Shown here: piece after piece, positions 1 to 64,000 of the stretch | Layout of the letters: each line of letters starts with the position of its first letter | Numbering within the stretch: position 1 is the first letter of the stretch | Assembly (NCBI RefSeq): GCF_000230735.2 | Contig: NC_019962.1 | Span: 2,170,001-2,234,000 of the forward strand | Length of the DNA: 64,000 bases | Direction: 5' to 3' | Source of the DNA: Natrinema pellirubrum DSM 15624 | GTDB taxonomy: Archaea > Halobacteriota > Halobacteria > Halobacteriales > Natrialbaceae | Position numbers and translations under genes: made by a program | Notes under the pieces: generated by a model | What the model saw: the letters and a program-made list of their open reading frames with translations, nothing else | Databases searched by the model: none | What the model was told of the DNA's origin: nothing

Positions 1-282
1 CGCCCCGTCGCCGCCGTTTGCCAGCCAAACCTGGTCGTCGGTGACGTTCCAGCGGCCGGCGACGGCGGTCGTGAGATCGGCGTGGGCGGCTTTGGGGTAG
101 GAACTCACGCTCGAGGCCGTTTCCCGGATGGCGACGGCGGCGGCCGGTGAGGGGCCGTGGGGGTTCTCGTTCGAGGCGAGTTTGATGAACTCGGAGGGGT
201 CCCGGTCGAGATCGCGGGCGACCTCCTCGATGCCTCGACCCGCCTCGTAAGCGACGTGATCGGACAGGTCGCGCGGTTGCAT
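1..282 (-). CDS. hisC: Histidinol-phosphate aminotransferase, 5' part only (runs off the window)
   Basis: The first 94 codons of a PLP-dependent class I/II aminotransferase are present; the rest lies beyond position 1. Residues 34-45 read KLASNENPHGPS, the N-terminal signature of HisC, which converts imidazole-acetol phosphate to histidinol phosphate in histidine synthesis. The ATG at 282 is chosen because a CTTAAG TATA-like element is centred about 28 bp upstream (306-313), which fits a leaderless transcript. The other histidine gene of the window, hisD, is about 33 kb away, so the pathway is dispersed here. The start of this gene was read directly from the reverse complement. Confidence 0.9.
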   Translation of the reverse strand, partial: MQPRDLSDHVAYEAGRGIEEVARDLDRDPSEFIKLASNENPHGPSPAAAVAIRETASSVSSYPKAAHADLTTAVAGRWNVTDDQVWLANGGDGA

Positions 283-510
283 ACGGGAATCCTGTCGGTC
301 GTGGGTCTTAAGGGTGCTTACCTGTCTTCGGGACGGGAGATCGCCGGTGATCGTCGCGGTCCGGAACGCTCGGGTCCGAATCCTGCGGCCCCGCCGACGA
401 CACGCCCGCTCGGCGACGGCTCAGTTCGGGAGTGCGCGGAGACCGTGGAAGTCACAGACAGGTGCGCCGCGAATACGTCAGCGAACGCTACATTCCGGCT
501 GAGTCGTCGG

Positions 511-1011
511 TCACTCCGATTCGAACGCCCACGTCCCTTCCCGCGAGTGAATGGAGAGATCGTGATCCTCGAACGACGCGCTCGCCTGATCGTGGACCTG
601 AACCATGTTGAACTCCTCTCGAGACACCGAATCGTTATGACAGCCCTCCCCGTCGTCGTCCCGTCCGTCGATCCATTCCTCGCTACAAACGCCGACCGTG
701 TAGACGATGGTGTCGTAGGTTCGATCGAAGTCGTCGTGTAAGTCGTCGGAAGCGACCGGTTCTCGGGGCGTGTCGAAGCGGTCCTCCCACTCGGGATCGA
801 GATATCCCAGCTCCGGTTCGCCACCCGGCGGGGAACTCAGCTGGACGGACATGATGGGATCGTTTCCCCAGCCGTCAGCCGCAGCGTACCACCCCTCGAT
901 CGACTTCAGTTGCACGTATCCACTGACAGCACCGAGAGACGACAGACAGCCGGCTCCGAGACCGCCCGTCACGGCACCGACAGTACGCAGAAACGTTCGT
1001 CTGGAGGGCAT
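511..1011 (-). CDS. Tat-exported lipoprotein of unknown function
   Basis: A 166-residue protein starts with a twin-arginine signal (RRTFLRTV at residues 4-11), a short hydrophobic stretch and a lipobox ending at Cys22 (GAGC), so it should be exported folded and lipid-anchored outside the membrane. The mature part is acidic, with no domain I recognise; it contains two Cys (in VGVCSEEW and GEGCHND) that could form a disulfide. An in-frame ATG lies nine codons upstream (1038). A TATATA element at 1057-1062 puts transcription start near 1032-1035, which favours the ATG at 1011 with a short leader, though 1038 cannot be excluded. Function unknown. Confidence 0.75.
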   Translation of the reverse strand: MPSRRTFLRTVGAVTGGLGAGCLSSLGAVSGYVQLKSIEGWYAAADGWGNDPIMSVQLSSPPGGEPELGYLDPEWEDRFDTPREPVASDDLHDDFDRTYDTIVYTVGVCSEEWIDGRDDDGEGCHNDSVSREEFNMVQVHDQASASFEDHDLSIHSREGTWAFESE

Positions 1012-1141
1012 AGGTCGCCGATCCGCGTATGACTGCATAAAAATAACTAGTTCTTCTATATATCCGTTCCAAGTGGGTCGCCGTGACTCGTCGACCCGGC
1101 CCTCGAGACCGAGGGCGATGCGTCGATTCTACCCCGACTCG

Positions 1142-2875
1142 TCACGCCTGCAGGCGCTGTAAGCGCTCGAGCGAGTCCGCGCCCTCGGGGTCCTTGTCGT
1201 ACCGCACGCCCAGAAACCGCGGGAACCGAAGCGCATAGCCCGACGAGTAAGTCGGCGAGGACTGGATCTCCTCGTAGCCGACCTCGAAGACGACCGCGGG
1301 CTCGAGGTCGACTTCCTGTCCCGCCTCGGCGACGATGTGGGGCTCGAGCAGGTCGGTCAGCTCTTCTAATTTCTCGTCGGTGATCCCGGTTGCGACTTTG
1401 CCGACGGTCTCGAACTCGTCACCCGCGCGCACGGCGAGTTCGAAGGTCCCGAGGAAGGTCGCGCGTCGGCCCTCGCCCCACTCGGCACCGGTGACGACGC
1501 AGTCGATGGTCTCCACGTCCGGCTTGCGCTTGCGCCAGTGTTTCCCCCGTCGGCCCGGCGAGTAGGTCGATTCGGGATCCTTGAGCATGATCCCCTCGTG
1601 GCCGGCCTCGAGCGCGTCGGCGTCGATCGACTCGATCTCGTCGGGATCGTCGGTGGTCCAGAGCAGGGAGAGGCCCTCGATGTCCTCGTCCGCGACCGCG
1701 TCGCCCGCATCGCCATCGGCACCGGAATCGACCAGCACCGACCGGAGCCGGTCGTGGCGGGTCGTCAGCGGGTCCGCGAGCAGGTCCTCGCCGTCGGCGT
1801 GCAGACAGTCGAAGAAGACGGGGCGCACCGAGACGTTCTCGCGGGCCTTCGCGACATCGTGCTTCCGGCGGAACCGCTTGAGAACTTCTTGGAACGGCAG
1901 CGGCGAGCCGTCGTCGTCGACGGCGACGACCTCGCCGTCGAGGATGGCGGGGGCCTCGAGGGTTTCCGCGGCGAACTCGACGACCTCGGGAAGGGCGTCG
2001 GTGACGTCCTCCATGTTCCGCGAGAAGACGCGGGTCTCGACCGTCGAGCCGTCGCCGTCGTCCATGCCCGCGGGGTCGTGGTGCAACTGAATCCGCGCCC
2101 CGTCGTACTTCCACTCGACCGCGGCCGTCCCCCACTCCTCGAGCGCGTCGGTCACGGTCCCGGCTTGTGCGAGCATCGCCTGGACGGGGCGGCCGACCGC
2201 GAGGTCCATGGTGTCGAGCCCCACAACGCCCTCGTCTCGTGCGATTCGGGCGACCCGTCCGTAGTCGTTCGACACCTGTAGGGCGCGTTCGACGCGGTCC
2301 TCGGGGACCTCGAAGGCCGCGGCGATGGCATCTCGGACCGTCCCCTCGCCGACGCCGATGCGCATCTCCGAGAGGACGAGTCGGGCGAGATAGCGCGCCT
2401 CCTCGCTCGAGGCGCGGTTGAACAGGCCAAAGAGGAGGTCGACCTTCCGGTCGTGGCTGCCCGATCCCTCGGCGGCGGCCAGTTCAGTGAGAGTGTCGGC
2501 GACCTCGCGGACGGTGAGATCGTCACCGGTTCCGCCGTCGCCATCCGTGAACGCGCCGAGGCCCTGCTGGCCGCCGAACTCGTAGCTGGCCGCCACGTCG
2601 CCGATCTCGCCCACGTCGGCGAGTCGGTCCTCGACGTCGTCGCTACTGACGTTTTGCCCCGCCGCGCGGGCGATCGCCTCGTAACACGCGCTCGGGCCGA
2701 TGTCGAGCGTCGTCGAGTCCCAGGCGGGGAACACCCGCCCCTGGACGAACCGCGCGACGACCTCGATCTCGTCGTCGGCCGCCGCGAGCAGGTCCCTGAC
2801 GTGGGCGACGATCTCGAGGTCGGCGGGTTCGGCGTCGATCGTCCCGGCGCGGTCGGCGAACGTGGCGAACTCCAT
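1142..2875 (-). CDS. ligA: ATP-dependent DNA ligase
   Basis: A 577-residue archaeal ATP-dependent DNA ligase that seals Okazaki fragments and repair nicks. An N-terminal DNA-binding domain (about residues 1-210) is followed by the nucleotidyltransferase domain with the adenylation motif EWKYDGAR, Lys256 being the AMP acceptor, and an OB-fold domain with motif V-like DCVVTGAEWGEG and a C-terminal PRFLGVRYDK segment. The reading frame is open upstream to 3118, but the ATG at 2875 is preceded 28 bp upstream by a GTTTTA TATA-like element (2901-2906) and begins the conserved N-terminus, so it is taken as the start. The divergent GCS2-like gene begins 115 bp away, and the two promoters share this gap. 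Confidence 0.95.
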   Translation of the reverse strand: MEFATFADRAGTIDAEPADLEIVAHVRDLLAAADDEIEVVARFVQGRVFPAWDSTTLDIGPSACYEAIARAAGQNVSSDDVEDRLADVGEIGDVAASYEFGGQQGLGAFTDGDGGTGDDLTVREVADTLTELAAAEGSGSHDRKVDLLFGLFNRASSEEARYLARLVLSEMRIGVGEGTVRDAIAAAFEVPEDRVERALQVSNDYGRVARIARDEGVVGLDTMDLAVGRPVQAMLAQAGTVTDALEEWGTAAVEWKYDGARIQLHHDPAGMDDGDGSTVETRVFSRNMEDVTDALPEVVEFAAETLEAPAILDGEVVAVDDDGSPLPFQEVLKRFRRKHDVAKARENVSVRPVFFDCLHADGEDLLADPLTTRHDRLRSVLVDSGADGDAGDAVADEDIEGLSLLWTTDDPDEIESIDADALEAGHEGIMLKDPESTYSPGRRGKHWRKRKPDVETIDCVVTGAEWGEGRRATFLGTFELAVRAGDEFETVGKVATGITDEKLEELTDLLEPHIVAEAGQEVDLEPAVVFEVGYEEIQSSPTYSSGYALRFPRFLGVRYDKDPEGADSLERLQRLQA

Positions 2876-2990
2876 CGGCGGTGTGTATCGCCGGGGGGAG
2901 TAAAACGGTTCTGAGACCGGACGGTTCGGATCGGGCCCACGACGGAACCGATGGCCGCCTTTCAAGGCGATCGGGTACGCACTCGGTGGT

Positions 2991-4544
2991 ATGTCCGAGG
3001 AGGAACTCGCCGCACGGGTCGCGGACGTCCTGTCGGTCGACGCCGACGACTTCCGCCGGTCGGCCGAAGCGGACGCCGAGGTGATCAAAGAGGGCGTCGA
3101 GGAGGGAGTCTTCGACAACCCGCAGGCGATCGTCGGCCTCGAGTACGAGTTCTACGCGGTCAAGGCCGACGATTGCGCTCTGCGGCGGGTTCCGCGCCGG
3201 CTGCTCGAGCTGATCGGCTTCGAGAAGGAGTTAGGGCTGCACAACGCCGAGATGACGACGAGCCCGCAGCCGCTGAACGCCGACGGGCTGACCGCCCAAG
3301 AGGCGGAAGTCAAGGCCCGCCTGCGGACGGCACTGAACGTGACCCAGTCCGAACGGATGCGACTGGTCAGCGACGCGCTCTGGACGCTCCCGCCAGAGGG
3401 CGAGGACGCGGCGACCTATCTCACCGACAGCGTCGAGCGGACGACGACGGACGACGATGGAACCGAACGCGCGGTCCGAGTCGCGACGAACATGAGCGAC
3501 TCGGCCCGGTATCACGCGATGGCGAACACGGACCGAGCCGAAGCTGCGGGGATGCGAATCGAAGCGCCCCACGTCTCGCTGCAGGGCGACACCGTCATGC
3601 CCGAGAGCCTGATCACGTCGATCCAGCCCCACTATCAGGTGTCCCACGCCCCGGACCTCCCCGAGTACTTCAACTACGCGCTGCGGGTCGCGGGCCCGCT
3701 GCTCGCGCTGGGAGTCAACTCGCCCTTTTTCCCGGCCGATCTCTACGACGACGACGCGAGCCCCGAGGCGATCCTCCGGGACGGCTGGATGGAATACCGT
3801 ATCAGCGTCTTCGAGACCGTCCTCAACGATCCGACGACGGGCGAGGGGAAGGTCCGCTTCCCGCGCGATCTCGCGTCCGTCGACGAGGCGATCGATCGGA
3901 TCGCCGCCGACGACACCATGGTCCCGATGCCGGTCGAGCCCGGCGAACGCTTCGACGACCAGTTCCCCCACTTCAGCCGGAAACACGGCACCTACTGGCG
4001 GTGGATCCGCCCGGTCTTCGGCGGTCCGACGCGCTCGGCGGCCAACGCCCGCATCGAGTTCCGCCCCATTCCCGCCCAGCCGACGGTCCGCGACTCGGTC
4101 GCGTTCCTCGCGGCCTTCGCCGGCCTGATGGAGAGTCTGACCCGACTCGAACATCCCGTCGTCGAACTCGACTGGCAGTTCGCCCGGGAGAACTTCTACG
4201 CCGCCATGACCGACGGGCTCGAGGCGGATCTCACCTGGATCACGAACGACGGGAAGGAAACGTCGGACAGCCTCGCACTCTACGAGGACCTGCTGGCCCA
4301 CGCCGAGGACGGGCTGACCAACCGCGGGCTGAGCGAGGAAGACGCCGCCAAGTACCTCTACCCGCTCCGGCGACGCGTCCGACAGGGCGTGACGCCAGCC
4401 AGTTGGAAGCGCGAGCAGGTCGAGACCGCGCTCGCGGACGGAGCCGACCTCGAGGCGGCGATCGAGGCGATGCAGCAGACGTACGTCGCCCGCCAGTCGG
4501 AGACGTTACTCGAGGGGAGCTTCGCGGACTGGATCGGCGAATAG
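2991..4544 (+). CDS. GCS2-like (glutamate-cysteine ligase-type) carboxylate-amine ligase
   Basis: A 517-residue soluble acidic protein. It carries features of the glutamate-cysteine ligase fold: an early acidic strand GLEYEF (49-54), a central HVSLQGD segment, and a NARIEFRPIPAQP segment in the C-terminal half. Enzymes of this fold join a carboxylate to an amine using ATP. Haloarchaea make gamma-glutamylcysteine, but the known GshA is shorter (about 360 residues), so this longer relative may use another amine; the substrate is not evident. It is divergent from the DNA ligase and convergent with the FAD oxidase. The family assignment is moderate and the substrate is unknown. Confidence 0.7.
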   Translation: MSEEELAARVADVLSVDADDFRRSAEADAEVIKEGVEEGVFDNPQAIVGLEYEFYAVKADDCALRRVPRRLLELIGFEKELGLHNAEMTTSPQPLNADGLTAQEAEVKARLRTALNVTQSERMRLVSDALWTLPPEGEDAATYLTDSVERTTTDDDGTERAVRVATNMSDSARYHAMANTDRAEAAGMRIEAPHVSLQGDTVMPESLITSIQPHYQVSHAPDLPEYFNYALRVAGPLLALGVNSPFFPADLYDDDASPEAILRDGWMEYRISVFETVLNDPTTGEGKVRFPRDLASVDEAIDRIAADDTMVPMPVEPGERFDDQFPHFSRKHGTYWRWIRPVFGGPTRSAANARIEFRPIPAQPTVRDSVAFLAAFAGLMESLTRLEHPVVELDWQFARENFYAAMTDGLEADLTWITNDGKETSDSLALYEDLLAHAEDGLTNRGLSEEDAAKYLYPLRRRVRQGVTPASWKREQVETALADGADLEAAIEAMQQTYVARQSETLLEGSFADWIGE

Positions 4545-4579
4545 CGACTCAGAACGCGGTGGTCGCGGACGAAAAAGGG

Positions 4580-5977
4580 TTACCGGGCCGGTTCGACGTT
4601 CTGGTTCAGTCGGAACAGGTTCTCCGGATCGTACTCGGCCTTGATCTCGGCCAGCCGGTCCCCATTTCGCCCGTAAGCGAGGTCCTCCTCGCCCGTCGCC
4701 TCGCTGATAAAGTTCGCGTAGACGCCGCCGGTCGCGTGCGGTGCCATCGCGTCGAAGAACGCCCGCGACCAGGCGATGCACTCGTCGTCCATGGCGGGAT
4801 CCTCCCACCGCGTGTGGACGTTCATGGCGTATTCGGCGTCCCGATGGGGGTACGCCGTGGCGTCCGAGGGGACACGTGCCATCGCGCCGCCGAGTTGCGC
4901 GAAGAAGATCTCGGACAGCGCCGACGGAAGGTCGGCTGCGTACTCGACCGCGGTATCGATGGCGTCGTCCGAGAGTTCACTGAAGTTGTGTGACTTCCAG
5001 TAGTTCCGGGACCCCTCGGTGAGTAGCGGATCGAACGCCTGCTGGAAGGCCGCGTACTGGTGGGGGCCGACAGCATCTGCGATCGGGTCTCCGTACTCAC
5101 GGAGCGGAGCCAAGACCTCCGCTCCCTCCACCATGTCTCCGGCGTAGAACGTCACGACGAGGACGACGCCGACGCCGTGGACGTCTTCGGGGAGGAACGG
5201 CAGGGGCGGTGCCTTCCGGAGGACGACCCAGACGGCGGCTTCCTCCGGTGCGTCCTCGTTGAAATCCCGGACGTGCCGGATGACGTCCCGTGCGTCTTCG
5301 CCCGCGTAGACGATCGGTCCCGAGAGGATCTCGGGGCCGACTTCGTGGAGGTCGAACTCGAAGGAGGTAACGACGCCGAAGTTGCCGCCACCGCCCCGAA
5401 TCCCCCAGAAGAGATCCGCGTTTTCCGTCTCGCTCGCGTGACGCAGTTCGCCGTCGGCAGTGACGATGTCCACGGACCGCAGGTTATCCACCGTCATTCC
5501 GTACCTGCGAGTCAACCAGCCGAAGCCGCCGCCGAGCGTGAGCCCCGCGATCCCGGTCGTCGAATTGATTCCGGTCGGTGTCGCCAGCCCGAACGCCTGT
5601 GCCTCGTGGTCGAAGTCGCCGAGGGTCGCCCCGGGCTCGACGCGGGCAGTCTGTGCCCCCGGATCGATACGAACCGACTGCATCGCCGAGAGGTCGAGCA
5701 TCAGCCCGTCGTCACAGACCGCGTTCCCCGCGATGTTGTGCCCGGCACCGCGAACCGCGAGAACCATCTCCTGTTCGCGGGCGAACTCCACCGCCACGAT
5801 CACGTCCGCGACGCCCCTCGAACGAGCGATGAGTGCCGGCCGCTTGTCGATCATTCCGTTCCAGATCGTTCGGGTTTCGTCGTAGTCCGGATCCCCGGGA
5901 CGGAGCAACTCGCCGTGAAGCCCCTCGCGGAATCCGTCTATTGCACCGTCGTCTACGGGTGTGGTCATCACTGCCAT
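4580..5977 (-). CDS. FAD-linked oxidase of the berberine-bridge family
   Basis: A 465-residue protein with an N-terminal FAD-binding PCMH domain (about residues 40-215) and a C-terminal BBE domain ending in the typical YDPENLFRLNQN. The sequence VRGAGHN places His80 where this family attaches FAD through the 8-alpha position, and GLTLGGGFGWL forms the pyrophosphate loop. Such enzymes oxidise sugars, alcohols or alkaloids with O2; the substrate here cannot be told. No signal peptide is visible, so it is cytoplasmic. ATGs at 5977 and 5968 are both possible. An A/T-rich element near 6025-6045 gives a short leader. Confidence 0.85.
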   Translation of the reverse strand: MAVMTTPVDDGAIDGFREGLHGELLRPGDPDYDETRTIWNGMIDKRPALIARSRGVADVIVAVEFAREQEMVLAVRGAGHNIAGNAVCDDGLMLDLSAMQSVRIDPGAQTARVEPGATLGDFDHEAQAFGLATPTGINSTTGIAGLTLGGGFGWLTRRYGMTVDNLRSVDIVTADGELRHASETENADLFWGIRGGGGNFGVVTSFEFDLHEVGPEILSGPIVYAGEDARDVIRHVRDFNEDAPEEAAVWVVLRKAPPLPFLPEDVHGVGVVLVVTFYAGDMVEGAEVLAPLREYGDPIADAVGPHQYAAFQQAFDPLLTEGSRNYWKSHNFSELSDDAIDTAVEYAADLPSALSEIFFAQLGGAMARVPSDATAYPHRDAEYAMNVHTRWEDPAMDDECIAWSRAFFDAMAPHATGGVYANFISEATGEEDLAYGRNGDRLAEIKAEYDPENLFRLNQNVEPAR

Positions 5978-6257
5978 CGTCCTTCGGTCTCTATACGCCT
6001 CGCTCGGAGATATAGCTGCACATAATTAATAATTAAGATAGGTCCGAGGGCGGGAGAGACTCGAGGACAGGCGTGTCGGGGCGTATCCGACGAACAAGCC
6101 TGTCACGGAGTGGGGTGAGTACGCGTAGTACCCACAGCGAGCGGATCCGCTCGAACTGGCATTACCGAGATGGACCCATCCACGATCCCGCGCCGCAACC
6201 GCTACAACATATTCGGGAAAATATTCATATTATTGCCCTCAGTTCTCCCGATAAGGA

Positions 6258-6275
6258 GTTTAGGTAGACCTAAAC
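6258..6275. promoter_or_regulatory. Distal DtxR/IdeR-type palindromic operator
   Basis: The sequence GTTTAGGTAGACCTAAAC has two perfect 8-bp arms separated by AG. The TTAGG/CCTAA half-sites match the core of the bacterial DtxR/IdeR box and fit the archaeal iron-dependent (Idr-type) repressors. Its centre is 120 bp upstream of the centre of the second palindrome. Recognition by an iron repressor is inference from the motif. Confidence 0.6.
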
Positions 6276-6370
6276 ATCTGGGGAGGACTCGCCGTCCCGA
6301 TGAAAGACGGTGTCGTGAGCCGCGCCTGTGTTATTATTCCGTCTGTTCGTCCGGGAAGTATCGAAGGCCA

Positions 6371-6395
6371 TATATACTTTTAGGCTGGCCTAAAA
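6371..6395 (+). promoter_or_regulatory. Promoter with overlapping DtxR/IdeR-type operator for the copper-protein gene
   Basis: A TATATA box (6371-6376) is centred about 26 bp before the ATG at 6399, indicating a leaderless transcript. Directly between the box and the start lies TTTTAGGCTGGCCTAAAA (6378-6395), a palindrome with two perfect 8-bp arms and a 2-bp spacer. A repressor bound there would block the transcription start, the classical arrangement for metal-dependent repression. Confidence 0.65.
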
Positions 6396-6398
6396 AAT

Positions 6399-8852
6399 AT
6401 GCGACAGACACGACGGACGTGGTTGAAGGGGAGCGGCGCCGCAATCGCGAGTCTCGCCCTCGCCGGCTGTTCCAGCGACGGCGACGAGGACGACGAGTCC
6501 ACGGACGACGGTGGCCCGAGCGACGAGGAATCGGCGACCGTCGAGCCGGCCGAGCGAGCCGTCGCCGCCGAGTGGAACGCGATGCGGGCCCGCCTGTGGG
6601 ACGCGCTCGCGGCGGGCGAAGCCGGGAAGACCGGAACGGGTGCCGCCATCGCCGGCGACACGTTCGAACGGTTCGAGACCGCAAGCGGCGAGTACAACGC
6701 CCACGAAGTCCTCGAGGAAACGGATCACGACCGCTACGAGGCGTTCGAGGAAGCCCTCGGCGAACTCCGGACGGAGGGCCTCGATCGCGGGGACATCGGC
6801 CGGGCACGCGAGGAAACCGTCATCGGCAGTGACGAACTCGGCCAGGCCCAAACGGCGCTCGTCGGCGAGGAGACGGCACAGGCGCTCGATCTCCAGTCGA
6901 TCGGTACGTCGACGGCCGACGCCGTCGTCGCCGCCGAGGCCGGTGCCTTCGACGCCGCCGAAACGGTCGCGACCGACGCGCTCGAGCGGTTCGAGGAGGC
7001 CGCGGTCCACGACGCGATCGAGGAGGCCGACGGCGAGATCTACGAGCGGTTCGAGAGCGCCCTCGAGGCCGTCGCGGCGGCCGCGGGAGAAGAAGACCTC
7101 GAGGGCGTCCGCTCGAGCGCGACGGACACGCTCGCGGCGGCCAACGAGGGCGCGTACGCCCTCGCACCGTCCGAGTCGGCGGCGGGGGCCGGTCAGATCG
7201 CGACCTATCAGGCCCGTGGCTGGGACGCCGCGGCGCTTTCGGGACTGGGCGGGCCGTCGACGGCGTTCGCACACGCGGCCGCACTGACCGGCTATCGGGC
7301 ACGGGCACACGACGCCGCCTGGCTCTTCGAGCGCGGACACGGAGACGCGGCAGGGCGAGTCGTCGAGAACGCCTTCGCCCACTTCGAGGGCGCTCGCGCA
7401 CACGAGGCCCTCGAGGAAGCCAGCGAGGACGCCTACCACCGGTTCGAGGAGGACGGACTCGACGCGCTCGCGACGGCTATCGAAAACGACGACGCCGAAG
7501 CGGTCGCGAACGCTGTCAAAGCTGTCGATGACGGGGTCGTGACCGGGATCGAGGCGCTGGGAACCGGCGTCGAACCCGCTCTGCTCGAGGCGAACTTCTT
7601 CAGGGCCCGGCTCGGCGACGCCGTCGAGCGGTACCGACTCGGCGAGAGCGAGGTCGCCGCCGAAATCGCCAGCGGGCTGTTCGAGACCTTCGAAGCGAAC
7701 GAGGCCGACTTCCACGAGACGCTCGAGGAGGCCGACCACGACCTCTACGAGACGTTCGAGGACGAACACCTGAACGGGCTGATCGATGCGTTCGAGAACG
7801 AGGACGACGCGGCCGTCGCCGACCACGCCGACGGCCTCGAGGCAACGCTGCTCGAGTTCGAAACGACGGCAGGGACGACCGCACAGGTCAGCGCCGTCGA
7901 GAGCGCCGCGATGGCGGCCCGGGCGTTCGACGCGGGCGTACTGGACGTCCTCGGTGCGGCGGATCGTGCGGAAACCGTGCTGCAAGAGATCTTCGAGGAC
8001 TTCGAACGCGGTGCCGGCGGCTTCCACGAGGCGCTCGAGGAAGCCGACCACGATCGCTACGAATCGTTCGAAGCGGCCCTCGGTGATGCCCGCAACGCCG
8101 CCGCCGACGGCGGGGACGTGAGCGCGGCAGTCCGGGCGTTCAACGAGCAGGCGATCGAAGCGACCTATACCGTCGTCGCGGACGCGGGCGGCTCGTTCAG
8201 TGACGCCGCCGCGTCGCTCGCATCGGACGTGTTCGCGGCGTTCGAGGAAGCACGGGCCCACGAACTCCTCGAGGAGGCCGACCACGATATCTACGAGGGC
8301 TTCGAGGCGGCGCTCGAGGACTACATCGGTGCGCTCGAGGACGGTTCGGACGTCGAGGCGGCCGCCGAAACGTTCGCGACGGCGGCGCTGCGGGCACAGT
8401 TCGCGGTCGCCGGCGCGCCCGACGCCGCCCCGAGCGGCGACGGAACGGGCGACTCCGGCGAGGGGTCCGGTTCGGAGACCGACCTCGAGGGCGGGCCGAA
8501 CGTCGTCGAAGGCGTTCCGAACGACGCCGACCACGTCGTCGATATGGAGGCCGTCGCGTTCGAACCGGAGACGCTCACCGTCGCGCAGGGCGACACCGTC
8601 GCCTGGAAACACGCGGCCGGCGAACCCCACTCCGTCACGGCCTACGAGGACCGGATTCCGGACGATGCCGACTACTGGGCCTCGGGTGGGTTCGATGGCG
8701 AGGACGCCGCCCGCGAGGGCTGGGAGAACGGCACGGGCGCAGTTCAGTCGGGCGAGTCCTACGTCCACACCTTTGAGACGACCGGCGAACACGAGTACGT
8801 CTGTATTCCTCACGAGAAGGCCGGGATGGTCGGGACCGTCGTCGTCGAGTAA
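6399..8852 (+). CDS. Secreted modular lipoprotein: six His-Glu modules plus C-terminal halocyanin (blue copper) domain
   Basis: An 817-residue protein. A Tat signal (RRTWLKGS at 5-12) and lipobox Cys24 (LAGC) predict a lipid-anchored extracellular protein. Residues 55-670 consist of about 100-residue helical modules, each ending in a motif like HE-x-LEEADHD-x-YE-x-FE. The conserved His residues are at 102, 204, 335, 439, 543 and 621, and each is followed by a Glu/Asp cluster. After a Gly/Ser/Glu linker, residues 700-817 form a cupredoxin with a complete type-1 copper set: His744, Cys802, His805 and Met810. I believe the N-terminal modules correspond to the Pfam domain called DUF5059, but cannot verify it. 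Two iron-repressor-type palindromes precede the gene, suggesting a role in extracellular iron or copper handling. The gene stands alone; cofD follows after 99 bp with its own context. Confidence 0.85.
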   Translation: MRQTRRTWLKGSGAAIASLALAGCSSDGDEDDESTDDGGPSDEESATVEPAERAVAAEWNAMRARLWDALAAGEAGKTGTGAAIAGDTFERFETASGEYNAHEVLEETDHDRYEAFEEALGELRTEGLDRGDIGRAREETVIGSDELGQAQTALVGEETAQALDLQSIGTSTADAVVAAEAGAFDAAETVATDALERFEEAAVHDAIEEADGEIYERFESALEAVAAAAGEEDLEGVRSSATDTLAAANEGAYALAPSESAAGAGQIATYQARGWDAAALSGLGGPSTAFAHAAALTGYRARAHDAAWLFERGHGDAAGRVVENAFAHFEGARAHEALEEASEDAYHRFEEDGLDALATAIENDDAEAVANAVKAVDDGVVTGIEALGTGVEPALLEANFFRARLGDAVERYRLGESEVAAEIASGLFETFEANEADFHETLEEADHDLYETFEDEHLNGLIDAFENEDDAAVADHADGLEATLLEFETTAGTTAQVSAVESAAMAARAFDAGVLDVLGAADRAETVLQEIFEDFERGAGGFHEALEEADHDRYESFEAALGDARNAAADGGDVSAAVRAFNEQAIEATYTVVADAGGSFSDAAASLASDVFAAFEEARAHELLEEADHDIYEGFEAALEDYIGALEDGSDVEAAAETFATAALRAQFAVAGAPDAAPSGDGTGDSGEGSGSETDLEGGPNVVEGVPNDADHVVDMEAVAFEPETLTVAQGDTVAWKHAAGEPHSVTAYEDRIPDDADYWASGGFDGEDAAREGWENGTGAVQSGESYVHTFETTGEHEYVCIPHEKAGMVGTVVVE

Positions 8853-8951
8853 CCGATCGGATCGCGTCGATCCGACCACGTACACTCCGTCACCGGCCAC
8901 ACCCGCGGTCGGCCGAAAGCGATTAAGTACCCTCGCTCGAGAGTTGCGGGT

Positions 8952-9944
8952 ATGGTAACCTTCCTCTCCGGGGGCACCGGCACGCCGAAGCTGTTAGACG
9001 GCGCTGCCGCCGCGTTCTCGCCGGAGGAGACCACGGTCGTCGCCAACACGGGCGACGACATCGAACTCGGCGGACTCTTCGTCTCGCCGGACGTCGATAC
9101 GCTGTTGTTTCAGGGCGGTGGGATCCTTGACCGGGAGACGTGGTGGGGTATCGAGGGCGATACGCATCGAACGAACTCGGCGCTGAAAGACATCGCGTCG
9201 GCCGCGGACCTCCCCGACGGTCCGCAGTACCTCCCCGAGGAGAAACAGACCGACGGCCGCGACCTCGCGAACTGGCGGCGCTTTTCGGGAGTCGCCGAGT
9301 TCATGACGATCGGCGATCGCGACCGGGCCGTCCACATCACGCGGACCAGCCTCCTCGACGAAGGCTACACGCTGAGCGAGGCGACCCAGCAACTCGCCGA
9401 CGGGTTCGGACTTACGATCGACCTGTTCCCGATGAGCGACGATCCCGTCGCCAGCCTCGTCCACACGGACGAGGGGCTGATGCACTTTCAGGAGTACTGG
9501 GTCGCCCGCCGGGGCGAGCCGACCGTCGACACCGTCGAGTTTCGGGGCTCCTCACAGGCCGAGCCCGCACCGGGCGTCCTCGAGGCGCTCGACGACACCG
9601 TCGTCATCGGCCCCTCGAATCCGGTCACCAGTATCGGACCGATGCTCGCGTTGCCGGGCGTCGCCGAGGCGCTCGCCGAGACCACGGTCGTCGCCGTCTC
9701 GCCGTTCCTCGGGGACGACGCGTTCTCCGGGCCCGCCGGCGACCTCATGGCGGCGGTCAACGCAAAGCCAAGCACTGCGGGGTTGGCGACCGCCTATCCC
9801 TTCGCCGACGCCTTCGTGATCGACGAGAGCGACGACGCCACCTTCGAAGCTCCGGCGGTCAGGACCGATATCGGGATCGACTCCCGAGAGGACGCGGCCC
9901 GCGTGATCCGCGCGATCGAGGCGGCGATCGAGCGCGTGGCATGA
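8952..9944 (+). CDS. cofD: 2-phospho-L-lactate (or phosphoenolpyruvate) transferase CofD
   Basis: A 330-residue enzyme that transfers the phospholactyl-type moiety from its guanylylated donor onto the deazaflavin Fo to give F420-0, an essential step in coenzyme F420 synthesis. The N-terminal [11 protein letters not shown] loop, the [10 protein letters not shown] motif that binds Fo/Mg, and the [13 protein letters not shown] segment are diagnostic. Its length is normal for the family. Its TGA overlaps the ATG of the next gene (ATGA), so the two are translationally coupled. Confidence 0.95.
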
Positions 9945-10702
9945 GCAACGAGCTACCGTTCACACCGCCGCTCGCGCTGGCCAGCCTCAGCGGCGAGGCC
10001 GACGCCGACTGGGCGCGGGCCGGGGCGGAGTACGCGGGGGCCGCGTTCCTCGGCGGGATCGCGCTCGACGACGACTCACGTGCGGCCGCGCGCGAACTCG
10101 TTGCCCGCGATCGGACCGAGTTCCTCCCCGACGATCCGCTCTCTTTTCTCGAGGGCGAACTCGACGCGCTCGCGGACGTCCCGATCCAGCCGGCGTTCAA
10201 CGTCCGCAGTACCACGATCGAACCGGTCGTCGACGCCGCCCGGGTCTGCCGGGACCGGGACGCGTACCTCGAGATCAACGCCCACTGCCGCCAAGACGAG
10301 CTGTGTGCCGTCGGCTGCGGCGAAACCCTGCTGCGTGACGGCGAGCGCCTCACAACTTACGTCGCCAGAGCAGCCGACACCGGCGCAACCGTCGGCGTGA
10401 AGGTCCGCGCGGAAGTCCCCGGTGTCGACCTCCCGGCGCTCGCTACCCGACTCGAGCGCGCGGGCGCGGCGTTCGTCCACGTCGACGCGATGGACAGCGA
10501 GTCCGTCGTCGCCGACGTGGTCGATGCGACCGATCTCTTCGTCATCGCCAACAACGGCGTCCGCGACGACGAGACCGTCTGCGAGTACGTCGACTACGGC
10601 GCGGACGCGGTCAGCGTCGGTCGCCCCAGCGACAACCCCGCCGTCCTCGAGCGGGTCCGCGACGCCGTGGATCGGCGGCTGGGGCTCGAGGCGAGCCGAT
10701 AG
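9941..10702 (+). CDS. tRNA-dihydrouridine synthase-like TIM-barrel flavoprotein
   Basis: A 253-residue protein begins inside the cofD stop codon (ATGA overlap). The segment [15 protein letters not shown], followed by [21 protein letters not shown] and a C-terminal [11 protein letters not shown] phosphate-binding loop, places it in the FMN-binding Dus/dihydroorotate-dehydrogenase-like TIM-barrel group, close to archaeal proteins annotated as tRNA-dihydrouridine synthase-related. The Cys-rich stretch (three Cys within about 10 residues) may replace the usual catalytic Cys. It is shorter than bona fide Dus and lacks an obvious tRNA-binding C-terminal domain, so its substrate is uncertain; coupling to cofD hints at a link with F420 or flavin chemistry. 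Confidence 0.7.
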
Positions 10703-10951
10703 CGCCGTCGCGCATGCGCCGGATTCGACGGCCGGCGCGTGGTGGCGCGCGCTGTCGGCCGGCCGAACGGTGAGTGAGGACGGCCGATGACGCCGTGCGA
10801 GTGAATCGGTTGGGGAGGGCGTGGCTCCTTCGTGTTGCCACGGTAGCAGCGCGCTCGTGGTCTTCGAATTGCTCTCGGAACGATCCGTGGGAGCGGTCTC
10901 AGTCGGACGATGCAAAAATACCACCCGGAGCCAGTCGATGCTCCTAACTGG

Positions 10952-11296
10952 TCACAACGGCGCGCCGACCAACACGAGCTTTGCCCGCTCGTCGTACTGG
11001 TTCAAGATCTGACGCGACTCCTCGGGGTCGAGCCGGATCGCCTCGTCGGTCTCGAGGGTCACGGTCTCGCCCGCGTCGGTCAGGTCGACGTCGACCCGTC
11101 CCTCGACGACGTAGTAGACTTCCTCCTGTCCCGACTCCGCCTCGGCGTGTTCCATCCCCTTGCCGCCGGGCTCGAGTTCGAGGATCGAGATCCCCAGTTC
11201 CTCAGTGGCGAGTGGCTCCTTGAGGAACCACATGCCGCCCCACTCCTCGTCGATGACTGAGTCCGGATCGGTCTTGGCAACGGTATCGTAGCCCAT
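10952..11296 (-). CDS. Small cupin-domain protein
   Basis: A 114-residue single-domain cupin. The first cupin motif is visible as G(K)GMEHAEAESGQEEVYYVVEG with His and Glu in the metal-ligand positions. The second motif (DEAIRLDPEESRQILN) lacks the usual His, so metal binding may be incomplete. Such cupins often act as isomerases or ligand sensors; no substrate can be named. A TTTAAG element (11322-11327) is 28-29 bp before the ATG, fitting a leaderless transcript. Confidence 0.85.
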   Translation of the reverse strand: MGYDTVAKTDPDSVIDEEWGGMWFLKEPLATEELGISILELEPGGKGMEHAEAESGQEEVYYVVEGRVDVDLTDAGETVTLETDEAIRLDPEESRQILNQYDERAKLVLVGAPL

Positions 11297-11437
11297 ACGC
11301 GATGAATGCTCGCCTCGAGGCTTAAATCGATGGGACGGCGAACCCGTTGCAGGGAACGGCCCTCGCCCCGTCGATCGACGCGACTCGAGTCGCCGCGAAC
11401 CCCCACCCCTAAGCCGCCTCGGCACGCAGCGATCCGT

Positions 11438-12289
11438 ATGCGAACGTCGGCCCAGAACGCGGAACTGGCCCTGCTCCTCGAGGTCGCGGGGACGCCCAAA
11501 CCGGGCAACGTCGACCGCGAGCGCGACCTCACGGACCTGCGGTTCGAACACTTCCTCGCCGGGGCCGTCGGCGCCCGGGACGGACTCGAGCGGGCGGCAT
11601 CGGGCACAGCGGTCGGATCGGCCTTCGAACGAGCCGTCGAGGGGATGGCCACGCAGGAGGGCGGAAACACGCAGTTCGGGGCCCTGCTGTTGCTCGTGCC
11701 GCTGGTCCGGGCCGCCGAGGAGGACCTCTCCCGATCGGCCGCCGAAGCCGTCGTCCACGAGACGACCGTCGCCGACGCGGCGGGCTTCTACCGGGCGTTC
11801 GACCACGTCGACGTCGCCGTCGACGAGCCGCCAGCGGAGCTGGACGCCCTCGACGTGCGCCGCGGCTCGGACGCGGTGCCGGCCCTCGAAGAGCGCGGAC
11901 TGACGCTGCTGGATATCATGGAGCAGTCGGTCCCCGGCGACGGCGTCGCCCGCGAGTGGGTCGAGGGGTTCGATCGGTCGTTCGCGGCCGCTGAGCGGTT
12001 CGCGGCCGCCGACGGCCCGCTCTCGGACCGGACCGCCGCGGTCTTTCTCTCCCTGCTCGCCGAGCGGCCCGACACCCTCGTCGCGACGCGCCACGACGAG
12101 GCGACCGCCCGCGAAGTGACCGACAGAGCAGCGGCACTGGTCGCCGACGACGCCCTCGAGACGGATCGCCGGGCCGTCGAGGCCTTCGCCGACGACCTCG
12201 TCGAGCGGGGGGTCAACCCCGGGACGACGGCCGACATCACGGCCGCGGGGCTGTTCGTGGGCCTCGAGCGGGGGTCGATCACGGTATGA
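11438..12289 (+). CDS. CitG-like (triphosphoribosyl-dephospho-CoA synthase family) protein
   Basis: A 283-residue protein has the family signatures GTPKPGNVDR (near residue 19) and EGGNTQFGALLLLVPLV (near residue 73), and a C-terminal NPGTTADITAAGLFVGLE. Bacterial CitG/MdcB makes the prosthetic group of citrate or malonate lyase, but no such lyase is visible here, so the archaeal version probably acts in another cofactor pathway. The ATG at 11438 is chosen because the conserved region begins directly after it. It overlaps the following DUF447 gene by ATGA, so the pair is one operon. Confidence 0.8.
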   Translation: MRTSAQNAELALLLEVAGTPKPGNVDRERDLTDLRFEHFLAGAVGARDGLERAASGTAVGSAFERAVEGMATQEGGNTQFGALLLLVPLVRAAEEDLSRSAAEAVVHETTVADAAGFYRAFDHVDVAVDEPPAELDALDVRRGSDAVPALEERGLTLLDIMEQSVPGDGVAREWVEGFDRSFAAAERFAAADGPLSDRTAAVFLSLLAERPDTLVATRHDEATAREVTDRAAALVADDALETDRRAVEAFADDLVERGVNPGTTADITAAGLFVGLERGSITV

Positions 12290-12885
12290 GCGGTGAGCGA
12301 GACTCGAGTGAGGCCGAAAACGACGCGACGTGGCCCGTCGATCTCGCCGGCGTCACCGAAACCGTCGTGACCACGCTCGGCCCGAACGGGCTGTGGAACG
12401 CCGCCGCCCTCGGACTCCACGCCAGCGATCCCGTCACCGCGCGGACGTGGGGGAACACCCGCACCCGGCGAAACTTCCACCGACAAGGCGAGGCCTACGT
12501 CCAGTTCGTCGACGACCCCGTCGTCTTCGCCGACGCCGCCTGCTCGATTCTCGAGCGCGAGGAGCCGGTCCTCGACGCTGCCAGCGCCTGGGCGCGGGTC
12601 GCCGTCGAGCGGATCGACGCGGGCAGCGAAGGCGGCACCGAGTGGGAGGAGTGGACCCTTCGCCCCGTCGAGTCGGCGATCGAGCGCGAGACGGTCCCGA
12701 CGATCGACCGCGGGTTCGGAGCCGTCGTCGAGGCGACCGTCGCCGCCTCGCGGCTCGGGGTCGACGAATACGACGAGGGCGAGTTACGCGACCGACTCGA
12801 GTACTGTGCCGCGGTCGTCGAGCGGGCCGGCGGCCCCCGAGAGCGGGAAGCCCTCGAGCGCGTTCGCGACCAGTCGCGGTGGTGA
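12286..12885 (+). CDS. DUF447-family flavin-reductase-like protein
   Basis: A 199-residue protein is translationally coupled to the CitG-like gene. The N-terminal half (VTETVVTTLGPNGLWNAAALG, then ARTWGNTRTRRNF and QFVDDPVVFADAA) matches DUF447, which has the split-barrel fold of FMN-binding flavin reductases. The helical C-terminus (about 110-199) is typical of the family. The partnership with a CitG-like enzyme suggests a shared cofactor-modifying step; its activity is unknown. Confidence 0.8.
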   Translation: MSGERDSSEAENDATWPVDLAGVTETVVTTLGPNGLWNAAALGLHASDPVTARTWGNTRTRRNFHRQGEAYVQFVDDPVVFADAACSILEREEPVLDAASAWARVAVERIDAGSEGGTEWEEWTLRPVESAIERETVPTIDRGFGAVVEATVAASRLGVDEYDEGELRDRLEYCAAVVERAGGPREREALERVRDQSRW

Positions 12886-12994
12886 GGGCACGGCGCGGAA
12901 CCGACGCGGACGCCACGGTCGTGGCGGGGCCGTGGGCGACCGGTCGCCGCCGCAGAACGAATGGCTTTAGGGCGCGCTCCATGAACCACTCGAT

Positions 12995-13186
12995 ATGGCA
13001 ATCAAGCCGGCCTACGTCAAGAAGACGGGGACCCTCCTCCTCGAGCGGTACCCGGAGGCGTTCACGACCGACTTCGAACAGAACAAGGAAAGCGTCGAGA
13101 AGCTCACCAACGTCGAGTCCAAGGGCGTTCGCAACCGGATCGCCGGCTACGTCACCCGGAAGAAGGGCTCGGAAGTCCCCGCATAA
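12995..13186 (+). CDS. rps17e: 30S ribosomal protein S17e
   Basis: A 63-residue basic protein, strikingly unlike the acidic neighbours. It reads through IKPAYVKKTG, DFEQNKESVEKLT and SKGVRNRIAGYVTRKK, the hallmarks of the archaeal/eukaryotic small-subunit protein S17e. A GGCTTTA element (12963-12969) lies about 28 bp before the ATG, so the message is probably leaderless. It is monocistronic, 109 bp after DUF447. Confidence 0.97.
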   Translation: MAIKPAYVKKTGTLLLERYPEAFTTDFEQNKESVEKLTNVESKGVRNRIAGYVTRKKGSEVPA

Positions 13187-13339
13187 CTCGCTTTCTCACC
13201 TCGGGATCGATCACACAAGCCGAGAAGCGACGCGTCTCCGCCGCGACCGCTGTCGCGGCTACTGTGAGTTATCGCAACGCTGTCGTCTCGCGTTGTGACC
13301 GGGCCGATCGGTGGTCGACGGCCGGGCCGGCAAACCGAG

Positions 13340-13612
13340 TTACTCGCCGAAGCCGGGTTCCATGTAGAGCGCGGCGACAAGCGCCACCAAGGCGATGCCG
13401 AAGGCGAACAACAGCCCGACGAAGCCGGTCAGAATGTTCAGTTCGAAGCCCAAAAGCGGGAGCGCCGCCGTCGCCTCGTCGGTGCCCGCGGCGGCGTATC
13501 CCGTCCACGCGAAGAGGACGCCGACCAGCGCCGCGACGGCCGCAAGCACCGTCGCACCGATACTAAAGGGGGTATCGAACAGCCCGCCAGTACTCGCGGT
13601 CGAACTCGTCAT
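13340..13612 (-). CDS. Small integral membrane protein
   Basis: A 90-residue hydrophobic protein with a short polar N-terminus and about two to three membrane helices (residues about 18-42 and 50-85), broken by a Thr/Asp loop (TDEATAALP). I recognise no family. It is convergent with S17e and divergent from asd. An AT-rich stretch near 13688-13700 could be its promoter, leaving a leader of some tens of bases. Confidence 0.65.
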   Translation of the reverse strand: MTSSTASTGGLFDTPFSIGATVLAAVAALVGVLFAWTGYAAAGTDEATAALPLLGFELNILTGFVGLLFAFGIALVALVAALYMEPGFGE

Positions 13613-13827
13613 CGGAACCACCTCTGGCCTGCCGCCTCGAGTCGGTCCTGTCGGTCGTACATCGATCGATAGGTACCGCTCCGTTTTCTTAATATCTTCT
13701 ATCCGTTCGGAGCGCCATCCTCGCGGCCGGTCGGCGGCCGGCGTTGGCGACGTGTGCAACTTCGACGATTGACACTCGCTACCGAAAACCCAAACGGTTT
13801 TGCGGACACGACTCGGAGTGCCGGAAA

Positions 13828-14862
13828 ATGGCAGTACGAGTAGGCGTACTCGGTGCGACCGGTGCGGTTGGACAGCGACTGATTCAATTGCTCGACCCCC
13901 ATCCGGAGTTCGAGATCGCGGCCCTGACCGCGAGCGACGCAAGCGCCGGCAAGACGTATCGACAGGCATCGAAGTGGCGCGTCGACAGCCCCATTCCCGA
14001 GGACGTCGCCGAGACGACCGTCACGGCGACCGACCCCGACGAGGTCCCCGATGACGTCGACCTGATCTTCTCGTCGCTGCCCTCGAGCGTCGGTGCGGAA
14101 GTCGAACCCGGCTTCTGTGAGGCCGGCTACGTCGTCTCCTCGAATTCCTCGAACGGCCGAATGGACGACGACATCCCCCTCGTGATTCCGGAGGTCAACG
14201 CCGACCACCTCGACTTGCTCGAGGTCCAGCGCGACGAGCGCGGCTGGGACGGCGCGATGGTCAAAAACCCCAACTGCTCGACGATCACCTTCGTCCCCAC
14301 GCTCGCCGCCCTGACCGACTTCGGCCTCGAGAAGGTTCACGTCTCGACGCTACAGGCGGTCTCCGGCGCGGGCTACGACGGCGTGTCCTCGATGGAGATC
14401 ATCGACAACGCCATCCCCTACATCGGCGGCGAGGAGGACAAACTCGAGACCGAGTCCCGCAAACTGCTGGGCGAGTTCGACGGGGCCGAACTGTCGCACA
14501 ACGACATGTCGGTCGCGGCCTCCTGCAACCGCATCCCGACCATCGACGGCCACCTCGAGAACGTTTGGGTCGAGACCGCGGAGGAACTCACCGCCGACGC
14601 GGCCGCCGAGGCCATGCGGGAGTATCCGTCGCTCGATCTCCGCTCCTCGCCCGAGCCGCTCATCCACGTCTTCGAGGAGCCCGACCGACCCCAGCCCCGG
14701 ATGGACCGCACGCTGGGCGACGGCATGGCCATCGCCGCGGGCGGGCTGCAGGAGTCGCCCTTCGGCCTGCAGTACAACTGTCTGGCCCACAACACGATCC
14801 GCGGTGCCGCCGGCGCGAGCGTCCTCAACGGCGAACTGCTGCTCGAACACGGCTACATCTGA
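13828..14862 (+). CDS. asd: Aspartate-semialdehyde dehydrogenase
   Basis: A 344-residue NADPH-dependent enzyme that reduces aspartyl phosphate to aspartate semialdehyde for Thr, Met, Ile and lysine synthesis. The N-terminal GATGAVGQR is the nucleotide loop. NPNCSTI places the catalytic Cys at position 150, and the SSNSSNGRMDDDIPLVIPEVN segment is typical of the archaeal/fungal subclass. The ATG at 13828 begins the Rossmann fold directly and is preferred over an upstream in-frame start at 13744. Confidence 0.95.
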   Translation: MAVRVGVLGATGAVGQRLIQLLDPHPEFEIAALTASDASAGKTYRQASKWRVDSPIPEDVAETTVTATDPDEVPDDVDLIFSSLPSSVGAEVEPGFCEAGYVVSSNSSNGRMDDDIPLVIPEVNADHLDLLEVQRDERGWDGAMVKNPNCSTITFVPTLAALTDFGLEKVHVSTLQAVSGAGYDGVSSMEIIDNAIPYIGGEEDKLETESRKLLGEFDGAELSHNDMSVAASCNRIPTIDGHLENVWVETAEELTADAAAEAMREYPSLDLRSSPEPLIHVFEEPDRPQPRMDRTLGDGMAIAAGGLQESPFGLQYNCLAHNTIRGAAGASVLNGELLLEHGYI

Positions 14863-14986
14863 ACGGCACACGCCGTTCCCCCTCGATCGTCCGCCGAGTG
14901 GCCGATCGGTTCTCTCGTCGACACGCACCAACCCAATTAGTGCCGTAGTATAACAGTCCCGGCGACGTACCTCGAGCGAAGGCCCC

Positions 14987-15631
14987 ATGGTACTCATCGT
15001 CGAGTTCGAAATCGGGACGCCGATCCTCCGACGGACCGTCGATGCCGTCTCCCGGATCGACGTCGAGGAGATCTATCAGTCGGAGACGGGGTCGACGAAA
15101 CTCGTCTGCTGGATGTACGGCGACGACCTCGAGGGCGTCGAACCCGCGCTCGCCGACGACACCACCGTCGCGGCCGTCTCGCTGCTCGAGGATCCAGGCG
15201 ATCGCCGTCTCTACAGCGTCACGCTGTCGGAGCGGGGACAGGCCCATCTGACGTATCCGACGGCGGCGGAGTACGATATCGGGTATCAGGAGATCACCGT
15301 CACCGAGGAGACGAGCATTCGGGCCCGCGTACCGACCCGAGAGGCGCTGTTCGCATATCGCGACGTCTGTCGTGAGAAAGAGATTCCGTTCCGGATCCAG
15401 CGTATCTTCGAGGAATCGGCCGCCGCCGGGGATCGGTACGGGATCACCGAACGCCAGCGGAAGGCACTGATCGTCGCCCTCGAGGAAGGCTACTTCGACG
15501 TACCCCGCGAGACGACGCTCTCCGCGGTCGCCGCGAAACTCGACATCTCGGATCAGGCGCTGTCCGCCCGCCTCCGGCGAGGGCAGGCCAACCTCCTGCG
15601 GAACACAATCGGCGGACCGGCCCCCACTTGA
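14987..15631 (+). CDS. Bacterio-opsin-activator-type transcriptional regulator (HTH_10)
   Basis: A 214-residue regulator. Residues about 155-205 form the bat-type helix-turn-helix: ITERQRKALIVALEEGYFDVPRE followed by TLSAVAAKLDISDQALSARLRRG. The N-terminal about 150 residues are a sensor-like region without recognised PAS or GAF motifs. Members of this haloarchaeal family control opsin, redox and metabolic genes. The HalOD1 gene begins 53 bp downstream on the same strand, suggesting a shared transcript. Confidence 0.85.
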   Translation: MVLIVEFEIGTPILRRTVDAVSRIDVEEIYQSETGSTKLVCWMYGDDLEGVEPALADDTTVAAVSLLEDPGDRRLYSVTLSERGQAHLTYPTAAEYDIGYQEITVTEETSIRARVPTREALFAYRDVCREKEIPFRIQRIFEESAAAGDRYGITERQRKALIVALEEGYFDVPRETTLSAVAAKLDISDQALSARLRRGQANLLRNTIGGPAPT

Positions 15632-15684
15632 AGGGTTGGCCCTCCAATCGTGGTTGCTTCCCGCGGCCGGCCGGTATCGTGTGT

Positions 15685-15993
15685 ATGGAAACTGAGCCCA
15701 CCACCGACCGGTTGACGCTTCACGAATCTACCAGTACGCACCAGGCCGACCCGGACACGCCCCCGAGCGAGGCCGTCATCGACGCGATCGCGGCCGACTC
15801 GTCGTTCGACGCCCTCGAACTCGCCGACGAGTTCGGCCCGCTGTACGACGTGATCGACCCGTCCGCGCTCGATTCGCTCTTCCAGTCGACGGCGGGGGCC
15901 GACCGCTGCGTCGGGTCGGTCACGTTCGAGTACGCGGGCTACCGGGTCGGCGTCGACCAGACCGGCCGCGTCGAACTCGCCACCCTCGAGTGA
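15685..15993 (+). CDS. HalOD1 output-domain protein
   Basis: A 102-residue protein consists essentially of one HalOD1 domain: PSEAVIDAIAADSSFDALEL, then PLYDVIDPSALDSLF and a C-terminal FEYAGYRVGVDQTGRV. HalOD1 is a haloarchaeal presumed signalling output domain of unknown mechanism. The ATG at 15685 removes an unrelated upstream in-frame extension that overlaps the regulator. A second HalOD1 gene lies at 50737-51042. Confidence 0.85.
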   Translation: METEPTTDRLTLHESTSTHQADPDTPPSEAVIDAIAADSSFDALELADEFGPLYDVIDPSALDSLFQSTAGADRCVGSVTFEYAGYRVGVDQTGRVELATLE

Positions 15994-16011
15994 GTGTTCC
16001 ACATTGCTCCG

Positions 16012-16443
16012 TCAGTCGTCCGTTCGCGGGAGTGCGACTACCGGCACCGCGGCCTGTTTGACCAGTCGTCGAGCCACGTCGCCGGTGAGTAGCTCCACGA
16101 ACCGGTTCCCTCCACGGGGCTCGAAGACGACGGCCTCGACATCGCGCTCCTCGGCCGCGTCGAAGATCGTCTCGACGACGTCGGTCCCGAAGAGGATCGC
16201 CGTCTCCACCGACTCCGCTCGGTCCGCGAGCGGCCCACGGGCACGCTCGAAGATCTCCTCGGCGTAGTCCTCGCGCTGTTCGACCGAGGCCTTGTCCGGC
16301 GCACCGCCCGCCTTCTCGATGACGTTGACGAAGAGTACCGAACTCTCGGGGCCGAGATACGGGGCCAGCGCCGCCGCCGTTCGTTCGCCGTCGTCGGGGT
16401 CGGCGACGGGCACGAGGACCCGCCCGTCGAACGTCAGTACCAT
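16012..16443 (-). CDS. UspA-family protein
   Basis: A 143-residue universal-stress-type protein with the Rossmann-like core: VLVPVADPDDGERTAAAL at the start and AVPVVALPR at the end. The ATP-loop G-2x-G-9x-G is not clear (EPRGGNRFVELLTGDVARRL is the candidate), so nucleotide binding is uncertain. Such proteins help in stress survival or transporter control. It is convergent with the HalOD1 gene, with stops 19 bp apart. Confidence 0.8.
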   Translation of the reverse strand: MVLTFDGRVLVPVADPDDGERTAAALAPYLGPESSVLFVNVIEKAGGAPDKASVEQREDYAEEIFERARGPLADRAESVETAILFGTDVVETIFDAAEERDVEAVVFEPRGGNRFVELLTGDVARRLVKQAAVPVVALPRTDD

Positions 16444-16598
16444 CGTCCGCCTCCCGTCCACACGGACGCGTCCGCTCGAGTCACACAGTCTGTGCTGTCC
16501 ATACGCGCCGTTCGTCGCAAAGGGGCAAAAAGGTGCGTCGAATCGACTGGCGGCGGACGGCACGGCCGGCGGTCACCGCGGCCGGCTGTCGGCGCGTC

Positions 16599-17567
16599 TC
16601 AGGGAAGCACTTGATTCTCGAGGGCGTCGTCCCCGTCCTCGCGCCGGCGGACGTTCTCGGCGACGATGTCGGCGAGTCGCTCGTAGTACTCGGGCGTGTG
16701 ACCCGCGTTGTGAGGCGTAATCTGTACGTTTTCGAAAGTCCACAGCGGGTGATCCTCCGGCAGCGGCTCGGGATCGGTAACGTCCAATGCGGCCCCACGG
16801 AGCCGGTTCGAGCGCAGCGCCGCGACCAGCGCGTCGGTGTCGACGACCGGGCCCCGGGCGACGTTGACCAGCACTGCCTCGGGGTCGATCGTGACCAGCG
16901 CCTCGCGGTCGATCAGCCCCCGCGTCGTTTCGGTGAGCGGACACGCGAGGACGAGGTAATCCGTCCGCGCGAGCGCGTCGTCGAACGCCTTATCCTCGAA
17001 CCCGATCACCTCGTCGGTCGGGCCGCCTTTCTCGGGCGTATACCGCACCCCGATCGTCTCGACGCCGAACGGCTCGAGTCGCTCGGCGACCGCCTCGCCG
17101 ATCGCGCCGAGACCGACGATCGTCACCGTCGACCCCTGCAGTTCGTGGGCCCGGTAGTGGCGCCACTCCCGGCGATCCTGTCGCCGCCGGCCGACGTGGA
17201 ACCGCCGGACGAACCCCAGGATCGCGCCCAACACGTGTTCGCCGATGTTCGGCCCGTGGACGCCCGAGGCGTTGGTCACCGCGACGTCCCGCTCTTCGAG
17301 TTCCTCGAGGGGGAGATGGCCCGTCCCCGCGTAGGCACAGGCAAAAACCTCGAGCGCGTCGGCCGCCTCGAGGAGATCGCGCTCGAGTGTCATACCGGTC
17401 GCGAACGTCGCCGACCGGATCGCCTCGCGTTCCGCGGCGGGGGTCCGCGCGAGTTCGACGCGGCGGTCGGGGAGTCGCTCACGGATCGCGTCGGCATACT
17501 GTTCGACCGGCATCCCGTGGGTGCCACGCCGGAGGACCAGCACGTCCGGCGCGTCGGCCTCACTCAT
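16599..17567 (-). CDS. D-2-hydroxyacid dehydrogenase
   Basis: A 322-residue NAD(P)-dependent oxidoreductase. The dinucleotide loop is GLGAIGEAVAERL, followed by the catalytic set: Arg in NVARGPVVD, Glu in DPEPLPEDHPLW and His in ITPHNAGHT. The family reduces 2-keto acids such as glyoxylate, hydroxypyruvate or 2-oxoisocaproate; the exact substrate is not clear. The ATG at 17567 is chosen because the conserved region starts close behind it and the upstream extension is low-complexity. Confidence 0.9.
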   Translation of the reverse strand: MSEADAPDVLVLRRGTHGMPVEQYADAIRERLPDRRVELARTPAAEREAIRSATFATGMTLERDLLEAADALEVFACAYAGTGHLPLEELEERDVAVTNASGVHGPNIGEHVLGAILGFVRRFHVGRRRQDRREWRHYRAHELQGSTVTIVGLGAIGEAVAERLEPFGVETIGVRYTPEKGGPTDEVIGFEDKAFDDALARTDYLVLACPLTETTRGLIDREALVTIDPEAVLVNVARGPVVDTDALVAALRSNRLRGAALDVTDPEPLPEDHPLWTFENVQITPHNAGHTPEYYERLADIVAENVRRREDGDDALENQVLP

Positions 17568-17722
17568 GTCCCCATCCTCGTCCAGTGCGATCAAAAGCGT
17601 TCGTCTCGCGGCACTGCGGGCGGTCGGGGCCGCCCCTCGAGGGATCGAGTCGCTGGCAGCGTCCCACCCATCAAATGACGTGACCATCACGTTTAAGCGA
17701 GCGAGCCACGAACGCCGACAGT

Positions 17723-17851
17723 ATGCCTTCAGACGAGTTTCTCGACGGCGAATCGCTCACCGGACGACAGGCGGCGATCATCTTCGCGGGCTTTCTCGGG
17801 TTCATCATCGGTTCCGGCGTCTTGCTCGTCCTGGCCAGAGGCCTCTTCTAA
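17723..17851 (+). CDS. 42-residue single-span membrane protein
   Basis: A very short gene encodes a polar N-terminus (MPSDEFLDGESLTGRQ) and one hydrophobic helix (residues about 17-40) ending in LARGLF. A GTTTAAG TATA-like element (17691-17697) is 28-29 bp upstream of the ATG, the same spacing as the real genes here, which supports expression as a leaderless message. It sits between the divergent D-2-hydroxyacid dehydrogenase and the co-oriented geranylgeranyl reductase gene. The family is not recognised. Confidence 0.6.
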   Translation: MPSDEFLDGESLTGRQAAIIFAGFLGFIIGSGVLLVLARGLF

Positions 17852-17922
17852 CCGCGACTGGTCCGTTCGCCGGACAGTCCGCCTCGCAGTTTTTATAATG
17901 ACGCGCTGAGTCCGAACGTCGT

Positions 17923-19314
17923 ATGGAACGCGTAGACGTCGCGATCGTCGGCGGCGGCCCCGCCGGTGCGTCCGCGGCCGAGCAATCGGCAGCCCACGGC
18001 GCGGAAACCGTGCTCTTCGAGCAGGGGGTCCCCCGAGAGGATCGGGAGGGAGTGGGTCCCGACTCGACCGACGCCGCCGGAATGCTCGACTACTGGATCG
18101 ACCTCATGGAGTTCGACTACCGCGAGATTCCCGACGACGTCATCCACCGGGAACTCGAGGGCACCGAGTTCATCGGCCCGAACAGCGCCGTCGAGCTGAC
18201 CTCGACCGGGATGGACGCCAGCTACCCGAAGTTCGGGTACACTTTCCATCGCGCCCGCATGGACGACTGGCTCCACGAGCGCGCGACCGACGCCGGGGCC
18301 GATCTCCGGGTCGGCGTCGGCGTCAAGGACCTCGAGACGGACCTCCGGGCCTCGAGCCCGAAGGGGCCGACCCACACGCTGACGCTGTCGAACGGCGACG
18401 TGATCGAGGCCCAGTACGTCGTGCTGGCCGACGGTCCGCAGCGCCGGATCACGCTCGACGCCCTCGATCAGTTCACCGCGCCCGGCCGCAGCGTCTCCGA
18501 TCACCTCTCGCCGCCGGAGGCGAATCACATCGCCTATCAGGAGTATCGGGAGTTCCCCGAAGAACTGTTCGCGGAGTTCGAGGACCGACTCAAGTTCTGG
18601 TGGGGGTATATGCCCGGCGAAACCGCCTACCCGTGGGTCTTCCCCAACGACGGCACCGTCGCCCGCGTCGGGCTGACGATGCCGATCGGGATGACACTCG
18701 AGGACGTCGAGGATCCCGGCTCCTACAAGCTCCTGCGGCCGGACGACGACCGGATCCCCTCCGGTGCCGAGTACATCAACCGACTCCTCGAACAGGAGTA
18801 CGGCGACGAGTACGATATCGAGGAAGACATCCCCCGCGTCGAGGACCGCGGCAAGTCCAAGGGGACCGAGACCTACCCCATCTCCTCGACGAGGCCGATC
18901 GACTCGCCCGTCGGCGCGAACATCGCCGTCGCCGGCGGTGCGATGGGTACCACCTCGGCCTTCCACGAGGGTGGCTACCACGTCGCCGTCCGCACCGGCA
19001 AGATCGCCGGCCGGCTCGCCGGAACGGACTCGCTCGAGAACTACAACGAGATCTGGAAAGACGCCATCGGCGACGAGATCCTGCGCAACGTCGCCTTCGC
19101 CGACATCGTCGCCGACTACGGCCCCGACGACTGGGACTGGGCGTTCTCGACCGTCAACGACATGCAGGGCAACGGCACCGACGACGGCCTGATCGCACGG
19201 AAGTACACCGCCGGGTTCGACGCCGCGAAGATCGCCGCGACCTACAAGCGCACGAAGTTCACGTACCGCGACGGCGGCTACGTCCAGCTCGCCGAGGACG
19301 ACTACTTCTACTGA
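17923..19314 (+). CDS. Geranylgeranyl reductase-family FAD protein
   Basis: A 463-residue flavoprotein with the N-terminal FAD loop GGGPAGASAAEQ. The PGETAYPWVFP segment is the PxxYxW motif of geranylgeranyl reductases, and VAGGAMGTTSAFHEGGYHVAVRTG is a second FAD-binding motif. Such enzymes saturate the prenyl chains of archaeal lipids or of isoprenoid quinones. Haloarchaea have several paralogues, so whether this one acts on archaeol lipids or menaquinone side chains is open. TTTTTATAA (17891-17899) is 27 bp before the ATG. Confidence 0.88.
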   Translation: MERVDVAIVGGGPAGASAAEQSAAHGAETVLFEQGVPREDREGVGPDSTDAAGMLDYWIDLMEFDYREIPDDVIHRELEGTEFIGPNSAVELTSTGMDASYPKFGYTFHRARMDDWLHERATDAGADLRVGVGVKDLETDLRASSPKGPTHTLTLSNGDVIEAQYVVLADGPQRRITLDALDQFTAPGRSVSDHLSPPEANHIAYQEYREFPEELFAEFEDRLKFWWGYMPGETAYPWVFPNDGTVARVGLTMPIGMTLEDVEDPGSYKLLRPDDDRIPSGAEYINRLLEQEYGDEYDIEEDIPRVEDRGKSKGTETYPISSTRPIDSPVGANIAVAGGAMGTTSAFHEGGYHVAVRTGKIAGRLAGTDSLENYNEIWKDAIGDEILRNVAFADIVADYGPDDWDWAFSTVNDMQGNGTDDGLIARKYTAGFDAAKIAATYKRTKFTYRDGGYVQLAEDDYFY

Positions 19315-19431
19315 TCGGCCCTCGGGGCTCGGGCAGCGGCCGCGACCCGAATTTCGGTTCCGTCGCCGTACGCCGACCCTAACCGTACGTTCGCGGCGAT
19401 CCTTTTTCGGCGTCGACGTGGAAGCGCGCCT

Positions 19432-20331
19432 ATGGGAACCGGTGACGGCTCCGACCGCACTCCGCCCCCTCGAGCCGACGGCTCCGGTCACCACGTCCCC
19501 GAGGGGCAAGCGCCCGAGGAGTACGGCGACCACCGCGGACGCGGTGACGGCGACGACCACGAGCATCGAAGCCGGTGGCCGTTGATCGCCGCCGCCGGAG
19601 CCGCCGGACTCTACGCCGGAGTCGCGATCGCCGTTCTGGGTACCGAAACCGGGCTCGTGCCACCGCTCGTCGGGGTCGCCCTCGCCGTCGTCGGCGCGGC
19701 CGTCCTGCTGGCCGGCATCGGCGGCTGGCTCCGGGAGGCGTTTCTGCTGCCGGCTCGAGACGCGGGGTCACCGGAGTCCCGCGAGTCGTACGTCTCGACG
19801 ACGCTGCTCTTTCTGGCGACCGACGTCTCGACGTTCGGCGCGCTGTTCGTCTACTACGCCTTCGTCAGGGTCGGGGCGTGGCCGCCCGCGGAACTCCCGC
19901 CGCTCGTGGGCTCGCTCGTCGCCGCCAATACCGCAATCTTGCTCGCCAGCAGCGTCACGTTTCACTACGCGCACGCGGCCCTCGAGGCGGGGAACCGGCG
20001 ACGCTTCCTCGGGTTCCTCGGGACGACGCTGGCGCTCGGGATCGTCTTCCTCGCCGGGCAGGCCTACGAGTACTACGAGTTCGTCGCCGTGGAGGGCTTT
20101 TCGCTCGATAGCGGTGCCTTCGGGACTGCCTTCTACGGCCTGACCGGGCTCCACGGTTTTCACGTCGCGCTCGGGGTCGGGGCCATCGCGGTCCTGTGCT
20201 GGCGGGCGCTACGGGGCCACTACGGACCGGACCGGGACACCTCGATCGCGACCGTCTCGCTGTACTGGCACTTCGTCGATCTCGTCTGGCTCGTTCTCGT
20301 GACCGTTCTCTACGTCGGGGCGTCGGTCTGA
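19432..20331 (+). CDS. coxC: Haem-copper oxidase subunit III
   Basis: A 299-residue membrane protein. After a polar His/Asp-rich N-terminus of about 48 residues come roughly seven membrane helices, with the subunit III features STTLLFLATDVSTFGALF, TFHYAHAALEAGNRRRFLGFLG, and the closing GLHGFHVALG with SLYWHFVDLVWLVLV. Subunit III stabilises the catalytic subunit and supports proton uptake. The gene lies apart from coxA and coxB in the same 6-kb locus. A CCTTTTTC element is about 28 bp upstream of the ATG. Confidence 0.92.
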   Translation: MGTGDGSDRTPPPRADGSGHHVPEGQAPEEYGDHRGRGDGDDHEHRSRWPLIAAAGAAGLYAGVAIAVLGTETGLVPPLVGVALAVVGAAVLLAGIGGWLREAFLLPARDAGSPESRESYVSTTLLFLATDVSTFGALFVYYAFVRVGAWPPAELPPLVGSLVAANTAILLASSVTFHYAHAALEAGNRRRFLGFLGTTLALGIVFLAGQAYEYYEFVAVEGFSLDSGAFGTAFYGLTGLHGFHVALGVGAIAVLCWRALRGHYGPDRDTSIATVSLYWHFVDLVWLVLVTVLYVGASV

Positions 20332-20346
20332 TCCGCAAGGGGCCTG

Positions 20347-20532
20347 CTAGGGACGGTCGTCAATGTCGGTCTCGAGGACCCGGAGCGTCGACGAGGGACA
20401 GTCACAGAAGTCCGACTGGCCGAGCGGTTGAAGCGTTCCGTCGGGCCAGACCTGTACGATTCCGATCTCCCCGCAACGCGTGCACGTCGCGGCGGCCCTG
20501 TGTTTGTCATCGGGATTACCCACCAGGGTCAC
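20347..20532 (-). CDS. Small zinc-finger-like protein
   Basis: A 61-residue protein has CTRCG near residue 17 and a second Cys pair CDC near residue 43, a spacing compatible with one zinc site, as in many haloarchaeal micro-proteins. The first codon is GTG at 20532; a second in-frame GTG nine bases later is equally possible. It is convergent with coxC, with stops 15 bp apart. No function can be assigned. Confidence 0.55.
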   Translation of the reverse strand: MTLVGNPDDKHRAAATCTRCGEIGIVQVWPDGTLQPLGQSDFCDCPSSTLRVLETDIDDRP

Positions 20533-20844
20533 CTCGCGACGAACCGTACCACAGCCACCGTTGAAAAACCCCGGCCGCTGTTCCGTGACGGGGGACCGCG
20601 TCGTCTCGAGGAACGCGTATCGGGACTCGGGCCCGGCGAGTTCACGACCATGTCGCCCCCCGACACTGAGTCTCGAGCGATCTCCCCGCGGCGAGTCGGC
20701 GACGAGGCAGGGCTCGAGATTGCCGCCTTCGATCCGTCTGCCATGCCAGCCGAATGGTTCGTCTCGATTAGTTACCAGCCGGTTACACGTTCAGTACCGC
20801 TCGTAACAGTGGTTTATCACCTCGGTCGTGGGCAGGACCAGTGG
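20533..20844. other. Intergenic region upstream of the Mn catalase
   Basis: This gap of about 310 bp holds the promoter of the zinc-finger gene (a TTTTTC stretch near 20563-20568 on the minus strand) and, at its right end, a GTTTATC element (20812-20818) about 29 bp before the Mn catalase start. The rest shows no convincing gene, repeat or RNA. Confidence 0.4.
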
Positions 20845-21669
20845 ATGTTCTTCCAAGAACCGGAACTCCAGTACGAGGTCACCGTCGAAGAACCGGACCC
20901 CCACTTCGCGAAGCTCCTCCAGCAAGCGATCGGCGGACAGGAAGGCGAGATGCGCGTCGCGCTCCAGTACATGTTTCAGGCGTGGGCGGTGCCGGAACAG
21001 CACGAGGAATATCGGAACCTGCTGATGGAAACTGCCGCGGAGGAACTCGGCCACATCGAGATGCTCGCGACGGCAGTCACGAAGAACCTCAGAGGGGCCA
21101 CCAAGAGCATGAGCGAGGAGGTCCGAGAGACCGCAGACATGGCCGAGTCGATGACCGCGCAGGGCCCGCGACAGTTCCTCTCGGCGGGCGAGTCGGCGAT
21201 GCCGGTCGACAGCAACGGCGCGCCCTTTACCGGCAACTACATCGTCGCCTCCGGAAACCTCGCCGGCGACCTCTACGCGAACGTGATGGCCGAGGCGACC
21301 GGCCGTACCCTCGCGACGCGACTCTGGAACTACACCGACGACCCCGGGATGAAGGACATGCTCTCCTATCTCATCGCCCGGGATACGATGCACCAGAACC
21401 AGTGGCTCGAGGCCCTCGAGACGCTCGACGATCCGGTTCCAGTTCCCGCAAGCTTCCCGCAAGAACAGGAGAATCAGGACGTCAACTACACGTTCATGTC
21501 GACCCGCCGTGAGGAACAGCCCGATCCCGGCCACCCCTGGACGGAAGGCGAGGCTCCCGACGGGAAAGGCCAGTTCTCCTATGCCGCCGAGCAGCCGGGT
21601 GACGGCGACGTCGCCGCCCCCGATCCGGATCCGATGACAAACGACGACCCGAACCGGACGGATCAGTAG
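20845..21669 (+). CDS. Manganese-containing (non-haem) catalase
   Basis: A 274-residue ferritin-like four-helix-bundle protein that disproportionates hydrogen peroxide at a di-manganese site. Likely metal ligands are Glu35 (GGQEGEM), Glu67 and His70 (in AAEELGHIEML), Glu150 (VMAEATG) and His183 (ARDTMHQNQW). These correspond to the Lactobacillus-type ligand set with small offsets. The acidic C-terminus (about 235-274) is a haloarchaeal tail. The ATG at 20845 starts the conserved MFFQEPELQYEV; the frame is open upstream but not conserved. It sits beside the terminal oxidase, consistent with defence against respiratory peroxide. Confidence 0.93.
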   Translation: MFFQEPELQYEVTVEEPDPHFAKLLQQAIGGQEGEMRVALQYMFQAWAVPEQHEEYRNLLMETAAEELGHIEMLATAVTKNLRGATKSMSEEVRETADMAESMTAQGPRQFLSAGESAMPVDSNGAPFTGNYIVASGNLAGDLYANVMAEATGRTLATRLWNYTDDPGMKDMLSYLIARDTMHQNQWLEALETLDDPVPVPASFPQEQENQDVNYTFMSTRREEQPDPGHPWTEGEAPDGKGQFSYAAEQPGDGDVAAPDPDPMTNDDPNRTDQ

Positions 21670-21711
21670 CGCCGCCCCGCCGCGCGACCGCCGCCGAACG
21701 CGAGAGTCACC

Positions 21712-22296
21712 TCAGTCCGACCGGTCGCGGCCGACCCGCTCCTCGAAGCCGGCCATCTTCCGATAGATCGGCGGCGTCAACACACCCACGATTCCGATCA
21801 GGATCGCGATCGCCCCGATCGGGAACAAAAGCGGCGCGACCTCGAGACACGTGTTTTGGGACGTGATCTGGACGTAGTACCGTTCCCCTTCGTACTCGAC
21901 GATCGCCCCCTCGAGCAGCGCCGCCCGGTTTCGCATCTCGCCGTCGACTTTCGCCTCCCGAAGCGGGCTATCGATCGCTTCCTCGAGGGCCCGCTGTTCG
22001 GCCGTCGAAAGCGCCGCGGCGGGCAGTTCCTCGACGGTCGTGGGTGGACCCTCGCGTTCGTCGACTGGCGTCGCCGAGATCGTTGGCTCGCCGCAGAGTC
22101 CGATTCCGTCCTGGACCACGACGTAGCCGCCGACGATCGCCAGCGGCAGCCCTACTGCGATCAGGACGACACCGAGAAAGGGCACAGCGTAGGTCAACAC
22201 CAGCGACTCCGCGGCCGCCGTGGGCTCGAGCGGCCCTGTCCCGTCGGCGGCAGAGGACTCCGTCGTGTCGACCGCCCGCTCGTCGTCCGCACTCAT
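21712..22296 (-). CDS. Oxidase-associated two-span membrane protein
   Basis: A 194-residue protein starts in the stop codon of coxA (ATGA overlap), so it is co-translated with the oxidase. Two predicted membrane helices (about 30-58 and 158-183) flank an extracytoplasmic loop with two Cys (GIGLCGEP and QNTCLEV) that may pair. I do not recognise a named family. Position and coupling suggest an accessory or assembly subunit of the oxidase. Confidence 0.75.
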   Translation of the reverse strand: MSADDERAVDTTESSAADGTGPLEPTAAAESLVLTYAVPFLGVVLIAVGLPLAIVGGYVVVQDGIGLCGEPTISATPVDEREGPPTTVEELPAAALSTAEQRALEEAIDSPLREAKVDGEMRNRAALLEGAIVEYEGERYYVQITSQNTCLEVAPLLFPIGAIAILIGIVGVLTPPIYRKMAGFEERVGRDRSD

Positions 22297-24575
22297 CCGT
22301 CGTCCCCCGTCGACGGACGGCGCTGGCGGCCGCCCAAGACCGCGATCGTCCCGGCCAGACCCAGCCCGTAGACCCAGTGGGCGACGATCACGAACAGGAC
22401 GTACGTCACCAACTCGAGGCCGGACTGTCCGGTGTAGAAAGCAAGCGCGAAGCCCGAGGCAATGACCGTCGCGTACCACAGCCCCGTCACCAGGGTCAAC
22501 TCGCCGGGCAGGTACTCGCCCAGCGAGAGAAAGAGCAGCGGCCAGACCGTCATCCCCCCGAGGAGGAACAGACCGTAGCCGAGCGCGAGGTTCGCCGGCA
22601 GCCCGACGAACGTCGCCAGCGTCGCGAACGCCTCGAGGTCGAACGATCCCAAGGCGACTGCCACGAGAAGGGTACCCGTCAACAACATCGTGCCGACGAA
22701 CCCACCGGCCGCGCCCGTCCCGGCGTCGTTCGCCACCCGCTTTGCCACCGGGACGATCCGGCCGTACAGCGACAGCGGGCGCTCCCCCTGCGCCGGAACG
22801 TACGACGGCCGGACCTCTTCGGGTTCGCTGGGCGGGACGCCGCGCTCGCGCTCGAGGCGGTCCTCGAACCACTGCCACTCGGGGGTGAACTGCTCGGTCG
22901 CTTTCAGGTCCCAGGGGTCCGCCGTCTCGACCGGCGTTCCCTGGAAGTACGACCAGAGCATGTTGTACAGCCACATGAGGACGCTGATGCCGATGAGGAA
23001 GGCACCGACCGTCGCGACGACCTGCAGCCCCGAGTACTCGGCCGGATAGGTCGCATAGCGGCGGGGCAACTCGAGGAAACCGAGCGCCATCAGCGTCATG
23101 AAGGTGAGCGCGGACCCGACGACCAAAAGCGACGACTGGAAGATCGCGAGTCGGCGGTCGTACATCCGACCCGTAAGCAGGGGATACCAGTAGTAGCTGG
23201 CGGCGAACATCATGAGCGGGATGATCCCCATGAGGATGAGATGGAAGTGACCGACGACGTAGTAGGTGCCGTGATAGACCACGTCGATCGGGATCACCGC
23301 GAGAAAGATACCGGTGACGCCGCCGACGATGAACAGGCCGATCGAACCGACACAAAGGATCGTCGGCGCGGCCAGTCGGACGTCACCGTTCCACATCGTC
23401 GTGATCCAGTTGAAAACCTTGATCGCGCTGGGGACGGCGATGGCGATCGACGTCGCCATGAAACTCGCCCGGACTCGAGGGTCGACGCCGGTGACGAACA
23501 TGTGGTGGGCCCAAACGCCAAAGGAGAGGACGCCGATGGCGATCGTCGAGTAGACGATGAACTTGAACCCGAACAGCTTGCGGCCGACGAACTTCGGCAA
23601 GATCAGACTCATCAGCCCAGTCGCAGGGAGGAAGATGATGTACACCTCCGGATGACCCCAAAACCAGAATAGGTGTTGCCAGAGGATCGGTCCCCCGCCC
23701 TCGACCGCGAAGAAGGTCGTCCCGAAGTTCCGATCGAACAACAGCATCAACAGGGCGGTGCCGAGCAACGGGAACGCGAAGATGACGATCGCACTCGTAA
23801 CGAGCATATTCCACGAAAAGATATCGAGGTTCGCCCACCCGATCGACTCGTCGCGCTCGTAGACGACCGTCGTGATGAAGTTGAGCGCGCCGATCGTGGT
23901 CGCGATCCCGCTCAGATGCAGTCCTAGCAGCAGGAAGTTCGTCTGCGGGTTCGGTGCCAGCGACAAGGGCGGATACACCGTCCAGCCGATCGCCGGCTCC
24001 TTGAACGCGAGCAAGACCGACAACCGGTCCGCCGGGACCACGACCGCGAGTAGCGCCCCCGTCACCTCGGCGATGATTCCGAACCGCGCGAGCAACAGCG
24101 ACGGCGGCAACAGCCAGAACCCGACGGCGTTGAGCCGCGGAAACGCCATGTCGTCGGCCCCGATCAACAGCGGCAGGAAGTAGTTCCCGATCCCGAAAAA
24201 CACCGGCGTCACGAAGAAAATCAGCATCGTGAGCCCGTGCATCGTGAACAGTTCGTTGTACGTCCCCTCCGTCCAGAGAGTCGCCTCGGGCGTCAGCAGA
24301 TGCGTCCGGATCATCATCCCGTCGATCCCGCCCCAGATCGCCGCGACGGTACCGAACGCGATGTAGAGCAGTCCGATCTCGCGATGATTGGTCGTCGTCG
24401 TCCACCGAACGGCCGCCGCCTTCGCGTCGGCCAGCGAAAGCCGTCGCCGCTGCTCCCGGACGTACCCGCCGTCCGGCGACGCTTCCGCTCGCCACCGGCG
24501 GGCGAGCGCGACCGTCAGCAGACAGCCCGCGAGGACGAGGCCGAACAGCGACACCTCCGCGAGCGCTCGGTTCAT
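22293..24575 (-). CDS. coxA: Haem-copper oxidase subunit I with a C-terminal membrane extension
   Basis: A protein of about 760 residues. The ligands of an active oxidase are present (numbering from a GTG two codons upstream): His115 in FTMHGLTM, the CuB ligands His310 (GHPEVY, with the A1-type Glu312 and Tyr314) and the His359-His360 pair (WAHHMF), and His445 and His447 in VGHFHLILMG for the haems. The catalytic part ends near residue 560. A further stretch of about 150 residues (610-755) forms about four extra membrane helices and ends with a HWVYGLGLAGTI segment resembling DUF6789-type membrane domains, so the protein looks like a fusion. The start is ATG at 24575 or GTG at 24581. It is divergent from coxB by about 220 bp. 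Confidence 0.93.
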   Translation of the reverse strand: MNRALAEVSLFGLVLAGCLLTVALARRWRAEASPDGGYVREQRRRLSLADAKAAAVRWTTTTNHREIGLLYIAFGTVAAIWGGIDGMMIRTHLLTPEATLWTEGTYNELFTMHGLTMLIFFVTPVFFGIGNYFLPLLIGADDMAFPRLNAVGFWLLPPSLLLARFGIIAEVTGALLAVVVPADRLSVLLAFKEPAIGWTVYPPLSLAPNPQTNFLLLGLHLSGIATTIGALNFITTVVYERDESIGWANLDIFSWNMLVTSAIVIFAFPLLGTALLMLLFDRNFGTTFFAVEGGGPILWQHLFWFWGHPEVYIIFLPATGLMSLILPKFVGRKLFGFKFIVYSTIAIGVLSFGVWAHHMFVTGVDPRVRASFMATSIAIAVPSAIKVFNWITTMWNGDVRLAAPTILCVGSIGLFIVGGVTGIFLAVIPIDVVYHGTYYVVGHFHLILMGIIPLMMFAASYYWYPLLTGRMYDRRLAIFQSSLLVVGSALTFMTLMALGFLELPRRYATYPAEYSGLQVVATVGAFLIGISVLMWLYNMLWSYFQGTPVETADPWDLKATEQFTPEWQWFEDRLERERGVPPSEPEEVRPSYVPAQGERPLSLYGRIVPVAKRVANDAGTGAAGGFVGTMLLTGTLLVAVALGSFDLEAFATLATFVGLPANLALGYGLFLLGGMTVWPLLFLSLGEYLPGELTLVTGLWYATVIASGFALAFYTGQSGLELVTYVLFVIVAHWVYGLGLAGTIAVLGGRQRRPSTGDDG

Positions 24576-24794
24576 CGCCACCGGTCACCCCCCATCGCTC
24601 GAGCGCCCCGCTCTCGGCCGCACATAGCGGTGGCCTCACCATCGGTTCCAATAAATATGGGCCGGCGTTTCCCTGACTGTCACCGCCCGTGATACGCCGT
24701 TTGGGAGTATTCGTCGCTTACGACCACTACGCGGTCGTGACAGTTCACCGAACCACGAAGGCCGTATATCCCGCCGGTCGTCGAACCTCCGCCA

Positions 24795-25562
24795 ATGGAC
24801 CGTCGACGCACGCTCGTCGCGCTCGTCGTCGCGGCGCTCTCGCTGCTTCTCTCGATGGGTACGGTCGCCGCCCAATCCGAAAACCGTGACCTCATCGACG
24901 GCCTCGAGTACCAACTGCTCTACGTCGCCCTGCCGCTCACGCTCTTCGTCCTCCTGATCCTCGTCTACGCGGCCGTCAAGTTCCACGACAACGACGATCC
25001 CCAACCGACCACCGAGGACCCCGCCCTCGAGATCACCTGGACCGTTGCGACCGCGCTCATCCTCCTGTTCGTCGGCCTCTCGGGCTACAGCGTCCTCGTC
25101 AACCCCTACGTCTCCCCGTCGCAGGCCCTCGAAGGCGAGGACACCAGTCAGGACGGGTTCGACTCGTTCGCGGACCTCCCCGACACCGACGACGAAGAGG
25201 TTCACATCCGGGGCTACCAGTGGGAGTGGCAGGCCACCTACCCAGAGGCCAACGTCACGACCGAATCCGAGATCGTGATCCCTGCCGATACGGACGTCAC
25301 GTTCTGGCTCACCAGCGACGACGTCGTCCACTCGCTTTTCGTCCCCGATCTGGGTGTCAAACAGGACGCCTTCCCGGGCGACTATACTCGCGCCCGTACG
25401 ACCGTCTCCGAACCCGGCCGCTACGACGCCGTCTGTGCCGAGTTCTGTGGGGCCGGCCACTCCCGGATGGACGGCTCCATCGTCGTCGTCGAGCGCGACA
25501 CCTACGACGAATGGCTGGCAGCGAACGAGGGCACCATCACGGACGCACCCGACCCCGGTTGA
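24795..25562 (+). CDS. coxB: Haem-copper oxidase subunit II (CuA)
   Basis: A 255-residue protein. A signal or anchor region (about 7-26) and two membrane helices (about 38-62 and 80-102) precede a cupredoxin domain outside the membrane. The CuA site is complete: His179 (VVHSLF), then Cys214, Glu216, Cys218, His222 and Met225 in CAEFCGAGHSRM. It accepts electrons from a halocyanin or cytochrome and passes them to subunit I. GTATATC (24763-24769) is about 29 bp before the ATG, giving a leaderless start. Confidence 0.95.
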   Translation: MDRRRTLVALVVAALSLLLSMGTVAAQSENRDLIDGLEYQLLYVALPLTLFVLLILVYAAVKFHDNDDPQPTTEDPALEITWTVATALILLFVGLSGYSVLVNPYVSPSQALEGEDTSQDGFDSFADLPDTDDEEVHIRGYQWEWQATYPEANVTTESEIVIPADTDVTFWLTSDDVVHSLFVPDLGVKQDAFPGDYTRARTTVSEPGRYDAVCAEFCGAGHSRMDGSIVVVERDTYDEWLAANEGTITDAPDPG

Positions 25563-25581
25563 CCCTCCGTTCGCGGACGGG
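25563..25581 (+). terminator. Hairpin right after coxB
   Basis: CCCTCCG-TTCG-CGGACGGG directly follows the coxB stop and folds into a 7-bp stem with one bulged base and a TTCG loop. A T-run is missing, so its role as a terminator, rather than an RNA-stabilising 3' end, is uncertain. Confidence 0.35.
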
Positions 25582-25591
25582 ACCGAGCTAC

Positions 25592-25600
25592 AAGAGTTAA
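25592..25600 (+). promoter_or_regulatory. Possible promoter of the structured RNA candidate
   Basis: AAGAGTTAA is a TATA-like element about 27 bp before 25622-25625, where a strongly base-pairing segment begins. Haloarchaeal promoters commonly have this spacing. There is no ORF downstream that it could serve. Confidence 0.3.
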
Positions 25601-25621
25601 ACGGGTCACGCCCATAGGTCC

Positions 25622-25805
25622 GGTGCGTGCCTTCAGTCCCCGTCCGAGCAAACCCGTTTCGGGTGCGATGACAGCACGGCGAACCCGGGCACGCGACAGT
25701 CAGTTACTGGAGGGCTCCTCGAGTCCTTCCGCCCGGCACGAGGGTTAGCCAGCCGACGCGGCACGCCGCCACGGGATGAGGCTGGACGTTAGTGTTCCGG
25801 GCGAC
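25622..25805 (+). ncRNA. Candidate structured non-coding RNA between coxB and the rRNA operon
   Basis: No coding frame is supported, but the segment pairs extensively. GCGTGCC (25625-25631) pairs with GGCACGC (25688-25694), enclosing ACCCG-TTT-CGGGT (25652-25664). A second domain nests three stems: CGCCCGG (25730-25736) with CCGGGCG (25797-25803), CCAGCC (25749-25754) with GGCTGG (25780-25785), and GCGG-CACG-CCGC (25758-25769). It does not match what I know of archaeal RNase P RNA, SRP RNA or a tRNA. The strand is assigned from the TATA-like element at 25592; the stems themselves would form on either strand. It could also be chance pairing in G+C-rich DNA. Confidence 0.35.
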
Positions 25806-25966
25806 ATTTCCACTACTACTGAGATCCTTCGCTACCGAATGCAGGAAAGATCGGGCATGGAATAGGCGGGAATCAATGTTCGGTACTCAGTCCAGTGCAG
25901 TAGCTACCCGGTTTCTAATAGCACCGATCGAAGTATCGGAACCGTCTCGGTTTCTCATAAATGCAG

Positions 25967-26007
25967 AAAACCCCGAGCAGCCACTGGCTGGCAGTGGCTG
26001 TTCGAGG
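25967..26007 (-). terminator. Terminator hairpin of the rRNA operon
   Basis: Downstream of 5S on the minus strand a long near-perfect hairpin (16-bp arms with two mismatches, loop about CCAGC) at 25971-26007 is followed by TTTT (25970-25967). This is a convincing end for the rRNA transcript. Confidence 0.7.
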
Positions 26008-26025
26008 TTGGATGAAAGTATGAAT

Positions 26026-26147
26026 GGTGGCGGCGAATCAGATTTCCCAGAGGGTCGCCCACTCCAGTACTGACCGAAACGCAGGCGAGCTTATCTTCCG
26101 TGTTCGGGATGGGTACGGGAGGCACCTCGCCGCTATGGCCGCCGTAA
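26026..26147 (-). rRNA. rrf: 5S ribosomal RNA
   Basis: The reverse complement starts TTACGGCGGCCATAGCGG and continues with the haloarchaeal 5S core CCCGTACCCATCCCGAAC and CAGTACTGGAGTGGGCGA, ending near GATTCGCCGCC. Its 5' and 3' ends pair (GGCGGC with GCCGCC). The length is about 122 nt; the ends are set by homology to about two bases. Confidence 0.95.
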
Positions 26148-26206
26148 CGCCGATTCACGGAATCGAACCGCGATCATGCCAATATCGGTGGTCTCTCCAA
26201 GACCGA

Positions 26207-26223
26207 GTGTACGTGTAGTCCAG
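26207..26223 (-). other. 23S rRNA processing stem, 3' strand
   Basis: The 17 bases at 26207-26223 are exactly complementary to 29258-29274 on the other side of 23S, with weaker pairing continuing on both sides. In archaea such long stems carry the bulge-helix-bulge cut by the splicing endonuclease to release pre-23S. Confidence 0.7.
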
Positions 26224-26274
26224 TTTGCGTCCGGACCCGTTCGCGCGTCACGGATCCAATGCGATGTAGTGTAT

Positions 26275-29192
<2,918 letters not shown>

Positions 29193-29257
29193 GTTCATCG
29201 GATCGGCGTTGCGACAGAGTCGCAACATCGTGACCCGGGAACGGGTCCAGTGGACGC

Positions 29258-29274
29258 CTGGACTACACGTACAC
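29258..29274 (-). other. 23S rRNA processing stem, 5' strand
   Basis: CTGGACTACACGTACAC (plus-strand reading) lies in the 16S-23S spacer between tRNA-Ala and 23S. It is the exact complement of 26207-26223, and the two would form the processing stem around 23S. Confidence 0.7.
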
Positions 29275-29421
29275 ACGGTCTCATCTGCACGCCGGTAGAC
29301 GGCCGGCCTGCATTAACCCTTCCCACCCGCACTTGCGCGGGGTGGTGCATCGGTTCGTTCGGATTCAATCCTCGGGTCGTCCCCCACTTAAGGGGCACGA
29401 TCCGTGATTTCCTCCGAGACA

Positions 29422-29493
29422 TGGACCCACAGGGATTCGAACCCTGGGCATCCTCCTTGCAAAGGAGGCACTCTACCACTGAGCTATGGGCCC
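29422..29493 (-). tRNA. tRNA-Ala (anticodon TGC) in the 16S-23S spacer
   Basis: A 72-nt cloverleaf: acceptor GGGCCCA/TGGGTCC, D arm GCTC..GAGT, anticodon stem CCTCC/GGAGG with loop TTTGCAA giving TGC, and T arm CAGGG-TTCGAAT-CCCTG. There is no intron and CCA is not encoded. The spacer tRNA-Ala is the usual arrangement in haloarchaeal rRNA operons. Confidence 0.97.
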
Positions 29494-29526
29494 ACGTCCG
29501 CCACAAGGGCGGACAGAGCGTGAAGC

Positions 29527-29543
29527 GTTAGCCTTGGTAGTTC
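29527..29543 (-). other. 16S rRNA processing stem, 3' strand
   Basis: GTTAGCCTTGGTAGTTC (plus-strand reading) is exactly complementary to 31213-31229 upstream of 16S. The pairing extends imperfectly beyond it. It marks the bulge-helix-bulge processing stem of pre-16S. Confidence 0.75.
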
Positions 29544-29627
29544 AAAGGTGCCCGATCGGCCACAACGTGGGTCGATCGAACGTGAAACCGCGAAGGTGGG
29601 CCGGGGCAGCGCCCCGGTCCCGGTCTG

Positions 29628-31100
<1,473 letters not shown>

Positions 31101-31212
31101 GCTATCTGATCTCCCCAGCTGGGGAGGGTCTGTTTGGCGGTGAATGTTGGTACACACTCACACATGGGTCCACGTTCGCTGACGCCGGTCGTCTGACCGA
31201 TCGAGCGTCACC

Positions 31213-31229
31213 GAACTACCAAGGCTAAC
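31213..31229 (-). other. 16S rRNA processing stem, 5' strand
   Basis: GAACTACCAAGGCTAAC in the 16S leader pairs perfectly over 17 bases with 29527-29543 behind 16S. The two form the pre-16S processing stem. Confidence 0.75.
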
Positions 31230-31302
31230 ATCAGATCCCATCTGTACGGCGGACCGCAGGGGTGGAATCCTCATTTCCTTCGGATGTATTCGTAGACCGT
31301 CC

Positions 31303-31317
31303 GGGGTACATAACCCC
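31303..31317 (-). promoter_or_regulatory. rRNA promoter, most proximal
   Basis: On the minus strand GGGGTTATGTACCCC contains the TTATGTACCCC element that I recall from rRNA promoters of Halobacterium. It is centred about 210 bp before the 16S 5' end and is itself a near-palindrome. Confidence 0.55.
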
Positions 31318-31405
31318 TTCGGGTTCGAACCATCCGAGATGACGGACCGAGTTGAACGGCCCGCCGACCACATCGTCTTTCGCGTTCGTATCCCAACGCC
31401 CTCGT

Positions 31406-31416
31406 ACATATAAGGG
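31406..31416 (-). promoter_or_regulatory. rRNA promoter, second
   Basis: On the minus strand CCTTATATGTACG is a TATA-type element about 310 bp before 16S and about 100 bp behind the proximal one. The bases just before it (CGATGCCCTTATAT) resemble those of the next promoters. Confidence 0.65.
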
Positions 31417-31488
31417 CATCGGATCACTGCCACGCCGGAAACCACACCCGGCGGGGACTTCCGCGTGTAATTCGGGACGAGCCTGAAG

Positions 31489-31498
31489 TATATAAGGC
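31489..31498 (-). promoter_or_regulatory. rRNA promoter, third
   Basis: On the minus strand GACGATGGCCTTATATACTT repeats the layout of the second and fifth elements, about 83 bp further upstream. Confidence 0.65.
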
Positions 31499-31588
31499 CA
31501 TCGTCCTCTGACGCCGACTGCTCGACGTCGATCACGGGAATCCGAATGCCCTCGAGAGCGAGCGGATCGTCCGCTCGACGAGGGACGG

Positions 31589-31600
31589 ATACGTATACTC
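31589..31600 (-). promoter_or_regulatory. rRNA promoter-like element, fourth (weaker)
   Basis: On the minus strand GAGTATACGTATCC lies about 100 bp upstream of the third element. It keeps the regular spacing, but its TATA core differs from the others. Confidence 0.4.
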
Positions 31601-31674
31601 CTTCCGTGCCGGAATGCGGCCGGAAGACGCGGCGGCGAGCGCCACGTTGTTCGCATTACTGTCGAAGCCGGGTG

Positions 31675-31686
31675 AACATATAAGGC
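31675..31686 (-). promoter_or_regulatory. rRNA promoter, most distal
   Basis: On the minus strand GACGACGGCCTTATATGTTC shares its upstream bases almost exactly with the third element. It is about 580 bp before 16S and about 140 bp after the stop of the upstream membrane-hydrolase gene. Confidence 0.65.
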
Positions 31687-31826
31687 CGTCGTCTCGAGGA
31701 GACGATGGGCTACGTTGGACAGTCACGCGGACGGTCGGATTCGGATGTGAACGACGGACGGTCGATCCCGCTACGGGCCGAGTCGGCGGCTGTCATCGAC
31801 GGCGGTATCGATCGTCGATGGGTCCA

Positions 31827-32438
31827 TCACTCGCGAGTCGTCCGATTCGAGCCGACCAGCGTGCGAGCGATCCGTCTGCAGCCGATCCAGAGATCACGGA
31901 GAACGGGCAGTCCGTCGGAGAGCCACACGAGAAACGCGAGCCCGGCGAGACCGAACTGGATCCAGACGTACGTCGACACGTCACCGGTGAGCAACGTCTG
32001 TACGTACCGCCCGAACAGCAGCTCGAACGCCTCGAAGAACCCCCGCCGAGCGGAGTCCCCAGGAACGACTGCGATCGGCCAGAGGACGATCTCAACGTAG
32101 ACGACCCCCTCACTGGCGTAGGAATACAGGATGTCTCCCGGGAGATGCAGGAAGTAGCCGATCGGGAACGCGAACGCGATCCGGGGGTGGCCGACACGGC
32201 GGGCGATCGTTCCCACGAGGATCGAGAGGGGGACGGCGAAGAACAGCGAGTGACCGATCGCATAGCCGGCCTCGAAGACACCGAACTCCCACGCGAGCGG
32301 TTTGTCGATCAGGTCCGGCAGGACCGATGCGAAGACGACGGCGAAGGCATCGGGTCCACCGGGGGAGGTTCGAAAGACGAGGTGACAGACCAGCGAATAC
32401 GAGAGATAACCGATTATCGCGTGTTCCCACGGCCACAT
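31827..32438 (-). CDS. Membrane metal-dependent hydrolase family protein (YdjM/DUF457-like)
   Basis: A 203-residue membrane protein with about five hydrophobic helices. It starts MWPWEHAIIGYLSYS and has VLPDLIDKPL, AIGHSLFFAVPL and FLHLPGDIL, the His/Asp motifs placed as in the YdjM/DUF457 putative metal-dependent hydrolases. The biochemical activity of this group is largely unknown. It is transcribed towards the rRNA operon and ends about 140 bp before the most distal rRNA promoter. A distant relative lies at 36893-37879. Confidence 0.75.
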   Translation of the reverse strand: MWPWEHAIIGYLSYSLVCHLVFRTSPGGPDAFAVVFASVLPDLIDKPLAWEFGVFEAGYAIGHSLFFAVPLSILVGTIARRVGHPRIAFAFPIGYFLHLPGDILYSYASEGVVYVEIVLWPIAVVPGDSARRGFFEAFELLFGRYVQTLLTGDVSTYVWIQFGLAGLAFLVWLSDGLPVLRDLWIGCRRIARTLVGSNRTTRE

Positions 32439-32663
32439 TGGCCGTACGGTAGCGTGGGCGGCGAATAGTTATACGGCCCCTGCACGTACGGAATCCCGGT
32501 GCGAGGAGAACCGGGCCGGCCGACGGCTCGCGACTCGAGCGGCAACCCCATGGGTCGAGAAAGATGAGATTACCGGGAGCGTCGTGGGGATAGGCTTAGT
32601 CGCGCGCCCGTGCGAGCGTGCGAATACCGACATAATTTAGCACCCGTGGTCGTACGGTGACAC

Positions 32664-32885
32664 ATGGATCGATCGGGATTCGTCAAACTCGCGGTCATTG
32701 CGCTGGGCCTCGTGGTCCTGAGCTTCTTCGTCCGGGGGATCAGTCGGATCGTCCTCAGCGTGGAGACGGCCGAACTGCTGCAGGCACCGATCGCGGTCGT
32801 CGGCTTCGTTCTCCTCGTCTACCTCTTCGTACGGGCGACCCTGGATTACGTCGGCCTCTGGGAGATCGAAAACCCCGACGCGTGA
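32664..32885 (+). CDS. Small two-span membrane protein
   Basis: A 73-residue protein with two membrane helices (about 7-27 and 38-60) joined by a short GISRIVLSVETAELLQ loop. A TAATTTA element (32633-32639) 28 bp before the ATG supports expression. It precedes hisD by about 140 bp, but hisD has its own TATA-like element. No family is recognised. Confidence 0.6.
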   Translation: MDRSGFVKLAVIALGLVVLSFFVRGISRIVLSVETAELLQAPIAVVGFVLLVYLFVRATLDYVGLWEIENPDA

Positions 32886-33024
32886 GACGACAACGGGTCC
32901 GTAGACCGACGGACGGCCGAAAATCGTCGTACGAGTCGTCGATGCGGTTCGCCGGAGGAGCGACGACCGGCGAGTGGCTGTCCGGAAGGAAACCGTTTTT
33001 CGCCCGCCCCACGAACCCAACGTC

Positions 33025-34314
33025 ATGACAATCGACGTGCAGGCCATCGCCGACCTCGGGCCGGACGATCGCGTGGCCTTCTTCGAGCGCGACGCCGGTA
33101 TCGAGGGAGTCAGAGAACCAGTCCGAGACATCGTCGACCGGGTCCGTACCGAGGGCGACGTCGCCGTCCGTGAGTTCACAAGCGAGTTCGACGGCGTCGA
33201 AGTCGGGAACCTCGAGATCACCGACGACTGCGAACGGGCCTACGACGAGATCGACGATGGGGTTCGATCGGCGATCGAGACGGCCGCCGCGAACGTCCGC
33301 GAGTTCCACGAGGCACAACTGCCCGAGGACTGGCGACGGGAGTTCGACACCGGGCGGGAGCTGGGGCGGCGATTCCGGCCGCTCGAGCGGGTCGGCGTCT
33401 ACGTCCCCGGCGGGTCGGCGGCCTACCCTTCGAGCGCGATCATGGGGGTCGTACCAGCAGTCGTGGCCGGCGTCGATCACGTCTCGGTCGTGACGCCGCC
33501 GGCCGACGAGCTGAATCCGGTGACGTTGGCCGCGATCCACGCCGCGGGCGCGGACGCGGTCTACAGCGTCGGCGGCGCACAGGCGGTCGCGGGACTGGCC
33601 TACGGCACCGAGTCGATCACGAGCGTCCAGAAGATCGTCGGGCCGGGCAACAAGTGGGTGACGGCGGCCAAGGCCGAAGTTCGGGGCGACGTCGAGATCG
33701 ACTTCCTCGCGGGGCCGAGCGAAGTAGTCGTGGTCGCCGACGAGACGGCCGACCCGGACCTCGTCGCCGCGGAACTGCTCGCGCAGGCCGAACACGACCC
33801 GAACGCCTCGGTCGTGGCAGTCACCGACGACGCAGCGACCGCCGAGGCCGTCGCCGCCGCCGTCGACGAGCGCGTGGGCGAGCGCGAGCGCGAAGACGTG
33901 ATTCGGGCTGCACTCGAAAACGAGGCCAGCGGCGTGTTACACGCCCGATCGATGAGCGAGGCGATCCTCTTCACCGAGGAGTACGCGCCCGAACACCTCT
34001 CGATCATCGCCGACGACGAGTCGCTCCTCGAGCGCATCGACAGCGCGGGTAGCGTCTTCCTCGGGCCGAACACGCCCGTGGCTGCCGGCGACTACGCCAG
34101 CGGGACGAACCACGTGCTGCCGACGAACGGTGGGGCACGCGTCAGCGGCGGGCTCTCGGTCGAGACGTTCCTCCGGTCGACGACGGTCCAGCGCCTTTCC
34201 GGCGAGGGGCTGGCCGACCTCGGCGAGACGATCACCACGCTTGCCGACGCCGAGGGGCTCGAGGCCCACGCCGAGAGCGTTCGGACTCGACTCGAGGACG
34301 ACGCAGGCGAATAG
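33025..34314 (+). CDS. hisD: Histidinol dehydrogenase
   Basis: A 429-residue NAD- and zinc-dependent enzyme that oxidises histidinol twice to histidine. The signatures are GVYVPGGSAAYPSS, IVGPGNKWV and the catalytic EEYAPEHL with Glu323 and His324. The zinc ligands are likely Gln254 and His257 (QAEHDP), Asp356 (AGDYASG) and a C-terminal His (EAHAESV). GTTTTTC (32994-33000) is 28 bp before the ATG at 33025, which is therefore chosen over an upstream in-frame start. Confidence 0.96.
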   Translation: MTIDVQAIADLGPDDRVAFFERDAGIEGVREPVRDIVDRVRTEGDVAVREFTSEFDGVEVGNLEITDDCERAYDEIDDGVRSAIETAAANVREFHEAQLPEDWRREFDTGRELGRRFRPLERVGVYVPGGSAAYPSSAIMGVVPAVVAGVDHVSVVTPPADELNPVTLAAIHAAGADAVYSVGGAQAVAGLAYGTESITSVQKIVGPGNKWVTAAKAEVRGDVEIDFLAGPSEVVVVADETADPDLVAAELLAQAEHDPNASVVAVTDDAATAEAVAAAVDERVGEREREDVIRAALENEASGVLHARSMSEAILFTEEYAPEHLSIIADDESLLERIDSAGSVFLGPNTPVAAGDYASGTNHVLPTNGGARVSGGLSVETFLRSTTVQRLSGEGLADLGETITTLADAEGLEAHAESVRTRLEDDAGE

Positions 34315-34390
34315 CGCCAACCGCCCCGAGTCACAGTGTGCGGAACGCTGAGCTGGTTTTACGTGGCTGGAGGTCCGAGTAGGAACCGAG

Positions 34391-34600
34391 ATGGAACCGC
34401 ATGTCGACCCGCTGGACGGGCGCGTCCTCGAGCGTAACTACGACTACGCACAGCGAAACGTGCGGCTCCTCTCGCTGTGGTACGACTGCGACGTGGCGCG
34501 GATGCTCGAGTTGCTCGCAGCACACGACATCGAACTCTCGCGCAACGACAGGCGACAGTTCGGCACGTGGTATCGCTCGCTCCGGCGGGCGAGCTGTTAG
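34391..34600 (+). CDS. Small hypothetical protein
   Basis: A 69-residue charged protein without membrane segments or Cys pairs; Arg- and Tyr-rich, likely helical (DYAQRNVRLLSLWYDCDVARMLELL). GTTTTAC lies about 34 bp upstream of the ATG, so expression is plausible. It may accompany hisD. No function is evident. Confidence 0.5.
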   Translation: MEPHVDPLDGRVLERNYDYAQRNVRLLSLWYDCDVARMLELLAAHDIELSRNDRRQFGTWYRSLRRASC

Positions 34601-34756
34601 CGTGGCTCTTGGACCTCGTTGTACGCCTGATCGGGCGGCGGTATCGTAAACCGGTTCGGTAGCGACGATCGTAACTGTCCGCGCCGATATAACCAGAATC
34701 AGCTAGTTCGTTCGGCTCGACACGGCGTCACAGTTAACATCGTCGCGCCGAAAGGG

Positions 34757-35137
34757 ATGGGTATGAGTACGGACAGTATGGATGGTGGGACCGCGGAGAC
34801 GCAGCCGGAGATCGAAGTCACGGAAGCCGCCGCCGAGCAGGCCCTCTCGCTGCTCGAGGGCGAGGGGCTGGACGTGACCGAGGCCGGACTTCGGCTGTTC
34901 GTCCAGCAGGGCGGCTGTGCGGGTCTTTCCTACGGGATGCGGTTCGACGATGAACCCGACGAAGACGATACGATCTACGAACACCACGACCTGCGCGTGT
35001 TCGTCGACCCCGCGAGCCTCAAATACATCGAGGGCAGCGTCCTCGATTACGAGGACGGGCTGCAGGCCGAGGGGTTCCACGTCGACAACCCGAACGTCGT
35101 CAGCGAATGCGGCTGTGGCGAATCGTTCCGGACGTAA
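34757..35137 (+). CDS. HesB/IscA/ErpA-type iron-sulfur carrier
   Basis: A 126-residue A-type carrier. The three conserved Cys are Cys54 (GGCAGLSYG), Cys118 and Cys120 (ECGCGESF), which hold an Fe-S cluster or iron for delivery to target proteins. The acidic N-terminus has three in-frame ATGs (34757, 34763, 34778), so the exact start is uncertain. It stands alone; no other Fe-S assembly gene is next to it. Confidence 0.93.
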   Translation: MGMSTDSMDGGTAETQPEIEVTEAAAEQALSLLEGEGLDVTEAGLRLFVQQGGCAGLSYGMRFDDEPDEDDTIYEHHDLRVFVDPASLKYIEGSVLDYEDGLQAEGFHVDNPNVVSECGCGESFRT

Positions 35138-35266
35138 GCGACTGCGGTTCATCGCGTCCCAGGTTCCACCGGATTTTCCGACGACCGACGGCCGACAGCT
35201 GCCGGTCACGTCGGAGAACGCCTCGAGGACGGAGTGACGACACGAGGCGTCGAGCGTTCTCCCGGC

Positions 35267-35467
35267 TTACTCCTCGAGTTCGAAGGCGACGGTGACTTCG
35301 GCCTGGTACTCGCGGTCGTCGGCGCTGGCGACTTCGACGCCGAGTTCGTCGACCTCGATCCACTGGACGTTCTGCAGCGTTGCCTCCGCGCGGTCGATGG
35401 CGTCGTCCGCGGCGGCGTCGAAACTCTCGGGGCTGGTACCGATCAGCGTGATCTTTTTGAAGACCAT
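35267..35467 (-). CDS. Dodecin (flavin-storage protein)
   Basis: A 66-residue protein beginning [23 protein letters not shown] and containing the flavin-stacking Trp in NVQWIEVDE. Haloarchaeal dodecins form hollow dodecamers that bind riboflavin/lumichrome and protect against light. The length and the motif order are those of the family. Confidence 0.95.
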
Positions 35468-35551
35468 GGCCTCGTGATCTACGGCGCGTACCGACGTAAA
35501 ACACGGCGTCGGTTCGGACTGAGTGAAAGACGGGCGGCCGGATCGGCGGTT

Positions 35552-36211
35552 TCAGTCGGCCCGCGAGTCGAACCGCTCTCGAATCGCGCTGGTGACGTTC
35601 GAGAGGTACGCACCGCCCCACGTCGCGACGATGAGCGCACCGATGGAGTTGAAAACGAAATCGAGCATCGTGTCCTCGAGCCCGTACTGGGTGAGGACGG
35701 CTCTGGTACCGAGCGCCTCGGCAGCCAGCGCGATCGCGAACTCGAGGATCTCCCAGAGGACGCCGAACGCGATGACGAAAAGGAGGATAAACACCGCAAT
35801 GAACCGCTGTGGGAGGTGGACTCCCTGGGCGTGTTCGTCGAACGCGCGAACGGTGGCATACCCCACGCCGGCGACCAACGAGGCCGACAGCGCGTGGGTC
35901 AGATGATCCCACCACCAGATCTGGCTGTAGAGCGTCGCGGTCGCGCCGGGAAGCCCTACGGTACCGAAAGCATGCAGGAAGACGGCGGTCGTGATCCACA
36001 GCGTGAGCCGCGGATCCATCGGAATCTCGTAGTCGCGCTCGAGCAGTGGCGGCAGTTGCGTGACGAGCAGGGCGACACCGGTGTTGATGACGATGCCGCC
36101 GTTACCACGTTCGATGCCGATGAACAGCATACCGATCAGCCCGATCTCCATGAGGTAGGTGAGCTGGCGTTGCCGCTTCCGAGAGGGAACGATGTCAGCG
36201 AGGCTAGTCAT
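35552..36211 (-). CDS. YjdF/DUF2238-like membrane protein, second of a tandem pair
   Basis: A 219-residue membrane protein with about six helices. Conserved polar motifs lie in membrane-border positions: WWWDHLTHALSASL, LWEILEFAIAL and DTMLDFVFNSIGAL. This His/Glu/Asp pattern resembles the YjdF/DUF2238 group. The start at 36211 overlaps the stop of the upstream gene by 8 bp. Its neighbour shows the same C-terminal pattern, so the two look like old duplicates. Function unknown. Confidence 0.75.
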   Translation of the reverse strand: MTSLADIVPSRKRQRQLTYLMEIGLIGMLFIGIERGNGGIVINTGVALLVTQLPPLLERDYEIPMDPRLTLWITTAVFLHAFGTVGLPGATATLYSQIWWWDHLTHALSASLVAGVGYATVRAFDEHAQGVHLPQRFIAVFILLFVIAFGVLWEILEFAIALAAEALGTRAVLTQYGLEDTMLDFVFNSIGALIVATWGGAYLSNVTSAIRERFDSRAD

Positions 36212-36821
36212 CGTCACCTCCACCGATCGGGACGTCGTCGACGAGTCGAGTCCGGTCGGCACGTCCGAGCCGTCTGAAGTAGAGTTCGAAGACGAGACCG
36301 GCTCCGAGGCCGCTGATGGCCGAATAGACGAACTCCCACATCACGTCGTCGTGGTCGGCTGTGAACGGAACGCCCAGGACACCGGCGGCGCTCCACCGAA
36401 GGAGAGCCCAGAGGGCAGCGGCGGCCATCGTCGCGACCACGACGAAGACGACGGCGAAGCTGGGCGTCATCCGCACGGTAGTAAACGCCTGCAGTTCGAC
36501 GGTGAGGACGAGCGCGATGGCCGCGACCGAGAGGTAGGACGTGACGTGTCCCATTAGCCGGTCGGCACCGAACGCGACACCGAGGACCGGCAACGCCGCC
36601 AACAGGAGGACCTCCCAGGGGAGCATGATCAGGGGAGATCGAAAAGCGACGGGTGGGATAATCGCAAGCGCCACGAGGACCGCCGCGAACGTCATCCAGA
36701 GAACGCCGCCAGTTATCAGCGCACCGATACCGATGCTCGCGATCGCGGCGACCAGCATCCACGCGATCGCTGCGTTCGATCGCCCGTCCGCGAGCAACCC
36801 CTCAAGTGAAGCCTGCGACAC
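36204..36821 (-). CDS. YjdF/DUF2238-like membrane protein, first of a tandem pair
   Basis: A 205-residue membrane protein with about six helices starts with GTG and overlaps the following paralogue by 8 bp. The segment DDVMWEFVYSAISGLGAG matches DTMLDFVFNSIGAL of the second gene, but the DHLTHA motif is not kept, so this copy may be a structural partner. An AAAATATG element lies about 34 bp before the start. Confidence 0.7.
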   Translation of the reverse strand: MSQASLEGLLADGRSNAAIAWMLVAAIASIGIGALITGGVLWMTFAAVLVALAIIPPVAFRSPLIMLPWEVLLLAALPVLGVAFGADRLMGHVTSYLSVAAIALVLTVELQAFTTVRMTPSFAVVFVVVATMAAAALWALLRWSAAGVLGVPFTADHDDVMWEFVYSAISGLGAGLVFELYFRRLGRADRTRLVDDVPIGGGDDD

Positions 36822-36892
36822 AGTGGTCCGTAGCGTCTACTCTCACAAAAGCATATTTTGTCCCACACTGAAACGAAGGCTGCGGCCCAGCA

Positions 36893-37879
36893 CTACGGTG
36901 CGATGGCAAACAGATAGACTGACGAGTAGGCCACGAGCGCAACGGTGACGGCCGCCAGCGCAGTCACCCCGGCCTCGAGTAGCGTCTCGAGTTCGGGCAG
37001 ACCCCGAACGCTCGCGACCGTGGTGGAAGTCGGCGTCTCCCTGATGGCGCCACAGACGAGACCGACGCCGAGGATCGAGAAGACGAAGTGGTAAGACACC
37101 TCGAGCGTCGGCGGCGTCACCGCGAGCGCGGCGAGACCGTAGGCGACGCCGACGGCGGCCCGGCGGTTGACAGTGGCGACGACCGAGCGATCGGTGAGCC
37201 GACAGAGGACGGCGGCCGCGAGCCAGATCGTCGCGAGTTCGATGGCGAACGCACCGAGCAGGTGCAACGTCGGGTCGGGATGGAGGACGAGTCGCGACTC
37301 GAGGACGGCGGCGTCGAAGGGGAAAAACCAGTCGGGCGGTGAGCCGGTCGCGAGGTCGCCCCACGGATGCGACCAGAGTCCCCAGAGCGCGGCGAGACCG
37401 ACCGTCGCCGGCGACACCCTCGAGCGACGGGCGATCGTCCGGGAAACGAGCCCGCCGCTGACAGCGAACAGTCCCGTAACGAGTGCGGCGATGGGGCCCC
37501 CCCAGACGAACGCGATAGCGACGAGTGCCGCGAGGACGGCGATCCCGACCGACCGAACGAGTCGCACGCGAGGGGAGTAGCCGCGGACGGCAAGCAGGCC
37601 GAAGGCCGGTGCGGCGACCGCGCCGACGACCAGCGAGTGGGTGACCGAACGGTGGACGCCGCGGCTGGCGTCCCAGAACGCCGTCGACGCGCCGAGCGCG
37701 CCGTCGCCGGCCTGCCACTCGAGCAGGCCCACGAGCGCGTACGCGACGTCGATGTCGGGGATCGTGGCGAACGCGCCGGCGATAGCCCCAACGAGGAGCG
37801 CTCGTTGGGGGGCCCAGCCTCGCCAGTCGGCGACGAGCGCCGCGACGGCGAACGCGAGGAGCGCGTGACCGACGAACAT
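36893..37879 (-). CDS. Membrane metal-dependent hydrolase family protein (YdjM/DUF457)
   Basis: A 328-residue polytopic protein. MFVGHALLAFAVA, AFATIPDIDVAYAL, GVHRSVTHSLVVG and LWSHPWGDLATGSPPDWFFPF form the His/Asp motif set of the YdjM/DUF457 putative hydrolases; the family's substrate is unknown. Eight or more membrane helices are predicted. It lies in the same orientation as the YjdF-like pair, 71 bp before it. Confidence 0.85.
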   Translation of the reverse strand: MFVGHALLAFAVAALVADWRGWAPQRALLVGAIAGAFATIPDIDVAYALVGLLEWQAGDGALGASTAFWDASRGVHRSVTHSLVVGAVAAPAFGLLAVRGYSPRVRLVRSVGIAVLAALVAIAFVWGGPIAALVTGLFAVSGGLVSRTIARRSRVSPATVGLAALWGLWSHPWGDLATGSPPDWFFPFDAAVLESRLVLHPDPTLHLLGAFAIELATIWLAAAVLCRLTDRSVVATVNRRAAVGVAYGLAALAVTPPTLEVSYHFVFSILGVGLVCGAIRETPTSTTVASVRGLPELETLLEAGVTALAAVTVALVAYSSVYLFAIAP

Positions 37880-38088
37880 GATATGTCGCCTATGCGGTGA
37901 GTCGGCTTAAACGGCTCGCAGCCACGCTGGACGGTACCACGGGTTATGGTCGGTGGCGGAAATGTCGGGATACGGCCGCGTTCGCGAACGAAACCACGAT
38001 ACCGAGACCGGCGTCGATTCGGCCGCACGAGGACCTGTAATTCGCCGCTGCCGGTAGGTCTTTGCGAGTGGCCGGCGAGCACACGCCC

Positions 38089-39300
38089 ATGGCTCAGACA
38101 CCGTCGAACGAGGCGGATCGCGCGCCATCCGTCGGCGAACTCACACCCCCAGACCGGACCCTGATGGGGCCCGGGCCGAGCGACGTGAACCCGCGGGTCC
38201 TTCGGGCGATGAGTACGCCGCTGGTCGGCCACCTCGATCCCTCCTTCGTCGAGATCATGGACGAGGTCCAGGAGCTGTTGCGCTATACGTTCCGGACGGA
38301 CAACCAGTGGACGATTCCGGTTTCGGGGACCGGCTCCGCGGCGATGGAGGCCGCAATCGGCAACGTCGTCGAACCCGGCGACACCATGCTCGTGCCGACC
38401 AACGGCTACTTCGGTGGCCGAATGGCCTCGATGGCCCAACGTGCGGGCGGCGAGGTCGTCGAGGTATCGGCACCGTGGGGCGAGCCGCTCGAGCCCGACG
38501 ACGTCGCGGACGCGCTGGCCGAACACGACCCCGACGTCTTCGGGTTCGTCCACGCCGAGACGAGTACGGGCGTCCTCCAGCCCGACGTCCCGGAACTGAC
38601 CGCCGCGGCCCACGACCACGACGCCCTAGTCATCGCCGACACCGTCACCTCCCTTGGCGGCGTCGAGTTGCGAGTCGACGAGTGGGGCATCGACGTCGCG
38701 TACTCGGGACCCCAGAAGTGTCTCTCCTGTCCGCCGGGCGCGAGCCCGCTGACCCTCTCGGACGAGGCCATGGAGAAGGTCCTCTCGCGCGACGAGGATC
38801 CTCGCTCGTGGTATCTCGATCTCTCCCTGCTCGAGGGCTACTGGGGCGAGGAGCGCGCGTATCACCACACCGCCCCGATCACGAACGTCTACGCGATCCG
38901 GGAGGCCCTGCGGCTGGTCGCCGAGGAGGGCATCGAGGAGCGCTGGGCCCGCCACGAGCGACTGGCCGGCGCGCTGAAGGCCGGCGTCGAGGCGATGGGG
39001 CTTGAGATGAACGCCCCCGACGAGTACTGGCTGCCGAGTCTCAACGCCGTCCGCGTCCCCGAGGGCATCGACGACGGCGCGGTCTGTGACGCCTTGCTCG
39101 AACAGTACGATCTCGAGATCGCCGGCGGGCTGGGCGATCTCGCCGGCGATATTTTCCGGATCGGCTGCATGGGCCACTCCGCACGGCCCGAGAACGTGAT
39201 CTACGTCGTGACGGCGCTTGGCGACGTCCTCGAGTCGATGGGCGCAGACGTCGATCCGGGCGCAGGCGTCACTGCGACACGTAACGCGCTCGAAAAATAG
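38089..39300 (+). CDS. Alanine-glyoxylate / serine-pyruvate-type aminotransferase (class V)
   Basis: A 403-residue PLP enzyme. [14 protein letters not shown] at the start, [14 protein letters not shown] for cofactor phosphate binding, DTVTSLGG with the PLP-contacting Asp, and [12 protein letters not shown] with the Schiff-base Lys are the class V signatures. The family moves amino groups between alanine, serine or aspartate and glyoxylate or pyruvate. The start at 38089 ([10 protein letters not shown]) is chosen over an in-frame start 27 bp upstream. Confidence 0.92.
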
Positions 39301-39325
39301 GCCGCAGCCGCGGTCGTCGGCTGTT

Positions 39326-39649
39326 CTACGCTGTTACTCGCGGTCCTGGTGGCGCTCGTTCGACCTGATAGTCCTCTCCGTCGACGACGATGATGGCCCA
39401 CTCGTAGTTCGGGTTCGTCCGCTCGAGTCGTGCCTCGAGGTCGTCGGCGTCGTCCGGTTCAGCGACGAAACAGTGGAACTGTCCCGACGCCGACGTCGGA
39501 AGTTCGTCCGCCTCGAGGACGGCGTTGACGTGAACGACCTTCCATGCTCGTTCGGCACGGAACTCGGGGCCGTTGCCTTCGACGGTGTAACCCAGCTCTG
39601 CGAAGATCGACCTGGCCTGCTCGACGAGACGCATGTTAACAGGACCCAT
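39326..39649 (-). CDS. Haloarchaeal conserved hypothetical protein (DUF7116-like)
   Basis: A 107-residue acidic protein with MRLVEQARSIFAELGYTV, EFRAERAWKVVHV and NPNYEWAIIVVDGEDYQV. It agrees with what I remember of a haloarchaeal family called DUF7116, an unverified assignment. A CATTTATGG element (39676-39683) is about 28 bp upstream of the ATG at 39649, which decides the start. Function unknown. Confidence 0.7.
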   Translation of the reverse strand: MGPVNMRLVEQARSIFAELGYTVEGNGPEFRAERAWKVVHVNAVLEADELPTSASGQFHCFVAEPDDADDLEARLERTNPNYEWAIIVVDGEDYQVERAPPGPRVTA

Positions 39650-39863
39650 TCAATACCACCTATGTCGGCATCCACCATAAATGTTAGTACGTGACAAGAA
39701 CGAGGGGTTACTTCCGAACGAACGGGAACTATCCCGCTCTTTCGGTTCGTTCGTACCGAAAGCGGCCGGCCGTTCGCCGAGTAATCGTCTATTGGCCCCT
39801 GCAGCGATTTCGCGATCTCGAGGAGAACCCCGTCCGAATCCGGCCTCGAGGGATCACACGATC

Positions 39864-40103
39864 CTATTCGTGGGCAGCGTCCCACTCGGTCGGCTTGCGG
39901 AAGTTCCCACACTGATTGCACTTGATACGGCCCATCGCGTCCATCGCGTTGTCGAAGCTCTCGCAGTTCGTACAGAACCAGCCGTACCGGCGTTCGAAGT
40001 CGGACGACTCGTATGCGGCGAGAAACGGGCCCTTCGACCCCTTGTCGCCGTCCGTCTCGGACACGAAGACGGTGTTGCCGTCGTCGGTCGACCAGGATTG
40101 CAT
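39864..40103 (-). CDS. DUF5816-like zinc-binding protein
   Basis: A 79-residue protein. CTNCESFDNAMDAMGRIKCNQCGN gives a Cys-2x-Cys...Cys-2x-Cys knuckle for one zinc, followed by a short KPTEWDAAHE tail. The N-terminal half (SWSTDDGNTVFVSETDGDKG) is a small beta-rich region. It resembles the haloarchaeal DUF5816 family. Its role is unknown. Confidence 0.7.
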   Translation of the reverse strand: MQSWSTDDGNTVFVSETDGDKGSKGPFLAAYESSDFERRYGWFCTNCESFDNAMDAMGRIKCNQCGNFRKPTEWDAAHE

Positions 40104-40260
40104 GGTCGGACATAGCCGCGCTCACCCTAAATGACTGTCTCTCCGCCCGACCGGCTCGCGGGGATCGAACGGGGACGACCCCCAGCCCCATGGGACTGGT
40201 TCGCAGTGTAGACTGTCCGTACTGAAAGGTTTACCCGCCCGGGTGTCCTTCGGTTGTCTA

Positions 40261-40671
40261 ATGTCGTTGGTCGTCGTCCCCGTTCGGTATCCGCTGTCGA
40301 AACACTCGCGGCGAACGCTCGAGCGGGCGATCGAGGTCGCGCGCGACCGGGACGCGGCGCTGACGGTCCTGCACGTCGACCTCTACCAGAACGGGAAGAA
40401 AGTGAGCCGGATCGACCTGAAAAACACGGTCGAGAGTACGTTCGGGCGACTCGAGAACGCCCGGTACGTCGTCCGGACGGGGTTTCTCGTCGAGGAAAGC
40501 ATCCTCGACGAGGTCGGTGCGGAAGAGGCCGACGTCGTCGTCGTCGGGACCAAACAGGCCAGCCGACTCCGGCGCCTCTTCCAGCGCTTTACCGACAACC
40601 CGGATATCGACAGCTATCTGCGGACACATCTCGACTGCGAGGTCATTACGGTCGAGAGCGCGCGGGCCTGA
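40261..40671 (+). CDS. UspA-family protein
   Basis: A 136-residue single Usp domain: VVVPVRYPLSKHSRRTLERAIEVARDRDAALTVLHV and a C-terminal HLDCEVITVE. The phosphate loop VVGTKQASRLRRLFQRFTDNP is atypical in lacking the G-9x-G spacing. It faces another UspA gene on the opposite strand 22 bp away. Confidence 0.85.
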   Translation: MSLVVVPVRYPLSKHSRRTLERAIEVARDRDAALTVLHVDLYQNGKKVSRIDLKNTVESTFGRLENARYVVRTGFLVEESILDEVGAEEADVVVVGTKQASRLRRLFQRFTDNPDIDSYLRTHLDCEVITVESARA

Positions 40672-40693
40672 TACGAACCGTTGTACGTCCGGG

Positions 40694-41134
40694 CTACTCC
40701 TCGCCAGCGTTCCGAACGACGAACACCGGGATCGAAGCGTTGTCGACGACCCGCTCGGAGACGCTGCCCAGCGATGTCACCTTCTCGCGGGGGCTCTTGC
40801 CCCGGGTTCCGATGACGATCAGATCGATCCCCTGCTCCTCGGCGTACTCGAGGATCGTCTTCGACGGGGTCCCCTGTCGTATCTCGCCGACGGTTTCGAG
40901 CCCCTCGTCGCTCGCCCGTTCCTCGACGGCGGCGACGGCCTCCTCACCCTCCGCCTCGAGCGAGCGCTCGAGGTCGGTACTGGTCTCGTCGTCGGCGGCC
41001 GCGGTGACGCGACTGTCGACGACGTAGAGACCGTGAACCGTCGCGTCGTTGTCGGCGGCGATCGGCAGTGCGTGTGCGAGCGTCTCGGGAATCGTGTCGC
41101 TCCCGTCGGTGGGAACGAGAATGTCGTCGTACAT
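40694..41134 (-). CDS. UspA-family universal stress protein
   Basis: A 146-residue Usp with the canonical ATP-binding pattern: ILVPTDGSD at the N-terminus, VIGTRGKSPREKVTSLGSVSERVV as the G-2x-G-like loop, and SIPVFVVR. The ATG at 41134 starts the domain exactly; the longer frame to 41170 adds only unrelated residues. Confidence 0.92.
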   Translation of the reverse strand: MYDDILVPTDGSDTIPETLAHALPIAADNDATVHGLYVVDSRVTAAADDETSTDLERSLEAEGEEAVAAVEERASDEGLETVGEIRQGTPSKTILEYAEEQGIDLIVIGTRGKSPREKVTSLGSVSERVVDNASIPVFVVRNAGEE

Positions 41135-41227
41135 CGTCGAGTGACTGTCGACTTGGATCGGGGAGGGCATAAATCACCCCCACGATACCGGGAGCCCGGA
41201 TCCGGACCGAGACCGACCCCCGAGGCG

Positions 41228-42235
41228 TCACCGATCGGCCGGGTCCGCGGGGCTGTCGCCGGCTTCGGCCGGGGCATCCGGGGCCCGTCGCTCGCTGTCG
41301 ATGACGCCGACGCGTGCGACACCGCTGGTGTCGTCGAAGACGTGATGGCGATGCGGGTAGGCGAACTCGACGTCGAGATCCGCGAACCGCTCGCCAATGG
41401 CGTCCTGGACCGCCGATCGGACGACGAGTTGCTTGTAGGGGTGTTTCATCCAGAACAACAGTTTGAGGGAGACGCCATGCTCGCCGTATTCGTCGACGTA
41501 ACAGGACGGCGCTGCGGCGTAGCGGGCGCTGCCGATCCGGATATCGGGGCCGCCGGAGATGACGTCGTCGACGTTCCGAGCGGCCCGCTCGGCGGCCCGG
41601 CGCGCCGCCTCGAGGTCGCTCTCGTAGGTGATATCGAAGCCGACGGAAACGCGGGTCCGCTCGTCCTCGGCGGAGTAGTTGACGACGTCGCGGGCGTGAA
41701 TCTCGGAGTTGGGGATGACGATGAACGTGTTCTGCAGGGTGAAGATCTTCGTATAGCGGATCGTGATGTCCTCGACGAACCCGCGGTGGCCCGCGTCGGT
41801 CACTTCGATCATATCACCGATCTCGTAGGGCCGGTCGGCCAGCACGTAGAAGCCGTTGATCAAGCTGCCCGCGATCGGGGCGAGGACGATCGCGATCACG
41901 GCCGAGATAACGGTCACCGACAGGAGGATCTGGGTGTTGCCGACGCCGATGATGCCGGCGGCGATGCCGGCCGCCCAGAGGAAGACGGTGAGCCTGACAC
42001 CGCGAAGTACCGTCCGAGTGACGCTGGGCCGCTCGATGCGTCGAGCGACCGTCCGCCCGGCGATCCGGACGGCGAGCTTCGAGAGATACCAGCCGACGAC
42101 GAGAACGACGAGCGCGAGGCCGATCTCGATCGCTCGCGGCGGGACCATATCGGGGAGGAACGCCTGAAGCTCCTCGGCTGCCGTGGTGCTGTTCTCGGCC
42201 GCCGTACTCTCGTTCCCCTGGAGGACCGCGCGCAT
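41228..42235 (-). CDS. mscS: Small-conductance mechanosensitive channel (MscS family)
   Basis: A 335-residue protein with three membrane helices in the first 130 residues. The pore-lining TM3 region ([28 protein letters not shown]) is followed by the MscS beta domain signature [26 protein letters not shown] and [10 protein letters not shown]. It opens on membrane tension to release solutes on osmotic downshock, important for a halophile. The C-terminal tail (about 300-335) is Pro/Asp-rich and not conserved. Confidence 0.93.
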
Positions 42236-42374
42236 ACCAACACGCTCAGGTGCGGTGTGGTTAAGCGTTCTGACCCTCTCTCCGTGCGACCGATTTACAA
42301 ATAACCCGATTTCGAAAACGCGTGCTACTCGATGTATAATAAATCATTTAATCACTGGGAGCATAGGAGCCGGT

Positions 42375-43439
42375 ATGGCACCAGACGAGCTTCGCTCGAC
42401 CGTCGAGCGCGTCGGGGACCGGTTCAACCTCGGCGAGTACGAGATCGACGCCTATCTCACCGTGTTAGAGCAGGGCCAGCTGACGGCCAGCGAGATCGCC
42501 GACCGGACGGAGATCCCCCAGCCTCGAGTCTACGATACCGTGCGCAGTCTCAGCGACCGCGGACTCGTCGAACTGCGCGAGTCCCGCCCGATGAAAGTCG
42601 TCGCGCTCGATCCCGGTGAGGCCTTCGACGACGTCCAGACCTCCCTCGAGCGGATGGTCGACGAACTCGAGGCCCGATACACCGCGCCGGCCCGCGACAC
42701 CGAGGCCGTCTCCCTGGTCAAGTCCCGATCGACGATCCTGCGCTACCTCGAGGAGGTCATCGACGCCGCGGAGTTCGAACTCGCGCTGTCGCTGACGCCG
42801 GACCTGCTGACCCGGTTCGAGGAGGACTTGCGCGCGGCCGTCGACGCCGGCGTCAGCGTCGACCTAATCGTGACACCGGCCAGCGAAGCGCCCGACCCCG
42901 CCGAGTTCGCCTACGGTGAGGTCGCCTCGACCGCCCGCGCGCGACGCGGGATCACGACACCGGTACTCGCCGTCGCCGACGGCAACTACTCCGTCTACGC
43001 GACCCAAGACGCACTGCGCGACGATCAGGACCGATACGGCGTCATCTTTAACCGCTCGGCGCTTGGCTTTTTGGTCTCGGGCTTTTTCGGAACCGTCCTC
43101 TGGACGACCGCCGAGGAGACGCTCGGCGAGGACGACACCGCGCGGTCGTACCCCCGCAAGTACGCCTCGATCCGCCGGTGTGTGAAAGATCTCATCGACG
43201 AGGGCGGTGAGTTCTACGCCACCATCGAGGGCCGAGACGTCGAGGTCGGCGGCCAGCGGGTCGTCCGCGGTCGGGTTCTCGATATCTCCTTCGAGATCAG
43301 CGAGGAAGTCGCGAGCCTCACGATCGAGACGGCCGACGGCGAGGAACTCTCGGTCGGCGGTCGCGTCGCCGCGCTCGAGGACATCGAGGCCCACGAGATC
43401 CACATCGGCCGGGACGAGCCGCCGACGCTTGACGACTAA
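42375..43439 (+). CDS. TrmB-type sugar-responsive transcriptional regulator
   Basis: A 354-residue regulator: an N-terminal winged helix ([38 protein letters not shown]) followed by a coiled linker and the TrmB C-terminal effector domain that binds sugars. TrmB proteins control sugar transporters and central carbon genes in archaea. It directly precedes a sugar ABC transporter on the same strand, so it is the likely local regulator. A TTTAAT element (42347-42352) is about 27 bp before the ATG. An AGGAG at 42365-42369 is also well placed as a ribosome site. Confidence 0.92.
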
Positions 43440-43633
43440 GCGGTGTGGGAGCGGTTGTCGACTGGTCGGCGCCGGTCCGCTCGCGTTCGGTGTCGATCGC
43501 CCCAGTCCCGACGGCCACGGTCGAATACGCTCGGCCGGCACCTGCCGACCGTCGGCCCGCAATCGGCGACTAGACCCCGCCCTGCGAGTCGCCCGAAACG
43601 GGCTCGACCGGGGCTCGCAAGCCCGCGTCCGCG

Positions 43634-43647
43634 TAACGGAACCGTTA
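43634..43647. promoter_or_regulatory. Palindrome upstream of the sugar transporter promoter
   Basis: TAACGGAACCGTTA has perfect 6-bp arms around AA. It is about 20 bp upstream of an AT-rich promoter block (43658-43678, TTTTATTATCATATTTA) that probably drives the transporter operon. It is a candidate operator for the adjacent TrmB-type regulator; it does not match the TACT...GAGTA consensus I recall for Halobacterium TrmB. Confidence 0.4.
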
Positions 43648-43719
43648 TCGAGACAGTCAAATTTTATTATCATATTTACAGCTAACAATTAAGGTGGTGA
43701 CCGTGGTCCGTCCCCTCGC

Positions 43720-45184
43720 ATGGGACGAGATACCACCGGCGGGGACGACCGCTTCAGCGCCGGACGGCGGTCGTTCCTGACCGGGACGGCAGCCGCGACG
43801 GCGGGAGTCGTGGGGGTTGCCGGTTGCCTCAGTCGGGGTCCGGGCCCGAACACTGTCGTGATGACAGCCGATTCGGGCGTTGCGGGGATCATCCGGGACG
43901 AGGGCGACGGGCCGTCGGTCCAGCAAGCGCTCTGGGATGCGGGACTGGACGAGGACATCAACATCGAGATCCAGACCGTCGTCAGCAACTCCGCGTCACG
44001 GATGCAGACCGCCCAGTCGGCCCTCGAGGCGGGTCGAGCCCCGCCGGACATCCACATGATGGACAGCGGCTGGACGGTCCTGTTTATCCTCCGAAACCAG
44101 ACGGTCAACCTGACCGAAGAGCTGTCCGACGACGTCCTCGAGCGGGTCAACAGCGACTATCTCGAGGCGATCCTCGAGACGGCGCGGGACCCCCAGACCG
44201 GTGATCTCCACGCGCTGCCGCTGTTCCCTGATCTGGGTTTTACCCTGTACCGGCAGGACCTGCTCGAGGACGCCGGCTACGATACGAGCGGCTGGGGGAC
44301 CGACCCGCCCCGCTGGGAGGAGTTCGCGTCGGCGGTCCGTGACGCGCGAGACGGGGCCGGCCTCGACTACGGGTTCACGACGCAGGCGGCCGCGTACGAG
44401 GGGCTGTCGTGTTGTACGTTCAACGAAGTGATGACCTCCTGGGGCGGGGCCTACTTCGGCGGTACCGACAACCTGTTTACCGCCGGCGAGCGGCCGATTA
44501 CGGTCGACGAGGAGCCGGTGATCGACGCGATCCGGATGATGCGGTCGTTCATCGAGGGCGAGGGAAGCGATGCCGACCAGTACGCACAGATCTGTCCGTC
44601 GGCGATCGTCCAGTGGACCGAACAGCAGTCGCTCAGCCCGTTCGCGGACGGCGACGCCGTCTCGAAACCGCAACTGGTCGTTCGCGATCGCACAGACCGG
44701 CGCGGAAGGGGCTTTCGGCGAGGACCTTGGCGTGATGACCCGGCCGTACGCGGTCTCCGAATCCGACGCCGAGTACGAGGGCACCGGCGGCACCACGGCC
44801 GCACTCGGCGGCTGGAACCTCGCCGTGAGCCCGTTCTCGGATCGGCAGGCGGAGGCGCTGCAGGTCCTCGAGGCGTTCGCCACCGAGGAGGTCATGCTGA
44901 CGGTGTTCGAACTCGGGGGGTATCTCCCCCCGAACCTCGAGCTGGTCGGCGAAGCGGATCCGGCGGAGGTCGGCCCCGTTGCCCGCTATGCCGACGTGGT
45001 CCAGTCGGCCAGCGAGAACGCGGTCCCACGGCCGGCGACCGATCTCTGGCCGGAACAGTCGGCGCTGGTCTATCAGGAGGTCAACGCGGCCTACCGCGGC
45101 GCGAAAGATCCCGAGACGGCGATGAACGACCTTGCCGAGGAACTCGAACAGAGCGAGGCGGAGGTGACTACCGATGGCGACTGA
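43720..45184 (+). pseudogene. Sugar ABC transporter substrate-binding lipoprotein, frameshifted
   Basis: The gene has a Tat signal (RRSFLTGTAAA) and a lipobox near residue 36 (VAGC), then an extracellular solute-binding protein of the maltose/trehalose type. The frame is intact to about residue 316 (GDAVS). Then homology continues in another frame (NWSFAIAQTGAEGAFGEDLGVM...) to the TGA at 45184. Removing one A from the AAA at 44665-44667 rejoins both parts into a normal 487-residue protein, so this is a single-base insertion or a sequencing error. The uncorrected frame runs on to 45273 as nonsense. The downstream permease starts 11 bp before the restored stop. Translation starts at the ATG at 43720. 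Confidence 0.88.
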
Positions 45185-46211
45185 CACAGATACGGACGGG
45201 ATCGGCGACACTGGACGGCGCCAAGACCGGGAGCGGACCGGCAACGCCGTCGTCAACTGGATGGAGGGACTGAGCGAGGCGGCGTACGCGTACCTGCTGT
45301 TACTGCCGGCGTTCGCGCTGTTGACGCTGGTCGCGTTCTACCCGATGCTCCGGACGTTCATCACGTCGCTGCGTGCCGATCAGACGCGAGGGCTGGACCC
45401 GCTTGGCGGGTTCGTCGGCATCGAGAACTACGTCGACATCCTCACGGGGAACGCACGGCTGGCCCGGCAGTTCCTCGACGTGGGACTGACCTCGTCGTTT
45501 CCCTTCGTCGAACTCGGCACCCCGTTCTTCCAACAGGCGTTGTTCGTCACGCTCGCGTTCGCGGTCATCAGCGTCGTCATGGAGACGGTGATCGGGTTCG
45601 GACAGGCCTACGTCCTCGATCAGGACTTCCGGGGACGACGGTGGGTCCGCGTGGCGATCATCCTCCCGTGGGCGGTGCCGATCGTCATCCAGGGAATGAT
45701 CTTCTTTCTCCTCTTTCAGCCGACGGTCGGGTTCGGCTCCGACCTCATGCAGAGCCTGGGAATCTTCAGCGCGACGCCGCTTGCCAACAGCCGCGACGCC
45801 TTCATCATCATCCTCGTAGCCGACATCTGGAAGTCGTCGGCGTTCATGGCCTTGCTGATCCTCGCGGGGCTGCAGAGCGTCGACCGCAGCCTGTACGATG
45901 TCGCACGCGTGGCCGGCGCCTCGCCGTGGCAGCGGTTCAAACTCATCACGCTCCCGCTGGTGATGCCGGCCCTGCTCGTCGCGATGTTGTTCCGGACGAT
46001 GGACGCGATGCGGGTGTTCGGACTGATCGAGTCGACGGCCGGCTGTACGACGGTGCCGTCGCTGACCTGCCTCGTCGTCGAGGCGATGTTCGGCGGCACG
46101 CGCATCTACGCGACCGCCGCCGCCGTGGCCTTCGGGACGGCGCTGGTCATCGGCCTGATCATCGGCATCTACCTGCTGCTGTTTCGCGACACCGAAGGAG
46201 GGATGTACTGA
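45174..46211 (+). CDS. Sugar ABC transporter permease, MalF type
   Basis: A 345-residue inner-membrane permease of the CUT1 group with about six helices. The EAA loop that docks on the ATPase reads DVARVAGASPWQRFKLITLPLVMP. It starts inside the end of the binding-protein gene (11 bp overlap), and its TGA overlaps the ATG of the next permease by one base, so all are one operon. Confidence 0.93.
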   Translation: MATDTDTDGIGDTGRRQDRERTGNAVVNWMEGLSEAAYAYLLLLPAFALLTLVAFYPMLRTFITSLRADQTRGLDPLGGFVGIENYVDILTGNARLARQFLDVGLTSSFPFVELGTPFFQQALFVTLAFAVISVVMETVIGFGQAYVLDQDFRGRRWVRVAIILPWAVPIVIQGMIFFLLFQPTVGFGSDLMQSLGIFSATPLANSRDAFIIILVADIWKSSAFMALLILAGLQSVDRSLYDVARVAGASPWQRFKLITLPLVMPALLVAMLFRTMDAMRVFGLIESTAGCTTVPSLTCLVVEAMFGGTRIYATAAAVAFGTALVIGLIIGIYLLLFRDTEGGMY

Positions 46212-47269
46212 TGTCCGATCCACGAGATACCACCGATCCAAGCGGCATCGACGAGTCGGGAGCCGATCCGCCACGTGATCCGACGCTTCGCCGCCCCGAC
46301 GGCGGCACACCTGCGAGCGGGTCCGACGACGCCTCGATCCTCAAAGACGGCCGGGACGCGGAACTCGATCGGGGCCCGTTTCAGCAGTGGGTCGCCGACT
46401 CCATCGAGAACCCGGACCGGGTCTACCGGGCGATGTTCTACGTCGCCGCGGTCTTTTTCCTCTTTACGACGCTGTTTCCCTTCTACTGGCTGCTCATGGT
46501 CGCGCTGACGCCGGAGGGACAGCTCCAGAACATCGTCTTCACGCCGAACGGGTTCAACCCCGGCGCGTTCGTCGAAGTGTTCCAGTTCATCCCCTTCCAC
46601 GTCTACATGTTCAACAGCTTCGTGATCGCGCTGGCCTCGACGGCCGTCGTCCTCGTCGTCGCCAGCCTCGCCGGCTACGCGTTCGGCCGCCTCGAGTTCC
46701 CCGGCCGAACGCCGCTGATGCTGTTAGTGCTGGTGATCTCCTTTTTCCCGCCGGCGGCCTTCTTCATCCCGCTGAACGACCTCTTTAACACCTCCTTTTT
46801 CTTCCTCGAGCCGATCACCGGCGACGGGACCCTCTACAACACGCCGTTCGCGCTGGTGACGCCGCTGTCGGCGATCTTCATGCCGCTGGCGATCTTCATC
46901 CTCACGACGTTCTACGGACAGATCCCCGACGGGCTGGAGGACGCGGCCCGGGTCGAGGGGACGACGCGACTCGGCGCGCTGTTCCGGGTCATCATCCCGC
47001 TCTCGGCCCCCGGCGTCGCAACCGCGGGCGTGTTGACCTTCATCGCCGTCTACAACGAGTTCTTCTTCTCGTTCCTGATGACCGACGGCCAGCCGGAGAA
47101 CTGGGCACCGATCCTCGACGGGATCCTGGCCTATCAGGGCCAGTACCAGGTCCTGTACCACCTCATGGCCGCCGCGAGCATCCTCGGGGTGATCCCCGTC
47201 GCGATCCTCGTGGTGATCGCACAGGAAAAGATCGTGAGCGGACTGACCGCGGGCGCACTCAAAGAGTAA
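46211..47269 (+). CDS. Sugar ABC transporter permease, MalG type
   Basis: A 352-residue second permease of the CUT1 transporter. After a long acidic N-terminus (about 70 residues) come six helices and the EAA loop DAARVEGTTRLGALFRVIIPLSAPG. It is coupled to the MalF-type gene by a one-base overlap, and the ATPase gene follows after 4 bp. Confidence 0.93.
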   Translation: MSDPRDTTDPSGIDESGADPPRDPTLRRPDGGTPASGSDDASILKDGRDAELDRGPFQQWVADSIENPDRVYRAMFYVAAVFFLFTTLFPFYWLLMVALTPEGQLQNIVFTPNGFNPGAFVEVFQFIPFHVYMFNSFVIALASTAVVLVVASLAGYAFGRLEFPGRTPLMLLVLVISFFPPAAFFIPLNDLFNTSFFFLEPITGDGTLYNTPFALVTPLSAIFMPLAIFILTTFYGQIPDGLEDAARVEGTTRLGALFRVIIPLSAPGVATAGVLTFIAVYNEFFFSFLMTDGQPENWAPILDGILAYQGQYQVLYHLMAAASILGVIPVAILVVIAQEKIVSGLTAGALKE

Positions 47270-47273
47270 CACA

Positions 47274-48461
47274 ATGGCACGAGTACGACTCGAGAACATC
47301 ACGAAACGGTACGGTGAGGAAACGGCGGTCGACGACATCAGCCTCGAGGTCGAGGACGGCGAGTTCGTCACTTTCGTCGGTCCCTCCGGCTGTGGGAAGT
47401 CGACCACAATGGAGACGGTCGCGGGGCTGACCCAGCCCACCGAGGGACGGGTCTACATCGGCGACGACGAGGTCACCGACCTCGCCCCGAAGGACCGCGG
47501 GGTCGCGATGGTCTTCCAGAACATCGCCCTGTTCCCGCATATGGACGTCTACGAGAACATCTCCTTCGGGCTGCGGCTCCGGAAGTACGACGACGAGGAG
47601 GTCCGCCGTCGCGTCGAGGAAGCGGCCGACATCGTCCAGCTCGAGGGGATGCTCGATCGGATGCCCTCGGAGATGTCCGGTGGCCAGCAACAGCGGGTCG
47701 GCATCGCCCGCGCGATCGTGCGCAACCCCGACGTGTTCCTGATGGACGAGCCGCTGGCCAACCTCGACGCGAAGCTACGGGTCCACATGCGGACCGAACT
47801 CCAGCGGCTCCATCGGGAGCTGGATGCGACAGTCATCTACGTCACCCACGACCAGGCGGAGGCGATGACGATGTCCAACCGGATCGCCGTGTTGAACGAC
47901 GGCCGACTCCAGCAGATCGCCGCACCGCTTACCTGTTACAACGAACCCACGAACCTCTTCGTCGCCGGCTTCATCGGCTCGCCCTCGATGAACTTCGTCG
48001 AAGGGACGCTCGTCGAGGACGGCCTCGAGACGAACAACTTCACCGTCGGCCTCGATCCCGCACGGCTGTCGGGAGTCGGCGTCGGCGACGCCGTCACCCT
48101 CGGTGTCAGACCGGAGGACGTTCACCTGACTCGGTACGCCGACTCGCTGACCGACTCGACCGATCGGATCGGGGCCCGGACCGACGTCCTCGAGCCGATG
48201 GGCGACGAGGTCTTCGTCTACCTGTTGCTCTCCGAGGCCGCGGCCGGGTCGATGGAACAGGACCCCGCTACCTCGCCAAATCAGTTGCTGATGAGCGTTA
48301 CCCCTGATACGGAGATCGAGGCGGGCGAGGACGTCGACGTCGTGTTGGACCGTTCGAAGATCCACCTCTTCGAGACGGCCTCCGGTGACGCCTTGCTCCA
48401 CGGGTTGACGGACCGATCGGGACGGGAACCGGGGACGACACCGACGGAAGCCGACACCTGA
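47274..48461 (+). CDS. Sugar ABC transporter ATPase, MalK/UgpC type
   Basis: A 395-residue ATP-hydrolysing subunit. Walker A is GPSGCGKSTT, the Q loop is MVFQNIALFPHM, the ABC signature is MSGGQQQRVGIARA and Walker B is VFLMDEPLANLD, followed by the switch His in YVTHDQAEAM. The C-terminal part (about 235-380) is the OB-fold regulatory domain of the MalK group, which can sense regulators. It completes the importer. Confidence 0.95.
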   Translation: MARVRLENITKRYGEETAVDDISLEVEDGEFVTFVGPSGCGKSTTMETVAGLTQPTEGRVYIGDDEVTDLAPKDRGVAMVFQNIALFPHMDVYENISFGLRLRKYDDEEVRRRVEEAADIVQLEGMLDRMPSEMSGGQQQRVGIARAIVRNPDVFLMDEPLANLDAKLRVHMRTELQRLHRELDATVIYVTHDQAEAMTMSNRIAVLNDGRLQQIAAPLTCYNEPTNLFVAGFIGSPSMNFVEGTLVEDGLETNNFTVGLDPARLSGVGVGDAVTLGVRPEDVHLTRYADSLTDSTDRIGARTDVLEPMGDEVFVYLLLSEAAAGSMEQDPATSPNQLLMSVTPDTEIEAGEDVDVVLDRSKIHLFETASGDALLHGLTDRSGREPGTTPTEADT

Positions 48462-48593
48462 TCGGCCCCGCCGATCCGACTCCACCCACTCGTCGTTTGG
48501 CGACGGATCGAAGGTCTTCGAGCCCCCATATTCGATATAGCGACTATCGGTGTATCGGATCGAGACGAGACGCTCGCAGCGGCCCCCCAGACA

Positions 48594-49676
48594 ATGACAC
48601 CTGACCGAACTGACATCCAAACCGGCATCGTCGGCCTCGGAAACATCGGCCAGTACCACGCCGAGCGACTCGTCGACCTCGGCGTCCCGCTGGTCGGTGG
48701 CATGGACGTCGCTTCCGAGGCCCGGACACGGTTCGCCCGGCGATACGACGTCGACGTCTACGACGACCACCGGGCGTTATACGACGGCATCGACGCCGTC
48801 ATCATCACGACCCCGAACAAGTACCACGAGGAGTACGCCGTCGACGCGTTCGAACGCGGGTTACACGTCCTCCTCGAGAAGCCACTGGCCCACTCGATCG
48901 ACAGCGCCAAGCGGATCGCCGAGGCCGCGGCGGCCTCGGACGGGGTCGGCATGGTCGGGTTCAACAACCGGTTTGCGAACACGGTCCGGATCGTCAAAAA
49001 CCGCATCGAACGGGGGGACCTCGGCGACGTCACACACATCGAGGCGAACTACGTCCGGCGACGCGGCATCCCCGGACGAGGGTCGTGGTTCACCCGCCGG
49101 CAGATCGCCGGCGGCGGTGCGTTGATCGATCTCGGCGTCCACGCGATCGATCTCGCACTGTACCTGCTCGATTACCCCGCAGTCGAGGAGGTGACCGGCG
49201 TCGACCGCGGGGAGTTCGGCTCCCGCGAGGAGTACGCCTACCTCGATATGTGGGCCGAGGACGCCGGACCGGGCGGGTTCGACGTCGACGACTCCGCCAG
49301 CGCGTTCATCCGCTGTGGGGACAACCGGACCATCTCGCTCGAGGTCGCGTGGGCGACCAACCGGCCGGCCACCCACGAGTTCGTCGCCCGGGGAACCGAC
49401 GCGGCCGCCCGCTTCGACCTCCTCGAGGGTGATCTCAGCGTCCACTCGGCGAGCAAGGCCGGTCCCGATCACCTCGAGGACACGACAATCGAAGCCCGGC
49501 AGAACGACACCCACTCGGACGAACAGCGGGCCTTTTTCGATCGGATCGTCGAGAGCGACAGCGACGCGGTGGGGACGTGCGCCGACAGCGTGCAGGAGGC
49601 GCTGACGGTCCAGCGACTCGTCGACGGGATCTACCGCTCGAGCGAGGAGGGACGGACGGTCAGGATCGACGAGTAA
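48594..49676 (+). CDS. Gfo/Idh/MocA-family NAD(P)-dependent sugar oxidoreductase
   Basis: A 360-residue protein: Rossmann loop GIVGLGNIGQYHAERL and the family's LLEKPLAHS (Glu-Lys-Pro with the catalytic Lys) near residue 100. The substrate domain carries LIDLGVHAIDLALYLL, with His as the second catalytic residue. These enzymes oxidise sugars, inositols or their phosphates. Its position after the transporter suggests the first catabolic step of the imported sugar. Confidence 0.9.
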   Translation: MTPDRTDIQTGIVGLGNIGQYHAERLVDLGVPLVGGMDVASEARTRFARRYDVDVYDDHRALYDGIDAVIITTPNKYHEEYAVDAFERGLHVLLEKPLAHSIDSAKRIAEAAAASDGVGMVGFNNRFANTVRIVKNRIERGDLGDVTHIEANYVRRRGIPGRGSWFTRRQIAGGGALIDLGVHAIDLALYLLDYPAVEEVTGVDRGEFGSREEYAYLDMWAEDAGPGGFDVDDSASAFIRCGDNRTISLEVAWATNRPATHEFVARGTDAAARFDLLEGDLSVHSASKAGPDHLEDTTIEARQNDTHSDEQRAFFDRIVESDSDAVGTCADSVQEALTVQRLVDGIYRSSEEGRTVRIDE

Positions 49677-49761
49677 AAAGGACCCACAGCCCAGCGGCGA
49701 GCGACCGGCCGCCATCGGCTGCCTGCCCCCGTTTTATTCCCTCGGCCGTGGTCGCTGACCT

Positions 49762-50730
49762 ATGCAGATCGGCGTCCACACCCCACCACTGGCCGACGAA
49801 CAACTCGAGAGTGCGCTACCCTATCTCGACGACCTCGGCGTCGACGCGATCGAACCCGGCGTCGGCGGCCACCCGGGGCAGGATCACCTCGTCCGGTCCG
49901 AGTACCTCGACGACGAGACCGCACAGGCCGAACTGGGGGACCTCCTCGAGGAGTGTGACATGGAGATCAGCGCGCTCGCGACCCACAACAACCCGCTCCA
50001 CCCCGACGACGAGCGGGCCGAAGCGGCCGACACCGAACTCCGGGAGGCGATCCGGCTGGCCGCCCAGCTCGAGGTCGACGCCGTCACCTGTTTCTCTGGG
50101 CTGCCCGCGGGCGGGCCGAACGACGAGGTTCCCAACTGGATCACCGCGCCGTGGCCGCCCGAACACGCCGACGCGCTCGAGTACCAGTGGGAGCGAGCGG
50201 TCGACTACTGGGACGGGATCGCCGATCACGCGGCCGACCACGGGGTCGACGTCGCGATCGAGATGCATCCGAACATGTTGATCTACGAACCCCACGGGCT
50301 GGCACGGCTCCGCGAGGAGACCGGCGAGCGGATCGGTGCGAACTTCGATCCATCCCACCTCTACTGGCAGGGAATCACCATCACCGACGCGATCCGCTAT
50401 CTGGGCGAGCGCGATGCGATCCACCACGTCCACGCCAAGGACACCAAGATCTACGAGGCGCAGGCCCGCGAGAAAGGGGTGCTGGACACGACCGCCTACG
50501 ACGACGAACCGAACCGATCGTGGCTCTTCCGGTCGGTCGGCTACGGGCACGGCGAGGCCCACTGGAAGGACATCGTCTCGGCGCTGCGGCTGGTCGGCTA
50601 CGACGGCACCCTGAGCATCGAACACGAGGACTCGCTGACGAGTTCGCGGGAGGGCCTCGAGAAGGCGATCGAACTGCTCGATCGAGCGATCTTCGAGACA
50701 CAGCCGGGCGAGGCCTACTGGGCCGACTGA
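49762..50730 (+). CDS. Sugar phosphate isomerase/epimerase-like TIM barrel
   Basis: A 322-residue protein of the AP-endonuclease-2/xylose-isomerase-like fold. Metal-ligand strands are visible: VAIEMHPNML (Glu), NFDPSHLYWQG (Asp, His), IHHVHAKDTKI (His) and LSIEHEDSL (Glu). Together with the upstream Gfo/Idh/MocA dehydrogenase it forms the usual inosose/keto-sugar processing pair. GTTTTATT is 28 bp before the ATG, so it can be transcribed on its own. Confidence 0.88.
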   Translation: MQIGVHTPPLADEQLESALPYLDDLGVDAIEPGVGGHPGQDHLVRSEYLDDETAQAELGDLLEECDMEISALATHNNPLHPDDERAEAADTELREAIRLAAQLEVDAVTCFSGLPAGGPNDEVPNWITAPWPPEHADALEYQWERAVDYWDGIADHAADHGVDVAIEMHPNMLIYEPHGLARLREETGERIGANFDPSHLYWQGITITDAIRYLGERDAIHHVHAKDTKIYEAQAREKGVLDTTAYDDEPNRSWLFRSVGYGHGEAHWKDIVSALRLVGYDGTLSIEHEDSLTSSREGLEKAIELLDRAIFETQPGEAYWAD

Positions 50731-50736
50731 GGCGGC

Positions 50737-51042
50737 TTACTCCTCGATGGCCCGGCTGACCGACTCGTCGGCGGCCCGATCACGGACCTCGACGCCATCG
50801 GCGCGAACAGCGATCTCGTAGCCCTCGTACTCGAGGGAGACCACCGCGTTGCTTTCGGTTCCCGCGGCGGTTCGGAACAGTTCGTCGAGCGCCTCCGGGT
50901 TGACCGCGGTAAACAGCGGCTCGTAGGCCGGGGGCTCGATCTCGGTGACATCGACGCCTTCGTGTGCGGCGATCGCCTCGATGATCGCCTGAGAGGGCGG
51001 CACCTCTCCATTCGGCGTCGACGGTTCGTCCGGAGAGGACAT
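50737..51042 (-). CDS. HalOD1 output-domain protein
   Basis: A 101-residue single HalOD1 domain: PPSQAIIEAIAAHEGVDVTEIE, PLFTAVNPEALDELFRT and VSLEYEGYEIAVRADG. It is the paralogue of the protein at 15685-15993. It is convergent with the isomerase gene, with stops 6 bp apart. Its role is unknown. Confidence 0.85.
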   Translation of the reverse strand: MSSPDEPSTPNGEVPPSQAIIEAIAAHEGVDVTEIEPPAYEPLFTAVNPEALDELFRTAAGTESNAVVSLEYEGYEIAVRADGVEVRDRAADESVSRAIEE

Positions 51043-51202
51043 ACTAGCCGCTAAGAGAGTCCGCCGGATAAGGGTGGTGGCAAACGTGGACGTTGATGCC
51101 TATAAGTAAGATTTTCGTGTTGGCTCAGTTATTAGAAAGGTGCGGGTGCCGTTGATCGGTCGCCGACGGCGACGGGACGCGATCGGACGGCTGGGTCGAC
51201 GG

Positions 51203-52606
51203 CTACGAGTCGTCGTCGCGTGCCCGTTCGAACATCGCGATCGCCTGCTCGCGGCGGGCCGCGTGGTCGACGATCGGGGCCGGGTAGTCGGGGGCGATTC
51301 GCTTTCGCTCCGCATCGGACAGTTCGTGCCAGCCGTGGATCTCCGCGGGGCTCGCGTCGGCGAGTTCGGGGACGTACTCGCGGATATACTCGGCGTCGGG
51401 GTCGTACTCCCGGCCCTGTTTCATCGGGTTGAACACCCGGAAGTACGGCTGGGCGTCGGTGCCGGTCGAGGCCGCCCACTGCCAGCCGCCGACGTCGTTT
51501 GCGGTGTCGTGGTCGGCCAACTTCCGACGGAACCAGTCGTAGCCGGCCCGCCAGTCGAGCAGGAGGTCCTTGGTCAGAAACGAGGCCACGAGCATCCGCA
51601 CGCGGTTGTGCATCCATCCCTCGGCGTGGAGTTGGCGCATCCCCGCGTCGACGATCGGACACCCCGTTTCGCCGGCCTGCCAGGCCTCGAGCGCATCGGG
51701 ATCGTCGCGCCACTCGATCTCGTGTTCGTAGCCGCTGAAGTCCTCGGTGACGGTCTCGGGATTGAACGCGAGGACGTGGGCGTAGAACTCCCGCCAGGCG
51801 AGCTGGCGCTGAAATTCGCGGACGCTCTCGCGGTCGTCACCGGCGGCCCGTTCGGCAGCCTTCTCGGTCGCCGCGTACAGTTCCCGCGGACCGATCGTCC
51901 CCCACTTCAGATGCGGCGAGAGCCGCGAGGTGCCGCTCTCGGCCGGGTAATCGCGTCGGTCCGCGTAGTCGTATATCGGCCCCGAACAGAAGTCGGCGAC
52001 CCGCTCTCGAGCCGCCGCCGTCGTCACCGTCGGCGGTGTCGCCTCGGGGTCGTCGAACCCGAGGTCCGCGAGCGTCGGGATGGGCTCGCCCGAGACGGCC
52101 GCGAGGTCGGCCGCCGCGGGTTCGGGAGCCGGCTCGCGTTTGTCCCGGTCGCGCCACTTCTTCCAGAAGTAGGAAAATACCGAGTAGTGATCGCCCTGAT
52201 TGGGCGTGATCGAGCCCGGTTCGTGGTGGATCGCGTCGTGGACCGATTCCGCAGCGATGCCCTCGTCCTCGAGGGCCGCCCGGACCGCCCGGTCGCGCTC
52301 GCGTGCGAGCCCGCTGTAGTCCTCGTTCCAGACGACCGTCGTCGCGTCGTGTTCGGTCGCGACCTCGGGAACGGCCGCGCTCGCCTCCCCGCGGACGACC
52401 AGCAGGTCGCTCCCGCGCTCTCGGTACTGTGACCGCAGGTCCTCGAGGGCCTCGAGCAACGTCGCGACCCGGACGGGCGAGGCGTAGTCGAGGACCGTCG
52501 GATCGAGAACGAACAGCGGAACGACCGGCTCGTCGGCGGCCGCGGCGCGTGCCAGTCCGCGGTTGTCGTCGGGCCGGAGATCCCGGCGGTGCCAGAAGAC
52601 GTTCAC
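51203..52606 (-). CDS. phr2: Cryptochrome/photolyase-family DNA photolyase
   Basis: A 467-residue class I photolyase. The N-terminal alpha/beta domain starts with VFWHRRDLRPDDNRGL. The C-terminal FAD domain has the loop SGTSRLSPHLKWG, the REFYAHVL helix and the lesion-facing GWMHNRVRMLVASFLTKDLLLDW, DTANDVGGWQWAASTGTDAQPYFRVFNP with the Trp residues for electron transfer. It repairs cyclobutane pyrimidine dimers using light, as in other haloarchaea under strong sun. It starts with GTG at 52606. Confidence 0.95.
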   Translation of the reverse strand: MNVFWHRRDLRPDDNRGLARAAAADEPVVPLFVLDPTVLDYASPVRVATLLEALEDLRSQYRERGSDLLVVRGEASAAVPEVATEHDATTVVWNEDYSGLARERDRAVRAALEDEGIAAESVHDAIHHEPGSITPNQGDHYSVFSYFWKKWRDRDKREPAPEPAAADLAAVSGEPIPTLADLGFDDPEATPPTVTTAAARERVADFCSGPIYDYADRRDYPAESGTSRLSPHLKWGTIGPRELYAATEKAAERAAGDDRESVREFQRQLAWREFYAHVLAFNPETVTEDFSGYEHEIEWRDDPDALEAWQAGETGCPIVDAGMRQLHAEGWMHNRVRMLVASFLTKDLLLDWRAGYDWFRRKLADHDTANDVGGWQWAASTGTDAQPYFRVFNPMKQGREYDPDAEYIREYVPELADASPAEIHGWHELSDAERKRIAPDYPAPIVDHAARREQAIAMFERARDDDS

Positions 52607-52914
52607 GGTCGCAGTCGGGACTCGAGGACCGAAAGCGTGGGGATGGCGGCGAGGCGGGCGTCTCTCGTCCTCGAGGGTGCGCGCCTATCATTGGCTATGA
52701 TAGTCATGAACAAGAGACTATAATCGATCGCTAAAAGTAGTCGTTACCAGATTATAGTGTTCCAATGAACGTCTTTTCATCGAGTATATGTGAGCCATAA
52801 CAATATCTCGGTGTGTCGATGCTCGAGCCGTGGAACCCGTTCCGTCTCGGCCGCGGCGGCCGGTCCCGACTGACCGGTCGCGGTCGCGCCGGGGAACGGC
52901 CACGACAGACAGCT

Positions 52915-54075
52915 ATGAAACTCGCACTCATCGGCTTCGGTCAGGCAGGCGGGAAGGTCGTCGACGAGTTCCTGGCGTTCGACGAGCGGATCGGCGGCGG
53001 CTTCGTCGAGTCCGCGATCGCGGTCAATTCCGCGACGACGGACCTGAAAGGGCTCGAGCGCGTCCCGGAACGGAACCGCGTCCTCGTCGGACAGGCCCGG
53101 GTGAAAGGCCACGGCGTCGGCGCGGACAACGAACTCGGTGCCGAAATCGCCGAGGCGGACATCGACGAGATACAGGGCGCGATCGATCGGATTCCGGTCC
53201 ACGAAATCGACGCCTTCCTCGTCGTCGCCGGCATGGGCGGCGGCACCGGGAGCGGCGGCGCACCGGTCCTCGCGAAACACCTCCGGCGGATCTACACCCA
53301 GCCCGTCTACGGGCTCGGGATCCTCCCCGGGACCGACGAGGGCGGGATCTACACGCTCAACGCGGCCCGGTCGTTCCGCACGTTCGTCGACGAGGTCGAC
53401 AACCTGCTGGTCTTCGACAACGACGCATGGCGCAGCGCCGGCGAGTCGGTCGCGGGCGGCTACGACCGGATCAACCGCGAGATCGTCGAGCGGTTCGGGC
53501 TCCTCTTCGCCGCCGGCGAGATCGACCAGGGCGATCACGTCGCCGAAAGCGTCGTCGACTCCTCGGAGATCATCAACACGCTCTCGGGCGGGGGCGTCTC
53601 CACGATCGGCTACGCCAGCGAGACGGTCGAGACCGACGACGGACTGCTCTCGTCGCTGACCGGCGACGATGGATTCGACGAGGGCGCGGCGACCAACCGG
53701 CTGACGAGCCTCGTCCGCAAGGCCACGCTCGGCCGGCTGACCATGCCCTGTGACGTCGCCAGCGCCGACCGCGGACTGGTCGTCGCCACCGGCCCGCCGA
53801 GCCGGCTCAACCGCAAGGGCGTCGAGCGCGGCCGCCAGTGGCTCGAGGACGAGACGGGAAGCATGGAGATCCGCGGTGGCGATTACCCCCTGCCCGACCG
53901 GAACGAGGTCGGGACGATCGTCCTGCTGTCGGGAGTCACCGACGTGCCGCGGATCGACCAACTGCAGCAGGTCGCCATCGAGGCACAGGAGACGACCGAG
54001 GACGTCCGGGCGCAGGCCGACGAGGCGTTTACGTCCCTGATGGACACCGGCGGCGAACTCGACGCACTATTTTAG
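52915..54075 (+). CDS. cetZ: CetZ-type tubulin/FtsZ-family protein
   Basis: A 386-residue GTPase of the haloarchaeal CetZ group, which shapes cells and supports motility. The sequence begins KLALIGFGQAGGKVVDEFL, the CetZ N-terminus. The tubulin signature GMGGGTGSGGAP sits at about residues 107-118, and NDAWRSAG with YDRINREIVERFGLLF follows. The frame is open about 100 bp upstream, but the ATG at 52915 begins the conserved domain. A gene-free AT-rich stretch (52690-52810) between this gene and the divergent photolyase holds both promoters. Confidence 0.94.
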   Translation: MKLALIGFGQAGGKVVDEFLAFDERIGGGFVESAIAVNSATTDLKGLERVPERNRVLVGQARVKGHGVGADNELGAEIAEADIDEIQGAIDRIPVHEIDAFLVVAGMGGGTGSGGAPVLAKHLRRIYTQPVYGLGILPGTDEGGIYTLNAARSFRTFVDEVDNLLVFDNDAWRSAGESVAGGYDRINREIVERFGLLFAAGEIDQGDHVAESVVDSSEIINTLSGGGVSTIGYASETVETDDGLLSSLTGDDGFDEGAATNRLTSLVRKATLGRLTMPCDVASADRGLVVATGPPSRLNRKGVERGRQWLEDETGSMEIRGGDYPLPDRNEVGTIVLLSGVTDVPRIDQLQQVAIEAQETTEDVRAQADEAFTSLMDTGGELDALF

Positions 54076-54201
54076 TTGCCCGAGGGCCCGCGGCGTTCGT
54101 CGACCATGTATCTGAAGCGAAGACTCTCACGGCCCTACACGGACGCCATCGGACGGCAAACGACGGGGAACTAAGACGCCCGCCGCCCGAGAGTCGCGGG
54201 A

Positions 54202-55215
54202 ATGACTGCCGACGAGATCACGCGCATCGACGTTGGCGGGGACGCGCCGGAAGGGACCAACAGCGCGTACCTCGTTGGCGATCGGGCCGTCGTCGACCCC
54301 GGACCGCCGACCGACCGCGCGTGGCGCGACCTCCGGACGGGCCTCGAGCGAGCCGGCGTCGAGCCGACGGCGATGGAATACGTCCTCGTGACCCACTGGC
54401 ACGCGGATCACGCCGGAATCGCGCCGCGGCTGGCCGCGACAGCGGACGCGACGCTCGCGATGGGGGCCGGCGACGCGCCGCTGGTCGCCGACTACGCCCG
54501 TGAGCGCGAGCGCCGCCTCGAGCGCGACGCCGCGACGATGGACGCCTGGGGCGTGCCGGCCGACGCCGTCAGTGAGGTCATCGACGGCGACGCCGTCTCG
54601 GCGATGCCCGACGAGACATCCGTCGAGCGACTCGCAGACGGCGACCGGGTCGCGGGGCTCGAGGCGGTGGCGACGCCGGGACACACGCTCGGGCACACCG
54701 CCTTCGCCGGCGACGGATTCGTCCTGGTCGGCGACGCCGTCCTGCCGACCACCACGCCGAACGTCGGCGGGAGTGACACCCGGACCCTTCGCCCGACGGC
54801 GGTCAACCCGGCCAGATGCGACGATCCGGCGGCCGGTGGCGCGGCGATCGATCACGACCCATTGGCGGCGTTTCGGCGTACGCTCGAGCGACTCGCCGAC
54901 CGGTCCGAGCGGCTCCTACCCGGCCACGGTACCGCCGTCGAGTCCGGACGCGTCGCCGAGATCCTGACCCATCACCGGGAGCGCTCCCGGCGGGTGTTCG
55001 CGGCGCTCGAACGACGCGGCACCGCGACCCCCTGGGACCTCGCCGGCGACCTGTTCGGTGACCTCGTGGGGATCCACGTCAAGTTCGGGGCCGGCGAAGC
55101 GGCGGCGCACCTGCGGACCCTCGAGCGGCAGGGACGGGTCGATCGCCTCGAGGATCCGCCCCGTCGCTACCGGCCCGTCGATCGGGAGCCGAGGACCCGA
55201 GAAACGGGCGTCTAG
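54202..55215 (+). CDS. MBL-fold metallo-hydrolase
   Basis: A 337-residue protein with the metal motif THWHADHAG (His65-x-His67-x-Asp69-His70), a downstream TPGHTLGHTAF and GDAVLP, and LLPGHGTAV. The C-terminal 80 residues (ILTHHRERSRRVFAALERRG...) form a winged-helix-like tail seen in MBL proteins of the LACTB2/glyoxalase II-like group. It probably hydrolyses a thioester, lactone or phosphodiester; which one is open. Confidence 0.88.
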   Translation: MTADEITRIDVGGDAPEGTNSAYLVGDRAVVDPGPPTDRAWRDLRTGLERAGVEPTAMEYVLVTHWHADHAGIAPRLAATADATLAMGAGDAPLVADYARERERRLERDAATMDAWGVPADAVSEVIDGDAVSAMPDETSVERLADGDRVAGLEAVATPGHTLGHTAFAGDGFVLVGDAVLPTTTPNVGGSDTRTLRPTAVNPARCDDPAAGGAAIDHDPLAAFRRTLERLADRSERLLPGHGTAVESGRVAEILTHHRERSRRVFAALERRGTATPWDLAGDLFGDLVGIHVKFGAGEAAAHLRTLERQGRVDRLEDPPRRYRPVDREPRTRETGV

Positions 55216-55286
55216 GGACTGATTACCGCCGCGGGAGACCACCGTGGGCCATCGGGTATCGGCTCGGGTCACATCACCGTTCGTGT

Positions 55287-55316
55287 CAGTTCGAGTAACC
55301 TGACAATAACGAACTG
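55287..55316. repeat. Inverted repeat upstream of the zinc-ribbon remnant
   Basis: CAGTTCG (55287-55293) and CGAACTG (55310-55316) are perfect 7-bp inverted copies with 16 bp between them, in an AT-richer stretch. It may be an operator or a short hairpin; another GAACTG follows at 55331-55336. Confidence 0.35.
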
Positions 55317-55350
55317 TGATATGCGTGACCGAACTGCTATGGGTGGATAA

Positions 55351-55527
55351 GCGGGGAGCGATTCCACGACCGGATCGACCGTACGAAAGACGCTCGAGGC
55401 GGTACTGCTCCGGAGCGACGGCCGGACGGTAATCGAGGAGTGTCGGCGGTGTGGAACGACGCTCGAGTCGGCCGCGACGTGTCCGGCCTGTGGCTGTGAC
55501 GACATCGTCGAGTATCGGATCCAGTGA
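55351..55527 (+). pseudogene. Zinc-ribbon micro-protein without a usable start
   Basis: The frame encodes KTLEAVLLRSDGRTVIEEC with CRRCG and, later, CPACGC before a TGA at 55527: two Cys pairs, a typical haloarchaeal zinc ribbon. There is no ATG or GTG in frame after a TAA at 55348-55350. Just before the TAA lie two in-frame ATGs (55321 and 55339). One base change in the TAA would restore a normal 68-residue gene. It is therefore a recently broken gene, a sequencing error, or a gene with a rare start such as CTG. It was found by direct reading, not by length. Confidence 0.5.
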
Positions 55528-55566
55528 CGACTACGGAGTCAGCGGAAAGCGCCGACGACGGCGTCG

Positions 55567-56274
55567 TCAGCGGGAGTCGATCGGGAGCAGGTCCGTCTCG
55601 ATGCCGTCCCGCCGTCCGTCGAGGACGTCGAACCGCTCGCCACGTCGGCCCTCGAGCCAGTAGAGCAGTCGCTCGGCCCACTCGAGTTTGTGCGATTTCG
55701 CGTCATCGACCGCGGGATCATCGAAGTCCCAGCCGACGAAGATCAGATCGGCGGCCCCGAGGTGATCGGCGAGAAAGGTCGCTCGGTCGCCGTCGGTAAA
55801 GCCCCCAAAGTTCCGGACCGGTCCTGTCGGTGCGGCCTGGGTCGTTGGCAGGACGTACGCGTGGTCACACGCCGGAACGACGTCCCGAATAGCCTCGCGG
55901 TTGTCGCCGTGGCCGTGAACCGCGACCGGGACCCCCTGGTGGGTAAGTCGCTCGACGGTCCCGGGATTCTTGTCGAGGTCGGTCACCATACAGTCGGCGT
56001 CGATCCCGCGGCTCGCGAGCGTATCGACGGCGGTCGATGCGGCGAGGACGACGTCGGCCTGGCGCGCCCGCTCGAGGCTCCGATCGTCGGTCAGCGATGG
56101 GCCGGCCCCCGCGATTGCCACCGTCGCGTCCGGCCCGATCGGGAGTTCCGTCGGGTCGAACGACGTCTCGAGCAGCGATGCCAGCAGGTCGCGACCGCGC
56201 TCGTCGCCGGCCCGACCGTAGCCGAAATCCTCGAGGATGGCTGCATAGACCGGTTCCCACTCGTCGAACTCCAT
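55567..56274 (-). CDS. mptE: 6-hydroxymethylpterin diphosphokinase, MptE-like (DUF115)
   Basis: A 235-residue protein. VAIAGAGPSL and SRGIDADCMVTDLDKNPGTVERL are the DUF115/MptE signatures, and GVPVAVHGHGDN with NFGGFTDGDRATFLA completes the pattern. MptE is the archaeal replacement for FolK: it pyrophosphorylates 6-hydroxymethyl-dihydropterin. The dihydropteroate synthase gene lies 169 bp upstream on the same strand, so the two consecutive steps are neighbours. Confidence 0.9.
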   Translation of the reverse strand: MEFDEWEPVYAAILEDFGYGRAGDERGRDLLASLLETSFDPTELPIGPDATVAIAGAGPSLTDDRSLERARQADVVLAASTAVDTLASRGIDADCMVTDLDKNPGTVERLTHQGVPVAVHGHGDNREAIRDVVPACDHAYVLPTTQAAPTGPVRNFGGFTDGDRATFLADHLGAADLIFVGWDFDDPAVDDAKSHKLEWAERLLYWLEGRRGERFDVLDGRRDGIETDLLPIDSR

Positions 56275-56443
56275 ATGGGTACTCGCGGCGCTACCGGTTT
56301 GGACCTTCGGGACTCACTGCTGGTCGACGTAGGACCACAATAATTCCGTGATGTGGGCCGGGGGTCGCCTCCAAAGTACCCCTACCCGGGAGGCCGCCCG
56401 GCGTCCACTCTCCCATTTTGAAGCATCCGGTATAAGCTTTCTC

Positions 56444-57637
56444 TTAACGCAGCAGTTCTGACAGCTTCTCGCCGAGCGCGCCCAAACGGCCGTCACGGGA
56501 CGCGAGATCCGCTGCAACGCCGGAAACCGACGTCGTCGATCCGACGAGCAGCAGTCGGGCGTCTGACGTGCGTTGGACGACTGCCCCGTGGTCGGCCGCG
56601 ACCGCCGTCAATCGCTCCCCGGCGTCGGAATCGAGCCCGTCGATCTCGAGGAGTTGGGCCTGCCAGTCATCGGCGAAGTCGGGATCGACGCCGCGCTCTC
56701 GCAGTTGCGCCCGGAACTCGGCCGTCGAGTGGACGTCCAGTTGCGAGACGTCGATCCCCGCGACCGTCCCGGCCCGTCGCTCGGTGAACGCCTTCCCGAT
56801 CAGGGCCGCGTCCCGCGTTTCGGCCACGTCGTGGGTCCGGATCACGTGTGCCCCCCGCTCGACGGCCATCGAGGTCGCGGCCAGACTCACCGGCAGCCGT
56901 TCCTCGGTCTCGCGGCCGGCGATTTCCCCGAGGAAGTTCTTCCGATTGATCGAGACCAGCATCGGCCGCTCGAGCGCCCGGAACTCCCGCAGACGCCGGA
57001 ACGTCTCCTGATCGTCGGCGACCGTCTGGGCCTCGCTCCAACCGCCGAAGGCGGGATCGACGATCGTCTTGTCGGTCAGCCCGTTCTGTTTCAGCGCCTC
57101 GTAGACCTGATCGACGTAGTCCGCATCGGCCGCCCAGTCGGAAGACTTCCGAGACGACCAGTCGGTCTCCTCGACTGCGCCGGGGCGCTCGAGATCCGGC
57201 GGGCTGGCCATCTTCGCGACCGCGACGTCGTGGTCCTCGCAGACTGTCGGCATCTCGGGGTCGGCGAAGCCCGCGATGTCGTTGACCATGTCGAACCCCT
57301 GCGAGAGCGCCTCGTCGGCGACCTCGGCGTACCGGGTTTCGATGGAGAAGACAGCGTCGCCCGAGACGCTCTCGATCGTCTCGAGCGCGATATGGAGCCG
57401 CTCGAGTTCCTCCTCGGCCGAGAGGACGTCGAAGCGCTTGTTCGCGGACTCGAGACCGATGTCGACGATGTCGGCCCCTTCGCCGATCAGTTCCTCGTCG
57501 ACGTAGCGGGCCGCGTCGCCGGGGTCGTCGTAGACGCTGGGATCGTAAGGAGACTCCTCGCTGACGTTCAATACGCCCATGATCCGGGGCGGGTGGTCGT
57601 CACCGATCCCTAGGCCGGCGGCGTCGACGTTGTGCAT
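56444..57637 (-). CDS. folP: Dihydropteroate synthase
   Basis: A 397-residue enzyme. The N-terminal PRIMGVLNVSEESPYDP, the DIGLESANKRFDVLSAEEELERL strand and the RTHDVAE C-terminal motif of the TIM barrel show DHPS, which joins the pterin pyrophosphate to p-aminobenzoate. The barrel ends near residue 270; the remaining about 120 residues are a haloarchaeal extension without a recognised domain. The ATG at 57637 is favoured over 57661 because CCTTTTT (57661-57667) is 27 bp before it. Confidence 0.9.
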   Translation of the reverse strand: MHNVDAAGLGIGDDHPPRIMGVLNVSEESPYDPSVYDDPGDAARYVDEELIGEGADIVDIGLESANKRFDVLSAEEELERLHIALETIESVSGDAVFSIETRYAEVADEALSQGFDMVNDIAGFADPEMPTVCEDHDVAVAKMASPPDLERPGAVEETDWSSRKSSDWAADADYVDQVYEALKQNGLTDKTIVDPAFGGWSEAQTVADDQETFRRLREFRALERPMLVSINRKNFLGEIAGRETEERLPVSLAATSMAVERGAHVIRTHDVAETRDAALIGKAFTERRAGTVAGIDVSQLDVHSTAEFRAQLRERGVDPDFADDWQAQLLEIDGLDSDAGERLTAVAADHGAVVQRTSDARLLLVGSTTSVSGVAADLASRDGRLGALGEKLSELLR

Positions 57638-57687
57638 ACCCGGTCTGAGGAAGCGAGGCAAAAAGGTATCGTGGTTCCGGCGAACCG

Positions 57688-58902
57688 CTATCGGTCCGCG
57701 GCGGAACGAACGGGCTCGGCCTCCGTTCGGCGACGGATCACGCCGTCTTCGGAACGCGCCGGGATGCTCGTCCTGACCCAGCGCGTGCCGTCGATCGTCA
57801 CCGCCCGCTTGTCGGTCAGCGAGGGCAGATCAAGGGAGCCGTCCGCGACCGCCGCGCCGGTGACCGCGAGTTCGTCACCGGCACCCTCGTCGACGACTCG
57901 CGCTCGGACCCCGGGGAGGGGGTCGCCGATCGAGACGGACGCGACGTCGGCCGGCGTTCGCACGTGTGTCAGCCCGGTTTCGGGGAACCCGCACAGCCGA
58001 ACCGCGTCGCCGGGATCACCGGCATCGCCGTGTTCCGCACCGAACGTCGCCCGCGTCGATTCGACGACGCGGAGTCCGCGGTCGTCGATGCCCCCGTTCG
58101 CGCGGAGATCGCGGTACTGACCCGGAGTGACGAACGTCCGATCGGCTTCGGTCGTCACGAGCAACGAGCGCAGCGTCGTCGGATCGGCAGTCGTGATCGG
58201 CCGGTATCGCCCGCCGTCGGTAAGCGTCGCGTTCGCCCCGTACATGAACTCGATCGGGTCCGAGAGGGGCACCGCGCTACGGTGGGACTCGAGGGGGTCG
58301 GAGCCGTCGCCGGGAGCGTCCGGCCGAGCGCTTGCGGCCGTGTGCAGGGATGCGTGCGTGTAGACGGCGGCGACGGGCGGGCGCTCGTCGCGATCGACGT
58401 AGGCGATCAGCGCCGGGTCCTCGTCCGCTCGCCGCACGACATCGATGCCGGTCCGCGAGTTCGAGCCGTTCATCCCGCCGTTGTCGAGGAAGTCGGCGAA
58501 CGAGACCCCCATCCGGGTGTCGGCGTCGACGGTCACGGCGACGCGCAGCGATTCGCTGCCCGTCAGGAGGGGCATGATCGGGCTCGAGTCGGTCACGAGC
58601 GCCGTCGCCTCGGTGTCGCTCAGGACGTGTCGCACGTCTCGGTTCCCGTAGGTTGCGGGGAGCGTGACGGGAACGCAGCCGGCCCTGAGCGTGCCGTAGG
58701 CCGCGACGAGAACCGAGCGCGGATCGGCGACGTGAATTGCGACCCGATCGCCGGCCGTGATCTCCCGCTCCCCGAGGCCGCCCGCAAACGAGTCCGTGGC
58801 GGTCCAGAGCTGCGAAAACGTCATCGGATCCTCGCAATCGATTGCCGTCGCTCCGGGGTCGGTTCGCATCGCCGATCGGAGTTCGGTTACGAAATTCGTC
58901 AT
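57688..58902 (-). CDS. Degenerate AMP-dependent ligase (acyl-CoA synthetase-like)
   Basis: A 404-residue protein follows the layout of the AMP-binding family: an N-terminal FSQLWTATDSFAGGLGEREITAGDRVAIHVAD and GTLRAGCVPVTLPATYGNRDVRHVLSDTEATALVTDS. The Ser/Thr/Gly-rich P-loop (YTSGTTGxPKG) is replaced by YVDRDERPPVAAVYTHAS. The YGxTE motif is only a CGFPETG remnant, and the C-terminal lid with its catalytic Lys is short or absent. It is about 100-150 residues shorter than active enzymes. A non-catalytic binding or regulatory role is likely. It lies 50 bp upstream of folP on the same strand. Confidence 0.7.
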   Translation of the reverse strand: MTNFVTELRSAMRTDPGATAIDCEDPMTFSQLWTATDSFAGGLGEREITAGDRVAIHVADPRSVLVAAYGTLRAGCVPVTLPATYGNRDVRHVLSDTEATALVTDSSPIMPLLTGSESLRVAVTVDADTRMGVSFADFLDNGGMNGSNSRTGIDVVRRADEDPALIAYVDRDERPPVAAVYTHASLHTAASARPDAPGDGSDPLESHRSAVPLSDPIEFMYGANATLTDGGRYRPITTADPTTLRSLLVTTEADRTFVTPGQYRDLRANGGIDDRGLRVVESTRATFGAEHGDAGDPGDAVRLCGFPETGLTHVRTPADVASVSIGDPLPGVRARVVDEGAGDELAVTGAAVADGSLDLPSLTDKRAVTIDGTRWVRTSIPARSEDGVIRRRTEAEPVRSAADR

Positions 58903-59103
58903 CTATCCGAACGGACGTGGTAAATATTCATAAGTATTTACTGCTAGCTGAATAGCTGGACATAAGTATAGTTTTATAGATTGTTAATAGAGATACGAGC
59001 GGATATCTTCCAGAATGTGTGGCGACAATCGAAAATCGTCCCAAAACCGCCGCTCACCAGTAGTCACGGTCCGCACAGGTCGCGACGATCGAGGTGCCCG
59101 TCG

Positions 59104-60330
59104 TCACTCCTCCTCGAGGACCGCCAGCCGCGAGTCACGCAGCAGTACCTTCTTGACGATCGAGGGGTTCTCGAGCAGGCGGTGTTTCGCGTGAGCGCCC
59201 CGGCCGCGTCCCCGACCCTCGCGCTCGGACTGGATTACGTTGAGGAAGTTCTGCTCCTGGAGGATCTCCTGGACCCGGCGCTCCGAGAGGACGTCGAAGT
59301 CGAGCCGGCGGGCGATCTCCTTGTACTGGTTGTAGATGATCTTCGTCGGGAACTCCTTTTCCTGGCTGTTCTCGGTGAGCAGGGTCAGCGAGTAGAGGAT
59401 CGCCTTGGCCTGCTGGGGCGAGCCCTCGATGAGTTCGTTGAAGCGGTCGGCCTCGGTCTTTTCCTTGGCGTCGCGGACGTGGTCGGCCGTCACACGGGTG
59501 TCGTTTCGCTTCTTCGCGATCCGGCCAGCGTTCCGGAGGATGTCGATCGCCTTGCGCGCGTCGCCGTGTTCTTGGGCCGCGAGCGCGGCGGTCAACGGGA
59601 TCACGTCGTCGGAGAGGACACCGTCGTGGAACGCGTCGCGGCGTTTCTCGAGGATTTCGACGAGTTGGTTGGCGTCGTACGGCGAGAAGACGAGTTCGTC
59701 CCGCGAGAGGCTGGACTTGACGCGTTCGGAGAGGTGATCGGGGAAGTCGATCTTGTTCGAGATGCCGATGATACCGATGCTCGAGTCCGAGATCCGGCGG
59801 TTCTCGCCGGCCCGGGAGAGCTTGCGCAACACTTCGTCGTCCTCGAGCATGTCGATCTCGTCTAAGATCACGATCGTCACGTCGGTGCAGTGATCGACGG
59901 CCTGCCAGAGGCGCTTGTAGTAGTCGCCGGTCCCGAGCCCCCGGTCGGGGACGGTGACCCCGCTCGCGTCGGGTTCGTTGACGATCTGAGCGATCGTCTT
60001 GACGATGGAGGCCTCGGTGTTCTGTTCCCCGCAGTCGATGAAGGCGTATTTCACGGTGACGTCGTCGTGTTCGGCCTCGGTGATTACGCGCTGGGTGACC
60101 GACCGCGAGATGAGCGACTTGCCGGTACCGGTCTTGCCGAAGATGAACAGGTGGTTGGGCTCGCTCCCGAAGATCGCCGGGTTCAGGGCGTCTGCAACCC
60201 GTTGCATCTGTTCGTCGCGACCGACGATCCGGTCCGGCCCGGGCAGGTGCGTGATCTCGAGCAGACGCTCGTCGGCGAAGACGGGGTCGTCGTACCGAAA
60301 GAGCGGATCTCGATCGTCGTTGGCGGCCAT
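59104..60330 (-). CDS. orc1: Orc1/Cdc6 replication initiator
   Basis: A 408-residue AAA+ ATPase that recognises origins and loads MCM. Walker A is GKTGTGKS (65-72), Walker B is ILDEID (155-160) and sensor 1 lies at about Asn192 (GIIGISNKIDFPDHL). A C-terminal winged helix (about 310-408) binds ORB elements. The ATG at 60330 is chosen because the acidic N-terminus and the conserved region start there. It is read away from the origin elements that begin 49 bp upstream, the standard haloarchaeal orc-origin arrangement. Confidence 0.96.
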   Translation of the reverse strand: MAANDDRDPLFRYDDPVFADERLLEITHLPGPDRIVGRDEQMQRVADALNPAIFGSEPNHLFIFGKTGTGKSLISRSVTQRVITEAEHDDVTVKYAFIDCGEQNTEASIVKTIAQIVNEPDASGVTVPDRGLGTGDYYKRLWQAVDHCTDVTIVILDEIDMLEDDEVLRKLSRAGENRRISDSSIGIIGISNKIDFPDHLSERVKSSLSRDELVFSPYDANQLVEILEKRRDAFHDGVLSDDVIPLTAALAAQEHGDARKAIDILRNAGRIAKKRNDTRVTADHVRDAKEKTEADRFNELIEGSPQQAKAILYSLTLLTENSQEKEFPTKIIYNQYKEIARRLDFDVLSERRVQEILQEQNFLNVIQSEREGRGRGRGAHAKHRLLENPSIVKKVLLRDSRLAVLEEE

Positions 60331-60378
60331 TGCAGTGGCCGGCCTTTTCAACTCGACTGAAATAAAGCTGTGGAGATC

Positions 60379-60397
60379 GATCGCGGATGTAAACACG
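60379..60397 (+). promoter_or_regulatory. Mini-ORB-like element in the orc1 leader
   Basis: GATCGCGGATGTAAACACG has the TCGCG-NN-TGTAAA core of the other elements. It lies 49 bp upstream of the orc1 start, so initiator binding could also autoregulate the gene. Confidence 0.5.
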
Positions 60398-60500
60398 TCG
60401 GGTAAGCGACTCGAGCGCCCGTTTTCGACTACCTGACCGTCCGTCCAGCGATCCGCCGCCCTCGCGCTTCTAACGCTAAAACCGATCGATTCACACGACG

Positions 60501-60526
60501 GGCACCCCCATCGCGGGTGTAAAACC
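60501..60526 (+). promoter_or_regulatory. ORB-like element with G/C string
   Basis: A CACCCCCA stretch is followed by TCGCGGGTGTAAAACC, the core shared with the other elements. The C5 run corresponds to the halophile-specific G-string described for haloarchaeal ORBs. Confidence 0.6.
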
Positions 60527-60670
60527 GGCGCGTTCGATCACGAAAACCCCAGTACCGACCGATTCAGAGAACTGTGTCGCGGTCACTGCGTGTGGTCCGA
60601 ATCCGAGACTGCAGTCGAAACCGCATCGCTACAGCGGTCGAACGTTCGAATCGGGATTCGCTCGAGGGGG

Positions 60671-60708
60671 CACACCCCGGTCGCGTTTGTAACGGGAAAC
60701 GAGTGGGG
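60671..60708 (+). promoter_or_regulatory. Long ORB element, plus orientation
   Basis: CACACCCC, then TCGCGTTTGTAAC and GAGTGGGG at the far end. It is about 38 bp and nearly identical in layout to the inverted copy at 60800-60839. Confidence 0.7.
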
Positions 60709-60799
60709 TGGTCCGATCAGTATTGCCCGATTTGGGCCGTATGAGGCGAACTATCGAACTGTCTTTCATCCGCGACAGAGGTGTGTTCATGAACAGAAC

Positions 60800-60839
60800 C
60801 CCCACTCGCAATCACGGTTACAAACGCGAGGGGGGTGTG
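60800..60839 (-). promoter_or_regulatory. Long ORB element, inverted orientation
   Basis: The reverse complement reads CACACCCC, then TCGCGTTTGTAAC and GAGTGGGG, matching 60671-60708. The two long ORBs point towards each other across about 90 bp, a typical haloarchaeal origin geometry. Confidence 0.7.
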
Positions 60840-61017
60840 TCCCTCTCTCACTAATTCCAATCCAACCCGTACAGGGCGATACTGGACGAGAACGATCCGG
60901 TTGTACCGGCACAATCAACGGAGAGTCGACGGGGCCACGACTTCGATAGGACCCACAGTCACGGAAACACACTGTCGGAACACTACGATGGGGAGACCGT
61001 TCTATCGGACGACCATG

Positions 61018-61062
61018 TCTCTAGTCTAGTAGTCTCTAGTCTAGTAGTATTTCTAGACTAGT
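61018..61062. repeat. CTAG-rich tandem and inverted repeat beside the origin
   Basis: TCTCTAGTCTAGTAG occurs twice in tandem (61018-61032 and 61033-61047), followed by TTTCTAGACTAGTATA. Six CTAG tetramers fall at 61021, 61026, 61036, 61041, 61053 and 61058; a seventh (62358) lay close behind them before the insertion sequence entered. CTAG is normally rare in haloarchaeal DNA. The stretch is AT-rich. Confidence 0.75.
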
Positions 61063-61067
61063 ATATC

Positions 61068-61074
61068 TAATAGC
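61068..61074. repeat. Target site duplication, left copy
   Basis: TAATAGC directly precedes the left inverted repeat and is repeated exactly at 62352-62358 after the right one. Confidence 0.8.
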
Positions 61075-62351
61075 CTCAGCTTTGCACGTTGAAGTAGGAG
61101 CGTGACGTAGGCGGTGGCAAAGACGGATGATGCCGATTACGGACTTCTTGTCGTGTACGCGTGCGTTCGACGAGTTCGAGTCGCTGTCTCCAGCACAACG
61201 TCATCACGCCAAAACCTACGCCACAGGTCTTGTTGCGGCCAGCAACAAGACCGTGGCGGGCATCGCACGCGAAGTCCTTCCAGCCAACAGCAAACGCGCT
61301 CTCAACAAGTTCCTCACCGAGTACGACTGGGACGAACAGCAGTTCAACCACGAACGCCTTGAAGAACTCCAGAAACACGGTGAAACACGCTGGTCAACGG
61401 ATGGCTACATTATCCTCGACGACACGATCACCGAGAAAGCCGGGGACGAAGTCCCCGGCGTCGGCCACTTCTACGATCACGCCGAAGGTGACACTGTCTG
61501 GGGGCAAGACCTCATCTACGCCTTCTACGCTGACGACAAAACCGCTTACCCGCTCACCTTCCGCCTCTACGAAAAGCAAGACGAGGATGACCAAGACCAC
61601 GACACCAAGTACGACCTCGCCCGCGAGATCATCACCGAACTCGAAGAAGAGGTAGGTGTGCCTGCGAACACCTACCTCTTCGACTCGTGGTTCGCTCACG
61701 ATTCTGGCCTTCCTGAACACATCGAATCCTACGGCAAGGACTGGATCGGCCCGCTCCGGAGCAATCGACAGGTGACTTACGCCGGCAAAGAGCTCCGCGT
61801 CGATGCGCTGGAAGAGCGCATCGACACGGTTGAGCGCGATATTGACGACGAAACCTATCACATCTGGACGAAGAAGCTTCCCGTCTCCCAGTTGGGAGAC
61901 GTGAAGCTGGTCATCGCAGAGAAAGAGACCGACGGAGACGAAGATAACCCGATCAAGTACCTCGCTACGAACAAGACCGACGCACCAACCGCCCACATCA
62001 TTCGCTCCTACGGGATGCGCTGGCGCATCGAGACGTTCTTCGAGGACTCGAAGCAGGATCTCGGCTTGGGAGACTGCGAGCTGCAGACTGACGGAGGTGC
62101 CAGTCGCCACTGGCACCTCCTGATGGCTGCCTACAGTCTCGTTCGTCTTGATCCCGATTCGAGCGCCTTGGGAACGGTTCGCTCGAAGGCGTCATCGCTT
62201 CGAGCGAACCTCGAACACTCCCTGAAGGAAGCCGTCTACAACCTTCTCTCGTGGGTTCGAGACAATGATGACCGCGGTGTTGATGACCTTATGACCGAGA
62301 TCGATCATCTCTTCGTTCACTCAACAACCGAGGCTAGCGTGCAAAGCTGAG
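61075..62351 (+). mobile_element. Complete insertion sequence (1,277 bp)
   Basis: Perfect 14-bp terminal inverted repeats, CTCAGCTTTGCACG at 61075-61088 and CGTGCAAAGCTGAG at 62338-62351, enclose one intact transposase gene and are flanked by the 7-bp duplication TAATAGC. It therefore looks recently inserted and potentially active. It has landed between the origin and the trmJ-like gene, inside the CTAG-rich stretch. I suspect the IS701/IS4-like DDE group; the family name needs a database comparison. Confidence 0.92.
61127..62350 (+). CDS. DDE transposase of the insertion sequence
   Basis: A 407-residue transposase. Acidic catalytic residues are visible as IILDDTITEK (first Asp), YLFDSWFAHDSG (second Asp) and GMRWRIETFFEDSKQDLGLGDCELQ (Glu). 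The start has two adjacent ATGs. The TGA stop lies within the right inverted repeat, so the gene fills the element. The conserved N-terminal SNKTVAGIAREVLP and C-terminal region are uninterrupted, suggesting that it is functional. Its codon use (more AAG, GAA and TCT) is less G+C-biased than that of the neighbours. Confidence 0.9.
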   Translation: MMPITDFLSCTRAFDEFESLSPAQRHHAKTYATGLVAASNKTVAGIAREVLPANSKRALNKFLTEYDWDEQQFNHERLEELQKHGETRWSTDGYIILDDTITEKAGDEVPGVGHFYDHAEGDTVWGQDLIYAFYADDKTAYPLTFRLYEKQDEDDQDHDTKYDLAREIITELEEEVGVPANTYLFDSWFAHDSGLPEHIESYGKDWIGPLRSNRQVTYAGKELRVDALEERIDTVERDIDDETYHIWTKKLPVSQLGDVKLVIAEKETDGDEDNPIKYLATNKTDAPTAHIIRSYGMRWRIETFFEDSKQDLGLGDCELQTDGGASRHWHLLMAAYSLVRLDPDSSALGTVRSKASSLRANLEHSLKEAVYNLLSWVRDNDDRGVDDLMTEIDHLFVHSTTEASVQS

Positions 62352-62358
62352 TAATAGC
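62352..62358. repeat. Target site duplication, right copy
   Basis: TAATAGC is identical to 61068-61074. The remaining gap to 62616 (about 260 bp) holds no gene that I can support. Confidence 0.8.
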
Positions 62359-62616
62359 TAGAGTAGGTGTCCTGAAACGGCAACTGGTCTGGCTCGAGCC
62401 ACCACACGACAGCCGGTCGCGGCCAGTCACGAACGGACTCCTTTTTGCGGTCCCGACCACTACTCCGGCTATGAACCCACGTCTCGCTTCCGTCGCGTCG
62501 GTCGCATCCGTCCCGTCCGGCGGTTTCGGAACGGAGTTACCATCGAACTCGACGACAGCACTCCTCCGACGAGGCATCGAACGATTTCGCGTCTCGGTCG
62601 TCAGCTTTCCGAACCG

Positions 62617-63378
62617 ATGAGTGAGGATGTCCCACCTACCGCGGACGCGACGGCGCGAACCGTGCCTGCCGTCGCCGTCGTCGACGCCCAGTCCCCGGGG
62701 AACGTTGGCACGATCGCCCGCTCGATGAAGAACTTCGGCTTCGAGGAGTTGCTGTTGATCGACCCGCCCGAACTCGATCCCGACGGCGAGGCCTACGGCT
62801 ACGCGGGCCACGCTCGAGAGGACGTCCTACCCGAAGCCGAGGAGATCACGTTCGATCACCTCGTCGAGAACTACCACACGATCGGCTGTACGGCGGTGAC
62901 CAACGAGGACGATCGCAGCCACACGCGATTTCCCTACTCGACCCCCGCGGAGTTGGCCGACCGACTGCCGACCGTCGAGGCACCGACCGCACTCGTGTTC
63001 GGCCGCGAGCGCGTCGGGCTGACCAACGAGGAACTCGCCCGGATCGACGAGATCTGTTCGATCCCCGCGAGCGCGGCCTACCCCGTCCTCAACCTCGGGC
63101 AGGCCGCGACCGTCACGCTCTACGAACTTCGGTCGCTCGCGCTCGAGAAAACACAGTTACCGGACGTCGAACGGGTTCGTGCCCCCGAGGCAACCGTCGA
63201 CCGGCTCTATGGCCAGTGGGATGACCTGCTGACCGAGATCAACCACCCCGACGAGAAACGCGACAAGACGATGCGGATGCTCAGACGGGTGTTCGGTCGG
63301 GCGGACCTGACCGAACGCGAGGCCAACACCCTGCTCGGTCTCCTCCGGCGTGCGACCGAGCGGCCGGCCGAGGACTGA
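62617..63378 (+). CDS. trmJ: TrmJ-type tRNA 2'-O-methyltransferase (SPOUT)
   Basis: A 253-residue SPOUT methyltransferase. The N-terminal VVDAQSPGNVGTIARSMKNFGF and the knot motifs ALVFGRERVGLTNEEL and IPASAAYPVLNLGQAATVTLYEL are those of TrmJ, which methylates the ribose at tRNA position 32. The C-terminal helical part (about 175-253) matches archaeal homologues. The promoter lies between the insertion sequence and the ATG. Confidence 0.9.
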   Translation: MSEDVPPTADATARTVPAVAVVDAQSPGNVGTIARSMKNFGFEELLLIDPPELDPDGEAYGYAGHAREDVLPEAEEITFDHLVENYHTIGCTAVTNEDDRSHTRFPYSTPAELADRLPTVEAPTALVFGRERVGLTNEELARIDEICSIPASAAYPVLNLGQAATVTLYELRSLALEKTQLPDVERVRAPEATVDRLYGQWDDLLTEINHPDEKRDKTMRMLRRVFGRADLTEREANTLLGLLRRATERPAED

Positions 63379-63469
63379 CCGTTGAGGTGGCGCTCGGGCT
63401 GTCAACGCTGCTAAATATCGGCGATAACGGCCGGTACAATAATACGGTTTCAGTGACCATCACCTGACC

Positions 63470-64000
63470 ATGACTACCTATCGCCGACGAGCGACGCTGG
63501 GACTACTTGGAACGGGGATGGCGTTGCTGGCCGGTTGTTCCGGATCGTCCGACGACGGTAACGGCTCCGACGACGACACCGAAGACGAGTCCGACGAATC
63601 GGCCGGTGACGCGGATATCGACGGTGAAAACGGTGACCTTCCCGCCTACGCCTCGATTCTCCCACAGAGCGACGACCCGTCGTACTTCTACGGTGCGATC
63701 GACGGCGCGACGCTCGATACCCTGCTCAACGACGAGGGTGCAGCCGAAGGCAACGAGCCGACGGATCCCCTGCTCGGGAACCCCGTCGTCATGGCAGTTC
63801 TGTTCAGCAACTTCGGCAGTCGCGCCTCCCGCCAGGCCTACGTGAACAACGACCAGACGGCTGCCGACGAGGGCGTGCTGGTCGACGCCAACGGCGTCTA
63901 CGCCGTCAAGGGCCAGTACGATCGGGACGGGCTCGCCGCTGACCTCGAGTCGGCCGGCTACTCCGTCGAGACCGAAACCGACGCGTACGCCCTCTACAGC
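63470..64000 (+). CDS. Tat-type lipoprotein, 5' part (runs off the window)
   Basis: The first 177 codons of a secreted lipoprotein: RRRATLGLLG twin-arginine region, hydrophobic stretch and lipobox Cys23 (LAGC). A low-complexity Asp/Glu/Ser linker follows (about 24-50), then a folded region starting LPAYASILPQSDDPSYFYGAID. It matches no family I can name. A TACAATAATAC element (63435-63445) about 29 bp before the ATG fits a leaderless transcript. The 3' end is beyond 64000. Confidence 0.8.
   Translation, partial: MTTYRRRATLGLLGTGMALLAGCSGSSDDGNGSDDDTEDESDESAGDADIDGENGDLPAYASILPQSDDPSYFYGAIDGATLDTLLNDEGAAEGNEPTDPLLGNPVVMAVLFSNFGSRASRQAYVNNDQTAADEGVLVDANGVYAVKGQYDRDGLAADLESAGYSVETETDAYALYS

Follow-up and report, generated by a model that had tools for sequence, protein, structure and literature searches.

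A one-dimer DtxR-type operator kept before DUF5059-cupredoxin genes very probably ties a haloarchaeal blue-copper lipoprotein to the iron-shortage response

The DUF5059-cupredoxin protein encoded at 6399-8852 of the window (the whole 64,000-nucleotide stretch of Natrinema pellirubrum DNA analysed here) very probably belongs to the iron-shortage response, because the same putative switch stands at iron-scavenging genes of this genome and before all 55 relatives of the gene for which upstream DNA was compared. With high confidence, we interpret the two palindromes upstream of it as operators of the haloarchaeal iron regulon, such that the gene would be derepressed at iron shortage together with siderophore and transport genes. 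DUF5059, a domain of unknown function that is widespread in haloarchaea and here fused to a blue-copper domain, is thus tied to iron starvation by its promoter signal; as this signal was present in every gene examined, it indicates the condition to test and provides an operator that can be mutated. The regulon itself is already known; what is new is that the DUF5059-cupredoxin gene can be firmly assigned to it, unless Leyn and Rodionov (2015) list this gene. The features concerned are as follows.

6258-6275, no strand: distal operator GTTTAGGTAGACCTAAAC, an exact motif match, common only to the close relatives L067 and L074
6361-6376, + strand: BRE/TATA-like putative core promoter tcgaaggccatatata, with counterparts in the same position in relatives and ahead of other genes that have operators
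6378-6395, no strand: proximal operator TTTTAGGCTGGCCTAAAA, kept before DUF5059 genes throughout the sample
6399-8852, + strand: open reading frame for an 817-aa lipoprotein with a twin-arginine and lipobox (LAGC) N-terminus, DUF5059 and a cupredoxin domain (Pfam)
6558-8432, + strand: DUF5059 domain, residues 54-678 (PF16502, E 9.4e-222), tandem helical bundles in six repeats
8538-8849, + strand: type-1 copper (plastocyanin/amicyanin-like) domain, residues 714-817 (PF00127, E 2.4e-16, 60 bits)

Both palindromes are 18 bp long, with perfect 8-bp arms and a 2-bp spacer, just as an earlier sequence-only reading of the window had described them. Their centres, i.e., those of GTTTAGGTAGACCTAAAC and TTTTAGGCTGGCCTAAAA, lie exactly 120 bp apart; this figure holds for the window but is not conserved (123 bp in L067 and L074, mostly 33-37 bp elsewhere), and we discarded the exact spacing as a signature of looping, given the 123 bp of the two relatives and its absence elsewhere. 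The same reading had the second palindrome cover the region from the TATA box to the start. The palindrome does precede the start codon, with 3 nt between its end and the ATG at 6399, but it sits between TATA and ATG without covering the TATA box. From TATA to ATG the distance is ~26 nt, and a leaderless mRNA is therefore plausible for 6399-8852. The core TTAGGN4CCTAA occurs exactly twice in the window, with one further 1-mismatch site at 27740; shuffled versions of the window contained a mean of 0.21 matches, with at least 3 matches in 0 of 100 shuffles.

DUF5059 is distributed patchily, being found in 56 of 194 genomes of the class, while a draw of 296 genomes across the phylum yielded matches in 14, all in the window's own order; the nearest named relative found was Natrinema thermotolerans, with a 95% identical orthologue. 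From the class-wide draw, 55 DUF5059 genes with upstream DNA formed our conservation sample. The proximal operator (≤1 mismatch) lies upstream of 55/55, i.e., before every DUF5059-cupredoxin gene recovered from the class; in 51 of them, its first base is 15-23 nt ahead of the start codon, and in the other four (L039, L040, L044, L049) the automatic choice of start looks wrong. A second operator stands 33-37 bp upstream of the proximal one in 48 of the 55, and the bases between the two resemble a BRE plus TATA box. This points to a recurring archaeal layout for repression, in which paired one-dimer operators would bracket the BRE/TATA of leaderless genes. Outside the operators and promoter, the upstream DNA aligns poorly, and the compared loci have no conserved operon partner for DUF5059, with gene neighbours differing between lineages. 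Since the operators are kept while flanking DNA and neighbours are not, selection has acted on the sites themselves, as opposed to general similarity. The exact motif was present in each of 59 haloarchaeal genomes, with 475 sites against 10 for controls.

Across the 55 DUF5059 genes, the far operator occurs only in the window species, L067 and L074, located 120-123 bp away with none at the usual place (in L067 and L074 it lies at -142/-144); by comparison of upstream sequence, the window's far site is a variant found in a single small lineage. It is possible, though we consider it unlikely, that this site serves something else: the FAD-oxidoreductase gene transcribed in the opposite direction (4580-5977, - strand), a second promoter further upstream, or the small ORF that begins at 6300. 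The 120-bp displacement from the proximal operator, in place of the usual 33-37 bp, would agree with such a role, as would the AT-rich stretch (6208-6236) preceding the site. However, the FAD-oxidoreductase gene has an AT-rich promoter-like stretch of its own near 6020-6040, more than 210 bp from the far site, and those Natrinema relatives that also have the FAD gene as neighbour (L093/L094, L075, L080) lack the far site but possess one at -54. The small ORF at 6300, between the two sites, was set aside, as it is conserved in neither L067 nor L074. Upstream of the far operator, the segment aacatattcggg (6208-6219) is partly common to L067 and L074; its reverse complement resembles the denitrification motif CGAA-N4-TTCG, from which it departs at two positions (at one in L074).

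In the window's own genome (4.35 Mb), exact TTTAGGNNNNCCTAAA (TTTAGGN4CCTAAA) sites number 16, against 0 for reversed controls; allowing ≤1 mismatch, the counts are 24 and 3. Open reading frames around these sites were called by codon-position GC and then scanned against Pfam. Tandem operator pairs precede (i) a siderophore operon (class-III aminotransferase, PLP decarboxylase, IucA/IucC+FhuF) and (ii) a third Peripla_BP_2 gene, with (iii) three operators before a FecCD permease plus ATPase and the other two Peripla_BP_2 proteins. Single operators are found before (iv) SBP_bac_6 plus BPD_transp_1, (v) an ABC ATPase with TOBE_2, and (vi) a DtxR-family regulator gene. The genome-wide scan thus displays strong enrichment, with sites at siderophore synthesis, siderophore/Fe3+ ABC-transport and DtxR-family regulator genes. 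Further operators precede genes for a glycosyltransferase, an RGP protein, a CARDB protein, DUF7551/7552 and DUF7090, as well as a short Tat-type ORF that is itself ahead of a GMC oxidoreductase, with 1-mismatch operators before an LPG-synthase TM protein (LPG_synthase_TM) and an HTH_10 regulator; several of these (glycosyltransferase, RGP, LPG_synthase_TM, DUF7090, DUF7551, CARDB) have no obvious link to iron, which tells against the iron reading. Most such promoters share the arrangement seen in the window, i.e., a TATA-like stretch, the operator directly after it, and the start codon ~4-20 nt later. The genome encodes five PF00127 copper-domain genes, of which only the DUF5059 one is located at an operator. 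Motif enrichment at iron genes and conservation before 55/55 genes together support the earlier placement of a blue-copper gene in the iron-starvation response, for which the change in expression is a prediction.

Certain of these loci bear description in their own right. Four operators (one with a mismatch) at C1:730552-738633 (L016:8553-16634) precede glycosyltransferase, RGP-type, LPG-synthase-TM and SBP_bac_6/BPD_transp_1 ABC transporter genes, hinting at iron control of a cluster for surface glycans and transport. Exact or near-exact operators at C1:3713071-3713122 (L022) and C1:3786322 (L023) lie before DUF7551/DUF7552 and DUF7090 (KaiC-like) genes, candidates for further members of the iron regulon. 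At C1:1573910 (L025:4911-4926), a 1-mismatch operator is positioned 27 bp before an HTH_10 (bacterio-opsin-activator type) regulator ORF, with a DtxR-family gene ~1.7 kb beyond, which may connect iron with a further regulator. Weak operators (1-2 mismatches) at C1:2365037-2366001 (L026) flank a ferritin/Dps-type gene on both sides, as might be expected for iron storage.

For bacterial IdeR, TTAGGNNNNCCTAA is the site bound by one dimer (PMC8464063), and the 14-bp TTAGGN4CCTAA core corresponds to this IdeR half-site. The attribution of the TTAGG core to the DtxR/IdeR type hence stands for the one-dimer form, but not for the 19-bp bacterial box: both window sites have N4 spacing, as opposed to the classical two-dimer TTAGG-N9-CCTAA, and TTAGGN9CCTAA was found once in the whole genome, equal to the control. 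Whereas the bacterial two-dimer box is TTAGGTTAGSCTAACCTAA, here the sites are single 14-bp elements (16-18 bp when extended), often paired 33-37 bp apart.

In Haloferax, the fhu genes carry a "ferR" regulon signal (Leyn and Rodionov 2015, cited in PMC11349517), with Idr, SirR and TroR put forward as candidate regulators of the DtxR type (PMC11349517). The system described here resembles this haloarchaeal iron regulon in that fhu-type and siderophore genes are preceded by a palindromic signal and DtxR-family regulators are encoded in the genome; it differs in that the texts consulted do not name the DUF5059-cupredoxin gene as a member, though an earlier listing is possible. A point against the assignment is that neither halocyanin nor DUF5059 appears in the main text consulted for the Haloferax study of the proteome under iron starvation. 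Of 11 PF01325 matches in the window's genome, four are clear DtxR-family proteins, each with a strong match.

C1:1481902: SirR-like, with HTH, dimerisation and FeoA domains
C1:2711842: HTH and dimerisation domains
C1:1575885: DtxR-family protein
C1:3094474: short DtxR-family protein, with an exact operator ~130-150 bp upstream of its ORF, suggesting autoregulation

The binder would be an iron-loaded protein from among these four, with binding leading to repression. It is improbable that the palindromes are instead operators of a DtxR-family regulator that senses manganese, or both Fe and Mn, with the gene answering manganese and not iron. The DtxR family does include Mn sensors (PMC8464063), and the genome encodes the SirR-type protein with a FeoA domain (L028), but the other sites adjoin genes for siderophore synthesis and siderophore/Fe3+ transport, and no Mn-uptake gene was seen at any site in this genome. 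That the palindromes are chance or non-regulatory repeats is close to inconceivable, as chance origin is contradicted by the shuffles, the reversed-pattern controls and the conservation before 55/55 genes.

Under regulation by iron, each palindrome would be bound by a single dimer of a metal sensor of the DtxR family. When iron is sufficient, metal-loaded repressor would occupy the proximal site in the TATA/ATG interval and thereby block TBP, TFB and RNA polymerase. Once iron runs short, the repressor would leave, and the DUF5059-cupredoxin protein would be made along with the products of the genes for siderophores and for ABC transport of iron. The far site might add occupancy or raise the local concentration of repressor; in most other lineages, this same role would fall to the second site 33-37 bp upstream, which brackets the BRE/TATA with the proximal one.

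The gene product is indeed the modular blue-copper lipoprotein previously proposed, with Tat/lipobox, DUF5059 and a PF00127 domain bearing H, C, H and M ligands. Across 22 homologues, the RR pair and C24 are invariant, as are the copper ligands H744, C802, H805 and M810. A Pfam scan at E 0.1 detected only DUF5059, Copper-bind and a weak TPR_30; a sequence search of solved structures returned plastocyanin-type matches only, and the full protein model had structural matches to cupredoxins only (the copper domain matching amicyanin at Z 11.8, and the amicyanin/plastocyanin fold at Z 11-12). The protein thus shares with halocyanin, plastocyanin and amicyanin a C-terminal type-1 copper domain with invariant H, C, H and M, on an exported lipoprotein; it differs from the halocyanin family in that the 620-residue helical-repeat DUF5059 precedes the copper domain. 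Haloferax volcanii is among the species with a DUF5059 match. Its HVO_2150 (hcpG) could not be equated with the DUF5059 protein and was left out of consideration.

Modelled alone with AF2, DUF5059 forms a confident helical-bundle array (mean pLDDT 93.5). Its six repeats follow the pattern FxxFE...H[ED]xxxE...YxxFE, with the His/Glu positions mostly invariant, most weakly so in repeat 2, and these positions look like metal ligands. Foldseek gave no match to this model below E 0.18; a second structural comparison returned four-helix bundles of the vinculin, talin, PsbQ and cytochrome c' types at Z 8-12, which may merely reflect a common arrangement. A known fold for DUF5059 was consequently rejected, with generic four-helix bundles the only matches and no convincing structural relative.

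EfeO-type iron-uptake proteins consist of a cupredoxin plus an M75 domain. The likeness to EfeO is one of functional analogy only: in both, an exported cupredoxin is fused with a helical domain that bears His/Glu motifs, and control is by iron (here predicted); in the window protein the domain order is reversed and there is no conserved iron-transport neighbour. By sequence, the window protein has no M75 match in Pfam (E 0.1). The matches from the fold search were the generic bundles, with none to M75.

Two options are suggested for the function of the protein: uptake of iron with the help of copper, or transfer of electrons by a copper carrier at times when proteins that need iron cannot be made. 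The most likely role, proposed less firmly than the regulation, is that of an exported metal-binding and electron-transfer lipoprotein aiding iron acquisition at the cell surface; while this is favoured, the choice is uncertain, with an electron carrier for iron-poor conditions as the main alternative. A more elaborate proposal, and one we judge rather improbable, is that of a copper-dependent surface iron-acquisition machine, in which six His/Glu bundle units would bind iron and the blue-copper domain would change its redox state for uptake, so that haloarchaea would have an equivalent of EfeO assembled from unrelated parts. Three genomes of the window's family (L088-L090) carry shortened DUF5059 genes (~506-524 aa, profile positions 2-234 and 546-619); in these, the middle repeats are missing and one operator, at -19, is retained.
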